Assembly: GCA_020832555.1 (NCBI GenBank)
Contig: JAFIEM010000007.1
Location: 1 to 64,000, forward strand
DNA from: Natronohydrobacter sp.
Lineage (GTDB): Bacteria > Pseudomonadota > Alphaproteobacteria > Rhodobacterales > Rhodobacteraceae
DNA length: 64,000 bases
Direction: 5' to 3'
Every line of letters begins with the position of its first letter. The first letter of the stretch is position 1. The notes under the pieces were generated by a model. It worked only from the letters and a program-made list of their open reading frames with translations, made no database searches and had not been told where the DNA came from. A program made the position numbers and the translations under genes. This document shows, piece by piece, positions 1 through 64,000 of this stretch.

Positions 1-2
1 AT

Positions 3-1190
3 GTGGGCCGCCGCATGGGCTGGGCGGACGCCTTTGGCTGGCAGGAGGCCGCCGAAGTTTTTGCCGAACATGCAGCGCTTTCCGGTGTGGCGGGCGAGTT
101 GGGGCGCGATTTCGATATTTCGGGACTGGTGAGCGTTGACTATGACCAGCTTGAGCCGACCCGCTGGCCCGTCAGTGCGCGCAAGCAGGGCGGGCGCTTC
201 TTCGCCGAGGGTGGTTTCTTCACCCCGGATGCGCGCGCGCGGATGCTTCCGATCCTGCCGCGCATGCCGGTTGCGAAAACCGCGCCGCGCTATCCGTTTC
301 GCCTGAACACAGGCCGTATCCGTGACCAGTGGCATACGATGACGCGCTCAGGTCTTGCGCCACGGCTGAACCAGCATATTGCCGAGCCTTTCATCGAGAT
401 CAACCCGGATGACGCTACTGTTCTGGGTCTTGAGCCGGACACGCTGGCGCGCGTCACCAGTCCGCAAGGGCAGGCGATTCTGCGTGTCGCGATTACCGAC
501 CGGGTGCAGCGCGGACAGGTTTTTGCGCCGATGCACTGGACAGGCGAGAGCGCGCCCACGGGCCGGGTCGATGCGCTGGTCGCGGCGGTCACGGATCCAA
601 TCTCTGGGCAGCCCGAGAGCAAGGCCTCTGTCGTCGCCATCGCGCCGTTGGCCCCGGCCTGGTATGGGTTTGCGGTTTCGACGCAGCCCTTGACCCCGAA
701 AGCAGCCTATTGGGCGCGCGCCCGGACCGAAGGGGGATGGCGCTGCGAACTGGCGGGGATGGAGGCGCCCTCTCAGTGGGAAGCCTATGGGCGCGCGCTG
801 TTCAACCTGCCGGATGCCACTTGCCTGAGCGTCGAGGACCGTATCCGTGGCACCTATCGGCTGGCCTTCATGGACGGGCGGCGGGTGCTCGCGGCGCTGT
901 TTGCAGCACCTGATCCGGTGACGCTGGCGCGGGGGCATGTCGCCGCGCAGATCGGAACCGAGGGGGCGGGGCTGCTGGCCGGTCGGCCCGCGCAGGGCAT
1001 GGCCGATCCGGGGCCGACTATCTGCGCCTGCCTAAATGTGGGGAAGAACACGATCTGCACCGCGATTGCGACGCAGGGTCTGACCACGGTTGATCAGATC
1101 GGTGCGGCCTTGCAGGCGGGCACAAGCTGCGGATCGTGCAAGCCGGATCTGGCGGCGCTGCTGGCCATGCGGCTGGAGGCAGCGGAATGA
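3..1190 (+). CDS. nasA: Assimilatory nitrate reductase catalytic subunit, C-terminal part (5' truncated by window), with molybdopterin dinucleotide-binding and C-terminal BFD-like [2Fe-2S] domain
   Basis: RLNTGRIRDQWHTMTRSGLAPRLNQHIAEPFIEINPDDA is typical of the molybdopterin dinucleotide-binding domain; C-terminal CACLNVGKNTI...GTSCGSCKPDL is a BFD-like Cys motif; followed by cysG. Confidence 0.9.
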   Translation: MGRRMGWADAFGWQEAAEVFAEHAALSGVAGELGRDFDISGLVSVDYDQLEPTRWPVSARKQGGRFFAEGGFFTPDARARMLPILPRMPVAKTAPRYPFRLNTGRIRDQWHTMTRSGLAPRLNQHIAEPFIEINPDDATVLGLEPDTLARVTSPQGQAILRVAITDRVQRGQVFAPMHWTGESAPTGRVDALVAAVTDPISGQPESKASVVAIAPLAPAWYGFAVSTQPLTPKAAYWARARTEGGWRCELAGMEAPSQWEAYGRALFNLPDATCLSVEDRIRGTYRLAFMDGRRVLAALFAAPDPVTLARGHVAAQIGTEGAGLLAGRPAQGMADPGPTICACLNVGKNTICTAIATQGLTTVDQIGAALQAGTSCGSCKPDLAALLAMRLEAAE

Positions 1191-2143
1191 GCCTGGCACC
1201 CTATATTCACGCGATGGGACGCGGTCCGGGGCGGGCGCGCAATCTGGATGCGACCGAGGCCGAGGAGGCGATGCGCCTGATCCTGTCGGGCGGGGTGGAT
1301 CCGCATGCCATTGGCGCGCTGTTGATGTTGATGCGCTACCGGGGTGAGACGCCGGAAGAGATCGCTGGTTTCACCCGTGCTGCGCGTGCGGTTTTGCCCG
1401 TATTGCCGCAGGTCGATCTGGACTGGCCCAGCTATGCAGCCGGGCGCACGCGCGGGTTGCCGTGGTTCCTGCTGGCGGCGCGGTTGGTTGCGCAGACCGG
1501 CGCGCGGGTGTTGATCCATGGCTGGAATTCGCACCAGTCGGATGGGGCGGATGTGCGCTCTGCGCTGGCCCTGGCCGGGATTACGCGGGTGGAGAGTATT
1601 GACGCCGCAGGCCGTGTGCTGGACCGTGACGGTATCGCCTATCTGCCGCTGGAGCGTTTCGCACCGCGTCTGCTGGAATTGTTGCGCCTGCGCGAGGTTC
1701 TGGGGCTGCGGTCCTGCATCAACACGGTCTGCCGGATGCTGAACCCGGCGGCGGCCCCGGCGGCGGTGCAGGGGGTTTTCCATCCGCCCTATCTGGGGCT
1801 GCAACAGGCGGCGGGGGCGGTTCTGGGCCAGCCAAGATTGTGCATCCTGAAAGGGGGAGGGGGGGAGTTCGAGCGCAACCCGTCAAAGCAGGTGACATTG
1901 TTTCGTCTGACCGAGGCGCGGCCCTGCGAGACCCAGCTTGCCCCGATCCTGCCCGAGGTGCAGCGCTTGTCCGATCTGCCGCATCCGCCGCAAGCGCTGG
2001 CGGATCTGTGGTCCGGGCGCCTGCATGATCCATTCGCGCAGGCCATCGTGACCGGAACGGCGCAGGCGGCGCTCTTGGCACTGAGGTCGGGTGCGGATGC
2101 CAAGGCGCTCTGGACCGAACGCCCTTCTTCTCTCGCGGCCTGA
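1187..2143 (+). CDS. Glycosyltransferase family protein related to anthranilate phosphoribosyltransferase (YbiB-like)
   Basis: ATG overlaps the upstream stop; EAEEAMRLILSGGVDPHAIGALLMLMRYRGETPEEIAGFTRA and KGGGGEFERNPSK resemble the TrpD2/YbiB family; nitrate/siroheme context. Confidence 0.8.
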   Translation: MSLAPYIHAMGRGPGRARNLDATEAEEAMRLILSGGVDPHAIGALLMLMRYRGETPEEIAGFTRAARAVLPVLPQVDLDWPSYAAGRTRGLPWFLLAARLVAQTGARVLIHGWNSHQSDGADVRSALALAGITRVESIDAAGRVLDRDGIAYLPLERFAPRLLELLRLREVLGLRSCINTVCRMLNPAAAPAAVQGVFHPPYLGLQQAAGAVLGQPRLCILKGGGGEFERNPSKQVTLFRLTEARPCETQLAPILPEVQRLSDLPHPPQALADLWSGRLHDPFAQAIVTGTAQAALLALRSGADAKALWTERPSSLAA

Positions 2144-2157
2144 ACAGGAGCAGACTG

Positions 2158-3537
2158 ATGAAAACCTTTCCCATGTTTCTGCAGATGGCGGGTCGCCATG
2201 TCGTGATTGTCGGCGGAGGCGAACAGGCCGCGCAGAAAGCGCGGCTCATGCTGAAAACCGAGGCGCGGCTGGTTTTGGTGGCATCGGAGCTGGATGCGGA
2301 GCTTCAGGCGCTCGTGGCTGAGGGACGAGCGGAACAGGCCACGACGCTTTCCGTCGAGGTGTTTCGGGGGGCCGCGCTTGTTTTCGTCGCGACGGGCTGC
2401 GTGGGGCTGGATTATGCCGCGCATGCCTTGGCCAAGGAGGCAGGTGCTATGGTCAATGTGGTGGATCGGCCTGCGCTTTGTGATGCAACCACGCCCTCGA
2501 TTGTGGATCGTGACCCCGTGGTTGTTGCGATCTCGACCGAAGGCACCGCGCCCGTGCTTGCGCGCCAGATCCGGGCGCGGATCGAGACCCTGCTGGAGCC
2601 GTCGCTGGGGGAGCTTGCGGCGCTTGCAGGTCGGCTGCGCGGGCAGGTCAGCCGCCAGATCCCGCAGCGCGCGCGGCGGTTCTTCTGGGATTGGGTGTTC
2701 AATGGCGCACCGCGTCAGGCCATGGCGCGGGGGGCCGGGCGAGAGGCGTCGAGGCTGGTCAAGGCGCGGCTTGACAGGACCGGTGCTGAACCGCTGCAGG
2801 GGTCGATCGCGCTGGTGGGCGCCGGGCCGGGGGCGGCGGATCTGCTGACGCTGCGCGCGCTGCGCCTGCTGCAGGATGCCGATATCGTCTATTATGACCG
2901 TCTTGTGGACCCCGCCGTTCTGGAACTCGCCCGGCGCGATGCCGAGCGCGTCTTTGTCGGAAAGGAAGTGGGCGCGAATTCCTGGCCGCAGGATCGGATC
3001 AACGCGGTGATTGTTGCGGCGGCGCGTCAGGGCAAACGGGTTGTGCGGCTGAAATCGGGCGATCCCGGTGTCTTTGGGCGTGTCACAGAGGAACTGGAGG
3101 TTGCGCGTGCGGCGGGTATCGCGGTCGAGATCGTGCCCGGGGTGACTGCCGCGAGTGCGGCGGCGGCGAGTCTGGGGCGTGGGCTGACCGAGCGGGGCCA
3201 GACGGACCGGCTGCTTTTGGCGACAGCGACCTGCAAACCGGGCGATCCCGAACCCGATTGGGCACGGATGCTGCAACCCGGCACAACATTGGCGGTTTAT
3301 ATGGGGGTCAAGAAGGCAGCCGCGATTGTGGGCCGGATGAGGGAGGCGGGGATCCCCATGCAGATCGAGACCGAGATTGTTGCCAATGCATCAACCGCGC
3401 AGGAGCGAGTCATCCGTTGCCTGCTTGCGGATCTGCCCGAAGCACTTGATCAGGCGCAGGTCACGAATCCTGCAATCATTTTCCTGCGCTGGCCAAAGCG
3501 CCTGTCGGGTAGGGCAATGGCTATCGCTGCGGCATAG
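2158..3537 (+). CDS. cysG: Siroheme synthase (precorrin-2 dehydrogenase/ferrochelatase plus uroporphyrinogen-III C-methyltransferase)
   Basis: N-terminal MFLQMAGRHVVIVGGGEQAAQKARLML; C-terminal VGAGPGAADLLTLRALRLLQDADIVYYDRLV...PGVTAASAAAA...GRGLTERG. Confidence 0.93.
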   Translation: MKTFPMFLQMAGRHVVIVGGGEQAAQKARLMLKTEARLVLVASELDAELQALVAEGRAEQATTLSVEVFRGAALVFVATGCVGLDYAAHALAKEAGAMVNVVDRPALCDATTPSIVDRDPVVVAISTEGTAPVLARQIRARIETLLEPSLGELAALAGRLRGQVSRQIPQRARRFFWDWVFNGAPRQAMARGAGREASRLVKARLDRTGAEPLQGSIALVGAGPGAADLLTLRALRLLQDADIVYYDRLVDPAVLELARRDAERVFVGKEVGANSWPQDRINAVIVAAARQGKRVVRLKSGDPGVFGRVTEELEVARAAGIAVEIVPGVTAASAAAASLGRGLTERGQTDRLLLATATCKPGDPEPDWARMLQPGTTLAVYMGVKKAAAIVGRMREAGIPMQIETEIVANASTAQERVIRCLLADLPEALDQAQVTNPAIIFLRWPKRLSGRAMAIAAA

Positions 3538-3566
3538 CGCCTTTGGCGCATGGACAGGATCTGCGG

Positions 3567-5411
3567 CTATTCCAGCAACCCGAAGCGGTGCATCTTGTTG
3601 TAAAGAGTCTTGCGTGAAATCCCGAGATAGGCTGCGGTATCACCGCGCCGGAAACGGTTCTTGCGCAAGGCGTCCAGCAACCAGTCCCGTTCTGTGACCG
3701 GCTGGTAGCTGTGCTCTGACATATCCGGCATGTCGGCGGTTCTGTGGCCAATCGCCGAAGAAATCTGCGCCGAGCCGATCGTCATATGTTCCGCTTCAAG
3801 TGCTGCGCGGTCGATCACCGAGCGCAGTTCCGGTATGTTTCCCGGCCAGGGATGGGCCAGAAGCAGGCGGTAGCCATCTGCGGAAATCTGCTGCCCGCGC
3901 CCCGCCATTCCCAGACGATGCCGGGCGAGGGCGGGAACGTCTTCGGGGCGTTCGCGCAAGGGGGGAATCTCGACCCTGCCGGCCTGAAATCTGCGGGACA
4001 GGGCCGGGATCAGCCCGGTTCCAAGGTCAGCGCCGATCTGGCAGACCAGAACCAGACGGGCATTGCTCTCTGCCCGGAGCGCGCCTCGCGGCGGGTCATC
4101 TGCCATGAGGGCATCGTCTTCGAGCCAGTCTGCCAGCCGCCGTTGCAGGTCGGGCGACAGGGTTTCGGCATTTTCGATGACAACGGTGCTGCCGGGTCTG
4201 GCCAGAAAGCCCTGACGCCGCGTGCCATCGCCAAAAAGGGCGATTTCGGGCTGTGCGTCGGCGCTACCCGCGCGCAGCGTCAGAAGCGGGCCCTCGCGCC
4301 GTGACAATGGATGCAGCGCGCGGGCAAGTGTCGTGCGCCCAAGTCCGGCTTCGCCGCATATCTTTACGGGAATCCGGGTGGCCGCCAGCCGGGTGATCTG
4401 TTCCAGCACCGAGATCACGAATTCCGATTGCCCGACAACGCCGCCGATCCGGGCCGTGCGCGCCAGTTCGCGCGACTGCACGGTATTCGCCTGTTTGAGC
4501 AGGCCAAACGCCTTGAAGGCCGAGGTGCGTTCGGTGACAGACATTTCCAGCGGCATGCGGTCCAGCGTCGAGCCCCCCACATACCCGTCGGCGCGCGCCT
4601 CGTCGCAGACGCGGAACATGTCATCGGGGCTGATGATGGGGCCGCCTTCGACGAAACAGAGCATGTCGGGTGCCTTGCTTCGGACCTGAGTGAAAATCCG
4701 GCGCGCGCGGTCTGCGGCCTCGGCAATGGTGAAGCTCTGGGCCACGGCCTGCACCCCGCCTGCATTCCAGCCGAAATTCAGGCAGATCATGTCCACTCTG
4801 GTCGCGATAAGCTGTGCGATTTCGGCGCGGGTCTTGGCATAGCCGAAAGTCATCAGTCCGGCTGCGCGCGCCAGTGCCAGCATCCGGGCTTCACGGGCGA
4901 AACCGAGACCGGCCTCTTCCAGCCGCAGGCGGAACTGGCCATCGAAATGGATCGCTGAGGGGAAATTCGTGATCCCCTGATAGCCGGTCTCACAGACCTG
5001 CGCCACGATCTGTTCCGGGCTGGTCGCCGGATCGAAACAGCAGGCGCCGAACAGCACCGGCACATCCACGCGGTCCAGAATTTCGCGGCGCGCAAAGCCA
5101 TCCGTGAACTGGTTGGAATTGTTCAGCGGCAAGAGTGCGGCCAGCGAGGCCGCGCCCATGACCCGGAAACGCCCGGCATTCAGCGCGAGCAGAAAATCCG
5201 CCCCACCGCGCACGGCGGCTTCTGCGGTCATTCCGACCCCGATCGCCCCACCGACAAGCAGGCTTGCATTGCCCGCTGTCCTTTTGCGCAGAAGCTCTTG
5301 AAGTGCTGCGGACTGCGCTTGAGGTGCGGCTGTGATTCCGTCTGGATCATGCATATCGGACGAGTCCATCAGCGCAGGCGCGGGCGGGATCCAGTTCGTG
5401 GCCATATTCAA
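3567..5411 (-). CDS. Regulator: PEP_hydrolase/Tm-1-like TIM barrel, NtrC-type AAA+ domain, Fis-type HTH
   Basis: N-terminal GGADFLLALNAGRFRVMG...GITNFPSAIHFDG...MICLNFGWNAGG...GGSTLDRMPLE; AAA+ Walker A CGEAGLGRTTLARALH; C-terminal LLDALRKNRFRRGDTAAYLGISRKTLYNKMHRFGL. Start may be internal (about 5354-5411). Confidence 0.85.
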   Translation of the reverse strand: MNMATNWIPPAPALMDSSDMHDPDGITAAPQAQSAALQELLRKRTAGNASLLVGGAIGVGMTAEAAVRGGADFLLALNAGRFRVMGAASLAALLPLNNSNQFTDGFARREILDRVDVPVLFGACCFDPATSPEQIVAQVCETGYQGITNFPSAIHFDGQFRLRLEEAGLGFAREARMLALARAAGLMTFGYAKTRAEIAQLIATRVDMICLNFGWNAGGVQAVAQSFTIAEAADRARRIFTQVRSKAPDMLCFVEGGPIISPDDMFRVCDEARADGYVGGSTLDRMPLEMSVTERTSAFKAFGLLKQANTVQSRELARTARIGGVVGQSEFVISVLEQITRLAATRIPVKICGEAGLGRTTLARALHPLSRREGPLLTLRAGSADAQPEIALFGDGTRRQGFLARPGSTVVIENAETLSPDLQRRLADWLEDDALMADDPPRGALRAESNARLVLVCQIGADLGTGLIPALSRRFQAGRVEIPPLRERPEDVPALARHRLGMAGRGQQISADGYRLLLAHPWPGNIPELRSVIDRAALEAEHMTIGSAQISSAIGHRTADMPDMSEHSYQPVTERDWLLDALRKNRFRRGDTAAYLGISRKTLYNKMHRFGLLE

Positions 5412-6060
5412 CAGGGCAGAAGAGGCGCAGGGATGCCGGAGTTCGCGCGCGCAGGGCTGTCAATGTCGCTGCGGCTTTCTGCCCGGCGCTGGCGCGGTTA
5501 CGCCAATCTGTTGACGGCGGACCGGGATGGATCACCAGATCACGGAGCCCCCGTTCCATCAGACGTATTGCATTCTCGGTCGAGGTCGCAAATCCAACCA
5601 CGGAAAACCCCTGTTGGCTGAACTGCTGCAAGATCTCTGCTTCCCGCTCTACGCCCAGATCGGCGCTTTCGAATCCGCGCGCGGCTGTGCCATCGACCAC
5701 CTGAATGGTCGGAAAATTCGTGACCGCCGTGATATTTGCGGATTTCAGCAGCCGTGTGACATCGCGCAGCCGCAAGAATGGATCGACGCAAAGCAGCGCC
5801 GCGATCTGCGCGCAAGCGGCTGTTTCCGGCAGCGCGTTGCCCCTGGTTTCGCCGCTCAGGGCAGAGAACAATGCGCCGTTGATGTCGAGGACGGGCAGGA
5901 TCGACAAGAGATCGCGCTGTGCGACCGGCAGTCTGTCCAGCCAGGGCGCGAAGATTTGTAAGGGCCGGGAATCGTCGCCAGCGGTTGCGCTGTCGCGACC
6001 TGCCCGGATCAGCAAATCCGGCAGGCGGTCTGCCGGGTTTTTGGGGTCGACGTTACTCAT
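5347..6060 (-). CDS. PEP_hydrolase-family TIM-barrel protein, divergent and probably non-canonical
   Basis: ILPVLDINGALFSALSG...ITAVTNFPTIQVVDG...LGVEREAEILQQFSQQGFSVVGFATSTENAIRLMERGLRDLVIHPG parallels the other TIM-barrel genes; overlaps the downstream regulator gene. Confidence 0.7.
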   Translation of the reverse strand: MSNVDPKNPADRLPDLLIRAGRDSATAGDDSRPLQIFAPWLDRLPVAQRDLLSILPVLDINGALFSALSGETRGNALPETAACAQIAALLCVDPFLRLRDVTRLLKSANITAVTNFPTIQVVDGTAARGFESADLGVEREAEILQQFSQQGFSVVGFATSTENAIRLMERGLRDLVIHPGPPSTDWRNRASAGQKAAATLTALRARTPASLRLFCPVEYGHELDPARACADGLVRYA

Positions 6061-6188
6061 TTTTACCCAATATCTGCCGGAATTGGCTGTGGCAAGCACC
6101 CATTCATCTGGTCAATATTGAGGAATAAAGACGCCGCCACCGTGTGGGAGGCCCCTTGGGGTTCGCGGGGCGTGCCGAGGAGGAAAAC

Positions 6189-7082
6189 GTGTCTCTGCAA
6201 TTCATTCTGACCGTCACCCTCAACGGGCTGACGCTGGCATCGCTTTACTTTATCGTCGCCAGTGGCTTTTCGTTGATCTTTGGGCTGATGCGCACTGTCA
6301 ACATGGCGCATGGGTCGCTTTACATGGTCGGCGCCTATGTTGGCTTCGCTGTCTATGATCCGCTTTATGCTTCTGATGTCTGGGCATCACACGCCTGGCT
6401 GATCGGTATTGCCGCAGGTATTCTGGCCGCAGCGCTTGTGGGACTGTTCATGCAAGTGGCGCTGCTGGGCTGGATGCAGGGGCAAGAGCTGCGTCAGGCG
6501 CTGGTCACGATTGGCCTGTCGATCATCATTGCCGATCAGCTTCTGGCCCTGTTCGGTGGCAATCCGTTCCGCTTCTTCACGCCGGAACTGCTGTTTGGTC
6601 CGACCGAACTGCCGGTGATCGGGCGCTATCCGATATTCCGGCTGTTTCAGGTGGTTCTTGCGGTTGCTGTGGGCATCGGGCTGTGGCTTTTGCTGAACAA
6701 GACCAAGCTGGGAATTGTCGTGCGCGCAGGTGTCGATGACCGGCAGATGCTGGCCGCCTGCGGGGTCAATGTGCCCTTGGTCGCGGCCACGGTCTTTGCG
6801 CTTGGTGCGGGTCTGGCGGGGCTGGGTGGCGTGATCGGGGCCACGGCGCAGCCAATGGCACTGGGTGTCGATGCGCGCTTCCTGCTGATGTCGCTGGTCG
6901 TGGTGATCGTGGGCGGCATGGGGTCGATTGGCGGTACGGCGCTTGGCGCTTTGCTGATCGGACTGGCTGAACAATGGGGGCAGGTGCTGTTTCCGACCTA
7001 CTCGGTGATCCTGACTTTCGTGATCATGGCGACGGTGCTTGCTGTCTGGCCGCAGGGCTTGCTGGGAAGGAAGCCGACATGA
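6189..7082 (+). CDS. Branched-chain amino acid-type ABC transporter permease (LivH family)
   Basis: TLASLYFIVASGFSLIFGLMRTVNMAHGSLYMVGAYVGF...GGMGSIGGTALGALLIGL; GTG start. Confidence 0.92.
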   Translation: MSLQFILTVTLNGLTLASLYFIVASGFSLIFGLMRTVNMAHGSLYMVGAYVGFAVYDPLYASDVWASHAWLIGIAAGILAAALVGLFMQVALLGWMQGQELRQALVTIGLSIIIADQLLALFGGNPFRFFTPELLFGPTELPVIGRYPIFRLFQVVLAVAVGIGLWLLLNKTKLGIVVRAGVDDRQMLAACGVNVPLVAATVFALGAGLAGLGGVIGATAQPMALGVDARFLLMSLVVVIVGGMGSIGGTALGALLIGLAEQWGQVLFPTYSVILTFVIMATVLAVWPQGLLGRKPT

Positions 7083-8086
7083 TCATGATGACCTCTCGCC
7101 AATGGCTGGCAACTGCTGCCGGTGTTGTGATCCTGCTGTCGCTGCCGCTGTTTCTGCCGAATTTCTGGCTGGTGAATATCTTCGGTCGGGCCATGGTTTA
7201 CGGCGTTGTTGCGCTGTCGCTGACCTTTCTGGCGCATTATGGCGGCTTCGTGTCGCTGGCGCAGACCATGGTTGCGGGGGTTGCAGGCTATGCGGTTGCG
7301 ATGATGGCCCCGACGGCCATTCCGCTGGGGCCGCTGGCGATGCCGTATTTTGCCGCCATTCCGCTGGCCCTGCTTGCGGCAACGGTTGCCGGTGCCATCG
7401 TCGGAATGATCGCGGTCAATACCCGCGAGATCTATCTGCTTATGATCACGCTGGCGCTGGCCGTGGGCTTAAGCCTGTTTGCGCAATCCAACATTACCTG
7501 GTTCCGGGGCTATGAGGGGATCCGCAACATCATCGGCCCCGAGGTCATGGGGCTGCCCTTCCGCACGCCACTTGTATTCTACTATGTGGCTCTGGGTGTC
7601 GCCGTGTCGATGTTCCTGCTGGTGCTCTATGTCGTGCGCACGCCCTTCGGGCTGGTCCTGCAGGCGATCCGCGATTCTGACCGGCGGGCTGCGGCCATTG
7701 GCTATTATGTCGGGCTGCACCGGATCGCCTCTTTCGCGCTGGCAGGTTTCATTGCGGGCTGGGGCGGGGTGCTGATCACCTTCTACAATATCGGGATCAC
7801 GCCCAGTTCCATCGGGCTATGGGCCACGGTTGCCGTGCTGATCATGGCTGTGATCGGAGGATTGGGTCATCCGCTGGGCGCGTTCATCGGCGCGCTGATC
7901 TACACAGTGATGGATACTTTCGCCTCGTCGATCATCGGGCATGACCGGTTCAACACGCTGATCGGGTTGGTGTTTCTGGCAATTGTCCTTTTGTCGCCGG
8001 ATGGCGTCTGGGGTCTGGGCAAGCGGCTTTCCACAGCGCTGGGGAAAAGACCGCAGGTGAACGCGGACAGGGAGACATCTCTCTGA
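7079..8086 (+). CDS. Branched-chain amino acid-type ABC transporter permease (LivM family)
   Basis: ATGA overlap with LivH; LSLTFLAHYGGFVSLAQTMVAGVAGYA...VRTPFGLVLQAIRDSDRRAAAIGYYV. Confidence 0.92.
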   Translation: MIMMTSRQWLATAAGVVILLSLPLFLPNFWLVNIFGRAMVYGVVALSLTFLAHYGGFVSLAQTMVAGVAGYAVAMMAPTAIPLGPLAMPYFAAIPLALLAATVAGAIVGMIAVNTREIYLLMITLALAVGLSLFAQSNITWFRGYEGIRNIIGPEVMGLPFRTPLVFYYVALGVAVSMFLLVLYVVRTPFGLVLQAIRDSDRRAAAIGYYVGLHRIASFALAGFIAGWGGVLITFYNIGITPSSIGLWATVAVLIMAVIGGLGHPLGAFIGALIYTVMDTFASSIIGHDRFNTLIGLVFLAIVLLSPDGVWGLGKRLSTALGKRPQVNADRETSL

Positions 8087-8191
8087 TCTGACGGGCGGCA
8101 CTGCGACCCGACCGCCTGTCCTGCTGATCAAAGGGTCCGAGATATCTTTGCCGGGAGGAGGAAACCCGGCGCAACACGGAGGAGACCACTA

Positions 8192-9457
8192 ATGTTGATT
8201 TCTCGCAGGAATACAGTCGCCTGGGCGATGGGCACGGTTGCGGCGATGTTTGCCGTCACGGGTGCCCTGGCGCAGGATGGCCCGATCCGCATCGGGTCGA
8301 TCACCACGCTGGAAGGCCCCTTTGCGACCGGTGGCCAGGACGCCTATCGCGCGATGGAAATGGCTTTCGAGGCCATCGACTACACGATTGGCGGGCGGCA
8401 GATCGAATGGATCCGGGAATCCTCGAACGCAACGCCCGATGTGGCACTGGCACGCGCGCGCAAACTGATCGAGCAGGACGAGGTCGATATCATCATCGGC
8501 CCGCTTTCGGGGGCAGAGGGCATTGCGCTGCGCGACTATTCGCGCACGCTGGAAGGCAAGACCATCGTCAACGGCTCGTCGGGGGCGGCGGATACCACGC
8601 TGCGAGATCCCTCGCCGAATTTCTTCCGCTTCAACACGGAAGGCACGCAATGGATGGCCGGTCTGGGCACCTATGCCTATGAAGAGATGGGGTCGCGCCA
8701 TGTGGCCCTTGTGGCCGCAGATTATGCTTTTCCCTATGCGCAGGTGTTCGGATTCATGCATGAATATTGCGAATTGGGCGGGGCTGTGACCAAGCTCTGG
8801 TCGCCACTGAACACGACCGACTTCTCGTCGATCATCGCGCAATTCCCTTCCGATGTGGATGCAGTGGTTCTGATTCAGGGCGGAACAGACGCGCTGGCCT
8901 TCCTGACGCAATATGCCGAAGTTGGTGGCGATCTGCCGATCATTGGCGGCTCGATCACGGCAGACCAGACGCTGCTTTCGGCGCGCGGCCCGCATCAGAG
9001 CCTGATGGAAGGCATGGTGGCCGCAGGTCCGATTGCCGATCTGAACGAAGATCCGAACTGGCAGGATTTCGTTGCGCGCTATCGCGAGCGCTGGGGATCT
9101 GAAGGGTTCGACTCGCCTTCGATCCATGCGGTGAATTACTACACCAACACCATTGCCGTGATTCAGGCGCTGGAGGAAGTGGGTGGCGATCTGTCCGACA
9201 ATCAGGCTGCATTCCAGGCGGCACTGGCTGCGGCTGAGTTCACGGCACCCACAGGCGCGAATGTCGCCCTTGACCACAACAGGCAGGCCATTTCGGATAT
9301 CTTCCTGACCCGCATCGTCAATGACGGTGGCACCATGCGGACCGAAGCCTTCGGCCGGACCCCGAATGTCAGCCAGACACTCGGGATGGATCAGGACGCA
9401 TTCATGGCGCTCGGCTCGCCCTCGCGCGACAATCCCGACTGCCCGCCCGCGCGCTGA
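8192..9457 (+). CDS. Liv-type ABC transporter substrate-binding protein
   Basis: Signal peptide, then IRIGSITTLEGPFATGGQDAYRAMEMAFEAIDYTIGGRQIEWI; ARKLIEQDEVDIIIGPLSG. Confidence 0.92.
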   Translation: MLISRRNTVAWAMGTVAAMFAVTGALAQDGPIRIGSITTLEGPFATGGQDAYRAMEMAFEAIDYTIGGRQIEWIRESSNATPDVALARARKLIEQDEVDIIIGPLSGAEGIALRDYSRTLEGKTIVNGSSGAADTTLRDPSPNFFRFNTEGTQWMAGLGTYAYEEMGSRHVALVAADYAFPYAQVFGFMHEYCELGGAVTKLWSPLNTTDFSSIIAQFPSDVDAVVLIQGGTDALAFLTQYAEVGGDLPIIGGSITADQTLLSARGPHQSLMEGMVAAGPIADLNEDPNWQDFVARYRERWGSEGFDSPSIHAVNYYTNTIAVIQALEEVGGDLSDNQAAFQAALAAAEFTAPTGANVALDHNRQAISDIFLTRIVNDGGTMRTEAFGRTPNVSQTLGMDQDAFMALGSPSRDNPDCPPAR

Positions 9458-9518
9458 TCGGACCATGCCTGCCCCCGGTGAACGGATCGGGGGCAGGCCA
9501 CTCAAGACAGGAATTCTG

Positions 9519-10289
9519 ATGTCTGCGTCACCCTCTCATTCTTCTGAACTGCCCGCCTTGATGCTGGAGGGCGTGGGCCGCCGATTTGGGGCGCTCCGGG
9601 CGGTCAGTGACGTGACCCTGCGGATCGAACAGGGCGAACGCCGCGCGATTCTGGGACCGAACGGCGCGGGCAAGACCACGCTTTTCAACACGATCTGCGG
9701 CGACTTCCCGCCCACATCGGGCAAGATCACCTTTTTCGGCACCGATATTTCGCAACTCAAGCCGCACCGGCGCGCGCGTCTGGGGATCGGGCGCACCTAT
9801 CAGAGTTCGACGCTGTTCAGCGGTCTGAGCGTGCGGGAAAACCTGTATCTGGCGGTGCGTGCCATGAAACCGGGGCGGTTTTCGCTGCTCAAGGCTGGTC
9901 CGGGCCATGCCGATCTGCGCCGCGTGCAGGATCTGGCGCAGCAGGTGCGTGTGGAACATATCCTTGATACGCGTATCGATGCAATATCACATGGCCAGCG
10001 GCGTCAGGTCGAGATCGGCATGGCGCTGGCAGGCAACCCGCGTCTGCTGATGCTGGATGAACCCGCTGCGGGCCTGTCCGCTGCCGAGCGGCCGCAACTG
10101 GTGGCGCTGATGGCGGAACTGCCCCGCGATCTGACGTTGGTTCTGATCGAGCATGATATGGATGTGGCACTGGCCAATTCCGAGAAAGTGACCGTGATGA
10201 AGGATGGTGAGGTGGTGGTCGAGTCCACATCCGACAAGGTGGCCGATGATCCAATGGTGCAGGCCATCTATCTCGGGGAGGGGCATTGA
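9519..10289 (+). CDS. Liv-type ABC transporter ATP-binding protein (LivG family)
   Basis: Walker A GPNGAGKTTLFN, signature SHGQRRQVEIGMALAGNPRLLMLDEPAAGLS. Confidence 0.93.
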   Translation: MSASPSHSSELPALMLEGVGRRFGALRAVSDVTLRIEQGERRAILGPNGAGKTTLFNTICGDFPPTSGKITFFGTDISQLKPHRRARLGIGRTYQSSTLFSGLSVRENLYLAVRAMKPGRFSLLKAGPGHADLRRVQDLAQQVRVEHILDTRIDAISHGQRRQVEIGMALAGNPRLLMLDEPAAGLSAAERPQLVALMAELPRDLTLVLIEHDMDVALANSEKVTVMKDGEVVVESTSDKVADDPMVQAIYLGEGH

Positions 10290-10996
10290 TGCGCGGTGCT
10301 CTGGAAATTCGCGATATGCATGTGCGCTTCGGCAAGGCCACGATCCTGCAGGGTGTCAGCCTGTCGGTTGGTGAAAAGCCGGTTTCGGTGATCGGGCGCA
10401 ACGGGATGGGCAAGACCACGATGTGTTCGGCGCTGATGGGCATGGTCCCGGCCAGCGGCAGCGCGAAGCTGGACGGCAAGGAATTGCTTGGTCTGGGCAC
10501 TGGCAAGGTCGCGCGGGCGGGGATGGCGATTGTGCCGCAGGGGCGGCGTGTGTTCCCGTCGCTGTCGGTGCATGAACATCTGCTTCTGGTCGCGCAGCGC
10601 GGCAACCCGCCCTGGACCATCGAGCGGGTCTACGACACCTTCCCGCGTCTGGCCGAACGGCGCAGGAATGGCGGCAACCAGCTTTCGGGCGGCGAGCAGC
10701 AGATGCTGGCGATTTCACGCGCACTGTTGATGAATCCGCGTCTGGTGATCATGGATGAACCCTCGGAAGGGCTGGCGCCGGTGATCGTGGACCACTTGAT
10801 CGAAGTGCTGCGCACCATCGCGCAGGAAGGCATGGGGTTGTTGCTGATCGAGCAGAACCTGCGCGTTGCCACATCGGTTGCCGATGAGGTCTCGATCATG
10901 GTGACGGGGCGGATCGCGGCAACGGTCGGGTCTGCGGAACTGGCGCGCGACCGCGAGTTGCAGAACCGGTATCTGGGGGTCAGCCATGGTCATTAG
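10289..10996 (+). CDS. Liv-type ABC transporter ATP-binding protein (LivF family)
   Basis: Walker A GRNGMGKTTMC, LSGGEQQMLAISRALLMNPRLVIMDEPSEGLAPVIV. Confidence 0.93.
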   Translation: MRGALEIRDMHVRFGKATILQGVSLSVGEKPVSVIGRNGMGKTTMCSALMGMVPASGSAKLDGKELLGLGTGKVARAGMAIVPQGRRVFPSLSVHEHLLLVAQRGNPPWTIERVYDTFPRLAERRRNGGNQLSGGEQQMLAISRALLMNPRLVIMDEPSEGLAPVIVDHLIEVLRTIAQEGMGLLLIEQNLRVATSVADEVSIMVTGRIAATVGSAELARDRELQNRYLGVSHGH

Positions 10997-12188
10997 GCGC
11001 GTCTATGTGATCGGCACCTGCGACACGAAAGAGGCCGAACTTTCCTATGCCTGCGAACGTGTCCGAGCCATGGGCGCTGCGCCGGTGCTGGTCGATGTGG
11101 GCACACGCGGGGCGGGTGCCCACGCCGATGTCACAGCGGCCGAGGTCGCGGCTTTCCACCCCGATGGGGCGGGGGCCGTTCTGGGGCTGGAGGACCGGGG
11201 CGCGGCCATCACGACGATGGCGGATGCGCTGACCCGGTGGCTGCTGACACGCGAGGATATCGGGGCGGTTCTTGGCCTTGGCGGGTCGGGCAATACGGCG
11301 CTTGTCACACAGGCCATGCGGGCCTTGCCGGTGGGTGTGCCGAAGCTGATGCTTTCGACCGTGGCCTCGGGGCAAGTGGCGCAATATGTGGGCGCGACGG
11401 ATCTGGCGATGATGCCTTCGGTTACGGATGTGGCCGGGCTGAATGCGATCAGCCGCCGCGTGATCGCGAATGCGGCGCATGCGGCAGCGGGCATGGCGCT
11501 GAACCCGGTGCCAGAGGACAAGGGCGATCTGCCGGGCGTGGGGATCACCATGTTCGGGGTCACGACCACTTGCGTTGATCACATGCGCGCGGCAATCGCC
11601 GGTCAGGCCGAGCCTTTTGTTTTTCATGCTACGGGCACGGGCGGGGCGGCGATGGAAAAGCTTGCCTCATCCGGGTTGCTGGCGGGTCTGCTGGATGTCA
11701 CGGCGACCGAGATTGCCGATCATCTGGTCGGTGGTGTCATGCCCTGTTCCGCCGACCGCTACGGCGTGATTGCCCGGACCGGGCTGCCCTGGGTCGGGTC
11801 CGTGGGCGCGGTCGATATGGTCAATTTCAATGGCCGCGAGACGGTGCCGGAACGGTTCAACGCGCGCAATCTGCTGGTGCATAATCCGCAGATCACCCTC
11901 ATGCGCACCACGCCCGCGGAAAACGTGCAGATCGCCCATTTCCTGACCGAGCGGCTGAACCGCTGCGATGGGCCTGTCACGTTGTTTCTGCCGCTGAACG
12001 GGGTTTCGGCGGTGGATGCGCCGGGCCAGCCCTTTCATGACCCTGCGGCCAATGACGCGCTGTTTGCCACGATCCGTGAAACATTCCGTCCCGGCCCGAA
12101 GCGGCACCTTGTCGAACTTCCGCTGCATATCAACGACCCGGCTTTCGCGCAGGCGATGGCCGCCGAATTTCTCAGGATGCTCTCATGA
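10986..12188 (+). CDS. Tm-1-like ATP-binding domain protein (UPF0261 family)
   Basis: [27 protein letters not shown]...[35 protein letters not shown]...[11 protein letters not shown] matches the UPF0261 pattern. Confidence 0.88.
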
Positions 12189-13030
12189 CCCAGATCCGGA
12201 ATCCCCATCGCGACCGTACTACACTGATGCGCCGTTTTCAGGACATGGCCGCAAAGCGCATTCCGATCATCGGCGGCGGGGCCGGGACCGGGCTATCCGC
12301 CAAGAGCGAGGAACATGGCGGCATTGATCTGATCGTGATCTATAATTCCGGGCGTTACCGGATGGCGGGGCGCGGATCTCTGGCCGGACTTCTGGCCTAT
12401 GGCAATGCGAATGAGATCGTCGTCGACATGGCGCGCGAGGTCTTGCCTGTGGTGCGCAACACGCCGGTTCTGGCCGGGGTGAACGGAACCGATCCTTTCG
12501 TGATGATGGACCAGCATCTGGACCGGCTGAAGGCGATGGGGATTGCCGGGGTGCAGAATTTCCCGACGGTGGGGCTGATCGACGGGGTGTTCCGGCAGAA
12601 TCTGGAAGAGACCGGCATGAGCTATGCGCTGGAGGTCGAGATGATCCGCATGGCGCATGAGCGCGACTTGCTGACCACGCCCTATGTCTTTTCCGCATCC
12701 GAAGCAGTGGCAATGGCCGAGGCCGGAGCAGATATTCTGGTGATGCATATGGGCCTGACTTCTGGCGGGACCATTGGTGCCGAAACGGTCCGGTCGCTGG
12801 ATGATTGTGTGAAGGATATTGATGCCTGGGGTGAAGCGGCCTTGGAGGTGCGCCCTGACATCCTGATCATCTGTCACGGTGGGCCTATCGCCACGCCCGA
12901 AGATGCGTCCTATGTTCTGCGCAGCTCGCGGCATTGCCACGGATTCTACGGGGCCAGTTCGATGGAACGCCTGCCCACCGAAATCGCGCTCAGCGAAACC
13001 ACCCGCGCCTTCAAGGCGCTGACCTTCTGA
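12185..13030 (+). CDS. PEP_hydrolase/Tm-1 C-domain-like TIM-barrel protein
   Basis: ATGA overlap with the UPF0261 gene; [54 protein letters not shown]...[13 protein letters not shown]...[11 protein letters not shown]. Confidence 0.9.
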
Positions 13031-13040
13031 GGAGGCTCTC

Positions 13041-13955
13041 ATGGCGGAAGCATTGGCGACAACCATCATCGCGGCCCCTGTGGAGCAAGTCTGGAAGGTG
13101 CTGCGCGATTTCAACGCGATGCCGGTCTGGAATCCCGCTGTGACCGACAGCAAGATCGAAGACGGGCGCGATGCGGATAGTGTGGGCTGCATCCGCGCCT
13201 TTCATCTGGCGGATGGAACCTTTGTACGCGAACGCCTGCTGGAACTGGACGACAGCCGCTATGTGCTGCGCTACAATTTCGAGACCCCGGCCTTTCCGGT
13301 GCGGAACTATCTTGCCACGCTGGAACTGATCCCGGTGACAAACGGGAATACGACCTTTGTGCGCTGGCATGCCCGTTTCGACGAAGAACCACAGGATGCC
13401 GGGAAATATGCCGCGCTGATCTCGACCGGGGTTTTCGCAAATGGATTGCGCGCGCTGGCCGATTATGTCGTGACGCAACCGGCGCCATCGGTTGCGGATG
13501 CGCGTTGGCAGGGATTGCGGCCTGCCAAGGTGTTCACCTCAAGCGTGATCCGTGCGCCGCTTGCCGAGGTCTGGGCGAAAATGCGCGATTTTGCGGGCAT
13601 GATGCATTGGCATGCGGATATCCCCTCGATGGAAATGATCGGGGGCGTCCGGTCCGACAAGGTGTCGGGCGTGCGGGATTTCATCTTTGGCGAAGGGCAG
13701 TTGCATGAGCAATTGACCTGGCTTTCGGATCAGGACCATGCCTTTCGCTACCGGATTCTGAAAAGTCCGATGCCCTGGCTGAATTATCATGCGGGGGCAC
13801 GGCTTTACCCTTTGACTGACCGCTATCAGACCTTTGCGGTCTGGACAGCCGACTGGACCGCTGCGCCCGAGGATGATCTGGACCTGATCCCGAACGTTCA
13901 TGAAAACGTTTTTCAGAAAGCGTTCGATACGCTTGATGCGCAATTGCGACGGTAG
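13041..13955 (+). CDS. Tandem SRPBCC (START-like) domain protein
   Basis: Two repeats: TTIIAAPVEQVWKVLRDFNAMPVWNPAVTDS and SSVIRAPLAEVWAKMRDFAGMMHWHADIPSM. Confidence 0.85.
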   Translation: MAEALATTIIAAPVEQVWKVLRDFNAMPVWNPAVTDSKIEDGRDADSVGCIRAFHLADGTFVRERLLELDDSRYVLRYNFETPAFPVRNYLATLELIPVTNGNTTFVRWHARFDEEPQDAGKYAALISTGVFANGLRALADYVVTQPAPSVADARWQGLRPAKVFTSSVIRAPLAEVWAKMRDFAGMMHWHADIPSMEMIGGVRSDKVSGVRDFIFGEGQLHEQLTWLSDQDHAFRYRILKSPMPWLNYHAGARLYPLTDRYQTFAVWTADWTAAPEDDLDLIPNVHENVFQKAFDTLDAQLRR

Positions 13956-13973
13956 ATGCCCGGTCCTGCGGTT

Positions 13974-14486
13974 TCACATCCGTCCCAGGCGGTTCTCATC
14001 ATCCACGACGTCAAGTGCGCAACCCGCGCCGGTCCAGCGCCAGAGAACGATGTTCAGATTATCTGGGGATGCGCCCTTGGCAAAGCTGCGTATGAGCAGG
14101 CCCGCAAAACCTGCGTTGACGAGCGCGCGGGCAAAATCTTGCGTTGGAACGAGTTGTCCGCCAAGCATTTTCGCGCGCCAGCCGGGATCAGCCAAGGTTT
14201 CAGACGACAGCTTGTGCCGGTCAAGCTCTGTCGTGGTGCGGGTGTCGAAAATCGGCCCGATATCCGCCTTGTAGGACACCAGAACAGTGGGTTGCAGGCT
14301 GCCGACCTGATTTGCTTCGCGCAAGGCCGTGGCGGGATCAAGTGCGGTATAGAGCGCGGGCATTCCCTTGGGGTTGAACCGCCCGCCATGGAGTTGCGCA
14401 CCGCGACCGGATAAAGGGTCGCGCGCATAGACAGGGTTCAGGGCGCGGTAGAGCGGCCCTGCATACCGCCCGTCGGAAAGGGGCAT
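13974..14486 (-). CDS. RES-domain toxin of a type II toxin-antitoxin system (NAD+-targeting RES/MbcT-like family)
   Basis: YRALNPVYARDPLSGRGAQLHGGRFNPKGMPALYTALDPATALREA; adjacent upstream antitoxin. Confidence 0.88.
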   Translation of the reverse strand: MPLSDGRYAGPLYRALNPVYARDPLSGRGAQLHGGRFNPKGMPALYTALDPATALREANQVGSLQPTVLVSYKADIGPIFDTRTTTELDRHKLSSETLADPGWRAKMLGGQLVPTQDFARALVNAGFAGLLIRSFAKGASPDNLNIVLWRWTGAGCALDVVDDENRLGRM

Positions 14487-14836
14487 CAGACGAAAACGCC
14501 TGCATCAACGGCGTCGATATATTCCAGCACCTGCTGCGCCTTGCCTTCTTGCACGAGTTGCATCGCCGTGCGCCCATCAAAGCCGGGCAGGGGTTCGGAT
14601 CTGTACCAGGCATAGGCCATGAGTTCCGAGCCAAAGCGCGGTTCGACCTTGTTGAGGATTTCCACCAGTTCACGCAGGCGGCGTTGGGTCTTGTCTGATC
14701 CGATACGGGCGCGACGTTGCAAGGCATCCTTGCCAAGCCCTACGGTCATGGCGATTTCTTCTGCGGATGTGCGCAGGGTCGCGGCGATCTTTCGCGGTTC
14801 GAATTGCCCCGCTTCGGCAAAATTCGCGATGGGCAT
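14486..14836 (-). CDS. Antitoxin, Xre/MbcA/ParS toxin-binding domain (DUF2384-like)
   Basis: RRLRELVEILNKVEPRFGSELMAYAWYRSEPLPGFDGRTAMQLVQEGKAQQVLEYIDAVDAGVFV; overlaps the toxin gene. Confidence 0.88.
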   Translation of the reverse strand: MPIANFAEAGQFEPRKIAATLRTSAEEIAMTVGLGKDALQRRARIGSDKTQRRLRELVEILNKVEPRFGSELMAYAWYRSEPLPGFDGRTAMQLVQEGKAQQVLEYIDAVDAGVFV

Positions 14837-14913
14837 AGCGCATCTCCAATCGGTTATTATGTCGCTATATAGTGTAAAAATAGCTGACAAACAAGAACCA
14901 GAGATGCTGCGGC

Positions 14914-15210
14914 TTACTTGTTCCCGTCGATCCATTTTGACATCAACGCCTTGTCGCGAAAGCACTCATCCGGCACTGCGCGGCGTTTGATACGGGCAAG
15001 ACGTTCGGCAAAGGCAACCTGTTTCGACGAGGGCAGTGCGTCCAGTGTGGCGGCCGGTTTCAGCCGGGCCTGTGCATCGATCCAGGCGCTGAGCGCCCGA
15101 CGGTCCTGCTGCACGTCCCAAGGCAAAAGCGTCTGGTTGCGCAGCGCCAGCGCTCGCGCATAGGCAACTTGTCGGGGCGTGGCAGGCAGGGCGAATGTGG
15201 TTTCTTCCAT
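14914..15210 (-). CDS. Small protein of two tandem ~40-aa modules
   Basis: TPRQVAYARALALRNQTLLPWDVQQDRRALSAWIDAQ and SSKQVAFAERLARIKRRAVPDECFRDKALMSKWIDGN are internal repeats; Met start with purine-rich RBS. Confidence 0.6.
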   Translation of the reverse strand: MEETTFALPATPRQVAYARALALRNQTLLPWDVQQDRRALSAWIDAQARLKPAATLDALPSSKQVAFAERLARIKRRAVPDECFRDKALMSKWIDGNK

Positions 15211-15246
15211 GGGGGTTCTCCCTTTCCGGCATATGTTCGAGATATA

Positions 15247-15261
15247 GAACATAAAGGGAAC
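15247..15261 (-). promoter_or_regulatory. Candidate LexA/SOS box (GTTC-N7-GTTC) upstream of the small tandem-module gene
   Basis: Plus strand GAACATAAAGGGAAC is exactly GAAC-N7-GAAC, about 37-51 bp upstream of the start codon at 15210. Confidence 0.4.
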
Positions 15262-15984
15262 AAAATCAAGTTTCCTGTCCTGTGGGGCTTTGATGGATGA
15301 CGCCAATCGTCAACTGCCGAAACCTGAACACCTAATTCGGGGTCTTGGAGCAGGGAAGAGAATTGCCAGTCTGGCTCTGGTCGGTCATTGATGTATTTGA
15401 ACGGATGCGCGATGCCTTTTGGTTTGCCCGGCGCGACCGAGAACCACAAAAGTCGACGCTGCGCGGAAGCTCAGGATTATCAACACATCGTTGAAATAGT
15501 CTGCCAAACTCAGCGAATTTATTGAAAGTGGATTTTGTGTCAAGCTTCCTTCCGGAGCCACTCTGGCCATTGGCCGGTGCTGCAGGAGGAATCATGAGCC
15601 ACAGCAACAAGAACCTGAATTTGCGCGCGGACAGGGAAGGGACGCCCGGAAAGTTGCCCGCGTCCAAGATCGCCCCGCGTGCTCTGTCGGGCAGATTGGT
15701 GCTTCTGATCCTGTCCTAGATCACAGGAAGTCTGAGCGGATATGCGCAATTCCGCGCATCCCGGCTTGCTGCGGAAGCAAGCCCGCGCGCGGTGAAAAAC
15801 CGGACTGTCGTGCGTGATCAGCGGCGACCAACACATGTACCGGGCCATTCAAGCAGTCGAAATGGTGCTGATGCGACCCAATACTCGTGCCCCGCGCGAG
15901 AATCTGGCGCGGCTTCGCGTCGTTTGAGGGAGGAGGAGGCACGCGGGGAAGTGTCGCCTCATTGCAAACAACGGAGGAAACGCA

Positions 15985-17574
15985 ATGCGGACAGAGGGAA
16001 TGCCTTACCGGCTTGTCTCGCGCGGGGATTTCAGTGCTTTCTGGGCATTGTTCACCGACAACCTGATCAATCTGATGGTGCTGGCAGGTATCTGCCAGTT
16101 CGTCTTTCAGATGCCCGCCGAGATCGTCTATGGCCGGATCGTGCCGGGTGCGGCTGTGGCCATTATCGCGGGGATTGCGGTCTATGTCGCTTTGGCCCGC
16201 CATGTCGCCAACAAGACTGGGCGCAACGTCACCGCCCTGCCCTATGGTATTTCGACACCTGTGATGTTCGTCTACCTGTTCGGCGTGATTGGCCCGATCT
16301 ACTGGGCCACGAATGATGCCGTTCTGGCATGGCAAGTCGGTATCGGCGCGGGCTTCATGGGCGGGATCGTCGCGGCGTTTGGCGCGGTTATCGGGCCATT
16401 CCTGAAGCGCGTCACACCCCGCGCTGGTATGCTGGGAACACTTTGCGGGATCGCGCTGGTCTTTATCGGCACGGTGCCACTGGCCACGATCTTCGAGAAC
16501 CCTTTCATCGGATTTGCGTCCCTCATCATCATCCTCTGGGGTCTGGTGGGTCGGTTCCGGTTGCCGGGCAATGTTCCGGCTGGCCTATTGGCGCTGGTCG
16601 TCGGCACGGTGGTCGCTCTGATCACCGGGCAGGCAACAATCTCGGCTGAAGGTGTGGGTTTCTACCCGCCGATGCCCTATTTCGGCGATCTTGTCGCGGG
16701 TATCCAGCATCTGTTTGCCAATCCGGAATTGTTCCTCGTGCTGGTTCCGGTCCAGATCTACAATTTCATCGAGACCATGAACAATGTCGAATCCGCCGAG
16801 GCCGCTGGCGACAGCTATCCTGTTGCGGTTTGTCAGCTTACGGATGGCGCGGGTACGATGATCGGCGCGCTGTTCGGCTCGCCCTTTCCGACCACAGCCT
16901 ATATCGGTCATCCCGCCTATAAGCGGATCGGGGCGCATGCGGGCTATATCATCGGGGTGGCAGTGGTCATACCGCTTGGTGCATTCCTGGGATTGCTGGC
17001 CTTTCTCAACAACCTGATTCCTGTCGCAGCGGCTGCACCGGTTCTGGTTTTCGTCGCACTCAGCCTGATCACCAACACCGCGCATTCGGTCAAGAACGAA
17101 CACATGGCCGCGATCACCATCGCCATGATGCCGCATGTCTCGGGGTTTCTGCTGATCCAGTGGGGCGCGTTGGCGGGGGCACTTGCCGCGACCGGTGCAA
17201 CCGGGATGCTGGCGCTTGGCGATCCGGCCCTGACGGCAGCCTTGTCGATGGAGGGCGTGCCCTTTGTCGGACACCTGGCCCTGTCGCAGGGTGCAATTCT
17301 GACCGGTCTGATCTGGGGGGCGATCGTGGCGAGTGTGATCGACGGGCGCTTTACGAATGCGGGTGGCTTTGCCACCGCGGCCGCCGCGATGTCATTGGTC
17401 GGGATCATCCATGCGCCGGGACTTCATTGGCCCGAGATCAACGGGATCACTGCCGGATACATGATCACTGCCGCGTTTCTGCTCATCTATCCGCGTGTGA
17501 ACAGCCGCAGTTGCGAACGCGCCGACGATCCGCATTCGGAGGCGACACCCGAACAGATCAAACCGGCAGAATAG
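15985..17574 (+). CDS. NCS2-like (xanthine/uracil-type) permease
   Basis: Multi-TM protein; NLINLMVLAGICQFVFQMP, NVTALPYGISTPVMFVYLFGV, FIETMNNVESAEAAGDSYPVAVCQLTDGAGTMIGALFGSPFPTTAYIGHPAYK. Confidence 0.78.
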   Translation: MRTEGMPYRLVSRGDFSAFWALFTDNLINLMVLAGICQFVFQMPAEIVYGRIVPGAAVAIIAGIAVYVALARHVANKTGRNVTALPYGISTPVMFVYLFGVIGPIYWATNDAVLAWQVGIGAGFMGGIVAAFGAVIGPFLKRVTPRAGMLGTLCGIALVFIGTVPLATIFENPFIGFASLIIILWGLVGRFRLPGNVPAGLLALVVGTVVALITGQATISAEGVGFYPPMPYFGDLVAGIQHLFANPELFLVLVPVQIYNFIETMNNVESAEAAGDSYPVAVCQLTDGAGTMIGALFGSPFPTTAYIGHPAYKRIGAHAGYIIGVAVVIPLGAFLGLLAFLNNLIPVAAAAPVLVFVALSLITNTAHSVKNEHMAAITIAMMPHVSGFLLIQWGALAGALAATGATGMLALGDPALTAALSMEGVPFVGHLALSQGAILTGLIWGAIVASVIDGRFTNAGGFATAAAAMSLVGIIHAPGLHWPEINGITAGYMITAAFLLIYPRVNSRSCERADDPHSEATPEQIKPAE

Positions 17575-17682
17575 GTTGGAAAACTCTGCCAGTGGGCGCG
17601 GTTGCGCCCTCTGGCTTGATGCTCCTGCTACTGGCTGGAACTGAGGGCACTGACAGACCACAGCACGATGTGAGGTGTGTGT

Positions 17683-18354
17683 TCACGCCTGTTGTGCGCT
17701 GAGCGGCGACGCATTGTAACTCGCCATCAGGTCATTGAATTTACCGCCCTGCACCGCAACATGATCGCGCAAAGCCGCTGCCGTTTCATCCGCGCTGCCG
17801 TTTTCGAGGGCTTCAAGGATCACCCGATGCTCTGCAAGCGACTGTTCCAGTCGTCCGCGCACCCGCAATTGCAACCTGCGGAAAGGTTTCAGCCGGGCAT
17901 GAAGCCGACTTGCCTGATCCGCAAGAAAGCTGTTGCCTGATGCGCGATAGAGCAGGTGATGAAACCGCTCGTTTTCGTGGTAATAGCAGTCATGATCATT
18001 TGCACGGACGGCCTCTTCGCAGGCCAGAACTGTCTCATGCAGTCGTACCAGATCCTCGCTGGTGACGCGCCGCGCCGCCAGGCGACCACAAAAGGCTTCG
18101 AGCTCCGCCATGACCTCGAACATCTCGACCATCTGGGTCAGGCTCGGGTGACGCACAAAGGCCCCGCGATGCGGCAGCAACTCGATCAGACCTGACGCTG
18201 CCAGCGCCTGAAAGGCTTCTCGCAACGGGGTGCGGGAACAGCCGAAACGTTCTGACAGGGCCGTTTCATCCAGCCGTTCGCCATTCGCCAGCGCGCCGGT
18301 GACAATCATCTGTTCCAGGGATTCACGAATGAAATCTGCGCGGCGCAAGGTCAT
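17683..18354 (-). CDS. GntR-family regulator, FCD subfamily, probable malonate-operon regulator
   Basis: ESLEQMIVTGALANGERLDETALSERFGCSRTPLREAFQALAASGLIELLPHRGAFV; divergent from the TRAP/malonate operon. Confidence 0.88.
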   Translation of the reverse strand: MTLRRADFIRESLEQMIVTGALANGERLDETALSERFGCSRTPLREAFQALAASGLIELLPHRGAFVRHPSLTQMVEMFEVMAELEAFCGRLAARRVTSEDLVRLHETVLACEEAVRANDHDCYYHENERFHHLLYRASGNSFLADQASRLHARLKPFRRLQLRVRGRLEQSLAEHRVILEALENGSADETAAALRDHVAVQGGKFNDLMASYNASPLSAQQA

Positions 18355-18419
18355 GACATCGGTCCTGATGGAATGGCAAATCGACGCTAGGCCATAGGTT
18401 TGTATTTTGCAACGCAATA

Positions 18420-18431
18420 ATTGTATACAAT
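18420..18431. promoter_or_regulatory. Candidate GntR(FCD) operator
   Basis: Perfect 12-bp palindrome ATTGTATACAAT in the divergent intergenic region; contains the TTGTATACAA core typical of FCD-GntR operators. Confidence 0.6.
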
Positions 18432-18537
18432 ATGGTTGACTTCGGATGCAACATGCCGTTTCATTCCCTTCGTCATTGTTGAGGAGCAATGCACTTTCAG
18501 GGCTGACTGGCCCGGATCATATGTCAGGGAGGACATC

Positions 18538-19521
18538 ATGAAGATTTTCGCATTTGCAGCGGCCTCGGTGGTCGCGCTTGGAACGGCGCTTTCGGCACAG
18601 GCTCAACAGCTTCGCCTATCCCATCAATGGTCAACCGCAGATATTCGCCACAAGGTCGCGGAAATGATCGCAGAAGAGGTCGAGGCGGCCGATGTCGGGC
18701 TGTCCATCCGGATTTTCCCATCGGCATCGCTGTTTTCAGCCACCGAGCAGTATCAGCCGGTCAGCCGTGGCCAGTTGGACATGACAGTGTATCCGCTGTC
18801 CTATGCGGGCGGATTGCGGCCTGAATTCAATCTGACGCTGATGCCAGGCATCGTGCGCAACCATGACCACGGCGCGCGACTGAACGATTCGGAATTCATG
18901 CAACGGCTTGAAGCCCTGATGGCCGAAGATGACATCAAGGTTCTTGTCCACGGCTATCTCGCGGGTGGCTTCGCGTCGAAGGGCGAATGCATCACCCGCC
19001 CCGAGCATATGGAGGGCCGGACCGTGCGCGCCGCCGGACGCGGTTTCGAACAGATGCTTGCCGCAGCGGGGGCGTCGATTTCGTCCATGGCATCTTCTGA
19101 AATCTATAACGGGATGCAGACCGGCGTTCTGGACGCTGTGAACACCTCTTCCTCCTCTTTCGTGTCCTTCAGGCTCTATGAGCAGGTGGATTGCTATACT
19201 CCGGCTGGCGATATTGCCCTGTGGTTTATGTATCAGCCGCTGCTGATGAACAAATCCACCTTCGAGCGCCTGACGGAAGAACAGCAGGAGGTGTTGCTGG
19301 CAGCTTCCGCCCGCGCGGAGGAATGGTATCTTGAACAGGCCAAGATCGATGATGAACGCTCGGTCGAGGTGTTCCGCAACAATGACGTGCAGATCGCCGA
19401 GATGACCGCCGAAGATTTCGAAGCCTGGCGCTCGCTCGCGCTGGAGTCGGCCTATCAGGATTTCCTCAGCCAGGTTCCGAATGGCCAGGAACTGCTGGAT
19501 CTCGCCTTTTCGGTGGAATGA
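18538..19521 (+). CDS. TRAP transporter substrate-binding protein (DctP family), probable malonate
   Basis: Signal peptide, LRLSHQWSTADIRHKVAEMIAEEVEAA...GFASKGECITRPEHMEGRTVRAAG...EIYNGMQTGVLDAVNTSSSSF; followed by DctQ/DctM. Confidence 0.88.
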   Translation: MKIFAFAAASVVALGTALSAQAQQLRLSHQWSTADIRHKVAEMIAEEVEAADVGLSIRIFPSASLFSATEQYQPVSRGQLDMTVYPLSYAGGLRPEFNLTLMPGIVRNHDHGARLNDSEFMQRLEALMAEDDIKVLVHGYLAGGFASKGECITRPEHMEGRTVRAAGRGFEQMLAAAGASISSMASSEIYNGMQTGVLDAVNTSSSSFVSFRLYEQVDCYTPAGDIALWFMYQPLLMNKSTFERLTEEQQEVLLAASARAEEWYLEQAKIDDERSVEVFRNNDVQIAEMTAEDFEAWRSLALESAYQDFLSQVPNGQELLDLAFSVE

Positions 19522-19531
19522 CCCATCCGCC

Positions 19532-19557
19532 TCGGGCGCAGCAAAGTCTGCGCCCGA
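19532..19557. promoter_or_regulatory. Stem-loop between dctP- and dctQ-like genes
   Basis: TCGGGCGCAG-CAAAGT-CTGCGCCCGA, perfect 10-bp stem, no clear T tract. Confidence 0.7.
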
Positions 19558-19592
19558 TCCAAACCTTCCATTGAAATCCAGGAGCCGGCACC

Positions 19593-20141
19593 ATGCCCAT
19601 GACAACCGCCGATGCCGGGTGGCGACGCGGCGCGGGATTGCTTATCCGCGCGGTTGGCGGGATCTCGACCCTGTGCGGCTGGATCGCAGCCTCGATGATC
19701 CTCGCCTCGGTCTTGATCACCTGCCAGATGATTTTCGTGCGTTTCGTGTTGCGACAGTCCACGATCTGGCAAACCGAAACCGTTATCTACCTGATGATCG
19801 CGGCCACCATGCTGGGCCTGCCCTATGTGCAGAAACTGCGCGGGCATGTGAATGTCGACCTGCTACCGATGTGGCTCAGCCCAACGCCACGCAAGGTTCT
19901 TGCGGTCATCGTCCTGCTCTCGGGTATCGTGGTGCTGTCAGTGATGGCCTTCTACGCCTATGAGCACTGGCATGTCGCCTATCAGCGAGGCTGGCGCACA
20001 TCGACGGTCTGGGGGCCACGGCTCTGGGTGTCACTGATCGCCATGCCCTTGGGGTTTGCGCTGTTCATCCTGCAACTGCTTGCCGATCTGCTGGCATTAT
20101 TGATCGGGCGGGACACTGCCTTCGGACTGGAGGTCGAATAA
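19593..20141 (+). CDS. TRAP transporter small permease (DctQ family)
   Basis: QMIFVRFVLRQSTIWQTETVIYLMIAATMLGLPYVQKLRGHVNVDLLP. Confidence 0.88.
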   Translation: MPMTTADAGWRRGAGLLIRAVGGISTLCGWIAASMILASVLITCQMIFVRFVLRQSTIWQTETVIYLMIAATMLGLPYVQKLRGHVNVDLLPMWLSPTPRKVLAVIVLLSGIVVLSVMAFYAYEHWHVAYQRGWRTSTVWGPRLWVSLIAMPLGFALFILQLLADLLALLIGRDTAFGLEVE

Positions 20142-21457
20142 TGGATCCGCTCATTCTGGGTGCGCTTGTTGCGTTCATTACCATTGCGGTGCTGTTCTCG
20201 GGCGTTTCTGTCGCCACGGGGCTGCTGATCGTCTCGGCCATATTCCTTGCGGTCTTCGAGGGAATGTGGGCGCTGGAACTGATGCCCGACAAGTTCTTCG
20301 GCAAGCTCAATTCCTTTGCACTTCTGTCGATCCCGATGTTCATCATCATGGGGTCCGCAATTTCATCCACCCGCGCGGGCGCGGATCTCTATGAGGCGCT
20401 GGAACGCTGGCTGACCCGCGTTCCGGGCGGGCTGGTCATGTCCAATCTCGGGGCCTGCGCGCTGTTTTCAGCCATGTCCGGTTCCAGCCCCGCAACCTGC
20501 GCAGCCATCGGAAAGATGGGCATTCCCGAGATGCGCAAGCGTGGCTACCCCGATACGGTCGCATCCGGCTCGATTGCGGCGGGCGGCACGCTGGGCATTC
20601 TGATCCCGCCATCCGTGACGATGATCGTCTATGGCATCGCGACCGAGACCTCTATCGGGCGGCTGTTTCTGGCGGGGGTGCTGCCGGGGCTGATGTTGGT
20701 CAGCTTGTTCATGGCGTGGTCCGTTTATTCGACATGGCGCAACACGGGCCTGTCGGTCATGTCGGCACGCAGCTACAGCCTGCGCGAGAAACTGGAAATC
20801 CTGCCCCGCGTCATCCCGTTTCTGCTGGTCATCATCGGCGTGCTCTACGCCATGTATGGCGGTATCGCGACGCCCTCGGAAACCGCGGCTGTGGGTGCGC
20901 TTCTGTGCCTTCTGATGGCGATTGTCATCTACCGGATGTGGTCGCCAAAATCGCTCTGGGTGGTGCTGCGCGACTCGACGCGGGAATCGGTGATGATCCT
21001 GTTCATCATCGGCGCGGCGGGCGTATTCAGCTACATGCTGTCGTCGCTCTATATCACGCAATCCATCGCCATGTGGATATCAGGGCTGGAGGTCAATCGC
21101 TGGGTTCTGATGGGCGCGATCAATGTGTTCCTGCTGATCGCGGGCTTCTTTCTGCCGCCCGTTGCCGTGATCCTGATGGCGGCGCCCATTCTGCTACCGA
21201 TCATTCTGGCTGCCGATTTCGACCCCTACTGGTTCGCCGTGATCCTGACGATCAACATGGAAATCGGCCTGATCTCGCCGCCTGTGGGGCTGAACCTCTA
21301 TGTGATCAACTCCATCGCGCCCGATATCAAGCTCAAGACCATCCTGAAAGGGTCCATGCCCTATGTCGGCTGCATGGTTCTGGCCATCGTGATCCTGTGT
21401 TTCTTTCCGGGTATTGCGACATGGTTGCCGGATATGGTGATGGGACCGGTGCGGTAA
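20141..21457 (+). CDS. TRAP transporter large permease (DctM family)
   Basis: ALFSAMSGSSPATCAAIGKMGIPEMRKRGYPDTVASGSIAAGGTLGILIPPSVTMIVYG. Confidence 0.93.
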   Translation: MDPLILGALVAFITIAVLFSGVSVATGLLIVSAIFLAVFEGMWALELMPDKFFGKLNSFALLSIPMFIIMGSAISSTRAGADLYEALERWLTRVPGGLVMSNLGACALFSAMSGSSPATCAAIGKMGIPEMRKRGYPDTVASGSIAAGGTLGILIPPSVTMIVYGIATETSIGRLFLAGVLPGLMLVSLFMAWSVYSTWRNTGLSVMSARSYSLREKLEILPRVIPFLLVIIGVLYAMYGGIATPSETAAVGALLCLLMAIVIYRMWSPKSLWVVLRDSTRESVMILFIIGAAGVFSYMLSSLYITQSIAMWISGLEVNRWVLMGAINVFLLIAGFFLPPVAVILMAAPILLPIILAADFDPYWFAVILTINMEIGLISPPVGLNLYVINSIAPDIKLKTILKGSMPYVGCMVLAIVILCFFPGIATWLPDMVMGPVR

Positions 21458-21470
21458 AAGGATCGGGACA

Positions 21471-22754
21471 ATGAACAGAACAGGGTATCTGGGAGATCTG
21501 TTGGGCCAGCTTGTCGAGCGTCGCTTCGCGCCTCTGCGGGGAAACTCGGGCAAGCCTGTCGCGGAAATGTGCGCAAACCTTCTGACCGGCGCGGGCGAGG
21601 TGTCGACCATGCGGCTTGCGCGCGAAATCCTTGGCGCCTATGCGCGCATGGATGATGCGGCACGACGCGCGTTCTTCCAGCACCTCGCGCAGGATTACGA
21701 CATCCATTCGGACGCGGTGATACAAGCCGCCCTCAGCTATGCAGACGCGCGCGATGCGCGGCACCTGAGGGTTCTTCTGCAAGCGGCAGAGCCGCGTCGT
21801 CAGGAATTGCTGCGGCGTCTGAACCATGCTCCGGGTGCAACGGTCGAGCTGGTGCGGATGCGAACCGATCTGCTGGCGCTCGTGCCGGACATGCCGGAAC
21901 TTGCGCGGGTGGATCTTGATTTCGCGCATCTGTTCCAGTCGTGGTTCAATCGGGGTTTCCTTGTGCTGCGGCAGATCACCTGGGAAAGTCCGGCAAGCCT
22001 GCTGGAAAAGATCATCGAATATGAAGCCGTCCATGAAATCGGGGATTGGGAAGCGCTGCGCGCGCGGGTGGACCCGAAGGACCGGCGCTGCTTTGCCTTC
22101 TTTCACCCCGCCATGCCTGACGAGCCGCTGATCTTTGTCGAGGTTGCCCTGGTCAAGGGCGTTCCGGGATCTGTTCAGACGCTTCTCTTGGATGAGCGCA
22201 AACCGCTTGATCCCGCACAGGCGGATACGGCGACGTTCTATTCGATCTCGAATTGTCAGAAAGGGTTGCAGGGGATCAGCTTCGGCAATTCGCTGATCAA
22301 GCAGGTTGTGGCGCTGTTGCAGCAGGAATTCCCCCATTTGCGCCAGTTCGTGACCCTTTCGCCAATTCCGGGCCTCTCGGCGTGGTTGCGCGAACGCGCG
22401 CAGGCGGGCGATACAAGCGCAAAAGCCTTGCTGGACAATCCACAAGCGCTGGACGAGGCCGAACAGTTGCGCTTGCGCCGTCTGGCCGCGCATTACCTGC
22501 TCGACGCCAAGGACAAACGCGACCGCCCGCGTGATCCTGTCGCGCGTTTTCATTTGAACAATGGCGCGCTTGTCCATGAAATACATGCAGGCGGGGATAT
22601 GTCCCCAAGAGGACTGAAGCAGTCCTGTGGGGCAATGGTGAACTATCTCTATGACATAGATCAGGTCGAGTCCCATCACGAAAGCTATGCGACACACGGC
22701 AAGATCGCCGCAACCAGAAGTATGCGTCAACTTGCGCGTGCCGGACAGGAATAA
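21471..22754 (+). CDS. Malonyl-CoA decarboxylase
   Basis: RQITWESPASLLEKIIEYEAVHEIGDWEALRARVDPKDRRCFAFFHPAMPDEPLIFVEVAL...SPIPGLSAWL...RFHLNNGALVHEIHAGGDMSPRGLKQSCGAMVNYLYD. Confidence 0.93.
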   Translation: MNRTGYLGDLLGQLVERRFAPLRGNSGKPVAEMCANLLTGAGEVSTMRLAREILGAYARMDDAARRAFFQHLAQDYDIHSDAVIQAALSYADARDARHLRVLLQAAEPRRQELLRRLNHAPGATVELVRMRTDLLALVPDMPELARVDLDFAHLFQSWFNRGFLVLRQITWESPASLLEKIIEYEAVHEIGDWEALRARVDPKDRRCFAFFHPAMPDEPLIFVEVALVKGVPGSVQTLLLDERKPLDPAQADTATFYSISNCQKGLQGISFGNSLIKQVVALLQQEFPHLRQFVTLSPIPGLSAWLRERAQAGDTSAKALLDNPQALDEAEQLRLRRLAAHYLLDAKDKRDRPRDPVARFHLNNGALVHEIHAGGDMSPRGLKQSCGAMVNYLYDIDQVESHHESYATHGKIAATRSMRQLARAGQE

Positions 22755-22793
22755 CCGCTCTCGCGACGCGATGGCAGGAAGGAGGATCGTTTC

Positions 22794-24308
22794 ATGACCA
22801 ATCCCATCTATGAGGCGCTGTTTGCGCCACTGGCCGATAGTGCAAGACCATTTCTGACGCTTGCCGATGGCAGCGGGATCAGTGCGGCCGGGTTTCATGA
22901 TCAGATCGCGCGTTTCGGACATGCCCTGCGAGCCTGTGGGCTGGAACCCGGCGACCGCGTCGCGGTTCAGGCGTCAAAATCACCGCAAGTGCTGGCGCTG
23001 TACGGGGCCGCTATGGCGACAGGTATCGTGTTCCTGCCACTCAACACGGCCTATACGTCCGATGAACTGGAGTATTTCGTAAGTGATTGCGGGGCGCGGC
23101 TTCTGCTCGTTGATCCGGGCCGGATCGACGCGCTTGCACCGCTGGCAGAACGGTTGGGGATCGTGCTGGAAAGTCTTGGCCCCGATGGCAGTTTTGACGC
23201 GATGGCGGTAGATCAATCCACCGCGATCACGCCCACACCGCGCAACGGGGATGATCTTGCGGCGCTGCTCTACACTTCGGGCACGACCGGGCGCTCGAAA
23301 GGGGCCATGCTGAGCCAGAATAACCTTCTGTCAAATGCCGAAACCCTCGTGGACCTCTGGCAATTCACAGAGAAAGACGTCTTGCTGCATGCCTTGCCGA
23401 TCTTTCACACGCATGGGCTTTTTGTGGCCTCGAATGTGATCCTGCGGGCGGGAGCGCAGATGATCTTCCTGCCGAAATTCGACCTGGATCAGGTTTTTGG
23501 TATGCTGGATCAGGCCACCACGATGATGGGTGTCCCGACCTTCTACACCCGCCTTCTGGGCGATCCGAGACTGAGCCGGGATACGGTCAGCCATATGCGG
23601 CTGTTCATCTCCGGGTCTGCGCCTTTGCTGGCGGAAACGCATGCGCAATGGAATGACCGTACCGGCCACGCGATCCTTGAACGCTATGGGATGACCGAAA
23701 CCAATATGCTGACCTCGAACCCGTATGCCGGCGCGCGCCGCCCCGGCACGGTCGGGATGCCACTGCCCGGCGTCAGCCTGCGCATTGCCGATCCCGATAC
23801 CGGCGCGGAATTACCGCAGGGCGCGACCGGCATGATCGAAGTCAAAGGTCCGAATGTGTTTCAGGGCTATTGGCAGATGCCCGAGAAAACCGCCGCAGAG
23901 TTTCGCGCGGACGGGTATTTCATGACCGGTGATCTGGGGATGATCGACGATCAGGGCTATGTGAACATTGTGGGCCGCGCGAAAGATCTGATCATCTCGG
24001 GAGGCTATAATGTCTACCCCAAGGAGGTCGAACTGGCACTAGACGACATGCCCGGTGTGCTGGAAAGCGCCGTGATCGGCCTGCCGCATCCCGATTTCGG
24101 CGAGGCTGTCGTTGCGGTGATTGTTCCGACCGGAGAGGGGCCAGATACAGCGCAAATACTGCAGCAACTCGCAGAGACACTTGCGCGCTACAAGCAACCC
24201 AAGGCGTTCATCATGCTTCCGGAACTGCCGCGCAATACGATGGGCAAGGTGCAGAAAGCCGAATTGCGAAAAACCTATGCGGCCTATTTCAAAGAGACCG
24301 CGGCTTGA
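22794..24308 (+). CDS. matB: Malonyl-CoA synthetase (AMP-binding acyl-CoA synthetase)
   Basis: AALLYTSGTTGRSKGAMLSQNNLLSNAETLVDLWQFTEKDVLLHALPIFHTHGLFVA, GYVNIVGRAKDLIISGGYNVYPKEVE; adjacent to malonyl-CoA decarboxylase. Confidence 0.9.
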   Translation: MTNPIYEALFAPLADSARPFLTLADGSGISAAGFHDQIARFGHALRACGLEPGDRVAVQASKSPQVLALYGAAMATGIVFLPLNTAYTSDELEYFVSDCGARLLLVDPGRIDALAPLAERLGIVLESLGPDGSFDAMAVDQSTAITPTPRNGDDLAALLYTSGTTGRSKGAMLSQNNLLSNAETLVDLWQFTEKDVLLHALPIFHTHGLFVASNVILRAGAQMIFLPKFDLDQVFGMLDQATTMMGVPTFYTRLLGDPRLSRDTVSHMRLFISGSAPLLAETHAQWNDRTGHAILERYGMTETNMLTSNPYAGARRPGTVGMPLPGVSLRIADPDTGAELPQGATGMIEVKGPNVFQGYWQMPEKTAAEFRADGYFMTGDLGMIDDQGYVNIVGRAKDLIISGGYNVYPKEVELALDDMPGVLESAVIGLPHPDFGEAVVAVIVPTGEGPDTAQILQQLAETLARYKQPKAFIMLPELPRNTMGKVQKAELRKTYAAYFKETAA

Positions 24309-24638
24309 ACCTTTCGGGTTCGGTCTGGAAAACATCCGCGGTCAAAATCCGAGCAGGTCGCGAAATGTCAGTGCCCGCAAGGGTGTATCTTCGGCTGGAC
24401 ATAGTTCTGGATGGAGATGTCGGGCATGATTGACTGCTGCGGCGTGGTCGTTGCCTATCGCGTTGCCCGTAGCTCTGAAATGCTGCCCGTTTCGCAACAT
24501 TTTTGTCCTTAACCTTGAGATTCAGCGGCCATCCGGCTGCGGTCTGACAACAATACCGGATATGGGGGCGTCGAATCCTGGCCGTAGTGCTTGGCATTGC
24601 CGGGGTTATAGACTAATGCGCCTGCAGCGAACCTGGAG

Positions 24639-24655
24639 CCGGGTGCAAATCCCGG
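24639..24655 (+). other. tRNA T-arm-like element (CCGGG-TGCAAAT-CCCGG) without a recognisable intact tRNA
   Basis: 5-bp stem with 7-nt T-loop-like sequence (G where T55 is expected), followed by CTGGCTCTTCC; no complementary 5' acceptor strand found upstream. Confidence 0.3.
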
Positions 24656-24756
24656 CTGGCTCTTCCGGCCGCCGATCCGCCGGACAACCTGAAGAAAACC
24701 AGAAAATGATACCGATGCGCGCGCTTTCGCGCGGCGCGGTCAGGGACAGATTTCGC

Positions 24757-26247
24757 ATGATGTCATTCGAAACCTACCGTCGGCAATGGACGGGCAATAT
24801 TCGCGGCGACCTGCTCTCGGGGCTGGTGGTGGCGCTGGCGCTGATTCCGGAAGCAATCGCATTTTCGATCATCGCAGGTGTCGACCCCAAAGTGGGGCTT
24901 TATGCCAGCTTTTCGATCGCAGTGATCACGGCGATCACAGGGGGCCGCCCCGGCATGATTTCGGCCGCCACAGCGGCGACAGCCGTGCTGATGATCACGC
25001 TGGTGCGCGATCACGGGCTGGAATATCTGCTGGCGGCGACCGTCCTGGCGGGGCTGATCCAGATTGGCGCCGGGGTTACAGGCTTGAGTTTCGTGATGCG
25101 CTACGTCTCGAAATCGGTGATGACCGGCTTCGTCAATGCGCTGGCAATCCTGATCTTCATCGCACAGCTGCCCGAACTGGACCCGCGCAATGTGACCGGG
25201 ATCACCTATCTGCTGGTCGCGGCCGGGCTGGCCATCATCTACCTGTTTCCGCGCGTGACCAAGGCTGTTCCATCGCCGCTGGTCACGATTATCGTTCTGA
25301 CCACGCTGGTCTGGGCGCTGGGGCTGGATGTGCGCAGCGTGGGCGATATGGGCGCGCTGCCTGACACATTGCCGGTTTTCCTGATCCCGCAGATCCCGCT
25401 GACGCTGGAAACGCTGCTGATCATCCTGCCCTATTCGACCGCGATTGCCGTTGTGGGCCTGCTCGAAAGTCTGATGACGCAGAATATCGTCGATGATCTG
25501 ACCGACACCACATCGAACCGCGATCAGGAATGCGTGGGGCAAGGTCTGGCCAATACCGCGACCGGCTTTATCGGCGGCATGGCAGGCTGCGCGATGATCG
25601 GCCAGTCGATCATCAACGTGAAATCCGGCGGGCGGGGGCGGCTGTCGTCCTTTGTGGCAGGCGTGTTCCTGCTGATCCTTGTGGTGGGTCTGGGCGATCT
25701 GGTCAGCATCATTCCCATGCCCGCGCTGGTGGCGATCATGATCATGGTCAGTATCGGGACTTTCTCGTGGTCCTCGATTGCCAATCTGCGCACCCATCCG
25801 CGGTCCAGTTCCGTGGTGATGCTGGCGACCGTGGCGACGGTCGTCTACACACATAACCTCGCCATCGGTGTTCTCGTGGGCGTGCTCCTGTCGGGGATCT
25901 TCTTCGCCGCCAAAATTGCGCAACTGTTCCGTGTGACATCCGAAATCAGCCCCGATGGGCGCATCCGCACCTACCGCATCGAAGGCCAGATGTTCTATGG
26001 CTCGGTCGAGGATTTCATGGCCGCCTTCGATTTCCGCGAAGCGCCAGAACGTGTCATTATTGACGTCAGCCGCGCGCATATCTGGGATATCTCTTCCGTG
26101 CAGGCGCTGGACATGGCGGTGCTGAAATTCCGGCGCGACGGGGCAGAGGTCGAGATCATAGGCATGAATGACGCCTCAGAAACATTGGTGGATCGCTTGG
26201 GCGTCCATGACAAGCCCGGCGCGCTGGACAAGCTGAGCGCGCATTGA
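24757..26247 (+). CDS. SulP-family anion transporter with STAS domain
   Basis: [64 protein letters not shown]-terminal STAS-like [28 protein letters not shown]. Start uncertain. Confidence 0.9.
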
Positions 26248-26262
26248 GGGGGAAGAAGACAG

Positions 26263-27117
26263 ATGAGTGACAAGATTATCGCGCTTGTGGATGGGTCGGT
26301 CTATGCAGCATCGGTTTGCGACCATGCCGCCTGGATCGCGGGGCGCACAGGGGCACCGGTTGAGTTGCTGCATGTTCTGGGCCGCCGCGAAGGCGCGGCG
26401 ACACAGGACCGTTCCGGCGCCATCGCGCTGGGGGCGCGCACGGCATTGCTGACGGAACTGGCCGCTTTGGATGCGCAGCGCGCAAAACTGATGATGGAGC
26501 GCGGTCGCGCGATTCTGGACGATGCGCGCGCAAAACTGGAAAGCTCTTGCTTGACCCAGATCACCACCCGCCTGCGCCACGGCGACATTGTCGAGACCGT
26601 GGCCGAGATCGAGGATCAGGCCCGCGTCATCGTGATCGGCAAGCGCGGCGAGGCAGCGGATTTCGCCACTGGGCATCTGGGGTCTAATCTGGAGCGCATT
26701 GTGCGCAGCGCGCGCAAACCAGTGCAGGTCGCATCCCGCGCCTTTCACCCAATCCAGAAAGTGCTGGTCGCGTTTGATGGCGGCACATCGGCGCTGAAGG
26801 CCATCGACCATATCGCGCGCAGCCCGGTGTTTCAGGGGCTGGAAGTGCATGTCGTGACTGTGGGCAATGCGACGCCAGAGGCCTCCAAGGGTCTGGAAGA
26901 CGCCCGTGCAATGCTCGGTGCTGCCGGGATCACGGCTGAAATATCGGTTCTGCCCGGACAGCCGGAAACGGCGCTGGCGCAGCTGGTCGAAAAGGCCGGT
27001 TTCAATATGCTGGTGATGGGCGCCTATGGCCATTCCCGCATCCGCAGCCTGATCATCGGCTCGACCACCACCGCCATGATCCGCGCCTGCAAGGTCCCGC
27101 TGGTCCTGATGCGCTGA
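26263..27117 (+). CDS. Universal stress protein (two UspA domains)
   Basis: KIIALVDGSVYAASVCDHAAWIA...; second domain KVLVAFDGGTSALKAIDHIA...MLVMGAYGHSRIRSLIIGSTTTAMIRACKVPLVLMR. Confidence 0.9.
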   Translation: MSDKIIALVDGSVYAASVCDHAAWIAGRTGAPVELLHVLGRREGAATQDRSGAIALGARTALLTELAALDAQRAKLMMERGRAILDDARAKLESSCLTQITTRLRHGDIVETVAEIEDQARVIVIGKRGEAADFATGHLGSNLERIVRSARKPVQVASRAFHPIQKVLVAFDGGTSALKAIDHIARSPVFQGLEVHVVTVGNATPEASKGLEDARAMLGAAGITAEISVLPGQPETALAQLVEKAGFNMLVMGAYGHSRIRSLIIGSTTTAMIRACKVPLVLMR

Positions 27118-27185
27118 GTTTGATGCAGTATGCCTTGCATAGCATCGGGATTTCCCACATATATCGATAAACGACGATAGACGAA

Positions 27186-27605
27186 ATGACCCTGATGCTT
27201 TCTGAACCGACACTTCCGGGCATTCCTGATGATGAACGGCTTGCCGCACTGGCAAAGGCGCTTGCGCATCCTACGCGGCTGAAGATTCTCGCGCTGCTCG
27301 TGCGCACGCCGGGATGCATCGGAGGTGATTTCGTGCAGGCGGTGGGCCTGGCGCAATCGACCGTGTCCGAACACCTGCGCATTCTGAAGGCGGCAGGCGT
27401 GATCGAGGGGCAGATCGACCCGCCGCGAGTCTGCTATGCGCTTGCGCCCGATGCGTTGGCCCCCACTGGCGGAGCTGATCGGCGCGCCCACCTGCTGCGT
27501 CACGCCGGACCTGACCTGACCGTGCTTGGGAACGGACTCATGGTGCCGGTGATGCTGTCGCTGCTGTGGTTCGTCAATCGCACAAGACAGAGGTTTGCGG
27601 CATGA
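27186..27605 (+). CDS. arsR: ArsR-family repressor; reading frame appears shifted near 27460-27465
   Basis: LAALAKALAHPTRLKILALLVRTPGCIGGDFVQAVGLAQSTVSEHLRILKAAGVIEGQIDPPRVCYAL; removing one C from the C5 run restores APLAELIGAPTCCVTPDLT-stop. Confidence 0.75.
   Translation: MTLMLSEPTLPGIPDDERLAALAKALAHPTRLKILALLVRTPGCIGGDFVQAVGLAQSTVSEHLRILKAAGVIEGQIDPPRVCYALAPDALAPTGGADRRAHLLRHAGPDLTVLGNGLMVPVMLSLLWFVNRTRQRFAA
27540..27605 (+). pseudogene. Possible C-terminal remnant of an ACR3-type arsenite efflux gene
   Basis: MVPVMLSLLWFVNRTRQRFAA-stop resembles the C-terminal tail of ACR3 transporters; sits between arsR and gapdh. Confidence 0.45.
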
Positions 27606-27688
27606 GCGCTGTCATCAAACCGTGTCCGGCTTGCGGCACACAAAACTTCACACCGCGCCCTGCGCCCTGATCGGAAAGGCCTGATCCC

Positions 27689-28699
27689 ATGACGCCTCGC
27701 ATCGCCCTCAATGGCCTTGGCCGCATCGGAAAACTCGTTCTGCGTGACCTGGTTGACAGCGGCGCGGGGGGCGAGATCGTGCTCTTGAACGATCCGGTCG
27801 GCGATGCAGACCAGCACGCGTTGCTGATGGAATTCGATTCGGTGCATGGTCGCTGGAGCACGCCGGTCACGACCGCCAAGGACGCTCTGGTGCTGAACGG
27901 AACGCCCATCCGCTTGACGCATGAGCGAAGCATCGAGGCGCTGCCGCTGGCCGAGATGGGCATCGATCTGGTGATCGACTGCACAGGCGTCTTCAAGACC
28001 GCAGCGAAGATCGCGCCCTATTTCAGCGCAGGCGTCAAGAAAGTGGTCGTCTCTGCCCCCGTCAAGGATGGCGGCGCGCTCAACTTGGTCTATGGTGTCA
28101 ATCATCACCTCTATGATGGTGGCCAGACCATTATCACTGCCGCTTCCTGCACCACCAACTGCCTCGCTCCAGTGGTCAAGGTTATCCACGAGGCGCTGGG
28201 GATCCGGCATGGCTCGATCACCACGATCCATGACGTGACCAACACCCAGACCATCGTGGACCGCCCCGCCAAGGACATGCGCCGCGCGCGGTCCGCCCTG
28301 ACCAACCTGATCCCCACCACCACCGGCAGTGCGACCGCGATCACGCTGATCTATCCCGAACTGAAAGGACGGCTGAACGGCCATGCCGTGCGCGTGCCGC
28401 TGTTAAATGCCTCGCTCACCGATTGCGTTTTTGAGCTGGAGCGCGCGACGACGGTTGAGGAGGTCAATGCTCTCTTCCGCGCCGCCGCAGAAGGGCCGCT
28501 CAAGGGCATCCTTGGCTACGAGGACCGCCCGCTGGTCTCCTGCGACTATACCAACGATCCGCGCTCGAGCATCATTGACGGGCCATCCACCATGATCATC
28601 AACGGCACTCAGCTGAAGGTCTATGCCTGGTATGACAATGAATGGGGTTACGCCTGTCGCCTGGCCGACATCACCCGATTGGTGGCGGGAACCTTGTGA
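27689..28699 (+). CDS. Glyceraldehyde-3-phosphate dehydrogenase of an ArsJ-associated arsenate-resistance operon
   Basis: [18 protein letters not shown]...[53 protein letters not shown]; adjacent arsJ-like MFS gene. Confidence 0.92.
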
Positions 28700-29943
28700 G
28701 CGTCGCCAACCCCTTGCGCGCCTATGCGGCGGTCACGGCGGCCTACTGGGCTTTCATGCTGTCGGATGGTGCGCTGCGGATGCTGGTGCTGTTACACTTT
28801 AACAGTCTTGGCTTTACTCCGATCCAGCTGGCTTATCTGTTCTTGCTCTACGAGATCGCGGGCATCGTGACCAATCTGGCCGCTGGCTGGCTCGCCGCGC
28901 GCTTCGGTCTCGCTGCGACGCTCTACGCAGGGCTTGCGCTACAGATCGCAGCGTTGGCGGTACTGGCGCAGATGAACCCGGCCTGGGGCATCACGGCCTC
29001 GGTGATCTTTGTAATGGCGGTGCAGGGGGTGTCGGGCGTGGCCAAGGATCTGGCCAAGATGTCCTCGAAATCGGCCGTAAAGCTGCTGGCGCCGTCCGAG
29101 GATGGGGGCCTGTTCCGCTGGGTTGCCGCGCTGACCGGATCGAAGAACGCGGTCAAGGGGCTGGGGTTCTTCCTTGGCGCGGCACTTCTGGCGCTGGCGG
29201 GGTTTCAGGCGGCGATCTGGGGCATGGCGGGTGTGCTGGCGGTGATCTTGCTGGGTGTGGTCCTGTTCCTGCCGGCGGGCCTGCCGGGGCGCATGAAGGG
29301 CGCGGATACATGGGCGGGCTGGCGCTCGACCGACCCGCGCGTGAACCGGCTGAGCCTGGCGCGGATGTTCCTGTTCGGAGCGCGCGATGTGTGGTTCGTG
29401 GTGGGTGTTCCGGTCTATTTCCAGGCAGTGCTCTCCGACGGCACCGCCGAGGGGCGGCGCGAGGCCTTTTTCCTGATCGGCGGGTTTCTGGCGCTGTGGA
29501 TCATCGCCTATGGCGCTGTGCAGGCTTTTGCTCCGCGCATTCTGGGTGGCAAGGGCCAGCCAGAGGCCGCAACGGTGCAAAAGGCGATCTTCTGGGCCGG
29601 GCTTCTGGTGCCAATCCCCTTCCTGCTGGCGCTCGCGGCGGTTTTGGCAGGCGATCCTGCGGACTGGCTGACCGCCGCGTTGGTCGCCGGGTTACTCCTT
29701 TTCGGCTTTGTCTTTGCGGTCAATTCCTCGGTCCATTCCTACCTGATCCTCGCCTTCGGTGCTGCCGACCGGATCACCCGTGATGTCGGTTTCTATTACA
29801 TGGCCAATGCAGCCGGGCGGCTGATCGGCACGCTGCTGTCGGGCCTCAGCTTCCAGATCGGCGGGCTGCCCCTGTGCCTGGCTACCGCCGGGGTGATGGC
29901 GCTGGCAAGCTGGCTGGCGGCTCGGCGGCTCAGTTCTGTCTGA
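28696..29943 (+). CDS. arsJ: ArsJ-type MFS organoarsenical efflux protein
   Basis: GTG start overlaps the gapdh stop; MFS-like TM protein [68 protein letters not shown]. Confidence 0.87.
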
Positions 29944-30114
29944 GACACTCCAGCGCCGACAGCGTCAACAGCCCGACCCCGGCGGTCGATCGTAGGTGCG
30001 GCAATGGCGGCATAGATAAACACCAGAGTTGATCTTTCTGGGCTACGGATGATGTTCCAATCCCTCCCTTGGACCTCGAGATTTCAGCAATTTATCTTCG
30101 TGTGTGGCGCTGAT

Positions 30115-30375
30115 TCAAGCAACTGGCAGGCGCATATCCGCCGCTGTCACGTCTGCGACAGGTCGATGGATCAAGAACGACTTACGGACAAGATCAATCC
30201 CGAGAATCGTGATCTGGGTCGCTGGACCAAGGCATGCTGGATCCTGGCATTCCACCTCAGTCACAGTGATAAGCGCGTTTGGCCCAAGGGTCGTATGCTC
30301 GCGCACGAGCGCTTTGACGCGCTGGATGTGCCAGAACTTTGATGTTCTTTGGCGCAGATCGGCAGCAAAACTCAT
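30115..30375 (-). CDS. Conserved-looking small protein encoded downstream of hisI
   Basis: 86 aa with VTEVECQDPACLGPATQITILGID; start overlaps the hisI stop. Confidence 0.6.
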   Translation of the reverse strand: MSFAADLRQRTSKFWHIQRVKALVREHTTLGPNALITVTEVECQDPACLGPATQITILGIDLVRKSFLIHRPVADVTAADMRLPVA

Positions 30376-30845
30376 AGCTGCGTGGGGTTGGGCGCATTGC
30401 CATAAGTGGCAATGGGGTCAAACGTTTTCGCGTGCTCAGCAAAGCGCAGGGGCGCGCCAGCAGCATCGCTTACAGGGATGCCCCGATAAAAACATGACCG
30501 ATAGCCGACATGGCAGGACGCGCCGGACCCTGCGACCTTGACCCGCAGCCAGAGCGCGTCTTGATCGTCGTCGATCCGCGCTTCAATCACACTTTGCACA
30601 AGGCCCGAGGTCGCCCCCTTGCGCCATAAAGCCTGCCGCGACCGGCTGAAGTAATGCGCCTCGCCGGTTTCCAAGGTCAGGCGCAGGGCGTCCGCGTCCA
30701 TCCAGCCCAACATGAGAACCTCGCCGGTAGTCACATCGCTTGTGATGCAGGGCATCAGGCCATCTGGGCCGAATTTCGGTGCGAGGATGTTACCTTCCTC
30801 GACCTCCTCAATCGTGCGGCGGGGGTGGAATTCGATGCTGGGCAT
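30372..30845 (-). CDS. hisI: Phosphoribosyl-AMP cyclohydrolase (HisI), possible zinc-starvation paralog
   Basis: [55 protein letters not shown]; outside a his operon. Confidence 0.9.
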
Positions 30846-30867
30846 TGCGTGACCTTGTGCGATTATA

Positions 30868-30882
30868 TGTTATATTATAACA
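30868..30882. promoter_or_regulatory. Zur-box-like palindrome in the divergent hisI / COG0523 promoter
   Basis: TGTTATATTATAACA, 7-bp arms around a central base; closely resembles alphaproteobacterial Zur operators. Confidence 0.7.
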
Positions 30883-30920
30883 AACATATTCACTCAGATC
30901 ATTCAAGCCGGAAGCCCACC

Positions 30921-32030
30921 ATGACCGATCCAATTCCTGTCACGCTGCTCACCGGCTTTCTGGGAAGCGGCAAGACAACTCTTCTGAACCGTCTGCTCCA
31001 TGACCCAAGCGCCGGCAGGATTGCCATTGTGGTGAACGAATTTGGCGACGCCGGGCTGGACCATGACCTGATCGAGGAAGCCGCCGAAGATGTGGTGCTC
31101 ATGCCCGGCGGCTGTGTCTGCTGCTCGATCCGGGGCGATCTGTCCAAGACGTTGCTCTCGCTGCTGGCGCGGCGAGTGCGCACGGAACTGGCCTTTGATC
31201 GTGTGGTGATCGAAACCACAGGTCTCGCTGATCCTGGCCCGATCCATCACACGTTGCTGGTCGATCCCGTGCTGGCCCCCAATTACGCGTTGGACGGAAC
31301 AATCACGGTTGTAGACGCGGTGCTGGGGGCAGTGACGCTGGACCGCCATGCAGAGGCTCAGGCGCAAGTGGCCATGGCGGATCGGATCGTTGTGTCAAAA
31401 TGCGATTTGGCAGATGCGCCAGCGCTTGCGGCACTTGAAGCGCGCCTGGACCGGCTGAACCCGGGCACGCCGCGCATCACAGCGGATCGGGGTGCTGTAC
31501 CTGCGGGCAGCTTGTGGGGCTTGGGCGCGATGCGCAAGCCTATGGCGCAAGAGCATGCGCTGGAATGGTTGGCTCAGCCTGCAAATGATCCATTCGTCGG
31601 GCTATCCGGCCTGAATATGACGAAACCGAAACCTGTCGATCTTGCCGCGCCCTCGCATCACGCGACAGATGACCGGATCACCACAGCCTCTGTGACAATC
31701 ACGGACCCGATCCCGGCCGAGGTGTTCGATTTCTGGCTCGATACGCTCATCGCGCTGCGTGGGGCCAATATCCTGCGGATGAAGGGAATCGCCCATATCG
31801 ACGGTGCCCCGCATCCTTTCGTATTTCATGGCGTGCAGCATATTTTTGAACCACCCGTGCCGCTGACTCACCGTCTGGCGGACGATACCACAAGCCGCGT
31901 GGTCATCATCGCCCGTGACATGCCACGATCCGACCTGGAGGAAAGCCTTTCCTTGCTCAAGCTCCGGCATTTGCCCGATGCCGAGGGCTTCGCTGGCCTG
32001 ACAGTTCACACCCTGGAGCAGCCGTTCTGA
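30921..32030 (+). CDS. COG0523 GTPase (CobW/ZagA-like putative metallochaperone)
   Basis: [23 protein letters not shown], Cys motif [12 protein letters not shown], GTPase-like VVSKCDLAD; start assigned at ATG 30921. Confidence 0.92.
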
Positions 32031-32041
32031 TGGCATCACAC

Positions 32042-32290
32042 ATGAACCGGTTGCGGTTGTTCAACACGATGGGGCGGTAAGTCCAGACCTTCGGCCCATG
32101 CAATCCAGCCAATGTGCAGATATATGTGTGCGCGCCGACTGTCTATTCCTTTGCCCATATCGGCAAGATACGTCCCGCTGTGGCCTTTGACGTGCTGGTG
32201 CACCGCTTGCGGGCGCATTTCCCCTGTGTGGCTTATGCGCGCAATATTACCGATGTAGATAACAAGATCATTGTGGCGGGTGCGGTGGGA
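32042..32290 (+). pseudogene. N-terminal fragment of a cysteinyl-tRNA synthetase (cysS paralog), with an early in-frame stop and truncated
   Basis: MNRLRLFNTMGR-stop then [52 protein letters not shown], matching the CysS nucleotide-binding region. Confidence 0.75.
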
Positions 32291-32416
32291 GGTGCCGGTT
32301 GCAAGTACAAAAGACAGGTGACGATGGTTCCTGAAACGCATCCGGGTCAGGGGGCCGTGAGTCCACAGAATTTATCTTACGCCAGAACTGCAGTGTGGAA
32401 ATCACTTGTTTACATC

Positions 32417-32435
32417 TGGTATAATGAGTATGCCA
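32417..32435. promoter_or_regulatory. Candidate operator upstream of the RuBisCO-like gene
   Basis: TGGTAT-AATGAGT-ATGCCA; resembles sites at 44387 and 48980. Confidence 0.45.
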
Positions 32436-32459
32436 ATACCTATGCAACAGGAACGAGCC

Positions 32460-33716
32460 ATGCAACAGAGAATCGAAGCGGACTATCTGATAGAGACCGC
32501 CATCGACGTCAGAAAGGCCGCCGAGATCATGGCAGGCGAGCAGTCTTCCGGCACATTCATTGCATTGCCGTTGGAAACACCGGATCTGATCGAGCGCTCG
32601 GCCGCGCGGGTCGAGCATGTCGAAGAAATCGACACTGTCGCTGCCCCCTCACTGCCCGGCGCGACGGGCGATCAGGGAAAGGGATGGCAACGGGCGAAGG
32701 TTACTTTGTCCTGGCCATTCGAAACCCTTGGGGCGTCGCTGCCCAATCTGGTCTCGACTGTGGCGGGAAATCTATACGAGTTGCGCCCGTTTTCCGGTTT
32801 GCGCTTGCTGGACATCCGCCTGCCGGAAGCCTTCGCGACAGCATACCCCGGCCCAAGATTCGGGGTCGCTGGCACACGTGCGTTGACCGGAGTGCAAGAG
32901 GGGCCAGTCATCGGGACCATCGTCAAACCCAGTGTCGGGTTGAATGCCGAGGGAACGGCGGAACTGGTCGCAACGCTCGCCGGGGCCGGGATCGATTTCG
33001 TCAAGGATGACGAATTGCAAAGCGACGGGTCTGCCTGCCCCTTTGCGGATCGCGCCAGCGCGGTGATGCGAGTGATCAACGAGCTGGCCGACCGGACAGG
33101 GAAGAAAGTGATGTTCGCCTTCAATCTGACTGGTGAGATCGATGAAATGCGTCGACGTCACGATCTGGTGCGTGATCTCGGCGGCACTTGTGTCATGGTG
33201 AACCTCAACTCTGTCGGCGTTTCGGGATTTCTTGGGCTGTCGCGGCATTCCGAACTGCCCATTCATGCGCATCGGAACGGTTGGGGGTATCTCTCTCGGC
33301 ATCCAGCTTTGGGCTGGTCGTATACCGCCTGGTCGAAAATCTGGCGGCTCGCGGGGGCCGATCACATGCATGTCAATGGGTTGGCCAACAAGTTCTGCGA
33401 GGATGACGCCAGTGTGCTCGCCTCGGCAACGGCGCAACTGACCCCAATCTGGAAAGCGAAACCCTGCATTGCGATGCCTGTCTTTTCTTCGGGTCAGACT
33501 GTCTTGCAGCCGCCCGAGACCTATCGCGGCCTTGGCACTACCGATTTGATCTATGCCGCCGGTGGCGGGATCATGGGCCATCCGGACGGCGTGGCTGCCG
33601 GGGTCGAGAGCCTGCGCGAGGCATGGGCCGCGGCGGTTGCAGGCGAAGATCCGGACGACCGCGCCACGCGCCACCCCCATCTGGCGCGTGCGCTGGCACA
33701 GGCGCGGGGAAGATAG
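32460..33716 (+). CDS. oiaX: RuBisCO-like protein, probable 3-oxo-isoapionate-4-phosphate transcarboxylase/hydrolase (OiaX type)
   Basis: [34 protein letters not shown] (KDDE metal/carbamylation motif kept; RuBisCO KPK changed to KPS); [10 protein letters not shown]; next to DUF1537 kinase and ApnO/ApnL-like genes. Confidence 0.85.
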
Positions 33717-33723
33717 AAAGCTC

Positions 33724-35082
33724 ATGACGGAAACGCTGCCAGAGGGTCTGTTGCTTGCCGCCTATGGCGACGATTTCACAGGCTCCTCCGCCATTCTGGA
33801 AGTTCTGACCTTCGCCGGGCTGCCAAGCGCCCTGTTTCTTGACCTGCCGCGCCCCGACCAGCTTGCGCGCTTCTCGGGGCTGCGCGGGATCGTCGTTGCG
33901 GGAACGGCGCGGTCGCATGGGCCTGACTGGATGGACGCGCACCTGCCGCGCATCTTCGACGGGCTCGCGAGGATGGGAGCTCCGCTGATCCATTACAAGG
34001 TGTGCTCGACGCTCGATTCCGCGCCGCATATGGGGTCTATCGGTCGCGCGACAGAAATCGCGCTGAGACAGCTTGAAACGCCGCTTGTACCCGTGCTGCT
34101 TGCCGCCCCTGCAATTCGGCGATACCAGTGTTTCGGCCATTTGTTTGCGGCAGCACCCGGTGGCGTCTTCAGGCTTGACCGGCATCCTGTGATGGCCTGC
34201 CATCCCGTCACCCCGATGCACGAGTCGGATGTCGCGGCGCATCTGCGGCTTCAGACCGAACTTCCGATTGCGGTGCTTGATCTGGAAGCCCTGCAAAATA
34301 ACCCCGCAGCAGAGCTAGAAACCTTGAAAAGGCAGGGCGCGCGGATGGTCTGTCTAGATACGCTGGACGAGGCACATCTTGCGCGCTGTGGTCAACTTGT
34401 CTGGGGCATGCGCGGGAACGGGGCGTTTTGTGTCGGATCGCAGGGGATCGAATACGCCCTTGTAGCGCATTGGCGCGCGATCGGGGCACTGCCGGACATC
34501 GACCCGCCTTCGGGGATCGGTCGGTCTGCGGGGATGATGACGGTTTCAGGTTCGGTGTCGCCTGTGACCGAAGCGCAGATCGACTGGGCTTCGGCGCATG
34601 GCTTTGAAGCGATCGCGCTCGATCCTGCCACCTTGCTGGACGATGCGTCGGGACAGGCCGAAAACGCAGTTGTCGCCGCCTGCCTGGACGCAGTTTCGCG
34701 GGGCGCCGATCCGCTTGTGCATACCGCACATGGCCCTGCGGACCCTTCCATTGCACGACTGGCACAGATGCGCGCCCGCATCGGCATGGATGAGGAAACC
34801 GCGAACGGGCGCATCGGTGCCGCGCTCGGGCGAGTCCTTGCGCAGGTCATTCGCAAGGCCAGGCTGTCCCGCGCGGTGATTTCCGGGGGCGATACGTCAG
34901 GTCATGCCACGCGGCAATGTGATATCTTTGCGCTGACCGCACTCGCACCCACGACCCCCGGCGCGGCGATCCTGCGCGCATGGAGTGAGCACCCAGCGTT
35001 TGACGGGCTGGAACTCGCGCTGAAAGGCGGGCAGATGGGGAGCGTGGATTACTTCGGACGCATTCGCGACGGCGGCGCGTAG
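33724..35082 (+). CDS. oiaK: DUF1537 / four-carbon acid sugar kinase family, probable 3-oxo-isoapionate kinase
   Basis: LLLAAYGDDFTGSSAILEVLTFAGLPSALFLDLP; VCSTLDSAPHMGSIGRATEIAL; VISGGDTSGHATRQCDIFALT; LALKGGQMGSVDYFGRI. Confidence 0.85.
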   Translation: MTETLPEGLLLAAYGDDFTGSSAILEVLTFAGLPSALFLDLPRPDQLARFSGLRGIVVAGTARSHGPDWMDAHLPRIFDGLARMGAPLIHYKVCSTLDSAPHMGSIGRATEIALRQLETPLVPVLLAAPAIRRYQCFGHLFAAAPGGVFRLDRHPVMACHPVTPMHESDVAAHLRLQTELPIAVLDLEALQNNPAAELETLKRQGARMVCLDTLDEAHLARCGQLVWGMRGNGAFCVGSQGIEYALVAHWRAIGALPDIDPPSGIGRSAGMMTVSGSVSPVTEAQIDWASAHGFEAIALDPATLLDDASGQAENAVVAACLDAVSRGADPLVHTAHGPADPSIARLAQMRARIGMDEETANGRIGAALGRVLAQVIRKARLSRAVISGGDTSGHATRQCDIFALTALAPTTPGAAILRAWSEHPAFDGLELALKGGQMGSVDYFGRIRDGGA

Positions 35083-35085
35083 CGC

Positions 35086-35904
35086 TTAGCGCGCTTCGCC
35101 ATCATTCTGCTGATGCTGAGCATAAAGCTTGTTGGCCCGCAGGATATGTTCGCGCATCCCCTGCTCGGCGGCATCCGGGTCTCGGGCCGCAATCGCGTCG
35201 ATGATCCTGCCATGCTCGTTCAGGGTCAACTCTTCGGTTCCCGGCACACGAACCAGATGCGTATAGAACTCCGACAGCCAGCCCATCAGCGCCTCGCTGA
35301 GGCCGGGGAAGATGGCATTGCCGGTAATCACGGCTATCTCGCGATGAAACAGCATGTCGTGATGGAAGAACTGGTTCAGATCGACAAGCGAGGCGTGATG
35401 CGCGTCCAGCAGGGAACGCAACCGCGCGACATCCTCGGGCGTTGCCTGCTCTGCTGCAAGCCGGACCATCTGCACCTCGAACAGCAACCGCGCCTGTTTC
35501 AGATCCTGCAAGCTCTGGGGCGACGTGCGCAGGATGCCGCTTGTCGTAAGCGCGATGGAATCGAACAGGTTCTCGAAGCTTGGCTTGGCAACGCGCGCGC
35601 GTTCCCCATGCGCGATGCTGATCAGCCCGAGTTGCGCCATGTTCTGCAATGCCTCGCGCACAGCGGGCCGCCCTACACCATAGCGATCCATCAATTCCCG
35701 TTCGGAGGGCAGTTGGTCGCCCGCGACATGCCCTTCCTCGCGGATCATCTCCATCAGGCGATCCATGACTTCCTGATACAATTTTCTGCGCTGGATAGGG
35801 CGTGCGGGGGTACTGGTCATGGTGTCCGGTGTCGGATCAGGCCGGGAAGTCGAAAAACGTTCATCATTCACCTTGTCGGTAGCGAATGGCGAGTTGCTAT
35901 TCAA
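35086..35904 (-). CDS. GntR-family regulator, FCD (FadR) subfamily
   Basis: EVMDRLMEMIREEGHVAGDQLPSERELMDRYGVGRPAVREALQNMAQLGLISIAHGERARV; start may be internal at 35820. Confidence 0.88.
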   Translation of the reverse strand: MNSNSPFATDKVNDERFSTSRPDPTPDTMTSTPARPIQRRKLYQEVMDRLMEMIREEGHVAGDQLPSERELMDRYGVGRPAVREALQNMAQLGLISIAHGERARVAKPSFENLFDSIALTTSGILRTSPQSLQDLKQARLLFEVQMVRLAAEQATPEDVARLRSLLDAHHASLVDLNQFFHHDMLFHREIAVITGNAIFPGLSEALMGWLSEFYTHLVRVPGTEELTLNEHGRIIDAIAARDPDAAEQGMREHILRANKLYAQHQQNDGEAR

Positions 35905-35910
35905 GGGGCA

Positions 35911-36906
35911 TCAGGTTGCAATTGGGCGGATGGAGCGGCGACGCCGCAGTTTCTGGCGGTGCTGACGCAGTGAATCGATAAGCACAGCGAAGAAGATGAT
36001 CCCCGCCTGAAGGATCGGCTGAAGATAGAGATTGACGCCGGTAAAGGCCAGTCCGGTGCTTACAGTCTGGATCAAGGTCGCGCCAATGACCGCGCCCAAT
36101 GCCGTCCCGACACCACCAAAAAGGCTTGCGCCGCCCAGAACCGCCGCAGCAATCACGTCGAACTCGCGCCCTTCACCGAAACCCGCATCAATCCGCCCGA
36201 TCTGCGCGATCAACACAAAACCCGACAGCCCTGCTGCCGCACCCGATATGATGTAGACGGCGGTCTGGATGCGGGGAACCGGGATACCTGCCTTGACAGC
36301 GCCTTCCGGGTCATTGCCGAAAGCATAGACCTGTTTGCCGAAAAGTGTGTGTCGCAAAACCAGATGCGCGGCCAGCGCCACAAGTGCAAAGACGATTATC
36401 GGGATCGGGATTCCGGCGACCGACGACAGTCCGAACTCGCGCAGTGCCGGGGCGAAGTCGAACTGTCGTGAGCTGGTCAGATAGGCGCCAAATCCGCGAA
36501 AGGCAAAGAGCGATGCCAGGGTCACAATGAACGGCAGGATCCCCAGCGCCACGATGAAGAACGCATTGATCGCGCCCAGAACTGCACCTGCCCCGATGGC
36601 GACCATCAGACCCAGCGCCACGCTGCCCTCGTACTCGCGCATCGCAAAGCCCGCGATCAGCGGCGCGAGATACATCACCGAGCCGACGGACAGATCGATC
36701 CCACGGGTGAGCAGGACAAAGGTTATCCCGATTGCCGCGATGCCGATGAAAGCTGATTGCTTCACGATGTTGCCAAGGTTTTCGGGGCCAAGGAACAAGG
36801 GAGCCTGAAACCCGAAATAGAGCAACACAATTGCGAAGATGATGACGGTCGCTTGCCGGAGCACAAGATCATAGGCCCGTTCTCCAAGCCCCAAAGCGCC
36901 ACTCAT
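35911..36906 (-). CDS. Sugar ABC transporter permease (RbsC family)
   Basis: GITFVLLTRGIDLSVGSVMYLAPLIAGFAMREYEG...AAVLGGASLFGGVGTALGAVIGATLIQTVSTGLAF. Confidence 0.9.
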   Translation of the reverse strand: MSGALGLGERAYDLVLRQATVIIFAIVLLYFGFQAPLFLGPENLGNIVKQSAFIGIAAIGITFVLLTRGIDLSVGSVMYLAPLIAGFAMREYEGSVALGLMVAIGAGAVLGAINAFFIVALGILPFIVTLASLFAFRGFGAYLTSSRQFDFAPALREFGLSSVAGIPIPIIVFALVALAAHLVLRHTLFGKQVYAFGNDPEGAVKAGIPVPRIQTAVYIISGAAAGLSGFVLIAQIGRIDAGFGEGREFDVIAAAVLGGASLFGGVGTALGAVIGATLIQTVSTGLAFTGVNLYLQPILQAGIIFFAVLIDSLRQHRQKLRRRRSIRPIAT

Positions 36907-38417
36907 GTCACAATCTCCCCGAACGCCGCCGCAAGCAGTGCCTCGCGTTCGAATCTGGGCTCGGTTTCGCGCGGATCAAAGGTTGCTGTAATCTCGCCGC
37001 GGTTCATCACCATGATACGGTCACACATGCCGATGAGCTCCTCCAGCTCTGACGAGATGAACAGGACCGCGTTTCCTTCGGCCGCAAGCCTGTCCACCAG
37101 CGCATAGATTTCGTATTTCGCGCCGACATCCACGCCGCGCGTCGGCTCGTCGATGATAAAGAGCTTGGGAGAGGCGGCGAGCCATTTGGCGATGACGACT
37201 TTCTGCTGGTTGCCGCCGGACAGCGCGCGCACCGGCTGGCGTGTCAGGTCGGATGCGCGGATCGACAGATCGCTGCGCGCCTGTTCGGCCAGTGCCTGCT
37301 CGGCTTCGCGGTCCAGCAGCCCCACAGGCCCCCGACCGATATGCCCTATGGTGGCAAGGCTGATATTCTCGGAGATCGGTGCATCCATCAGCAGCCCCTC
37401 GCTGCGTCGATTCTCGGTGACAAAGGCTATGCCGTCGCGGATTCTTTGCATGGCAGCGCCTCGCACCTCGCGCCCGTCAATCGACAGGCTGCCCTTTTCC
37501 GCCGGATCCAGCCCGAACAGGATGCGCGCAAGTTCGCTGCGCCCCGCGCCCATCAGCCCGAACAGTCCCAGTACTTCGCCCGCCGCAATCTGGAACGAGA
37601 TATCGGCCACGACACCCGGCTGGGATATCCCGTCGACCTGCACCATCACCTGCCCCGATGGCAGGTTGGATCGGTCGGGAAAAAGGCTAGACAATTCACG
37701 CCCGATCATCGCGCGGATCATCCGGGCGATATCGAAATCCCCGATCGCTCCCTCATCGACCAGACGCCCGTCACGGAGCACCGCGACCTTGTCGCACAAG
37801 CGCCGGACATCTGAGAGAATATGCGAAATGTAGAGGATGGACCGCCCATCCTCGCGCAGGCGCTCGATCACATCGAAAAGGCGTGCCGTCTCGCGGGGTG
37901 TGAGCGAGGTGGTGGGTTCGTCGAAGATGATTACATCCGCATCACGATGCAGCGCCTTTGCAATCTCGACGAGCTGTCTTTCGCCCGGCGCCAGATCCTC
38001 GACCATCGTTTCGGGGGCATGGCGAATATCAAGCCGGTCAAGAAGAGCCTGAGTCTGCGTCATTGCGGCACGGTGGTCAACCATACCGAAACGGCGTGGG
38101 TATTCCGTGATGAAGATGTTGTCCGTAATCGAGAGGTTGGTGAACAGGTTGAGTTCCTGATGGATGAAGGCAATGCCACTTCTGGTTGCATCGCGCGGGG
38201 CGCCCGGCGCATATGGTTCCCCTTTCAGCCGCATCGTGCCTCGGGTCGGCGGGGTAACACCGCCTATGACATTCATAAGGGTCGATTTTCCAGCGCCGTT
38301 CTCGCCAATGATTCCGACAACATTGCCGCGCGGAACAGTAAGCGTCAGATCGCTGACCGCAGGCACGCCAAACCATTCCTTTGTGATAGATGCAAGTTCC
38401 AGGACGGTATCGCTCAT
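36903..38417 (-). CDS. Sugar ABC transporter ATP-binding protein (two NBDs, RbsA/MglA family)
   Basis: IIGENGAGKSTLMNVIGGV; RALSGGNQQKVVIAKWLAASPKLFIIDEPTRGVDVGAKYEIY. Confidence 0.93.
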   Translation of the reverse strand: MSDTVLELASITKEWFGVPAVSDLTLTVPRGNVVGIIGENGAGKSTLMNVIGGVTPPTRGTMRLKGEPYAPGAPRDATRSGIAFIHQELNLFTNLSITDNIFITEYPRRFGMVDHRAAMTQTQALLDRLDIRHAPETMVEDLAPGERQLVEIAKALHRDADVIIFDEPTTSLTPRETARLFDVIERLREDGRSILYISHILSDVRRLCDKVAVLRDGRLVDEGAIGDFDIARMIRAMIGRELSSLFPDRSNLPSGQVMVQVDGISQPGVVADISFQIAAGEVLGLFGLMGAGRSELARILFGLDPAEKGSLSIDGREVRGAAMQRIRDGIAFVTENRRSEGLLMDAPISENISLATIGHIGRGPVGLLDREAEQALAEQARSDLSIRASDLTRQPVRALSGGNQQKVVIAKWLAASPKLFIIDEPTRGVDVGAKYEIYALVDRLAAEGNAVLFISSELEELIGMCDRIMVMNRGEITATFDPRETEPRFEREALLAAAFGEIVT

Positions 38418-39622
38418 GTCCTGCTCCGTCGCAAACGCTGGCGCGAGACATCCAGAAAGGCCGCTGCCAGGATCACGCCACCCTTGACCATGTCGATATG
38501 AAAGGCCGAGAGGTTCATCAGGTTCAGCGTATTACCCAGCAGCACGAAGAACAGCACACCCCAGACCGTCCAGAGGATCTTGGCCTTGCCGCCAAACAGG
38601 CTTGTGCCGCCGATGATGGTCGCGCCAATCACATCAAGCAGGAAATTCCCACCGCCCAGGGTCGGGCGACCTGTCTCCAGCCTGCCGGTGTAAAGCAGGC
38701 CCCCGATGGCAGCGCAGAGCGCCGAGATGACAAAAACCATGACGATGATCCGCCGCACTGGCACGCCCGAGATCTCGGCCGCCTCGCGGTTCAGACCGAT
38801 GGCCATCATGCGGCGCCCGAAAACCGTGTGGCTAAGAAGGATATGCGCCGCAACGGCCACCGAAAGCGCAACGATCATGGGCCAGGTGACAAAGGCATGA
38901 ACCTCGCGGCGGGGCAGTTGCGCCTGATACTGTTCGCCGAAGAACAGGGACACCAGCGTTCCCTTTCCAAGCGCGATGAAATCGTCGGGCAGATTACGGA
39001 TATTGTTCGACTGCGTGAGCCAGATCGCAAAGGCGCTGAGCGCGATGAGCCCGACAAGGGTGACCATGAAGGCGGGCATGCGCAGGACCGCAACCGCCAG
39101 CCCGTTGGCAAACCCGATACAAGCCGCGATTGCAAGGACGATGCCCACGCCGATCCATGTGCCGAAACTTACGCCCGCAAGCGGCCCACCGGCTTCACTC
39201 AGCAGCCAACCCCAGACCGGAGTATGGCCGAGAACCTGCTCCGGTGCGGCTGTTGCAATCAGGATCGCAATCAGGATGCTGGTCAGCCCGGCGACTGAGC
39301 CTTGACTCAGGTCGATCCCGGCAATGGTCAGCACGAATGTCTGCCCGATCGCGACCACCAGCAAGGGCCACATGTTCGAGAGCACATTCGACAGATTGGC
39401 AGGTGTCGACAGCACCGGAAGAAAGGGGATCAGGACAGCTACATAGGCAAGCGACAGGTAGAGCACGAAATAATCCGACAGAAGGATCGTTCCGGCTCTG
39501 TCCAGATAGCCACGGCGCATCGACTGGCTGCCTAGTCCTCGGGCCACGGTCCCCGGGTGGTCGGCTACGCCCGGAGAAGCGGCCAGCCGGGGTTTTTCCC
39601 CGGCTGGATGGGGAGTGTTCAT
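38414..39622 (-). CDS. Sugar ABC transporter permease (RbsC family)
   Basis: GQTFVLTIAGIDLSQGSVAGLTSILIAILIA...GATIIGGTSLFGGKAKILWTVWGVLFFVLLGNTLNLMNLSAFH. Confidence 0.9.
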   Translation of the reverse strand: MNTPHPAGEKPRLAASPGVADHPGTVARGLGSQSMRRGYLDRAGTILLSDYFVLYLSLAYVAVLIPFLPVLSTPANLSNVLSNMWPLLVVAIGQTFVLTIAGIDLSQGSVAGLTSILIAILIATAAPEQVLGHTPVWGWLLSEAGGPLAGVSFGTWIGVGIVLAIAACIGFANGLAVAVLRMPAFMVTLVGLIALSAFAIWLTQSNNIRNLPDDFIALGKGTLVSLFFGEQYQAQLPRREVHAFVTWPMIVALSVAVAAHILLSHTVFGRRMMAIGLNREAAEISGVPVRRIIVMVFVISALCAAIGGLLYTGRLETGRPTLGGGNFLLDVIGATIIGGTSLFGGKAKILWTVWGVLFFVLLGNTLNLMNLSAFHIDMVKGGVILAAAFLDVSRQRLRRSRT

Positions 39623-40623
39623 CAGTCCAGGAACCCTTCGGCCAGGAGTACACACCCCCACATATCCATTTCACGCTCGGCGATATTGTCAGCCGTCAAC
39701 GCAAATCCCGGATCCTCGATCACCTGATTGGGGTCGGTCTCGCCGTCCTCGATGGCCTGAAGGATCGCTTGCAGCGCCGCATCTGCCTCGAAAAACAGAT
39801 CCTGCACGCCAGTCGCATCGACATAGCCATCCTTGATCAACTGGCAGGCCGTCGCATCACCATCAAGACCTGCCATCCAGACATGCCCCTCCTCGCCACG
39901 CTGGCGCCACAGGCCGCGCGGCTCGAAGACCGAGCGGATTGTCGGAAACAGGAAGTCGGACGAGGTGAACAAAAGATCCACCTGCGGATTGGCCGTGACA
40001 GCAGCTTCCAGATTGGACAGAGCCGTGGCGGCATCCCAGTTCGACGCCACCTCGATCACGTTGAACCGCTCGGCATGCTTGTTGATCGCGGCATAGAATC
40101 CGGTCCGGCGCCCGACAGCATTCGGATCACCCAGATCGCCCACCACGATGATGGCGTTCAGCGTCTCGTCAGAACCGGCATTCGCGAGGGCCTGATCGAC
40201 GATGTAATCCACTGCCTGCTCGGCAATGGTGGCATTGTCAGCGACAACGACGATACCGCGCGACAGATCAGACGGAGGACGATTGAATACGGCAACCGGC
40301 ACATCATTGTCCTGCGCATTTGCCACGATGGTGGTCGCGCTCTCGCCATCCTGCGGGATCAGGATGATCCCGTCAACGCCCTGGGCAATACAGTCATTGA
40401 CCTGCTCGAACTGCCGGTTTGCATCTTCATTGGCGTTCCGTTCCAGAACAGTATGGCCCTGTTCTGTAAGTGTCGTGGTGATGGCAAGATGGCCTGCGAC
40501 CCAGAATTCGGTTTCAAGATCCTGAAACGCAAAGCAGATGGTTGCCGCCTGAACAGGCATTGCAAACGCTCCCCCAAGCGCAAGCGCCACTGATGCGGTC
40601 ATTGTGCGGAATGGTCGTATCAT
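39622..40623 (-). CDS. Sugar ABC transporter substrate-binding protein (RbsB-like)
   Basis: Signal peptide then TICFAFQDLETEFWVAGHLAITTTLTEQGHTVLERNANEDANRQFEQVNDCIAQGVDGIILIPQDG. Confidence 0.9.
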   Translation of the reverse strand: MIRPFRTMTASVALALGGAFAMPVQAATICFAFQDLETEFWVAGHLAITTTLTEQGHTVLERNANEDANRQFEQVNDCIAQGVDGIILIPQDGESATTIVANAQDNDVPVAVFNRPPSDLSRGIVVVADNATIAEQAVDYIVDQALANAGSDETLNAIIVVGDLGDPNAVGRRTGFYAAINKHAERFNVIEVASNWDAATALSNLEAAVTANPQVDLLFTSSDFLFPTIRSVFEPRGLWRQRGEEGHVWMAGLDGDATACQLIKDGYVDATGVQDLFFEADAALQAILQAIEDGETDPNQVIEDPGFALTADNIAEREMDMWGCVLLAEGFLD

Positions 40624-40668
40624 GTTGGTATTCCTCCCTGTGTTGATGTTGGTTTTTGGGTCTGTAAT

Positions 40669-41517
40669 TCAGGTTTCGGCGTCGGGATGACAGATATCGT
40701 GCACCGATTTCAGGACTGAATCGGGTGCAAAAACACGATCCAGCCAGTCGTCGCGGAAAATCTGCGGCTTTGCCTTGGTGATGGCATGGAGCGCGCCATC
40801 AGAGAATTTGCCATCGGGGAAAATTCCGAAGGCAATCGCCAGTTCTATATTGAGATGGCCTAGCATGAAATCATGCGCCGCCTCTTCGGGCACGCCCCGG
40901 CGTACCGCCTCGTCCGTCGCCTCGCGCAGCGCCAATGCCAGAGTTGCGCCCACCGTTTCCGACAAGGCAGGCTCCAGAATCGCGATCTGCTCGACCGTGC
41001 AGCGATGCGCGCGCATGACCGGTGCATAGATCGTGCGGGCCACCTCCTCGCACAGGGCATAATGATCTTCCGGCCCCTGCATCAGCGCACAGACGATATG
41101 TTGCTTGGCCTTCACTCCACCGAAGAAATCCAACCGCGCATCGCCATCCTCGTCGTTGAAGATGGGCGGATGGCAGGGATGGGTGACAAAATAGGTCACG
41201 TCGTCACGCTCCGGCATCTCTCCGGCGTGGGGAGCGGCGGCGTCAAGCACGATGACCGCAGTGCCTGGGTCCAGCCGCGGCACGATCTCATGAGCAACTG
41301 TACCGATGGCCCGGTCCGGCACAGCAAGCACGACGACCGAAGCGCGCGACAGGGCCTGACCGACCTCTACGCATTCGAGACCGGTCGCATCGCGCAGCCG
41401 AGCGCGGCCCTCTTGCGCCACTTCGACCGGGGCGATATCGAATCGCGACCCCTTGAGATTGCTCGCGAGACGGACACCCATTTTGCCGCCCGCGCCCATG
41501 AGCGCGATCTTGGTCAT
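40669..41517 (-). CDS. apnO: Phosphogluconate dehydrogenase-like oxidoreductase, probable D-apionate oxidoisomerase
   Basis: MTKIALMGAGGKMGVRLASNLKGSRFDIAPVEV...VLAVPDRAIGTVAHEIVPRLDPGTAVIVLDAAAPHAG...YFVTHPCHPPIFNDE. Confidence 0.8.
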   Translation of the reverse strand: MTKIALMGAGGKMGVRLASNLKGSRFDIAPVEVAQEGRARLRDATGLECVEVGQALSRASVVVLAVPDRAIGTVAHEIVPRLDPGTAVIVLDAAAPHAGEMPERDDVTYFVTHPCHPPIFNDEDGDARLDFFGGVKAKQHIVCALMQGPEDHYALCEEVARTIYAPVMRAHRCTVEQIAILEPALSETVGATLALALREATDEAVRRGVPEEAAHDFMLGHLNIELAIAFGIFPDGKFSDGALHAITKAKPQIFRDDWLDRVFAPDSVLKSVHDICHPDAET

Positions 41518-41560
41518 TCTTCTCTCCCTGATGGGGCGCGGTGGCCCTGTGTTCCATGCG

Positions 41561-42607
41561 TCATCGCACTGCACCTCCGGCAATGAAGGCGGGCATGTCG
41601 ATCGTGCTGCGTGTCCTTGCCGATTGTCCGGCGGCAAGTGTCAGCGCCAATGTCCTGAGGTTGTCGGCCCCGGACGGTTTCGGATCAGCCTGTCCGGCCA
41701 GGACCTGCACCACATGGGCCTGAAATGCCGCGACTGAATCCTGGATAATATGCCAAGGCCGCCCGCCCCATGAGGGTACAGCGGGTTCGACCGAGGTTTC
41801 GGTAACTCCTGTGGCATCGTGATGCCGGAGCACATAGCCCGGTCCGAGTTCCAGCGTGCCCATGTCGCCCTCGACCTGTGCGAGCGTCTGGGGAAAGCGA
41901 TCTTCGGCGAATTTGCTGAAAAAGCTGCACTCGACACTCGATACAGCGCCACTGACATGCACAAGCTGGGCCAGAAAGGAATCGTCGCCTTTGACGCGCG
42001 GGTTCAGCCGCTGGGTCGCACAGCTTACGCTCTGGACATCGCCCAGCAAAAATCGCGCCACGTCGAAAAGATGCAGCCCGACATCCATGAGCGCAAGATC
42101 GGGCACTTCGGCAAGATAGGGCTGATTGGCATAGATATCGAAACCATGACGGAACGAAAGACGCAGGAAACGCGGCGTCCCGATCCCGCCCCGGCCGAGG
42201 CGTGTGTGCATCTGCTGAAAGGGCTTCTGCCAGCGGAAATTCTCGTGAATTATCAGGGGTCGCCCGGCGATCTTGGCCGCTGTGACCATCGCCAGACCAT
42301 CGCCGTAGGTTTCCGCAAAGGGCTTCTGGCAGATTGTCGCCGCGCCATGTACCAGACACAGTTCGACCAGTTCCCGATGCGTTTCGACTGTGGTTGCGAT
42401 ATCGGCGAAATCTGGGCGGATCGTGTCCAGCATTTCGGCCGCGTCGGTGAAGCCATGTGCGATTCCGAAATCGCGGCAATAGGTATCCAGCCGGGCGCGG
42501 TCGCGGTCGCATACGGCGACGATCTCCGCGCCTTCGGTCTGCTGCCAGGCATGCATGTGGTTGCGCGCGAAAAACCCGCAACCGATGAGAACACCGCGAT
42601 AGGTCAT
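41561..42607 (-). CDS. apsD: Gfo/Idh/MocA-family oxidoreductase, probable D-apiose dehydrogenase
   Basis: YRGVLIGCGFFARNHMHAWQQTEGAEIVAVCDRDRARLD...QKPFAETYGDGLAMV...HENFRWQKPFQQM; overlaps the ApnL-like gene. Confidence 0.75.
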   Translation of the reverse strand: MTYRGVLIGCGFFARNHMHAWQQTEGAEIVAVCDRDRARLDTYCRDFGIAHGFTDAAEMLDTIRPDFADIATTVETHRELVELCLVHGAATICQKPFAETYGDGLAMVTAAKIAGRPLIIHENFRWQKPFQQMHTRLGRGGIGTPRFLRLSFRHGFDIYANQPYLAEVPDLALMDVGLHLFDVARFLLGDVQSVSCATQRLNPRVKGDDSFLAQLVHVSGAVSSVECSFFSKFAEDRFPQTLAQVEGDMGTLELGPGYVLRHHDATGVTETSVEPAVPSWGGRPWHIIQDSVAAFQAHVVQVLAGQADPKPSGADNLRTLALTLAAGQSARTRSTIDMPAFIAGGAVR

Positions 42608-44370
42608 GGCGCCGATCCTGTCAGCAGAGCGGCAGTCATTGCCGGCAGGATCACATCGCTTCCGCGGCCCGCCGTGTCGATCCAGTCGGGACTTTTCCGG
42701 GATGTGATGCGCAGGGCAGGACCGTCGATCCGGACATCCGTTGCCCCAAGATTCGCAGCAATCCCGGCAACACCACGCCGCCCCTTGCCACGGATCACGA
42801 CCAGACCGGAAGCAGGCGACCCCTCGATATCGACAGGTGTACCAGCAAGCGCCGCAAGTGCGCTGGTGGCGTGCCACAGGGGCCAGAACCGCTGCTGATC
42901 GGCCATACCCAGCGGACCAGAGGTCATAGCGGGCGCGAAAGATGCAACGCCTCCGCGCGCACAAGCGGCGGCGATGCCAAAAGCGAAAGCGGCTGCGAAT
43001 TCGTCGGACTGCCGCGGGTCAAACATGGCCATCGGCAACCGCGCGCCGTTCGGATTCGGCACGACACCCGAGCCATAGGGATTGGAGCGCATGGCGATAG
43101 ACATAAGACCCAGCCTGAGCGCACGCCCGCCCCCGAGCACCTGCGCGCTAGCAATCACATCGGGCAGGGCTTCGAGCGACTCCACAACCGAAAGATCATC
43201 TGCAGCATGGACGATAGCCGTCGTCCCAAAGCTCGCGAAGTCAATTAGTGCTGGATCGGGCGGGCAGCGGTTGAACTCGGTGAAATTGGTCAGCATTCCT
43301 CCGCCCATCTGCGCCTCCGGGAATGCGCTGCGCAGCAGCGGAATCAGATCCATCGGGGTTGGCCCTTCTGGCCAAGACCCTTGTGGCTGATGGCTGTTCA
43401 GATAGGGTTGTGGCAGCGCGATCACGCGATGCGCAGCGATGCCGGCGCGCGCAAGGTTCACTTGCGCTTGCCGGATCGCGGCTTCTGGGTCGTCGCCTTC
43501 CAGCACAAGCTCAACTGTCATCGGCAGATCGGGCAGATCGGCAGGCACGGTCATGTCGCCATGCAGGCGCAGTTGCAATTCCTGCGGCGCGATTGTGCTG
43601 AGATGCGGATGCGGTGCGCCTGTCAGCTCGACCTCATGAGCAAGGCAGATCTCGGGCATGACCGCACTCTGGGATCGCGCCGCCGACGCAGGAATGCGCC
43701 CAGATTGCGTGACCCCTGCAAGCGTCGCAGTGATCCGCTGGCGAACCTGCGCTCCCTCAGCAAGCGTGTAGGGCCGAGGTAGTGAAAGCGGCCTGCAATA
43801 GGTCTTGAACGAAGCATCGGTCCAGTTCCGCTGGTCTTCCATTTCGAAGATTTCGCCCTCGAATACAAGCGAGACGCGCACATCTCCGACATTGTGAGAC
43901 AATGCCGAGATGTTCATGACCGGTTGCGCAGCCGAAATCTGTTTCGGAAAGCGAGTCTGATAGGTGACGCCATCCGGGCTGACAACGTCAAGCGGCGCAC
44001 CGACCACGCCATCCAGAGGATGCAGCACGACAAACCCGGCCCGGTTGACAACGCATTCGCGCAGCGCAGTCAGAACCAGATCGGCGACCAGTTGCGTCGT
44101 ATGCCCGGAAGCCACGACCGAGACGGTCAGACATCCTTCAATACTGCCATTCTTCGTGCGGAAGTCGTGCTGGAATCCTGCTTTCGGTTTCATCTCCATC
44201 CGCAGGGTTTCAGTCGGCAATGTCCCCCAGTCGGCATCGCGGATCGGAGTGTCGATCAGCCGGATCACCTCGCGCCCACCGAAGCTGATCCGGCGCAGAC
44301 TGCCGCTTTCGACAACGGCTGTCAGGCCGTGAGCCTCAAGAAATGCGGGGCTGTCTTTCGCGGCGGTCAC
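42604..44370 (-). CDS. apnL: Probable D-apionate lactonase
   Basis: 588-aa protein with ApnL-like GGREVIRLIDTPIRDADWGTLP...FTEFNRCPPDPALIDFASFGTTAIVHAADDLSVVESLEALPDVIASAQ, in context with apsD/apnO/oiaK/oiaX candidates; GTG start. Confidence 0.72.
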   Translation of the reverse strand: MTAAKDSPAFLEAHGLTAVVESGSLRRISFGGREVIRLIDTPIRDADWGTLPTETLRMEMKPKAGFQHDFRTKNGSIEGCLTVSVVASGHTTQLVADLVLTALRECVVNRAGFVVLHPLDGVVGAPLDVVSPDGVTYQTRFPKQISAAQPVMNISALSHNVGDVRVSLVFEGEIFEMEDQRNWTDASFKTYCRPLSLPRPYTLAEGAQVRQRITATLAGVTQSGRIPASAARSQSAVMPEICLAHEVELTGAPHPHLSTIAPQELQLRLHGDMTVPADLPDLPMTVELVLEGDDPEAAIRQAQVNLARAGIAAHRVIALPQPYLNSHQPQGSWPEGPTPMDLIPLLRSAFPEAQMGGGMLTNFTEFNRCPPDPALIDFASFGTTAIVHAADDLSVVESLEALPDVIASAQVLGGGRALRLGLMSIAMRSNPYGSGVVPNPNGARLPMAMFDPRQSDEFAAAFAFGIAAACARGGVASFAPAMTSGPLGMADQQRFWPLWHATSALAALAGTPVDIEGSPASGLVVIRGKGRRGVAGIAANLGATDVRIDGPALRITSRKSPDWIDTAGRGSDVILPAMTAALLTGSAP

Positions 44371-44386
44371 GGGATGATTCCTCTAT

Positions 44387-44405
44387 TGGTATACTCATGA
44401 TACCA
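44387..44405. promoter_or_regulatory. Candidate operator upstream of the apionate-lactonase gene
   Basis: TGGTAT-ACTCATG-ATACCA, perfect 6-bp arms with 7-bp spacer. Confidence 0.55.
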
Positions 44406-44440
44406 CTTCCATGTATTGGATCAAGCAAGAATCCCGCGCG

Positions 44441-45421
44441 CTAGGGGTCTTGCGCAGGCGGCTTTCGTTCTTTCCGCAGCCCGCCATGCGCCGCCAGGGC
44501 GAGGACAAGAATGACCACTGCCCCCTGAACCAGGTCTTGCGTACCCCGTGGAAGGCTCAGGATCTGCATTATGGTGACCAAAAGGATCAGAAGGATAGCC
44601 GCGAACCAGGTGCCGAGCGCTGTTCCATACCCGCCAGCAATCAGCGTCCCGCCCAGAACAACCGCAGCAACCGATTGCAGTAGATAGGGCTGTCCGATTT
44701 CAAGGAAGGCACCGCCCACATAGGCACCGAGTATCATGCCTGTCAGCGCAGCAAGCACGCTGCTGCCCACGAAGGCCAAGGCCAGAACCCGATTGACCGG
44801 AACCCCGGCATAACGCGCGGCCGAGCGGTTCTGTCCGATAGCCGACAACCGGCGCCCGAAAACGGTCTGTCCCAACAAGAACGCCATCGCCACCACGACC
44901 GCGAGGGTCACGAGCGCAAAAACCGGGATATCGCCAATCCTGCCCGAGGCCAGCCAACGCAACCCCGGTGCGACACCACGCGGGCCGAAACTGGTCGCAT
45001 TCGTCAGCAGCGCCGCAGAGGCTAGGATATAGCCTGTGGCAAGCGTCGCAATGATTGCCGGAATCCGAAGCCAGATCACAAGGGCTGCATTGATCAGACC
45101 AACACCGGTGCCCAGACCAAGTGCGGCAAGCACGCCAAGCCAGATTAACCCGTCCTGCCCCTTGATCACCATCAGCGACAGAAAGGCACTTTGCGTCAGC
45201 ACTCCGGGGATGGACAGATCAATATTGCCGCGTCCTGTAGTGACCACCAGCATCTGCCCCAACGACACGCAGGTCAGGAATGAGGCGGAAAGCACGATCC
45301 CCGAGAGGCTCGCAAGGCTCCAGCGCCCGGAGATTACGGCAAGGATAACCCAAAGCAGCACAACAGCCGAGGCCGCCCAGACCCAGCGATGTGCTTGCAC
45401 GAATTTCCGCAATCTTATCAT
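44441..45421 (-). CDS. Sugar ABC transporter permease (RbsC family)
   Basis: LGQMLVVTTGRGNIDLSIPGVLTQSAFLSLMVI...AAVVLGGTLIAGGYGTALGTWFAAILLILLVTIMQIL. Confidence 0.88.
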   Translation of the reverse strand: MIRLRKFVQAHRWVWAASAVVLLWVILAVISGRWSLASLSGIVLSASFLTCVSLGQMLVVTTGRGNIDLSIPGVLTQSAFLSLMVIKGQDGLIWLGVLAALGLGTGVGLINAALVIWLRIPAIIATLATGYILASAALLTNATSFGPRGVAPGLRWLASGRIGDIPVFALVTLAVVVAMAFLLGQTVFGRRLSAIGQNRSAARYAGVPVNRVLALAFVGSSVLAALTGMILGAYVGGAFLEIGQPYLLQSVAAVVLGGTLIAGGYGTALGTWFAAILLILLVTIMQILSLPRGTQDLVQGAVVILVLALAAHGGLRKERKPPAQDP

Positions 45422-47841
45422 CGGTCAGCCTCTGGCGGGGTAGAGAAGGCGCGTATCCCGAGGATGGCCAGCAGCAAAAGCCCCTGTGTTGCGGGGTTCA
45501 GGTTCGACGGAATGCTGAGCATACCGAGAAGGGAGCCGATCAGTGTCAGCGTCACTGCACCCACGACCGCACCCGCGGGCGAGATTACCCCGCCCATGAG
45601 GGCTGCACCGCCCATGACAACCGCCGCGACTGAAATCAGTGTGTAGGAAGTGCCTGAATTGATATCGGACGCCGAGTTCATCGCGGTCAGCACCAGCCCC
45701 GCCACAATAAGGAACCCGCCCGCAATAAGGTAGCGCGCCACAGCACAGCGGATCGGCGACCAACCGCTCTGGCGCATTGATTGCGGGTTGTTTCCGAACC
45801 CGCGCAGCGCCACACCCAGCGGTGTGCGGTTGATCACGATGGCGGCAAGCCCCGCGAGACAGATCAGGATTACGGCAGTCGGTACACCCGGAATGCGCCA
45901 GCGCACAAGCGTTTGTGTCCATCCAGCAGCCGAACCGCCGGGCGTGGGCTGGATCGACAAACCGATGCCCAGCCAGATGAAGGATGCGCCAAGTGTGACC
46001 ACGATGGCCGGGATCTGGCGCCACTGGATCAGCGCGCCGAGTGCCGCGTATGACGCAAGTGCCAGCGCGATCACACCCAGACCAAGCAGTGTGCTGCCGG
46101 GAAGGACTGTTGCCGCAAGCACCGATATCAGGGCCGCGAACGCACCCGCGCCCAGATCGATTTCCGACCCACCGATAATGAACATCTGCGCAAGCGCGAT
46201 CAGGACCAGTGCGACAGCCGGGCGCAAAAGCAATTCCAGCCCGAAGGGGCTTGCGGTAATCGGATTGGCGTTGAACATAAGCGCCAGCACAATCAAAAGC
46301 GCAGCATAAGGCAGCGCTGCGGTTGCGAACCCCAGCACCGTCCGGGCGACGTGTCGCCCAGCCATGCCGTCTTGCGCGGGAGGTGCAGGTGCTTCAAACG
46401 TGGCTTCCAGCAAGGCAGCGGCAGACATTGTCGCGCTGTCCAGATCCGCCGTGATGCGGCCATGCGCAAAGACGAGTGTGCGATGCGCATGGGAAAGTTC
46501 CGCATCTTCGGTTGTCAGCCAGACCACCAGTTTCCCGCTGGCCGATAACTTGTCGAGCAAGGCATAGAAATCCTGTTTCGTCGCAATATCGACACCCCTG
46601 GTCGGATCATCGAGCAGGATGATCGGCGCCGCACCAACCAGCGCACGGGCGACAAGCGCCTTTTGCTGGTTGCCCCCACTCAGGTCGACGATCAGATCCT
46701 TGAGCCGCGCCGCATCCAGGCGCAAGGCCGCGGCAGGAGCCAGCGACGCTGCTGCATCTTCTGCCCGCTGCGTGCGGGCCAGCGCCGGCCTGTCCTTCCA
46801 GCGGCCTATCGCGATATTGGACAGGACATCCCATTGCGGGAAAATCCCGTCCTTTTTGCGATCCCCTGACACATAGGCAACGGCATGTTCGCGGCTGACA
46901 CCTGTTGATGCGCTGAAGAGGGCTTGCAGGAACGCATGCTGACCGCTGCCTTCGAGTCCGCCTAGCGCCACGATCTCGCCACCGTGCAAGGTCAGTTCGC
47001 TTTCCGACCAGGGCGCAGTGACGCGCGCCAAGACCGGCCCGCGCTGTCGCGCCGTCGCGCGCATGTCAGGTGCAGTATCCCGCCCACCCATCATCTCGAT
47101 CAGATGCGCAACCGAGGTTTGCGCAGCCTCTCCGCGCCACACAAGCCGCCCGTTGCGCAGAAGCGCAACCTCGTGCGCAATGTCGATGATTTCCCGCAAT
47201 TTGTGACTGATGAAGATGACCGCCAGACCTTCGGCAGACCGGGCATGCAGATAGCTGATAAGCTGCGCGGCGCGGCGCGCAGGCAGCGAAGATGTGGGTT
47301 CATCCAGGATGACAAGGCGGACATCAGGCGTTGCCATGGCGCGCGCGATCTCGACCATCTGTTGCTCGCCGATCGAGAGGGTGGCAACGATCCGGTCCGG
47401 GGAAATGGCATGATCGGGAAAGACGACATCCAGCGCCGCCCGCGCCCGCTGGCGATAGATGCGTCTCCAGCCTGGCCAGACCCGCATCGCACGGGGTGCC
47501 TCGATGAAGAAATTCTCGGCGACCGACAGATTGGTACACAGGGACAATTCCTGATACACCATCCGGATGCCATGCGCCTGCGCAGAGGCTGCATCATGCG
47601 CACCACGCACAGCGGCACCATCGAGGCTGATCGTCCCGTCGGATGCAGGCAGGGCCCCACACAGGATTTTCATCAGTGTCGACTTGCCGGCGCCATTGCC
47701 ACCGACCAGACCGAGCACCTGCCCCTTGCGTATGTCGAGGTCGATGGCATCATTGGCAAGCGTGGCACCAAATCGCCTTGTAATGCCACGCATGGCAACC
47801 AATGGGTCACGTCCGGGTTGCGACGCCGAGGTGGTCTTCAT
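45418..47841 (-). CDS. Fused sugar ABC transporter: dual-NBD ATPase plus RbsC-type permease in one ORF
   Basis: VGGNGAGKSTLMKILCGALP, LSGGNQQKALVARALVGAAPIILLDDPTRGVDIATKQDFYALLDKL then TM permease QMFIIGGSEIDLGAGAFAALISVLAATVLPG...AAVVMGGAALMGGVISPAGAVVGAVTLTLIGSLLGML. Confidence 0.9.
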   Translation of the reverse strand: MKTTSASQPGRDPLVAMRGITRRFGATLANDAIDLDIRKGQVLGLVGGNGAGKSTLMKILCGALPASDGTISLDGAAVRGAHDAASAQAHGIRMVYQELSLCTNLSVAENFFIEAPRAMRVWPGWRRIYRQRARAALDVVFPDHAISPDRIVATLSIGEQQMVEIARAMATPDVRLVILDEPTSSLPARRAAQLISYLHARSAEGLAVIFISHKLREIIDIAHEVALLRNGRLVWRGEAAQTSVAHLIEMMGGRDTAPDMRATARQRGPVLARVTAPWSESELTLHGGEIVALGGLEGSGQHAFLQALFSASTGVSREHAVAYVSGDRKKDGIFPQWDVLSNIAIGRWKDRPALARTQRAEDAAASLAPAAALRLDAARLKDLIVDLSGGNQQKALVARALVGAAPIILLDDPTRGVDIATKQDFYALLDKLSASGKLVVWLTTEDAELSHAHRTLVFAHGRITADLDSATMSAAALLEATFEAPAPPAQDGMAGRHVARTVLGFATAALPYAALLIVLALMFNANPITASPFGLELLLRPAVALVLIALAQMFIIGGSEIDLGAGAFAALISVLAATVLPGSTLLGLGVIALALASYAALGALIQWRQIPAIVVTLGASFIWLGIGLSIQPTPGGSAAGWTQTLVRWRIPGVPTAVILICLAGLAAIVINRTPLGVALRGFGNNPQSMRQSGWSPIRCAVARYLIAGGFLIVAGLVLTAMNSASDINSGTSYTLISVAAVVMGGAALMGGVISPAGAVVGAVTLTLIGSLLGMLSIPSNLNPATQGLLLLAILGIRAFSTPPEADR

Positions 47842-47888
47842 CCGCGAATGCCTGTTCCACTTTGCCGGTCGTTCCGGCACATCAGAAC

Positions 47889-47913
47889 GGTGCGGCGCAA
47901 ATTGCGCCGCACC
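47889..47913. promoter_or_regulatory. Intergenic stem-loop between SBP gene and ATPase-permease fusion gene
   Basis: GGTGCGGCGCAA-A-TTGCGCCGCACC, 12-bp complementary arms around one base, no clear T tract on the minus strand. Confidence 0.75.
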
Positions 47914-47931
47914 GCGATCTGGCAAGTCCTG

Positions 47932-48945
47932 TCAGTTTGACAACAGGTTCTGCTGTACCCATTCAAGAGAGTAGCTCGGGCTGATGATCATTCCCGAAGG
48001 CAGATCGGCATAGGCCGGTAGGTTATCCGCATCGACTGTGGCCACAGGCATGATCATCTCGCGCGGGGCCTCGGCGCCTTGCAGCATGGATACTGCAAGC
48101 CACATGGCCGCGCCGCCGATACCCGGTGTCGTATTCATCGAGACAGTCTGATACCCGTTGCGCGCATTTTCCTCGGCCCACCACTTGACGAAATCGGTCC
48201 CGCCACCGCCTTCGATCACGGGCATCCGGTCGGTATAGGAACCGCCGAACTGCGAAAATGCCTGTGCGATGCCAATATCGTCACTTCCGCCCTGCGCCAG
48301 AACCACATCGACATGTGGCAGACTGGGCAGCACATTTGCAATCGCACTCTGCGCAACTGCGGCCGTGGCCTGACCATATACCTCTGCCACGACGGTCACG
48401 CCCGGAAACTCCTCCAGAACCGACATCTGCGCCTGATACATCGCTGCATCAGGTGCGGACCCGGCCACCCCGCGCACCACGATGGCATTCCCTTCGCCGC
48501 CGATCAGTTCCAGCACCGCGCGCGCCTGCGCCTGCTTGTAGCCGTCGAAGTCGAAATTGAGCTGATAATTGCAGGGCGCTGAGGCCACCGAGTCGAAGCT
48601 GATGACGATGATCCCGACTGCGCAGGCTTCCTCGATCACGCCGTTCAAGGCGGTTTCAGACGCAGCATTGATCGTGATCACATCGACGCCGCGCAGGATA
48701 AGCTCTGCCATGTGGGCTTGTTGCTGAACCACTGTTCCATCGCCGTTCATGACAATGAAATTGCCGATCAGCCCCTGTTCTTTGGCTTCATTTCCCGCGT
48801 CCGTAAATGCCTGAACCATCTGTTGGCGCCATGTATTGCCAAAGAACGAGTTCGAAAGCGCCACCACCGGCCCGTCTTGCGCAAAGCTCTGCACTGGTGC
48901 GCTCAGTGCCAGCGCCGCTACACTCCCCCAAACAAATCTATTCAT
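47932..48945 (-). CDS. Sugar ABC transporter substrate-binding protein
   Basis: Signal peptide then VVALSNSFFGNTWRQQMVQAFTDAGNEAKEQGLIGNFIVMNGDGTVVQQQAHMAELILRGVDVITINAASETAL. Confidence 0.9.
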   Translation of the reverse strand: MNRFVWGSVAALALSAPVQSFAQDGPVVALSNSFFGNTWRQQMVQAFTDAGNEAKEQGLIGNFIVMNGDGTVVQQQAHMAELILRGVDVITINAASETALNGVIEEACAVGIIVISFDSVASAPCNYQLNFDFDGYKQAQARAVLELIGGEGNAIVVRGVAGSAPDAAMYQAQMSVLEEFPGVTVVAEVYGQATAAVAQSAIANVLPSLPHVDVVLAQGGSDDIGIAQAFSQFGGSYTDRMPVIEGGGGTDFVKWWAEENARNGYQTVSMNTTPGIGGAAMWLAVSMLQGAEAPREMIMPVATVDADNLPAYADLPSGMIISPSYSLEWVQQNLLSN

Positions 48946-48979
48946 ACGATCCTCCTCCCCAGGCGTTGAATACATCACG

Positions 48980-48998
48980 TCATATGCTTATCATACCA
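48980..48998. promoter_or_regulatory. Candidate operator upstream of the SBP gene
   Basis: TCATAT-GCTTATC-ATACCA; one half matches the sites at 44387/32417, the other has two mismatches. Confidence 0.35.
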
Positions 48999-49485
48999 GT
49001 TTGATTCTGGAAGGGCTTTTTTAGCGGTTGTTGCGCAACCGGCGGCTGGGCGCGAATGGTTCAATCTGTTGGCCTGCATCAGCATGTTTGCAAAGTCCTG
49101 CGGCAAGATTATCGAGGGGTTCGGCCAGACTGAAACCGGCCGGTTCAACCTGCCTCCTGCATATCAAGGTCGTTCTGTATTTTTGACCAGAATGCAGCCC
49201 GGTTAAAGTGGATCAGCGCGTCGCATCAAGCCACAATACCTTTTGGGTTCAGTCCGGTTGGGCGACCAGTGCTTCTTCGAACTCGCGCCTATCCCTTCTG
49301 AGTTATCCCGCTTCAGGATCGTGGCACCACACAGATTGATACAGAGCCGGAAGATGGCTGACCAGGAACTATGCCAAGCGGTCCCACGCGCCACACGCAA
49401 TCCACACCTTGATCAAGGTCAGGCCAAGGATGAAATTTTCGTTCAAAGTGCTGAACGATACAATTCCGGGGCGGGTTGTATCCGG

Positions 49486-49513
49486 CAAACTGACACCGAA
49501 CGGCGTCAGTTTG
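49486..49513. terminator. Inverted repeat at the 3' end of the DUF2333 gene
   Basis: CAAACTGACACCGAACGGCGTCAGTTTG; 9-bp arms overlapping the stop codon. Confidence 0.5.
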
Positions 49514-50501
49514 CGCGGACCACACGGGTAATCTCATCAAGCTGCAGGATTGCGCGCTTGAGGTAGAAACCTTGTAGATGCAGATGATTGGCGAGAAAAC
49601 TGTTCGCGCCTGAACTGTTGAGCACAACCAACGGCTTCTGTTGCGATGCTTCGCGCAGACTTTCAAGGGCCTGTGCCCAAACGCGGGTCAAGCCTTGCGC
49701 GCGGATTGTATCCTCGAAATCCCGTCCCAATTCGCGCAGGAGAAGATACGAGGCATAGGCCATCCCTTTGTTGAAGTAGAAGATGTCGTCTGAAACGAAG
49801 TCTATGATAAACCCGTCACGGCTGACATGATCATCAACAATCGCTGCGCGGGAGCCCAGCTCTCCCGCCATGCGCTCAACCGCCAGGGCAAGTGCATCTG
49901 CTCGGGTCTCAAATACCGCAAGCCCAGCGGCAACGCGCATGTTATAGGCCCGCAGAGCGCGCGCGGCGGCGGCATATTGTGTATCCGCTGGCTGGATCGG
50001 CAAGAGTGACTGATCAAAGTCAAACAGCCAGACATCTGTTGGAAACTGTAGCAGACCGGTTGCACGTTCAAGGTCGTTGTCGATAGCCGAGGATCCGCGC
50101 AAGCGCCCGATCTGGGTTTCCATCTCCATCGTGAAGCGACTGATCGCGCGCATCATGCCGCGTTGAAAATTGGGCATGTTGTCATGAAAAGCTGTCGGAA
50201 AGAAGATCGGATCATTTGCGGTCCAGCGGTTTTCAACCGTTTCGCGCAGGATCAAAGCCTCGGCCATGTTCACAGCATGGCTGCCGCCGTCGACAGGGTT
50301 CGGCGGGGAAAGATCCAGGTTCGCATCAATCCGGTGCATCATGCTTCCGATGACACCGAAATAGAGCACAAAAACCGCCACAAGATAGAGCAGTCCGCGT
50401 TTGGCGATGATCCGCGGCTTGGTGCCAAAGATCAGGCCCGGCAAGGTCGTTTTCGGCCGCGTCGCCGGCACTTGCGGCCGGATGATCAGATCATTCGCCA
50501 T
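49506..50501 (-). CDS. DUF2333 family protein with an N-terminal TM segment
   Basis: RGLLYLVAVFVLYFGVIGSMMHRIDANLDLSPPNPVDGGSHAVNMAEALILRETVENRWTANDPIFFPTAFHDNMPNFQRGMM. Confidence 0.82.
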   Translation of the reverse strand: MANDLIIRPQVPATRPKTTLPGLIFGTKPRIIAKRGLLYLVAVFVLYFGVIGSMMHRIDANLDLSPPNPVDGGSHAVNMAEALILRETVENRWTANDPIFFPTAFHDNMPNFQRGMMRAISRFTMEMETQIGRLRGSSAIDNDLERATGLLQFPTDVWLFDFDQSLLPIQPADTQYAAAARALRAYNMRVAAGLAVFETRADALALAVERMAGELGSRAAIVDDHVSRDGFIIDFVSDDIFYFNKGMAYASYLLLRELGRDFEDTIRAQGLTRVWAQALESLREASQQKPLVVLNSSGANSFLANHLHLQGFYLKRAILQLDEITRVVRAN

Positions 50502-50640
50502 CTCACACTCCTGTATCTGATCGACAAACGCTCAGGGACAGGATTTCATCCCGAAAAAGCTGAAAAGTTTTTCGTCTTTTTTTGGATTAAACCGGCATGT
50601 CCTGCGTATTCGTTGCAAAACGTAAAGCAAAGGTGGTGCT

Positions 50641-51156
50641 GTGGGTCTGAAGTCAGAGCTTCACGAACATATAGGAAGTTTGCGTCGCTATGCGCTGGTC
50701 CTGACAAGGGATCCAGTCGCAGCGGATGATCTTGTGCAGGAAACTCTGGTCAAGGCCATTGCAAAAGCCGAAACCTTTCAGCGTGGGTCCGATCTGCGCC
50801 CGTGGCTGTTTCGTATTCTGCACAATACGCATATCAGTGCATTGCGGCGAGAGAAAACCCGTGCGGATGCCGCGCCGGACCTGCCAGAGCCTATCGCCAA
50901 TGATTGCCAGCATACGCAACTGGAACTGAAACAGGTGCTTTCTGCACTCGATCAATTGCCAGAAGCTCAGCGCAATCCGATCATTCTCATCGCATTGCGC
51001 GAGATGAGCTACGCAGAAGCGGCGCGCAGTCTGGATGTGCCGCTCGGAACATTCATGTCACGCCTTGGTCGTGGAAGAGAGGCCTTACGCCAGATTGTCC
51101 AGGGCGTAGGACGGGGCAAATTATCGATCCTGAAGCGCAAAGGAGACAGCGCATGA
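50641..51156 (+). CDS. ECF-type RNA polymerase sigma factor
   Basis: YALVLTRDPVAADDLVQETLVKAIAKAETFQRGSDLRPWLFRILHNTHIS...LDQLPEAQRNPIILIALREMSYAEAARSLDVPLGTFMSRLGRGREALR. Confidence 0.93.
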   Translation: MGLKSELHEHIGSLRRYALVLTRDPVAADDLVQETLVKAIAKAETFQRGSDLRPWLFRILHNTHISALRREKTRADAAPDLPEPIANDCQHTQLELKQVLSALDQLPEAQRNPIILIALREMSYAEAARSLDVPLGTFMSRLGRGREALRQIVQGVGRGKLSILKRKGDSA

Positions 51157-51953
51157 CATCCCATCATGAGACCGACATCGCGCTCGATCCCGAACTGATG
51201 GCCTATGTCGATGGTCGACTGGAACCTGCAAAAATTGCGGCTCTGGAGGCGCGTTTGGCCCATGACAGCGACGCGCGCGAAGCTGTCGCGAAATGGCGCC
51301 ATTTCGACAACTTGCTAAACAGCTACGGACGACAAGCCGATGAACTTCCGCACAGTCTGAAGATTGCAGCGCTTGAACGCGAGCTTGCATCCAAACTGAA
51401 GAAGCAACATTGGCGGGCAATCATGCTCGGTACCGGGCTACGACGCATTGCTGCCGGTTTGGTCCTTTTCGTCGCGGGTTGGGGCTCTCATGCGGCCTAT
51501 ACGACTGGCGGCAATATGCTGGCCTCGGCCTCACATCCGTATTTTGTGGCTCCTACACTGGCAGGGCATGCGGCCTTCAAGCTCGCCGCGTATCAGGGCG
51601 CGGAATTCGACGGAGACAACATCACCTCGGCGCTGGACTGGATGTCCCAGAAGATGCAACACAAGATCGAAAGCCCGAAGCTGGAACGACTTGGTTATCG
51701 GGTGGAGTCGGCACGTCTGATTGAAGTCGATGACCGTCCTGTCGCGGTATTTTATTACCGTAACGCCGAGAACGAGCGGGTCACGGTGTCTGTTACCCCG
51801 AAATGGACCGAGCATGGCAACTACGCATTGCGCGTGGTCGATCTGGATGATGGCGTGATGGCTTATTGGAGTAGTGATCAGTTGCACTACACGGTCGTCG
51901 CGAATGATAATCGTGGGGCCATAACCACGCTCGCGGCGGCCGTTCAGCAATGA
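51153..51953 (+). CDS. Anti-sigma factor (zinc-finger-less, TM)
   Basis: Overlaps the ECF sigma gene; LDPELMAYVDGRLEPAKIAALEARLAHDSDAREAVAKW; TM segment near GLRRIAAGLVLFVAGWGSHAA. Confidence 0.85.
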   Translation: MTSHHETDIALDPELMAYVDGRLEPAKIAALEARLAHDSDAREAVAKWRHFDNLLNSYGRQADELPHSLKIAALERELASKLKKQHWRAIMLGTGLRRIAAGLVLFVAGWGSHAAYTTGGNMLASASHPYFVAPTLAGHAAFKLAAYQGAEFDGDNITSALDWMSQKMQHKIESPKLERLGYRVESARLIEVDDRPVAVFYYRNAENERVTVSVTPKWTEHGNYALRVVDLDDGVMAYWSSDQLHYTVVANDNRGAITTLAAAVQQ

Positions 51954-52339
51954 CGTCGACATGGACGCACGAGTTTGCTGGATTGATATCGCGCTCCGGA
52001 TCTGACGAGGCTCAGCTTGGGTTGGACCAAACCTTGAGGGTCTGCCATTCACCGCTTTCTGTTTGAGATCAACGGACTGGATACAGCCAGAGCAGCGACC
52101 CTTTCCGCAGACACTTCTGACCCGCTTCAGCTCACTGCGCCAAGCATGCTGTCAGAGCCGAAGAATGTCGCGACACAGGTTTTGACTGTTCCATCCCGCA
52201 AGCATCGGGACGGAACAGCCCAAATACGCCACTGAACCCAGGTGCAGAAAGATCAGGACAGCGCGGTTCAGCCATTCCAGTCAGCCCATCACGATCACAG
52301 GGCCGAAATGGCGCTGGCCGCCATCCTGATTTTTCCCGG

Positions 52340-52672
52340 TCATTCGGCCGCGATGGCGTGACGCTGCTGGCCTTCAATTGCACCACCTTCCACAATCTGC
52401 AGGATATCGGAAGCGATCTGCGCATCACGACGCGCACGCAGGGAAAGGTCTTCCACATCCAGCGACAACGTTGCACGCGACAGCCCTATACGGTTGAGTT
52501 GCCGATCGTTCAGCCGAAGAAGTGCTGCCGTGATGATGATCATATCACGCTCCTCCAGCCATTTTTCGTAATCGTTCGGATCACGATAAAATAGTCGGCC
52601 CCAAAGGCCGATCACACCATCCTTGCGCGTGAGCGCTTGCGCATTCGTCAAAGCAGCTTGGGTCTTGGACAT
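52340..52672 (-). CDS. DUF1127-like small protein
   Basis: ERDMIIITAALLRLNDRQLNRIGLSRATLSLDVEDLSLRA contains a DUF1127-like core. Confidence 0.65.
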   Translation of the reverse strand: MSKTQAALTNAQALTRKDGVIGLWGRLFYRDPNDYEKWLEERDMIIITAALLRLNDRQLNRIGLSRATLSLDVEDLSLRARRDAQIASDILQIVEGGAIEGQQRHAIAAE

Positions 52673-52868
52673 GACGTCCTCCATCTTGTTGGTATGGTGT
52701 TTACGCTTTGCGCCGCATTTTCATCCCGGCCTCACTGTGGCGTGATGATTTTTGGTCATGCAGGATGAAATCCTTCTCTCATGCGTTAGTGATCAAACAG
52801 TGATTGAAACGGGTGAGCCTGCGTAACGCGCGTTGGGCCCATCTGTCTTGGAATGAGAAAGGCTTCTG

Positions 52869-53453
52869 GTGAAAACCCGCTCGGAAACAGCTCGCGACAC
52901 GCATGCCTACCCTGGCCCATCAACTGGTTTGGTCGTCCAGTCCCGCAAGATCTCGCGCGCGGAACTGGCTCGGCGCTTCTTGCTCAGGCTGGTTGTGCTC
53001 GCGTTTTTCTGGACGCTGCTGACAGACTTTCGATCCGATGCGCTGGTTTTCGGGCTGCCTGCTGTGCTTGCCGCCGCTGCATTGGTCTTCCTAGGCCCCG
53101 CTGCACCGAATTGGCAGCTTTCCCTTCGCGGTGCTGTAGCATTTGTATTGTGGTTTGCTGTGCAGTCGGTGCGCGGTGCCATTGATGTCGCAAGACGCGC
53201 ATTCACCCCCAGCCTGCCGCTCCATCCCGGCTTTCGCACCTATCGGACGTCTTTGCCCGAAGGCGCACCGCGTATTCTCTTTCTCAATACGATCACATTG
53301 TTGCCCGGAACATTATCCGCAGAAGTCATGGGCGAAGATATCATCGTGCATATGCTCGATATCCGTGCCGATCTCGAGGCGGATCTGCACGATCTTGAAC
53401 GGCGCGTTGCCACTCTTTTCGCCCTGACACCTGAGACAAAGGCCCAATCATGA
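52869..53453 (+). CDS. Na+/H+ antiporter subunit E (MnhE/MrpE)
   Basis: FFWTLLTDFRSDALVFGLPAVLAAAALVFL...PGTLSAEVMGEDIIVHMLD; GTG start. Confidence 0.85.
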   Translation: MKTRSETARDTHAYPGPSTGLVVQSRKISRAELARRFLLRLVVLAFFWTLLTDFRSDALVFGLPAVLAAAALVFLGPAAPNWQLSLRGAVAFVLWFAVQSVRGAIDVARRAFTPSLPLHPGFRTYRTSLPEGAPRILFLNTITLLPGTLSAEVMGEDIIVHMLDIRADLEADLHDLERRVATLFALTPETKAQS

Positions 53454-53710
53454 CCATTTTTCTTGGCGTCATCATCTTTATCCTGCTCGCCAGTATTCTT
53501 GCTGGCCTCGCGCGAGTCTTGCGCGCACACCGACCAGAAGATCGGATGCTCGCGGCGCAGCTTTTCGGTACGGCATCCGTCGCGATCCTGCTGGTATTGT
53601 CACGCATGATGGACATGCGGGCGCTGCTTGATGTCGCGATGGTGTTCGCGCTTCTGGCGGCGATCACGTTGGCGGCCTATGTCGTCCTGGCCGGTCGGAG
53701 GCTGCTATGA
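53450..53710 (+). CDS. Monovalent cation/H+ antiporter subunit F (MnhF/MrpF)
   Basis: Short TM protein with RVLRAHRPEDRMLAAQLFGTASVAILLVLS between E and G. Confidence 0.83.
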   Translation: MTIFLGVIIFILLASILAGLARVLRAHRPEDRMLAAQLFGTASVAILLVLSRMMDMRALLDVAMVFALLAAITLAAYVVLAGRRLL

Positions 53711-54003
53711 TCCTCGATCTTCTCGCAGCCATCCTGATCGCCAGCGGAGCGTTCTTCTTCGTCGCCGGTACTGTCGGGCTGCTACGCTTTCCCGATCTTT
53801 ATTGCCGTCTTCATGCTCTGACCAAGGCGGACGGGCTGGGTCTTGCGCTGATCGCGATGGGCCTGAGCCTGTTGGCGGGAAGTGCCGCCGAAATACTGCG
53901 GATCATTCTGATCTGGTTCTTTGTTGCGCTGGCCAGCGCGACGTGCAGCCACCTGATCGCCGCCCACGCGCGTCGCGTTGACAGAGAGCGTACAGATGAC
54001 TGA
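53707..54003 (+). CDS. Monovalent cation/H+ antiporter subunit G (MnhG/MrpG)
   Basis: ILIASGAFFFVAGTVGLLRFPDLYCRLHALTKADGLGLALIAMGLSLL. Confidence 0.88.
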   Translation: MILDLLAAILIASGAFFFVAGTVGLLRFPDLYCRLHALTKADGLGLALIAMGLSLLAGSAAEILRIILIWFFVALASATCSHLIAAHARRVDRERTDD

Positions 54004-54976
54004 CCCTTTCCTGCTGTTCGATCTGCTTCTGGCTGGAGCGATTATCGCGCTTGCCGCGTCAACGCTCGCGGTGCGTGACCTGTTCGCATCCATTGTCCTG
54101 TTCATTATATTCGGTCTTCTATCTGCCTTGGCCTGGGTGCGGTTGTCCGCGCCGGATGTGGCTCTTGCCGAAGCTGCCATCGGAACAGGAGTGACCGGTG
54201 CATTGCTGCTCAAGACGCTTCATCATCTGCGTTTTGTGACTGGCAGGCTTGCGCTGGACACAGCGACTGGCTTCACACCGGAACACCCCGTTCCACCGGC
54301 TGTCCTCTGGGCCAATGCAGCGCTTTGTGGACTGATTACGCTCGGTTTGGCCGTGGCCTTCCTCGGAGCACCTCAGGCGGGCCCCGGCTTCGACGTTCTT
54401 GTTGCGGATGCGCTGCCGCAAAGTGGGGTCGATCACCCGGTCACAGCCGTTCTGTTGAATTTTCGCGCATATGACACGCTGATGGAGGTGGTTGTCCTGC
54501 TCGCCGCAGTGATTGCTGTCTGGCAGATCGAACGTGGCTTGACTGCCGCGCCTGCACCCTCTCTGGGCGAGGTCTGGCAAGGTTTTGCGCGGCTCTCGCT
54601 GCCCGCAATCGTTATTGTCGGCACCTATCTTCTTTGGAAAGGTGCCGAGGCGCCCGGAGGTGCATTTCAAGGCGGCGCCGTGCTGGCAGCGGTGGGGTTG
54701 GTTTTGCTGCTCTCACGACTATACGTGCCTCGCCCTTCACATCGGGCGGCCGCACGTTGGGCTTTCGTGCTGGGCACTGGCGCGTTTGCCGCTGTGGCGC
54801 TTCTCGTCGCCAGTGGGGGTCGGGTTGCGTTCCAATACCCGATTGAGCACGCCAAGACGCTGATCCTGCTGATCGAAGGGCTTGTGACCATTTCCATCGC
54901 TGTGACGCTGGCCGCGCTTTTTCATGGGCGCGAACCGGTTGCGATTCCGAATGAAAGAGACCGAGATGACACCTGA
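53996..54976 (+). CDS. Antiporter subunit with MbhD/DUF4040-like N-terminus and MnhB-like C-terminus
   Basis: DLFASIVLFIIFGLLSALAWVRLSAPDVALAEAAIGTGVTGALLL; VGTYLLWKGAEAPGGAFQGGAVLAAVGLVLLL. Confidence 0.87.
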   Translation: MTDPFLLFDLLLAGAIIALAASTLAVRDLFASIVLFIIFGLLSALAWVRLSAPDVALAEAAIGTGVTGALLLKTLHHLRFVTGRLALDTATGFTPEHPVPPAVLWANAALCGLITLGLAVAFLGAPQAGPGFDVLVADALPQSGVDHPVTAVLLNFRAYDTLMEVVVLLAAVIAVWQIERGLTAAPAPSLGEVWQGFARLSLPAIVIVGTYLLWKGAEAPGGAFQGGAVLAAVGLVLLLSRLYVPRPSHRAAARWAFVLGTGAFAAVALLVASGGRVAFQYPIEHAKTLILLIEGLVTISIAVTLAALFHGREPVAIPNERDRDDT

Positions 54977-55256
54977 TCTGATCTATGGCGTGACCGGAAT
55001 TGCTGTTTTCGCGATTGGACTTGTCGGTGCGCTTTGCGCACAGGATCGCCTGCGGCGCGTGCTGGCACTCAAGCTCTGCTCGGTGGGTGCGGGCTTTCTA
55101 CTGGTAGTTGGTGCCTGGCGTGTACCGCCTGCCAGCCCTGATCCTGTGCCGCATGCGCTGGTCATCACCGGGATCGTGGTGATGGTCAGTGCAACCGCCG
55201 TCGCCCTTGCCCTGATCCGCCGCCTGCAAAGCCTCGAGGCCGAAGATGATGATTGA
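54966..55256 (+). CDS. Antiporter subunit C (MnhC/NuoK-like)
   Basis: Small TM protein LIYGVTGIAVFAIGLVGALCAQDRLRRVLALKLCSVGAGFLLVVGA...DPVPHALVITGIVVMVSATAVALALIRRL. Confidence 0.85.
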   Translation: MTPDLIYGVTGIAVFAIGLVGALCAQDRLRRVLALKLCSVGAGFLLVVGAWRVPPASPDPVPHALVITGIVVMVSATAVALALIRRLQSLEAEDDD

Positions 55257-56688
55257 TCCGCTCACGCTGACTCTGTTTATCCCGCTTTTCGGAGCGATCG
55301 GTGCTTTTGTTTTTCCGCGCGTCGCCTCGGCGATTGGCCTTGCATCCGTGCTTGTCACAGTGGGCGCGGTCGCAGCCCTTGCACGGGATATTCTGGCGCA
55401 AAGCGAAGTCACAATCGCGCTGGGAGGCTGGGAGCCGCCACTTGGTATCTCGCTGCGAGCCGATGGCTTGAGCGTTGCAATGCTCGCGATGACCGGGGTC
55501 GTCGGACTACTGGTAAGCATCGGCGCGTTTGACAGCCTGAAGGACGCGCGGCAGCGGCAATATTTCTGGCCACTCTGGCTACTGCTTCTGACCGGCATGA
55601 ACGGGGTTTACCTCAGCACCGATATTTTCAACCTCTATGTTATGATCGAGGTTATTGCGCTCGCCGCAGTTGGACTGACTGTACTCAGCGGCACCAAGGC
55701 TGCACTGCGGGCGGGGCTTGAATATATGTATGCCTCGATCCTTGGTGCTCTCTTGTTCCTTCTGGGGGTCGGGTTCGTCTATTTGCAGATCGGGCGCCTG
55801 GATTTTGCAGGATTGATCGCGGCGGAGCCCACCGGCGCGATGTCCGCGGCACTTGCGCTGATGGTCGTTGGACTGTTGCTGAAAACAGCGCTTTTCCCGC
55901 TTCATTTTTGGTTGCCTGCCGCGCATGCCAACGCCACCGCACCGGCCTCGGCACTTTTGTCCGGGCTGGTGGTCAAGGCCGCGCTTTATATCTTTCTGAG
56001 ATTGACAACCTACATGCCACTTCCGGACGAGATCCTTGTTACGCTGGTCGGTGCGCTGGGGGCAGGAGCGGTCCTCTGGGGAGGCATTCAGGCATTTCGG
56101 GCCGAGCGACTGAAAATGTTGGTCGCCTGGTCGACGGTTGTTCAGATCGGGCTGATCTTCATCGCCTTCGCGCGCGCGGGTCAGGTCGGGCTGACGGAAA
56201 GCTGGAAAGCCGCTGCGCTTCTGATCCTTGCGCATGGCGTTGCGAAAGCTGCGATGTTTCTGTCGGCTGGACGGATCAAGGACGAAATCGGCCATGATAT
56301 CATCCGCGACCTCGACCGCTCCGAAATCCGGCCCACACTGGCGCAATTCACCTTCGCTCTAGCTGCGATCAGCCTGATCGGCCTGCCACCCAGCCTTGGC
56401 TTCATCGGGAAATGGTCGCTTCTGGAAGGTGCCATGGCTGCAGGTTATTGGCACTGGGTCGTTGTCACCATGATCGGCACTCTGATGTCCGTGGCGTATT
56501 TCAGCCGCGTCTTTGCAGGATTTCTGCGCTTTGACCGTATGCGCGGCGAGATCGCCGAACACAAAGGCTGGGCGCTCGCGGATATCGCGCCCCTGACACT
56601 GGCCATCTCTGCGATCTCTCTCGGGTTGATGGCAGCGCCAATCCTGAGCTTTATCGAACTTGGTTATCCGTTCGGAGCCAGACCATGA
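55246..56688 (+). CDS. Proton-conducting membrane transporter subunit (MnhD/NuoN-like)
   Basis: YMYASILGALLFLLGVGFVYLQIG; LLKTALFPLHFWLPAAHANATAPASALLSGLVVKAALYIFLRL. Confidence 0.92.
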   Translation: MMIDPLTLTLFIPLFGAIGAFVFPRVASAIGLASVLVTVGAVAALARDILAQSEVTIALGGWEPPLGISLRADGLSVAMLAMTGVVGLLVSIGAFDSLKDARQRQYFWPLWLLLLTGMNGVYLSTDIFNLYVMIEVIALAAVGLTVLSGTKAALRAGLEYMYASILGALLFLLGVGFVYLQIGRLDFAGLIAAEPTGAMSAALALMVVGLLLKTALFPLHFWLPAAHANATAPASALLSGLVVKAALYIFLRLTTYMPLPDEILVTLVGALGAGAVLWGGIQAFRAERLKMLVAWSTVVQIGLIFIAFARAGQVGLTESWKAAALLILAHGVAKAAMFLSAGRIKDEIGHDIIRDLDRSEIRPTLAQFTFALAAISLIGLPPSLGFIGKWSLLEGAMAAGYWHWVVVTMIGTLMSVAYFSRVFAGFLRFDRMRGEIAEHKGWALADIAPLTLAISAISLGLMAAPILSFIELGYPFGARP

Positions 56689-58172
56689 CCGAGACACCGT
56701 TTCTTCCGCTGATCATCCTTCTGACCTCGCTCCTGGCTGCGCCAGTGCTGTTTGCACTGCCAGAAAGTGCCGCACGCCTGCGCACTTGCATCAATCTTGG
56801 CGTGGCCAGCCTCAAGGTCGCGCTGGTTGCCTGGTTGGGCTGGAAGGTTGGACAGGGCGTGATCTATGATCTGCGCTTTACCATGCTTCCAGGATTGGAG
56901 TTCAAACTTCAAGCCGATCCATTGGCTATCCTGTTCATTTCGCTCTCGGCCATCCTTTGGCTGATTACCACAGTCTATTCCGTGGGCTATCTGGAGCGCG
57001 GACCGCATCGGGCACGGTTCTTCGGATTCTTCAGCCTTTGTGTCGCCGCGACCGTGGGCATCGCTATGGCCGGCAACCTTTTCACCTTTCTGATATTCTA
57101 CGAGCTTCTGACACTGGCAACATTCCCGCTCGTGATCCACAAAGGCAGCGCCGAGGCCTTGCGCGCGGGGCGCATTTATCTGACCTATACGCTCGCGGGG
57201 GGGTTGGTGCTGCTTCTGGGCACTTTAGGGCTTTGGGTGCTGGCGGGAACCACGGAATTCCGCCCCGGCGGCGTTCTGGAGGCTGTGGCGAACGAAAACC
57301 GTCTGGCTGCACAAATGCTCTTCGTGGTGCTGGTGGGTGCACTTGGCGTGAAGGCCGCGCTCTTTCCGTTCCATGCCTGGCTGCCGATTGCAATGGTGGC
57401 CCCTGCACCGGTCTCAGCGCTCCTTCACGCTGTGGCCGTCGTCAAGGCGGGTGCCTTTGGCATCATGCGCGTGGTCTATGAAGTGTTCGGGATCGAAACA
57501 GCACAAGCCTTGGGGATGACCGCGCCGCTTGCCGCGATGGCGGCGATTACCATCATCTTTGGCTCGCTCAAAGCCATTGCGCAAGACGACATCAAAAAAC
57601 GGCTTGCCTATTCGACGGTTTCTCAGGTGAGCTACATCACGCTCGGTGTCGCGCTGGCCAGTCCAATCGCGGCGGTTGGGGCGCTTGCGCATCTGATTCA
57701 TCAGGGCCTGATGAAAATCACCATGTTCATGGCCGCGGGCAATCTGGCCGAGGGGTTGGGCGTCAAGAGGGTCAGCGAGATGAACGGTGTCGGGCGTGAC
57801 ATGCCGGGGACTATGCTGGCGTTTTCAGCGGCTGCCCTTGCCATGATCGGATTGCCCCCGCTCGCGGGATTTGTAAGCAAATGGTATCTCGCGCAAGGCG
57901 GCCTTGACGCCGGAGCGAGCTGGGTCATCGCGCTTCTTCTGGGATCGAGCCTGCTGAATGCAATCTACTTCCTCCCGATGCTGCACCGCGCGTGGTTCCG
58001 CGACGGGCCTGAGCGCGCCGAGGGTTCCGCAGGGCGACACATCGGCTGGATGCTTGCCGCCCCACCGATAACTACCGCGCTGATGGTGCTGGTCGTGGGC
58101 GGATTTGCCAATGCTCCTTTCAGCCCGCTGGAATGGACACGCTTCGTCGTCGCAATAGAGTATCAGGAGTAA
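56685..58172 (+). CDS. Second proton-conducting MnhD/NuoL-like subunit
   Basis: GVKAALFPFHAWLPIAMVAPAPVSALLHAVAVVKAGAFGIMRVVYEVFG...IAQDDIKKRLAYSTVSQVSYI. Confidence 0.92.
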   Translation: MTETPFLPLIILLTSLLAAPVLFALPESAARLRTCINLGVASLKVALVAWLGWKVGQGVIYDLRFTMLPGLEFKLQADPLAILFISLSAILWLITTVYSVGYLERGPHRARFFGFFSLCVAATVGIAMAGNLFTFLIFYELLTLATFPLVIHKGSAEALRAGRIYLTYTLAGGLVLLLGTLGLWVLAGTTEFRPGGVLEAVANENRLAAQMLFVVLVGALGVKAALFPFHAWLPIAMVAPAPVSALLHAVAVVKAGAFGIMRVVYEVFGIETAQALGMTAPLAAMAAITIIFGSLKAIAQDDIKKRLAYSTVSQVSYITLGVALASPIAAVGALAHLIHQGLMKITMFMAAGNLAEGLGVKRVSEMNGVGRDMPGTMLAFSAAALAMIGLPPLAGFVSKWYLAQGGLDAGASWVIALLLGSSLLNAIYFLPMLHRAWFRDGPERAEGSAGRHIGWMLAAPPITTALMVLVVGGFANAPFSPLEWTRFVVAIEYQE

Positions 58173-58175
58173 CCG

Positions 58176-60014
58176 ATGCCACTGGCAGTCTATCTCTTTG
58201 CGGTAAGTTGGCCGCTCGCCATGGCCTTTGCCCTGCTGTTTTCAGCGGCGCGCCCGATCCTGTGGCGTATGCTACCACTCGCCGCCTTGCCCGCGCTGAT
58301 GCTGGGAATGTTGCAAACCACGCCCGATCTGGTGAGTGGCGCGTGGTTCGTGCTCGGGCTGAGCATGGGGCTGGACCAGGTCTCGCGGCTTTTCCTGATC
58401 TTCACCGCAACGCTTTGGATCGCCGCCAGCAGCGCTGCGCGGCACTGGATGCGCGACGATGCGCGTGCGACGGGCTTCGGGGTGCTTTTTCTGATGGCCA
58501 TGAGCGGCAATCTCGGACTGATCCTTTCAAAAGATGCGATGGCGTTCTATGGGGCCTTCGCGTTGATGAGCTTCGCGTCCTACGGGCTGGTATTGCATAC
58601 ACGCGATCCGGGCGCGCAAAGCGCCGCTCGACTATACATCGGCTTTGTAGTGATCGGTGAGTTGATCCTTTTCTCGGGTCTGGTGTTGGCGGCCACGCAA
58701 TCGGGCTCGATCCTGCTGGCGGATATGCGCGCGGCGGATCTGTCGGGCCTGACTGTCGCGCTGCTTCTTGTAGGGTTCGGGATCAAGCTAGGGGTCATGC
58801 CGCTGCATTTCTGGTTGCCACCTGCGCATGGGGCGGCACCCGTCCCCGCCAGTGCCGTCCTGTCAGGTGCAATGATCAAGGCGGGGCTTTTCGGTATCCT
58901 GTCAGCAGTGCCGCTGGGCGTCGTCGCCTATCCCGATCATGGCACGCTAGTCATGGCCGCAGGGATGGTCACGATCTTTGCGGCCTTGCTTCTGGGGGTG
59001 CAGGAAAGCAGCGCCAAGACCGTGCTGGGCTATTCCAGTGTAAGCCAGATGGGAATTATCGCACTGGGGCTGGGGGCCGCGCTGATGACACCAGAGGCAT
59101 GGCCTGCCCTGCTGCCCGTTCTGGTATTCCTGGCTGCCCATCACGCGCTTTCCAAAGGCGCAATGTTCCTTGGCGTGGGGGCATGGGCGGCACAGACCGG
59201 ACGGGTTGCGCGGCTGATCCTTGGGGCGGCATTGTTGGCACCTGCATTGGTCTTGGCGGGAATGCCATTTTCCTCGGGTGGCTTTGGGAAAGAGGCACTG
59301 AAATCCGCGCTCGTCCTCGGATCAGAGGTCTGGCTGCCCTGGCTGACGCTGGCGCTCACCCTGTCAGGTCTGGCTACCACATTTCTCATGGCGCGTGCCC
59401 TGGCAAACCTTTGGACGAACCCACCGAAAGCACCACGCACGAAGCCAGAAGCCCTTGCGCTTCCGTTCCTTTCCTTGGCCGGGGTCGCAATTGCCTTGCC
59501 AGTCATCTGGCCGGTACTTGATGACAGGATCGCCGCGCCGGTTCTCGCCGCGAAGCCGGGCGCGCTGTGGCCGCTGGCCGTCGGAGTTTTGATTGCGCTG
59601 ACAGCGGCAGTAGCGGCCTATGCGCAAAAAATCGGCCTTCGCGCATTTTTCTCAGGGATTACTGCGCCCGGTCGCGCGTTATCAGATCAGTTGGGCAGGC
59701 AATGGGCTGCCAAGCGACGCGCCGCTCGACGCGTGGGAACTGCCGTTCCCCGCAGCCTGAGCAATCACGCGCATCGCTGGCGTCTTGGCCAGACCGCCAT
59801 CGCAGGGCTGATCGTCGCCGTCATGATGATCGAGGCGACCGCCACCCTGCGGGCGACCCAGATCAAGACACCTGCAGTGCTGCTGAGCGCACCTTCGCAG
59901 GAGATGGAATTGGACAAGCCTGACCTCAGCACGGACAGGCAGATGGAGGATGCAGATGCGGCACGAGACACGTTTTCCGATCGATACGGGCCTTCCGGTC
60001 GCAGCCCGGACTGA
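58176..60014 (+). CDS. Third proton-conducting antiporter subunit (MnhA/D-like)
   Basis: GFGIKLGVMPLHFWLPPAHGAAPVPASAVLSGAMIKAGLFGILSAVPLG...ESSAKTVLGYSSVSQMGIIALGL. Confidence 0.9.
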   Translation: MPLAVYLFAVSWPLAMAFALLFSAARPILWRMLPLAALPALMLGMLQTTPDLVSGAWFVLGLSMGLDQVSRLFLIFTATLWIAASSAARHWMRDDARATGFGVLFLMAMSGNLGLILSKDAMAFYGAFALMSFASYGLVLHTRDPGAQSAARLYIGFVVIGELILFSGLVLAATQSGSILLADMRAADLSGLTVALLLVGFGIKLGVMPLHFWLPPAHGAAPVPASAVLSGAMIKAGLFGILSAVPLGVVAYPDHGTLVMAAGMVTIFAALLLGVQESSAKTVLGYSSVSQMGIIALGLGAALMTPEAWPALLPVLVFLAAHHALSKGAMFLGVGAWAAQTGRVARLILGAALLAPALVLAGMPFSSGGFGKEALKSALVLGSEVWLPWLTLALTLSGLATTFLMARALANLWTNPPKAPRTKPEALALPFLSLAGVAIALPVIWPVLDDRIAAPVLAAKPGALWPLAVGVLIALTAAVAAYAQKIGLRAFFSGITAPGRALSDQLGRQWAAKRRAARRVGTAVPRSLSNHAHRWRLGQTAIAGLIVAVMMIEATATLRATQIKTPAVLLSAPSQEMELDKPDLSTDRQMEDADAARDTFSDRYGPSGRSPD

Positions 60015-62166
60015 CGGCTTCACGCTGACCCGTTACAGGGTCAGCAATTTCCGCTCCGTCAATGATTCAGGCTGGCTCGCCCTCGACAAGGTGACAGCAC
60101 TGATCGGGGTGAATGAATCCGGCAAAACCAACCTGCTTTTGCCACTTTGGAAACTTAATCCGGCAAGCGGGGGCGAGATTGAGCCGATTTCCGACTATCC
60201 CAAGGCGCTTTTTGCCACGATCCGTGCTGCACCAGAACAGTTTCAATTCATAACCGCCGAGTTTGATACAGGGAAGGACTCGCAACGTCTTGCAGAGATG
60301 GCGGGCATCCCTGAAGAACAGGTGCGCAAGGTCTCGGTCGCGCGGCTGTATGATGGCAGTTTCAAGATCGCGTTTCCGGATTTTGCGCGCGATGACACAG
60401 CCGCCATCAATCGCGCTCGGCACTCACTGAGCAAGGCTCAAGAAGAGCTTGGCCCGCTTCTTGATGACCTGCAACCCAAGGCGCTCTCGCTGGTAAAAGC
60501 GATCACCGACGATCTGCAGGGACTTGCCACCGTAACAGCCAATGATCTGCGGCTTGCGCGCAACTCGGTCGCGGCACTGATCCCGGAAGATCCGCCTGCC
60601 ACCAGCACGGTGGTGCCAATACTTCGCGGGCTTCAAAAGACGCTCGGACAACAGATGGCCGCGATGATGGCACCTGACCCTGCCTCTCGCGACGATGTGC
60701 GCCGCGCCGTGATCGACAGATTGCCACGGTTTGTCTACTATTCGAATTACGGCAATCTCGACAGTGAGATTTACCTTCCACATGTTGTCGAGAACATGAA
60801 CCGTCCCGATCTGGGAGCCAAGGAAGGCGCGAAAGCGCGCACGCTGCGCGTGCTGTTTGACTTCGTCGGTGTGCAGGCCAAAGAAATCCTGCAATTGGGC
60901 CGTGATTTCCGTGACATACGGGACGAAGCCGAAGCGCGGATGATCGAAGAACAAGGCAAGACCGGTCTGATGCGCAGCCTGATCATGCGCGCACGCGGCA
61001 AGGAACACCAACCCGACGCTGAACTGCTGGCCCAGATCGCAGAGGCGAAGCGCACGCGCTCGATCCTGTTGCAATCTGCGGGAACGAAGCTGACCGCGCG
61101 CTTTGCGGAATGGTGGAAGCAGGGGGATTACCGGTTCCGGTTCGAGGCTGATGGAAATCATTTCCGCATCTGGGTTTCGGACGCTCGCCGACCGCAGGAG
61201 GTGGAGCTGGAGCATCGCTCGACGGGACTGCAATGGTTCTTGAGCTTCTTTCTGGTATTCCTGCAGGAAGCGCGCGGCGCGCATGACAATTGCGTGCTTC
61301 TGCTTGATGAACCGGGACATTCCCTGCATCCTCTGGCGCAGCGCGATCTATCCGAGTTTTTCGACGGATTATCGGCTGACAACCAGATCCTCTACACGAC
61401 CCATTCGCCGTTTCTGGTCGATGCAGATCGGCTGGCACGCGCGCGGAAAGTGTTTGTTGACCATGGTGGGTCTACCCGTGCCACGGGAGACCTGCTGCGC
61501 GCAGAGGGCACAGATACTCAACGCGGTGCTGGTTTCGCGGTCCGTGCTGCCCTGAATCTGGCCGTTGCCGAAGCTAGTTTGCGCTGCGCGCAGCCTGTAC
61601 TTGTACAAGGTATCGTCGAACAAAGCTACCTGAGTATGATAAAGACTCTTTGCATTGCCTCCGGTGCGTTTCTTCCGAAGCGCGATCTGGTATTTGCTCC
61701 GGCAGGCAATGTCAGGATCATGCAGACCATGGCACAGATGCTGTCAGACGAAGAAAGCGGCATGCCTCCGGTTCTCATAGATGACAGCGCGCAGGGTCAG
61801 GCGCTTGCAGCGCATCTTCGCGGACAAGGCCGGGTCCTCAGCCTGCGCCATCTGACCGGGCTTGAAGGAGCAACGATTGAGGATCTGATGCACAAGGACA
61901 CACTTGCCATCCAGCTTGATCGGGTCGAACGTCGCCCCGAGCGTCTCTTCGCCGATCAGCTGGACCCCCAGCGTCCTTTCGTTGAACAAGCTCTTGCTTG
62001 GGCGGCGCAGGAAGGCATCACGCTTGCTCCCGACTGGCGACTGAAGCTGATCGAGCGCCTGCAACGCCTGTATCTGTCGTCAACTGGCGCGCCTGTCCTG
62101 CCTGCCGAAACTCAGAAATGGGCGCAGACGCTCGAGGAGATGACTTCCGACGTAAAGGCTTTTTGA
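59950..62166 (+). CDS. OLD-like AAA ATPase with putative TOPRIM-like C-terminal region
   Basis: LTRYRVSNFRSVNDSGWLALDKVTALIGVNESGKTNLLLPLWKL; STGLQWFLSFFLVFLQEARGAHDNCVLLLDEPGHSLHPLAQRDL; ILYTTHSPFLVDADRL; C-terminal PVLVQGIVEQSYLSMIKTLC. Start overlaps the upstream gene and may be further downstream. Confidence 0.82.
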   Translation: MQMRHETRFPIDTGLPVAARTDGFTLTRYRVSNFRSVNDSGWLALDKVTALIGVNESGKTNLLLPLWKLNPASGGEIEPISDYPKALFATIRAAPEQFQFITAEFDTGKDSQRLAEMAGIPEEQVRKVSVARLYDGSFKIAFPDFARDDTAAINRARHSLSKAQEELGPLLDDLQPKALSLVKAITDDLQGLATVTANDLRLARNSVAALIPEDPPATSTVVPILRGLQKTLGQQMAAMMAPDPASRDDVRRAVIDRLPRFVYYSNYGNLDSEIYLPHVVENMNRPDLGAKEGAKARTLRVLFDFVGVQAKEILQLGRDFRDIRDEAEARMIEEQGKTGLMRSLIMRARGKEHQPDAELLAQIAEAKRTRSILLQSAGTKLTARFAEWWKQGDYRFRFEADGNHFRIWVSDARRPQEVELEHRSTGLQWFLSFFLVFLQEARGAHDNCVLLLDEPGHSLHPLAQRDLSEFFDGLSADNQILYTTHSPFLVDADRLARARKVFVDHGGSTRATGDLLRAEGTDTQRGAGFAVRAALNLAVAEASLRCAQPVLVQGIVEQSYLSMIKTLCIASGAFLPKRDLVFAPAGNVRIMQTMAQMLSDEESGMPPVLIDDSAQGQALAAHLRGQGRVLSLRHLTGLEGATIEDLMHKDTLAIQLDRVERRPERLFADQLDPQRPFVEQALAWAAQEGITLAPDWRLKLIERLQRLYLSSTGAPVLPAETQKWAQTLEEMTSDVKAF

Positions 62167-62396
62167 AGCCTAAGTTTTGCATCGAGCGCAGGCGGAGCTT
62201 CATGGCTCTACCGTTATGATCATGGTCGGAGCCGCACTCGGCCACGCCTGCCTACCTTTGCGGATCCGGTCCTGGGTTCGCAGCTTCCTATTCAGGCCAT
62301 TCCTGAGGCGCGGTCTTCGTCGCATCTCAAGGGTCTAGCGCGGCGGTTAATACAAAGAAACAGACGTAATCCGCCTCCCCCTGCCCTACGGCGTCA

Positions 62397-62423
62397 TGTC
62401 CGGTAATCCTGCATTATCGGACA
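62397..62423. repeat. 27-bp imperfect inverted repeat, possible tyrosine-recombinase core site
   Basis: TGTCCGGTAAT-CCTGC-ATTATCGGACA: 11-bp arms with one mismatch, immediately upstream of integrase remnants. Confidence 0.5.
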
Positions 62424-63030
62424 TTGAAAGATATCGTCCGCGACACGCCAGAAAACAGCGAGAAATCGACCTCAACGCCCCTGAAGACGGATCCCGGTGC
62501 TCAGCACGACGAGAGCGCGGAGGGCAACCGGGCGCGATTTTTCTGCCTGAGCATTTGCCTGGCTCTGGCGCGCTGGATCGCCTTGTTGATATCGCCCGCG
62601 ATTATGCCCGCGCGGTGGCCTCGATCGAGCGCCGCCTGTCGGGTCTTGGTTGGGCTTATACGCAGCGCGGGGTGCGACTGGACCGCAAGCACCGCCATAT
62701 CGCCACCGTGTTGGCCTGAATCCGGCGCAGAAAAGGCCCTTCTGCCCAAAGATATCCGCGCCATGGTCGCCACCCTGCCCCACGATCTGCGCGACCGGGC
62801 GATTTTGCTGATCGGCTTTGCCGGGGACCTGCGGCGATCAGAGATCGTCAACCTTGACCGGTACAAGGAGGACACGCTGGACACGGGCGGCTGGATCGAT
62901 GCTCTGGAAGATGGCGCGCTGATCACCCTGCGCGGCAAGATGGGTTGGCGCGAGGTGGAAATCGGGCGCGGATCTTCTGATCAGACCTGCCCGCTGCGGA
63001 ACGCGTGAAGCTCTATTCGGGCCACTCCTT
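62424..63030 (+). pseudogene. Degraded tyrosine recombinase/integrase (frameshifted, internally deleted)
   Basis: N-terminal segment DYARAVASIERRLSGLGWAYTQRGVRLDRKHRHIATVLA is in one frame; LPHDLRDRAILLIGFAGDLRRSEIVNLD (Arg box) in another; then AERVKLYSGHS (HxxR-box-like) joins directly. Confidence 0.75.
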
Positions 63031-63286
63031 CCTTGTGCGAGATGGATTCCTGCCTGCGGCCGTGCTTGATCGCCTGCCCGCCATCGTCGCGGTCATCAAG
63101 AGCGCTAATCCAGACATGACGCTTCAGGCGATCCACACTCGGCTGGAATCCATGCGCGTACAGACACCATGCGGGCGGACAAGCTGGCAGCCCTCGTCGG
63201 TGCAAATGCTGCTGGAGCTGGCGGAACGGCTGGATATGATTCAAGAGACTCAGATTCGTGCTCTGAAAGCAAAACCGCCTATGTGA
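63031..63286 (+). pseudogene. Resolvase/serine-recombinase C-terminal-like fragment
   Basis: LPAIVAVIKSANPDMTLQAIHTRLESMRVQTPCGRTSWQPSSVQMLLELAERL resembles recombinase C-terminal HTH regions; lacks a catalytic domain. Confidence 0.55.
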
Positions 63287-63499
63287 ATCGGATACATCTT
63301 GCGTTTAAGAGATGGCAGCGACACAATTTCTTGATGCGCGGGAGTCACGAAGCAATGTAAGTCATTGTAAACAATTAGTTTCATCCGACGCCTGCCCGCC
63401 TTTTGAGAAAATCCTTGCCAGTCAAACGCTTTCCTGACATTTTTGCGGAAGAACGCTAACCATCAGTTTCCGGTGGTTTTGCGTTCCTTCTCAAGATAG

Positions 63500-64000
<501 letters not shown>

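Follow-up and report, generated by a model that had tools for sequence, protein, structure and literature searches.

The window, as we call the whole 64,000-nucleotide stretch of Natronohydrobacter sp. DNA analysed here, carries on its reverse strand a regulator gene that encodes a TIM barrel, a degenerate AAA+ domain and a Fis-type helix-turn-helix (HTH) (Table 1). The gene lies divergent from a liv-type transporter operon, which is its predicted target. The reading frame gives a protein of 614 amino acids from a TTG codon at 5411 or 595 amino acids from an ATG codon at 5354, and the ATG is probably the true start, because ATGCATGA there shares bases with the upstream gene's stop codon. Pfam assigned the barrel to PF09370 with a score above the curated cut-off of 33.8 bits, and further recovered AAA_lid_14, HTH_8 (residues 573-610) and a weak Sigma54_activat match (30.3 bits, compared with 226.6 bits in one GAFTGA-containing relative). 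By sequence, the nearest solved structures were 2p10 (Mll9387), which matches the barrel, and NtrC1/ZraR, which match the remainder of the protein, and a fold model with a mean pLDDT of 81.6 matched 2p10, NtrX, NtrC1 and VpsR in the PDB. The AAA+ domain, the lid and the Fis HTH are those of the sigma-54 enhancer-binding protein (bEBP) family and mark the protein as a bEBP descendant. A preliminary description of this DNA had proposed an NtrC-like regulator with a TIM-barrel sensor at this position, and the four Pfam domains bear that reading out.

Table 1 Coordinates of the regulator, its motifs and the adjacent features in the window.
Feature	Position	Strand	Evidence or remark
Regulator gene, TIM barrel - degenerate AAA+ - Fis HTH	3567..5411	-	ORF, Pfam, fold model
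PF09370 (PEP_hydrolase) TIM-barrel sensor domain, residues 41-301	4509..5291	-	Pfam, 243.7 bits
Walker A GEAGLGRTT, invariant Lys replaced by Arg359	4329..4355	-	Alignment to relatives
L1 region ALFGDGTRRQG, GAFTGA segment deleted	4209..4241	-	8 residues shorter than GAFTGA-containing relatives
Walker B TVVIENAE, Asp-Glu replaced by E413-N414	4164..4187	-	Alignment to relatives
Sensor II WPGNIPEL, Arg replaced by Pro527	3825..3848	-	Alignment to relatives
Fis-type HTH (HTH_8)	3582..3695	-	Pfam; best kept portion of the C-terminal half
TIM2, second, more degenerate partial PF09370 barrel	5347..6060	-	Pfam; upstream of the regulator gene, overlapping it
Putative operator TTACTCA-TTT-TTACCCA, 10-bp direct repeat	6053..6069	+	Promoter alignment; overlaps TIM2 start codon
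Predicted liv-operon sigma-70-like promoter, GTGGCA 6089-6094 and TCAATAT 6112-6118	6089..6118	+	Fixed operator offset, 36 loci
Predicted target operon: liv-type ABC transporter, UPF0261, PF09370, SRPBCC	6189..13955	+	Pfam, neighbourhood comparison
UPF0261 gene, predicted target operon	10986-12188	+	Pfam
Stand-alone PF09370 protein gene, predicted target operon	12185-13030	+	Pfam
SRPBCC protein gene, predicted target operon	13041-13955	+	Pfam

The AAA+ domain has lost the motifs of a sigma-54 activator. None of the four ATPase positions (Walker A Lys, the two residues of Walker B DE, sensor II Arg) is kept, because Arg359, Glu413-Asn414 and Pro527 replace Lys, Asp-Glu and Arg; the Walker B core reads VVIEN against the canonical LLLDE, and sensor II reads GNIPEL against GNxREL. 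The L1 segment is reduced from the 19 residues of the canonical ELFGHEAGAFTGAxKARxG to 11, and a search along the rest of the regulator found no intact GAFTGA elsewhere. Three hallmarks of a bEBP, namely GAFTGA in L1, the Walker A lysine and the Walker B Asp-Glu, are accordingly all missing. The absence of GAFTGA had been pointed out in the preliminary description, which proposed inspecting L1 and Walker B by alignment; the alignment shows an 8-residue deletion with no GAFTGA equivalent, and EN where Walker B should read DE. The same description took Walker A to be kept, which was mistaken, as the invariant Lys is an Arg in this motif.

We collected the family from whole genomes and GTDB contigs and obtained 96 TIM-AAA-Fis proteins, mainly from Alphaproteobacteria. 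The architecture recurred at about 100 loci along with its gene neighbourhood, in which the regulator is accompanied by TIM2, by a transporter of the liv type or another ABC type, and by genes for UPF0261, an SRPBCC protein and a stand-alone PF09370 enzyme. GAFTGA was retained in just 4 of the 96 proteins, L097 from an Ectothiorhodospiraceae MAG, L107 and L121 from Aquisalimonas MAGs, and L119 from Chelativorans sp. YIM 93263, and all four also have the Walker A Lys, the Walker B DE and the sensor II Arg. Searching the family of the Aquisalimonas genome later added three GAFTGA-containing members (L185-L187), for a total of seven; a phylum sample yielded no additional one, and a search of viral contigs found no relatives of the regulator. 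Loops lacking GAFTGA were either up to 10 residues shorter or replaced in situ (GARVGV, GAVPDL, GMHPSA, GAHPGI). In a subgroup formed by L037 and L043-L049, Walker A is wholly lost and the HTH is kept, and most of these loci have the repeat described below with the usual spacing to the -35 box.

The state of the loop was matched by the type of promoter. We scanned a sigma-54 matrix, whose weights and scores are approximate, across a 330-bp region spanning the start of the operon's first gene. The top four scores of all loci tested (19.2, 16.5, 16.2 and 14.2) belonged to the GAFTGA-containing loci L119, L121, L097 and L107, compared with a maximum of 12.3 at GAFTGA-lacking loci and 6.3 at the window's liv promoter. 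These four loci predicted a -24/-12 site before the operon in any further GAFTGA-containing member, and all three members found afterwards matched the prediction, with sites located 75, 119 and 122 bp upstream of the operon that were each the best match of their locus. Overall, the -24/-12 promoter expected at the target operon of a bEBP was present at 7 of 7 GAFTGA-containing loci and at 0 of about 80 GAFTGA-lacking loci, the window included, a co-occurrence that reflects few independent events because the GAFTGA-containing proteins come from one gammaproteobacterial family and one Chelativorans. Allowing up to two mismatches, we found no TGGCAC-N5-TTGCW in the intergenic region of the window locus, and the count of this pattern over the whole window was not above chance. 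The co-occurrence supports the proposal of the preliminary description that, without GAFTGA, the regulator is unlikely to use sigma-54 and perhaps acts with sigma-70.

The possibility that GAFTGA was lost for want of rpoN was rejected: the window's genome encodes two rpoN copies, so an absent sigma factor cannot explain the loss. Sigma-54 is available to the cell, yet the window locus gives no sign of using it. Continued activation of sigma-54 RNA polymerase, through the altered loop or through a mixed ring with another enhancer-binding protein, would fit a genome that encodes rpoN twice along with several intact enhancer-binding proteins, but we consider it very improbable given the lack of an intergenic -24/-12 site at up to two mismatches, the shortened L1 and the altered Walker A and B motifs.

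Aligning the promoters of the window's close relatives brought out a 10-bp direct repeat, our candidate operator. In its general form, TACYCR-N4-TACYCR with at most one mismatch, counted within 400 bp before the operon, it occurred at 7 of 7 GAFTGA-containing and 73 of 87 GAFTGA-lacking loci, versus 77 of 1880 pieces drawn at random from these loci; part of this count is not independent, because the repeat was discovered in the window's close relatives (a dozen loci), and the remaining loci and the genome-wide uniqueness of the repeat are independent evidence. The form TTACYCA-N3-TTACYCA (at most one mismatch) has a single copy in the window's genome, the one listed in Table 1, and the chance expectation for the repeat in the window is 0.10 at up to two mismatches. 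Fourteen of the 87 GAFTGA-lacking loci have no repeat near the tested gene. These are mainly a subgroup with the recognition helix TTRTLYNKIKK in place of SRKTLYNKM, together with loci where the operon starts with a different gene. We dropped an initial idea that GAFTGA-containing and GAFTGA-lacking members have different operators, which came from a first pattern (TTACCCA twice) seemingly absent from the former, because TACYCR half-sites occur in GAFTGA-containing loci too.

The repeat might instead belong to another regulator such as TIM2, with the present protein acting elsewhere or as a partner that does not bind DNA. TIM2 does accompany nearly all family members, but it has no Pfam DNA-binding domain, and the repeat tracks the regulator family, occurs once in this genome and is lacking chiefly at loci whose regulator has another recognition helix. 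We therefore regard this alternative as improbable, and take the Fis HTH of the regulator as the likely reader of the repeat.

The two classes of loci differ in how the half-sites are arranged. At GAFTGA-containing loci they are arrayed in inverted orientation, 50-105 bp upstream of the -24 box, as expected of an enhancer. At GAFTGA-lacking loci, one repeat is oriented toward the operon. A TTG box resembling a -35 element lies 35-37 nt past the repeat start, with the T at +36 contributing 1.29 bits. The score for a -35/-10 promoter at offsets 34-36 from the repeat was 5.61, whereas 500 shuffles gave 3.66 ± 0.17, and the score peaked sharply at offset 35. This places the centre of the repeat at about -63 from the predicted transcription start. 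In the window itself, the -35 (GTGGCA) and -10 (TCAATA) boxes match the consensus poorly. In the Bradyrhizobium and Rhizobium relatives L128-L133, several loci have three or four copies of the repeat at different places, which suggests several target promoters within the cluster.

From these features we judge that the regulator is probably a local activator of sigma-70 type, devoid of ATPase function, that serves the divergent liv-UPF0261-PF09370 operon. Once an enhancer-binding protein of the sigma-54 kind, it would now work in a promoter-proximal, ATPase-independent and sigma-70-dependent manner. Its Fis HTH would bind the direct repeat about 63 bp upstream of the predicted operon start, and from there the protein would help ordinary RNA polymerase at the weak -35/-10 promoter, in class I geometry. 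Since the repeat overlaps the start of the TIM2-regulator operon, binding there probably also curbs the regulator's own synthesis.

The location of the repeat over the TIM2 start codon also bears on repression, which the preliminary description had raised. A repressor at this site could block the TIM2-regulator promoter and, by bending or contacts, the liv promoter, until released by a ligand, and TyrR, which lacks GAFTGA, is known to repress (PMC3162934). Against this, the repeat keeps a fixed distance upstream of the weak liv -35 box, where activators usually sit, and the GAFTGA-containing orthologues that use the same repeat are built as activators. Repression as the main function thus appears rather unlikely to us. 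For the liv operon, the operator position makes a repressor less likely than an activator, whereas repression of the regulator's own operon is plausible.

The sensor of the proposed activator is derived from an enzyme family. Among 71 stand-alone PF09370 proteins, the invariant residues include K40, E42, Y53, S55, R63, H188 and H231. Nearly all regulators carry other residues at these positions, while D48, R57, R59, N125, E150, Y167, S258, R262 and E266 are retained in the regulator barrels. The natural reading is that the pocket binds a pathway compound but does not convert it; the loss of activity is inferred, because the catalytic residues of the PF09370 family are not established. As a non-catalytic paralogue of the operon's own PF09370 protein, the barrel would sense a metabolite of that pathway. 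TIM2, a fast-evolving protein found beside nearly every member of the family, might serve as a co-sensor.

We also asked how the regulator is evolving. Between the window and close relatives, dN/dS was 0.04-0.11 in the barrel, 0-0.10 in the HTH and 0.19-0.26 in the AAA+ core; the AAA+ domain evolves faster and remains constrained, so the gene is not a pseudogene. The faster evolution and the lost motifs of this domain are what decay would leave, but the frame is open, dN/dS is well below 1 in all domains and near 0 in the HTH and TIM domains, the repeat and neighbourhood are conserved over many bacterial families, and the fold model is confident. A decaying, non-functional gene is hence hardly credible.

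Regulators of this kind are already known. The NtrC proteins of Rhodobacter capsulatus and Caulobacter lack GAFTGA and are reported to act at sigma-70 promoters (PMC10274813). They share with the window regulator the NtrC-like AAA+ domain and Fis HTH, the L1 deletion that removes GAFTGA and an alphaproteobacterial host, and the window regulator likewise combines bEBP ancestry with loss of GAFTGA. However, those proteins are phosphorylated response regulators, whereas the window regulator has a TIM barrel where they have the receiver. The title of reference 15 in the cited paper (PMC10274813) calls the NtrC of R. capsulatus ATP-dependent, whereas the window regulator has lost the Walker A Lys and the Walker B DE. 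A further difference is that the window's family still has GAFTGA-containing orthologues with matching sigma-54 promoters. TyrR, DhaR and HupR are other GAFTGA-less relatives that use sigma-70, with VpsR suspected (PMC3162934). They too are AAA+ relatives of sigma-54 activators with a broken GAFTGA, and the fold matches include VpsR and NtrX, but they have other sensor domains and by sequence do not fall in the subfamily of the window regulator. In the genome of the window, a further bEBP relative, L010 (C71, about 21.0-22.6 kb), has a 630-amino acid frame without the entire L1/GAFTGA stretch and with a good Walker A; L004 and L005 carry GAFPGA.

On the sensor side, PF09370 and UPF0261 co-evolve, their genes travel together, and they compose the plant Tm-1-like proteins (PMC5028733). 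The regulator's barrel belongs to PF09370 with the TIM-barrel signal transduction (TBST) proteins, the C-terminal domain of the plant Tm-1-like proteins and Mll9387 (2p10), but the known proteins are stand-alone or fused to UPF0261, and the regulator barrel lacks several residues invariant in the 71 stand-alone proteins. A literature search on the names 'phosphoenolpyruvate hydrolase family' and 'Tm-1-like ATP-binding' found no paper on TIM-AAA-Fis regulators. The analysis now supplies a concrete candidate operator and target operon for this family, and suggests that database names such as 'sigma-54-dependent Fis family transcriptional regulator' are wrong for most of its members.

The new element is thus one family that holds both states with matching promoters. 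Conversion of a sigma-54 activator into a sigma-70 regulator is known mainly from isolated cases; here both states share the same putative operator and neighbours, and the order of steps (loop, ATPase, promoter, operator architecture) becomes directly testable. We lean, by a little, towards a history in which ancestral members, bound at inverted enhancer arrays, looped to promoters of the -24/-12 type. Derived members would then have lost both GAFTGA and the ATPase and would act through one copy of the same operator at about -63 of a sigma-70 promoter, and intermediates would have retained the loop length or Walker B. In a tree of the AAA+, lid and HTH regions, built without the L1 columns and rooted on other enhancer-binding proteins, the family forms one clade with the GAFTGA-containing members basal and all GAFTGA-lacking members together (support 94), requiring one loss. 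In a tree of the barrels, with the enzymes as root, the GAFTGA-containing clade is nested, which implies several losses. Both trees are consistent with loss of GAFTGA rather than gain; they disagree on the number of losses, and we prefer neither, because decayed domains may attract each other. In the Stappia loci L069 (11.4-11.5 kb), L070 and L072, TGGCACGGATCTTCCT about 85 bp before LivH resembles a -24/-12 promoter with a broken -12, and its -24 box occupies the same place as the predicted -35 box; it is possibly a reused fossil sigma-54 promoter, or the resemblance may be chance.
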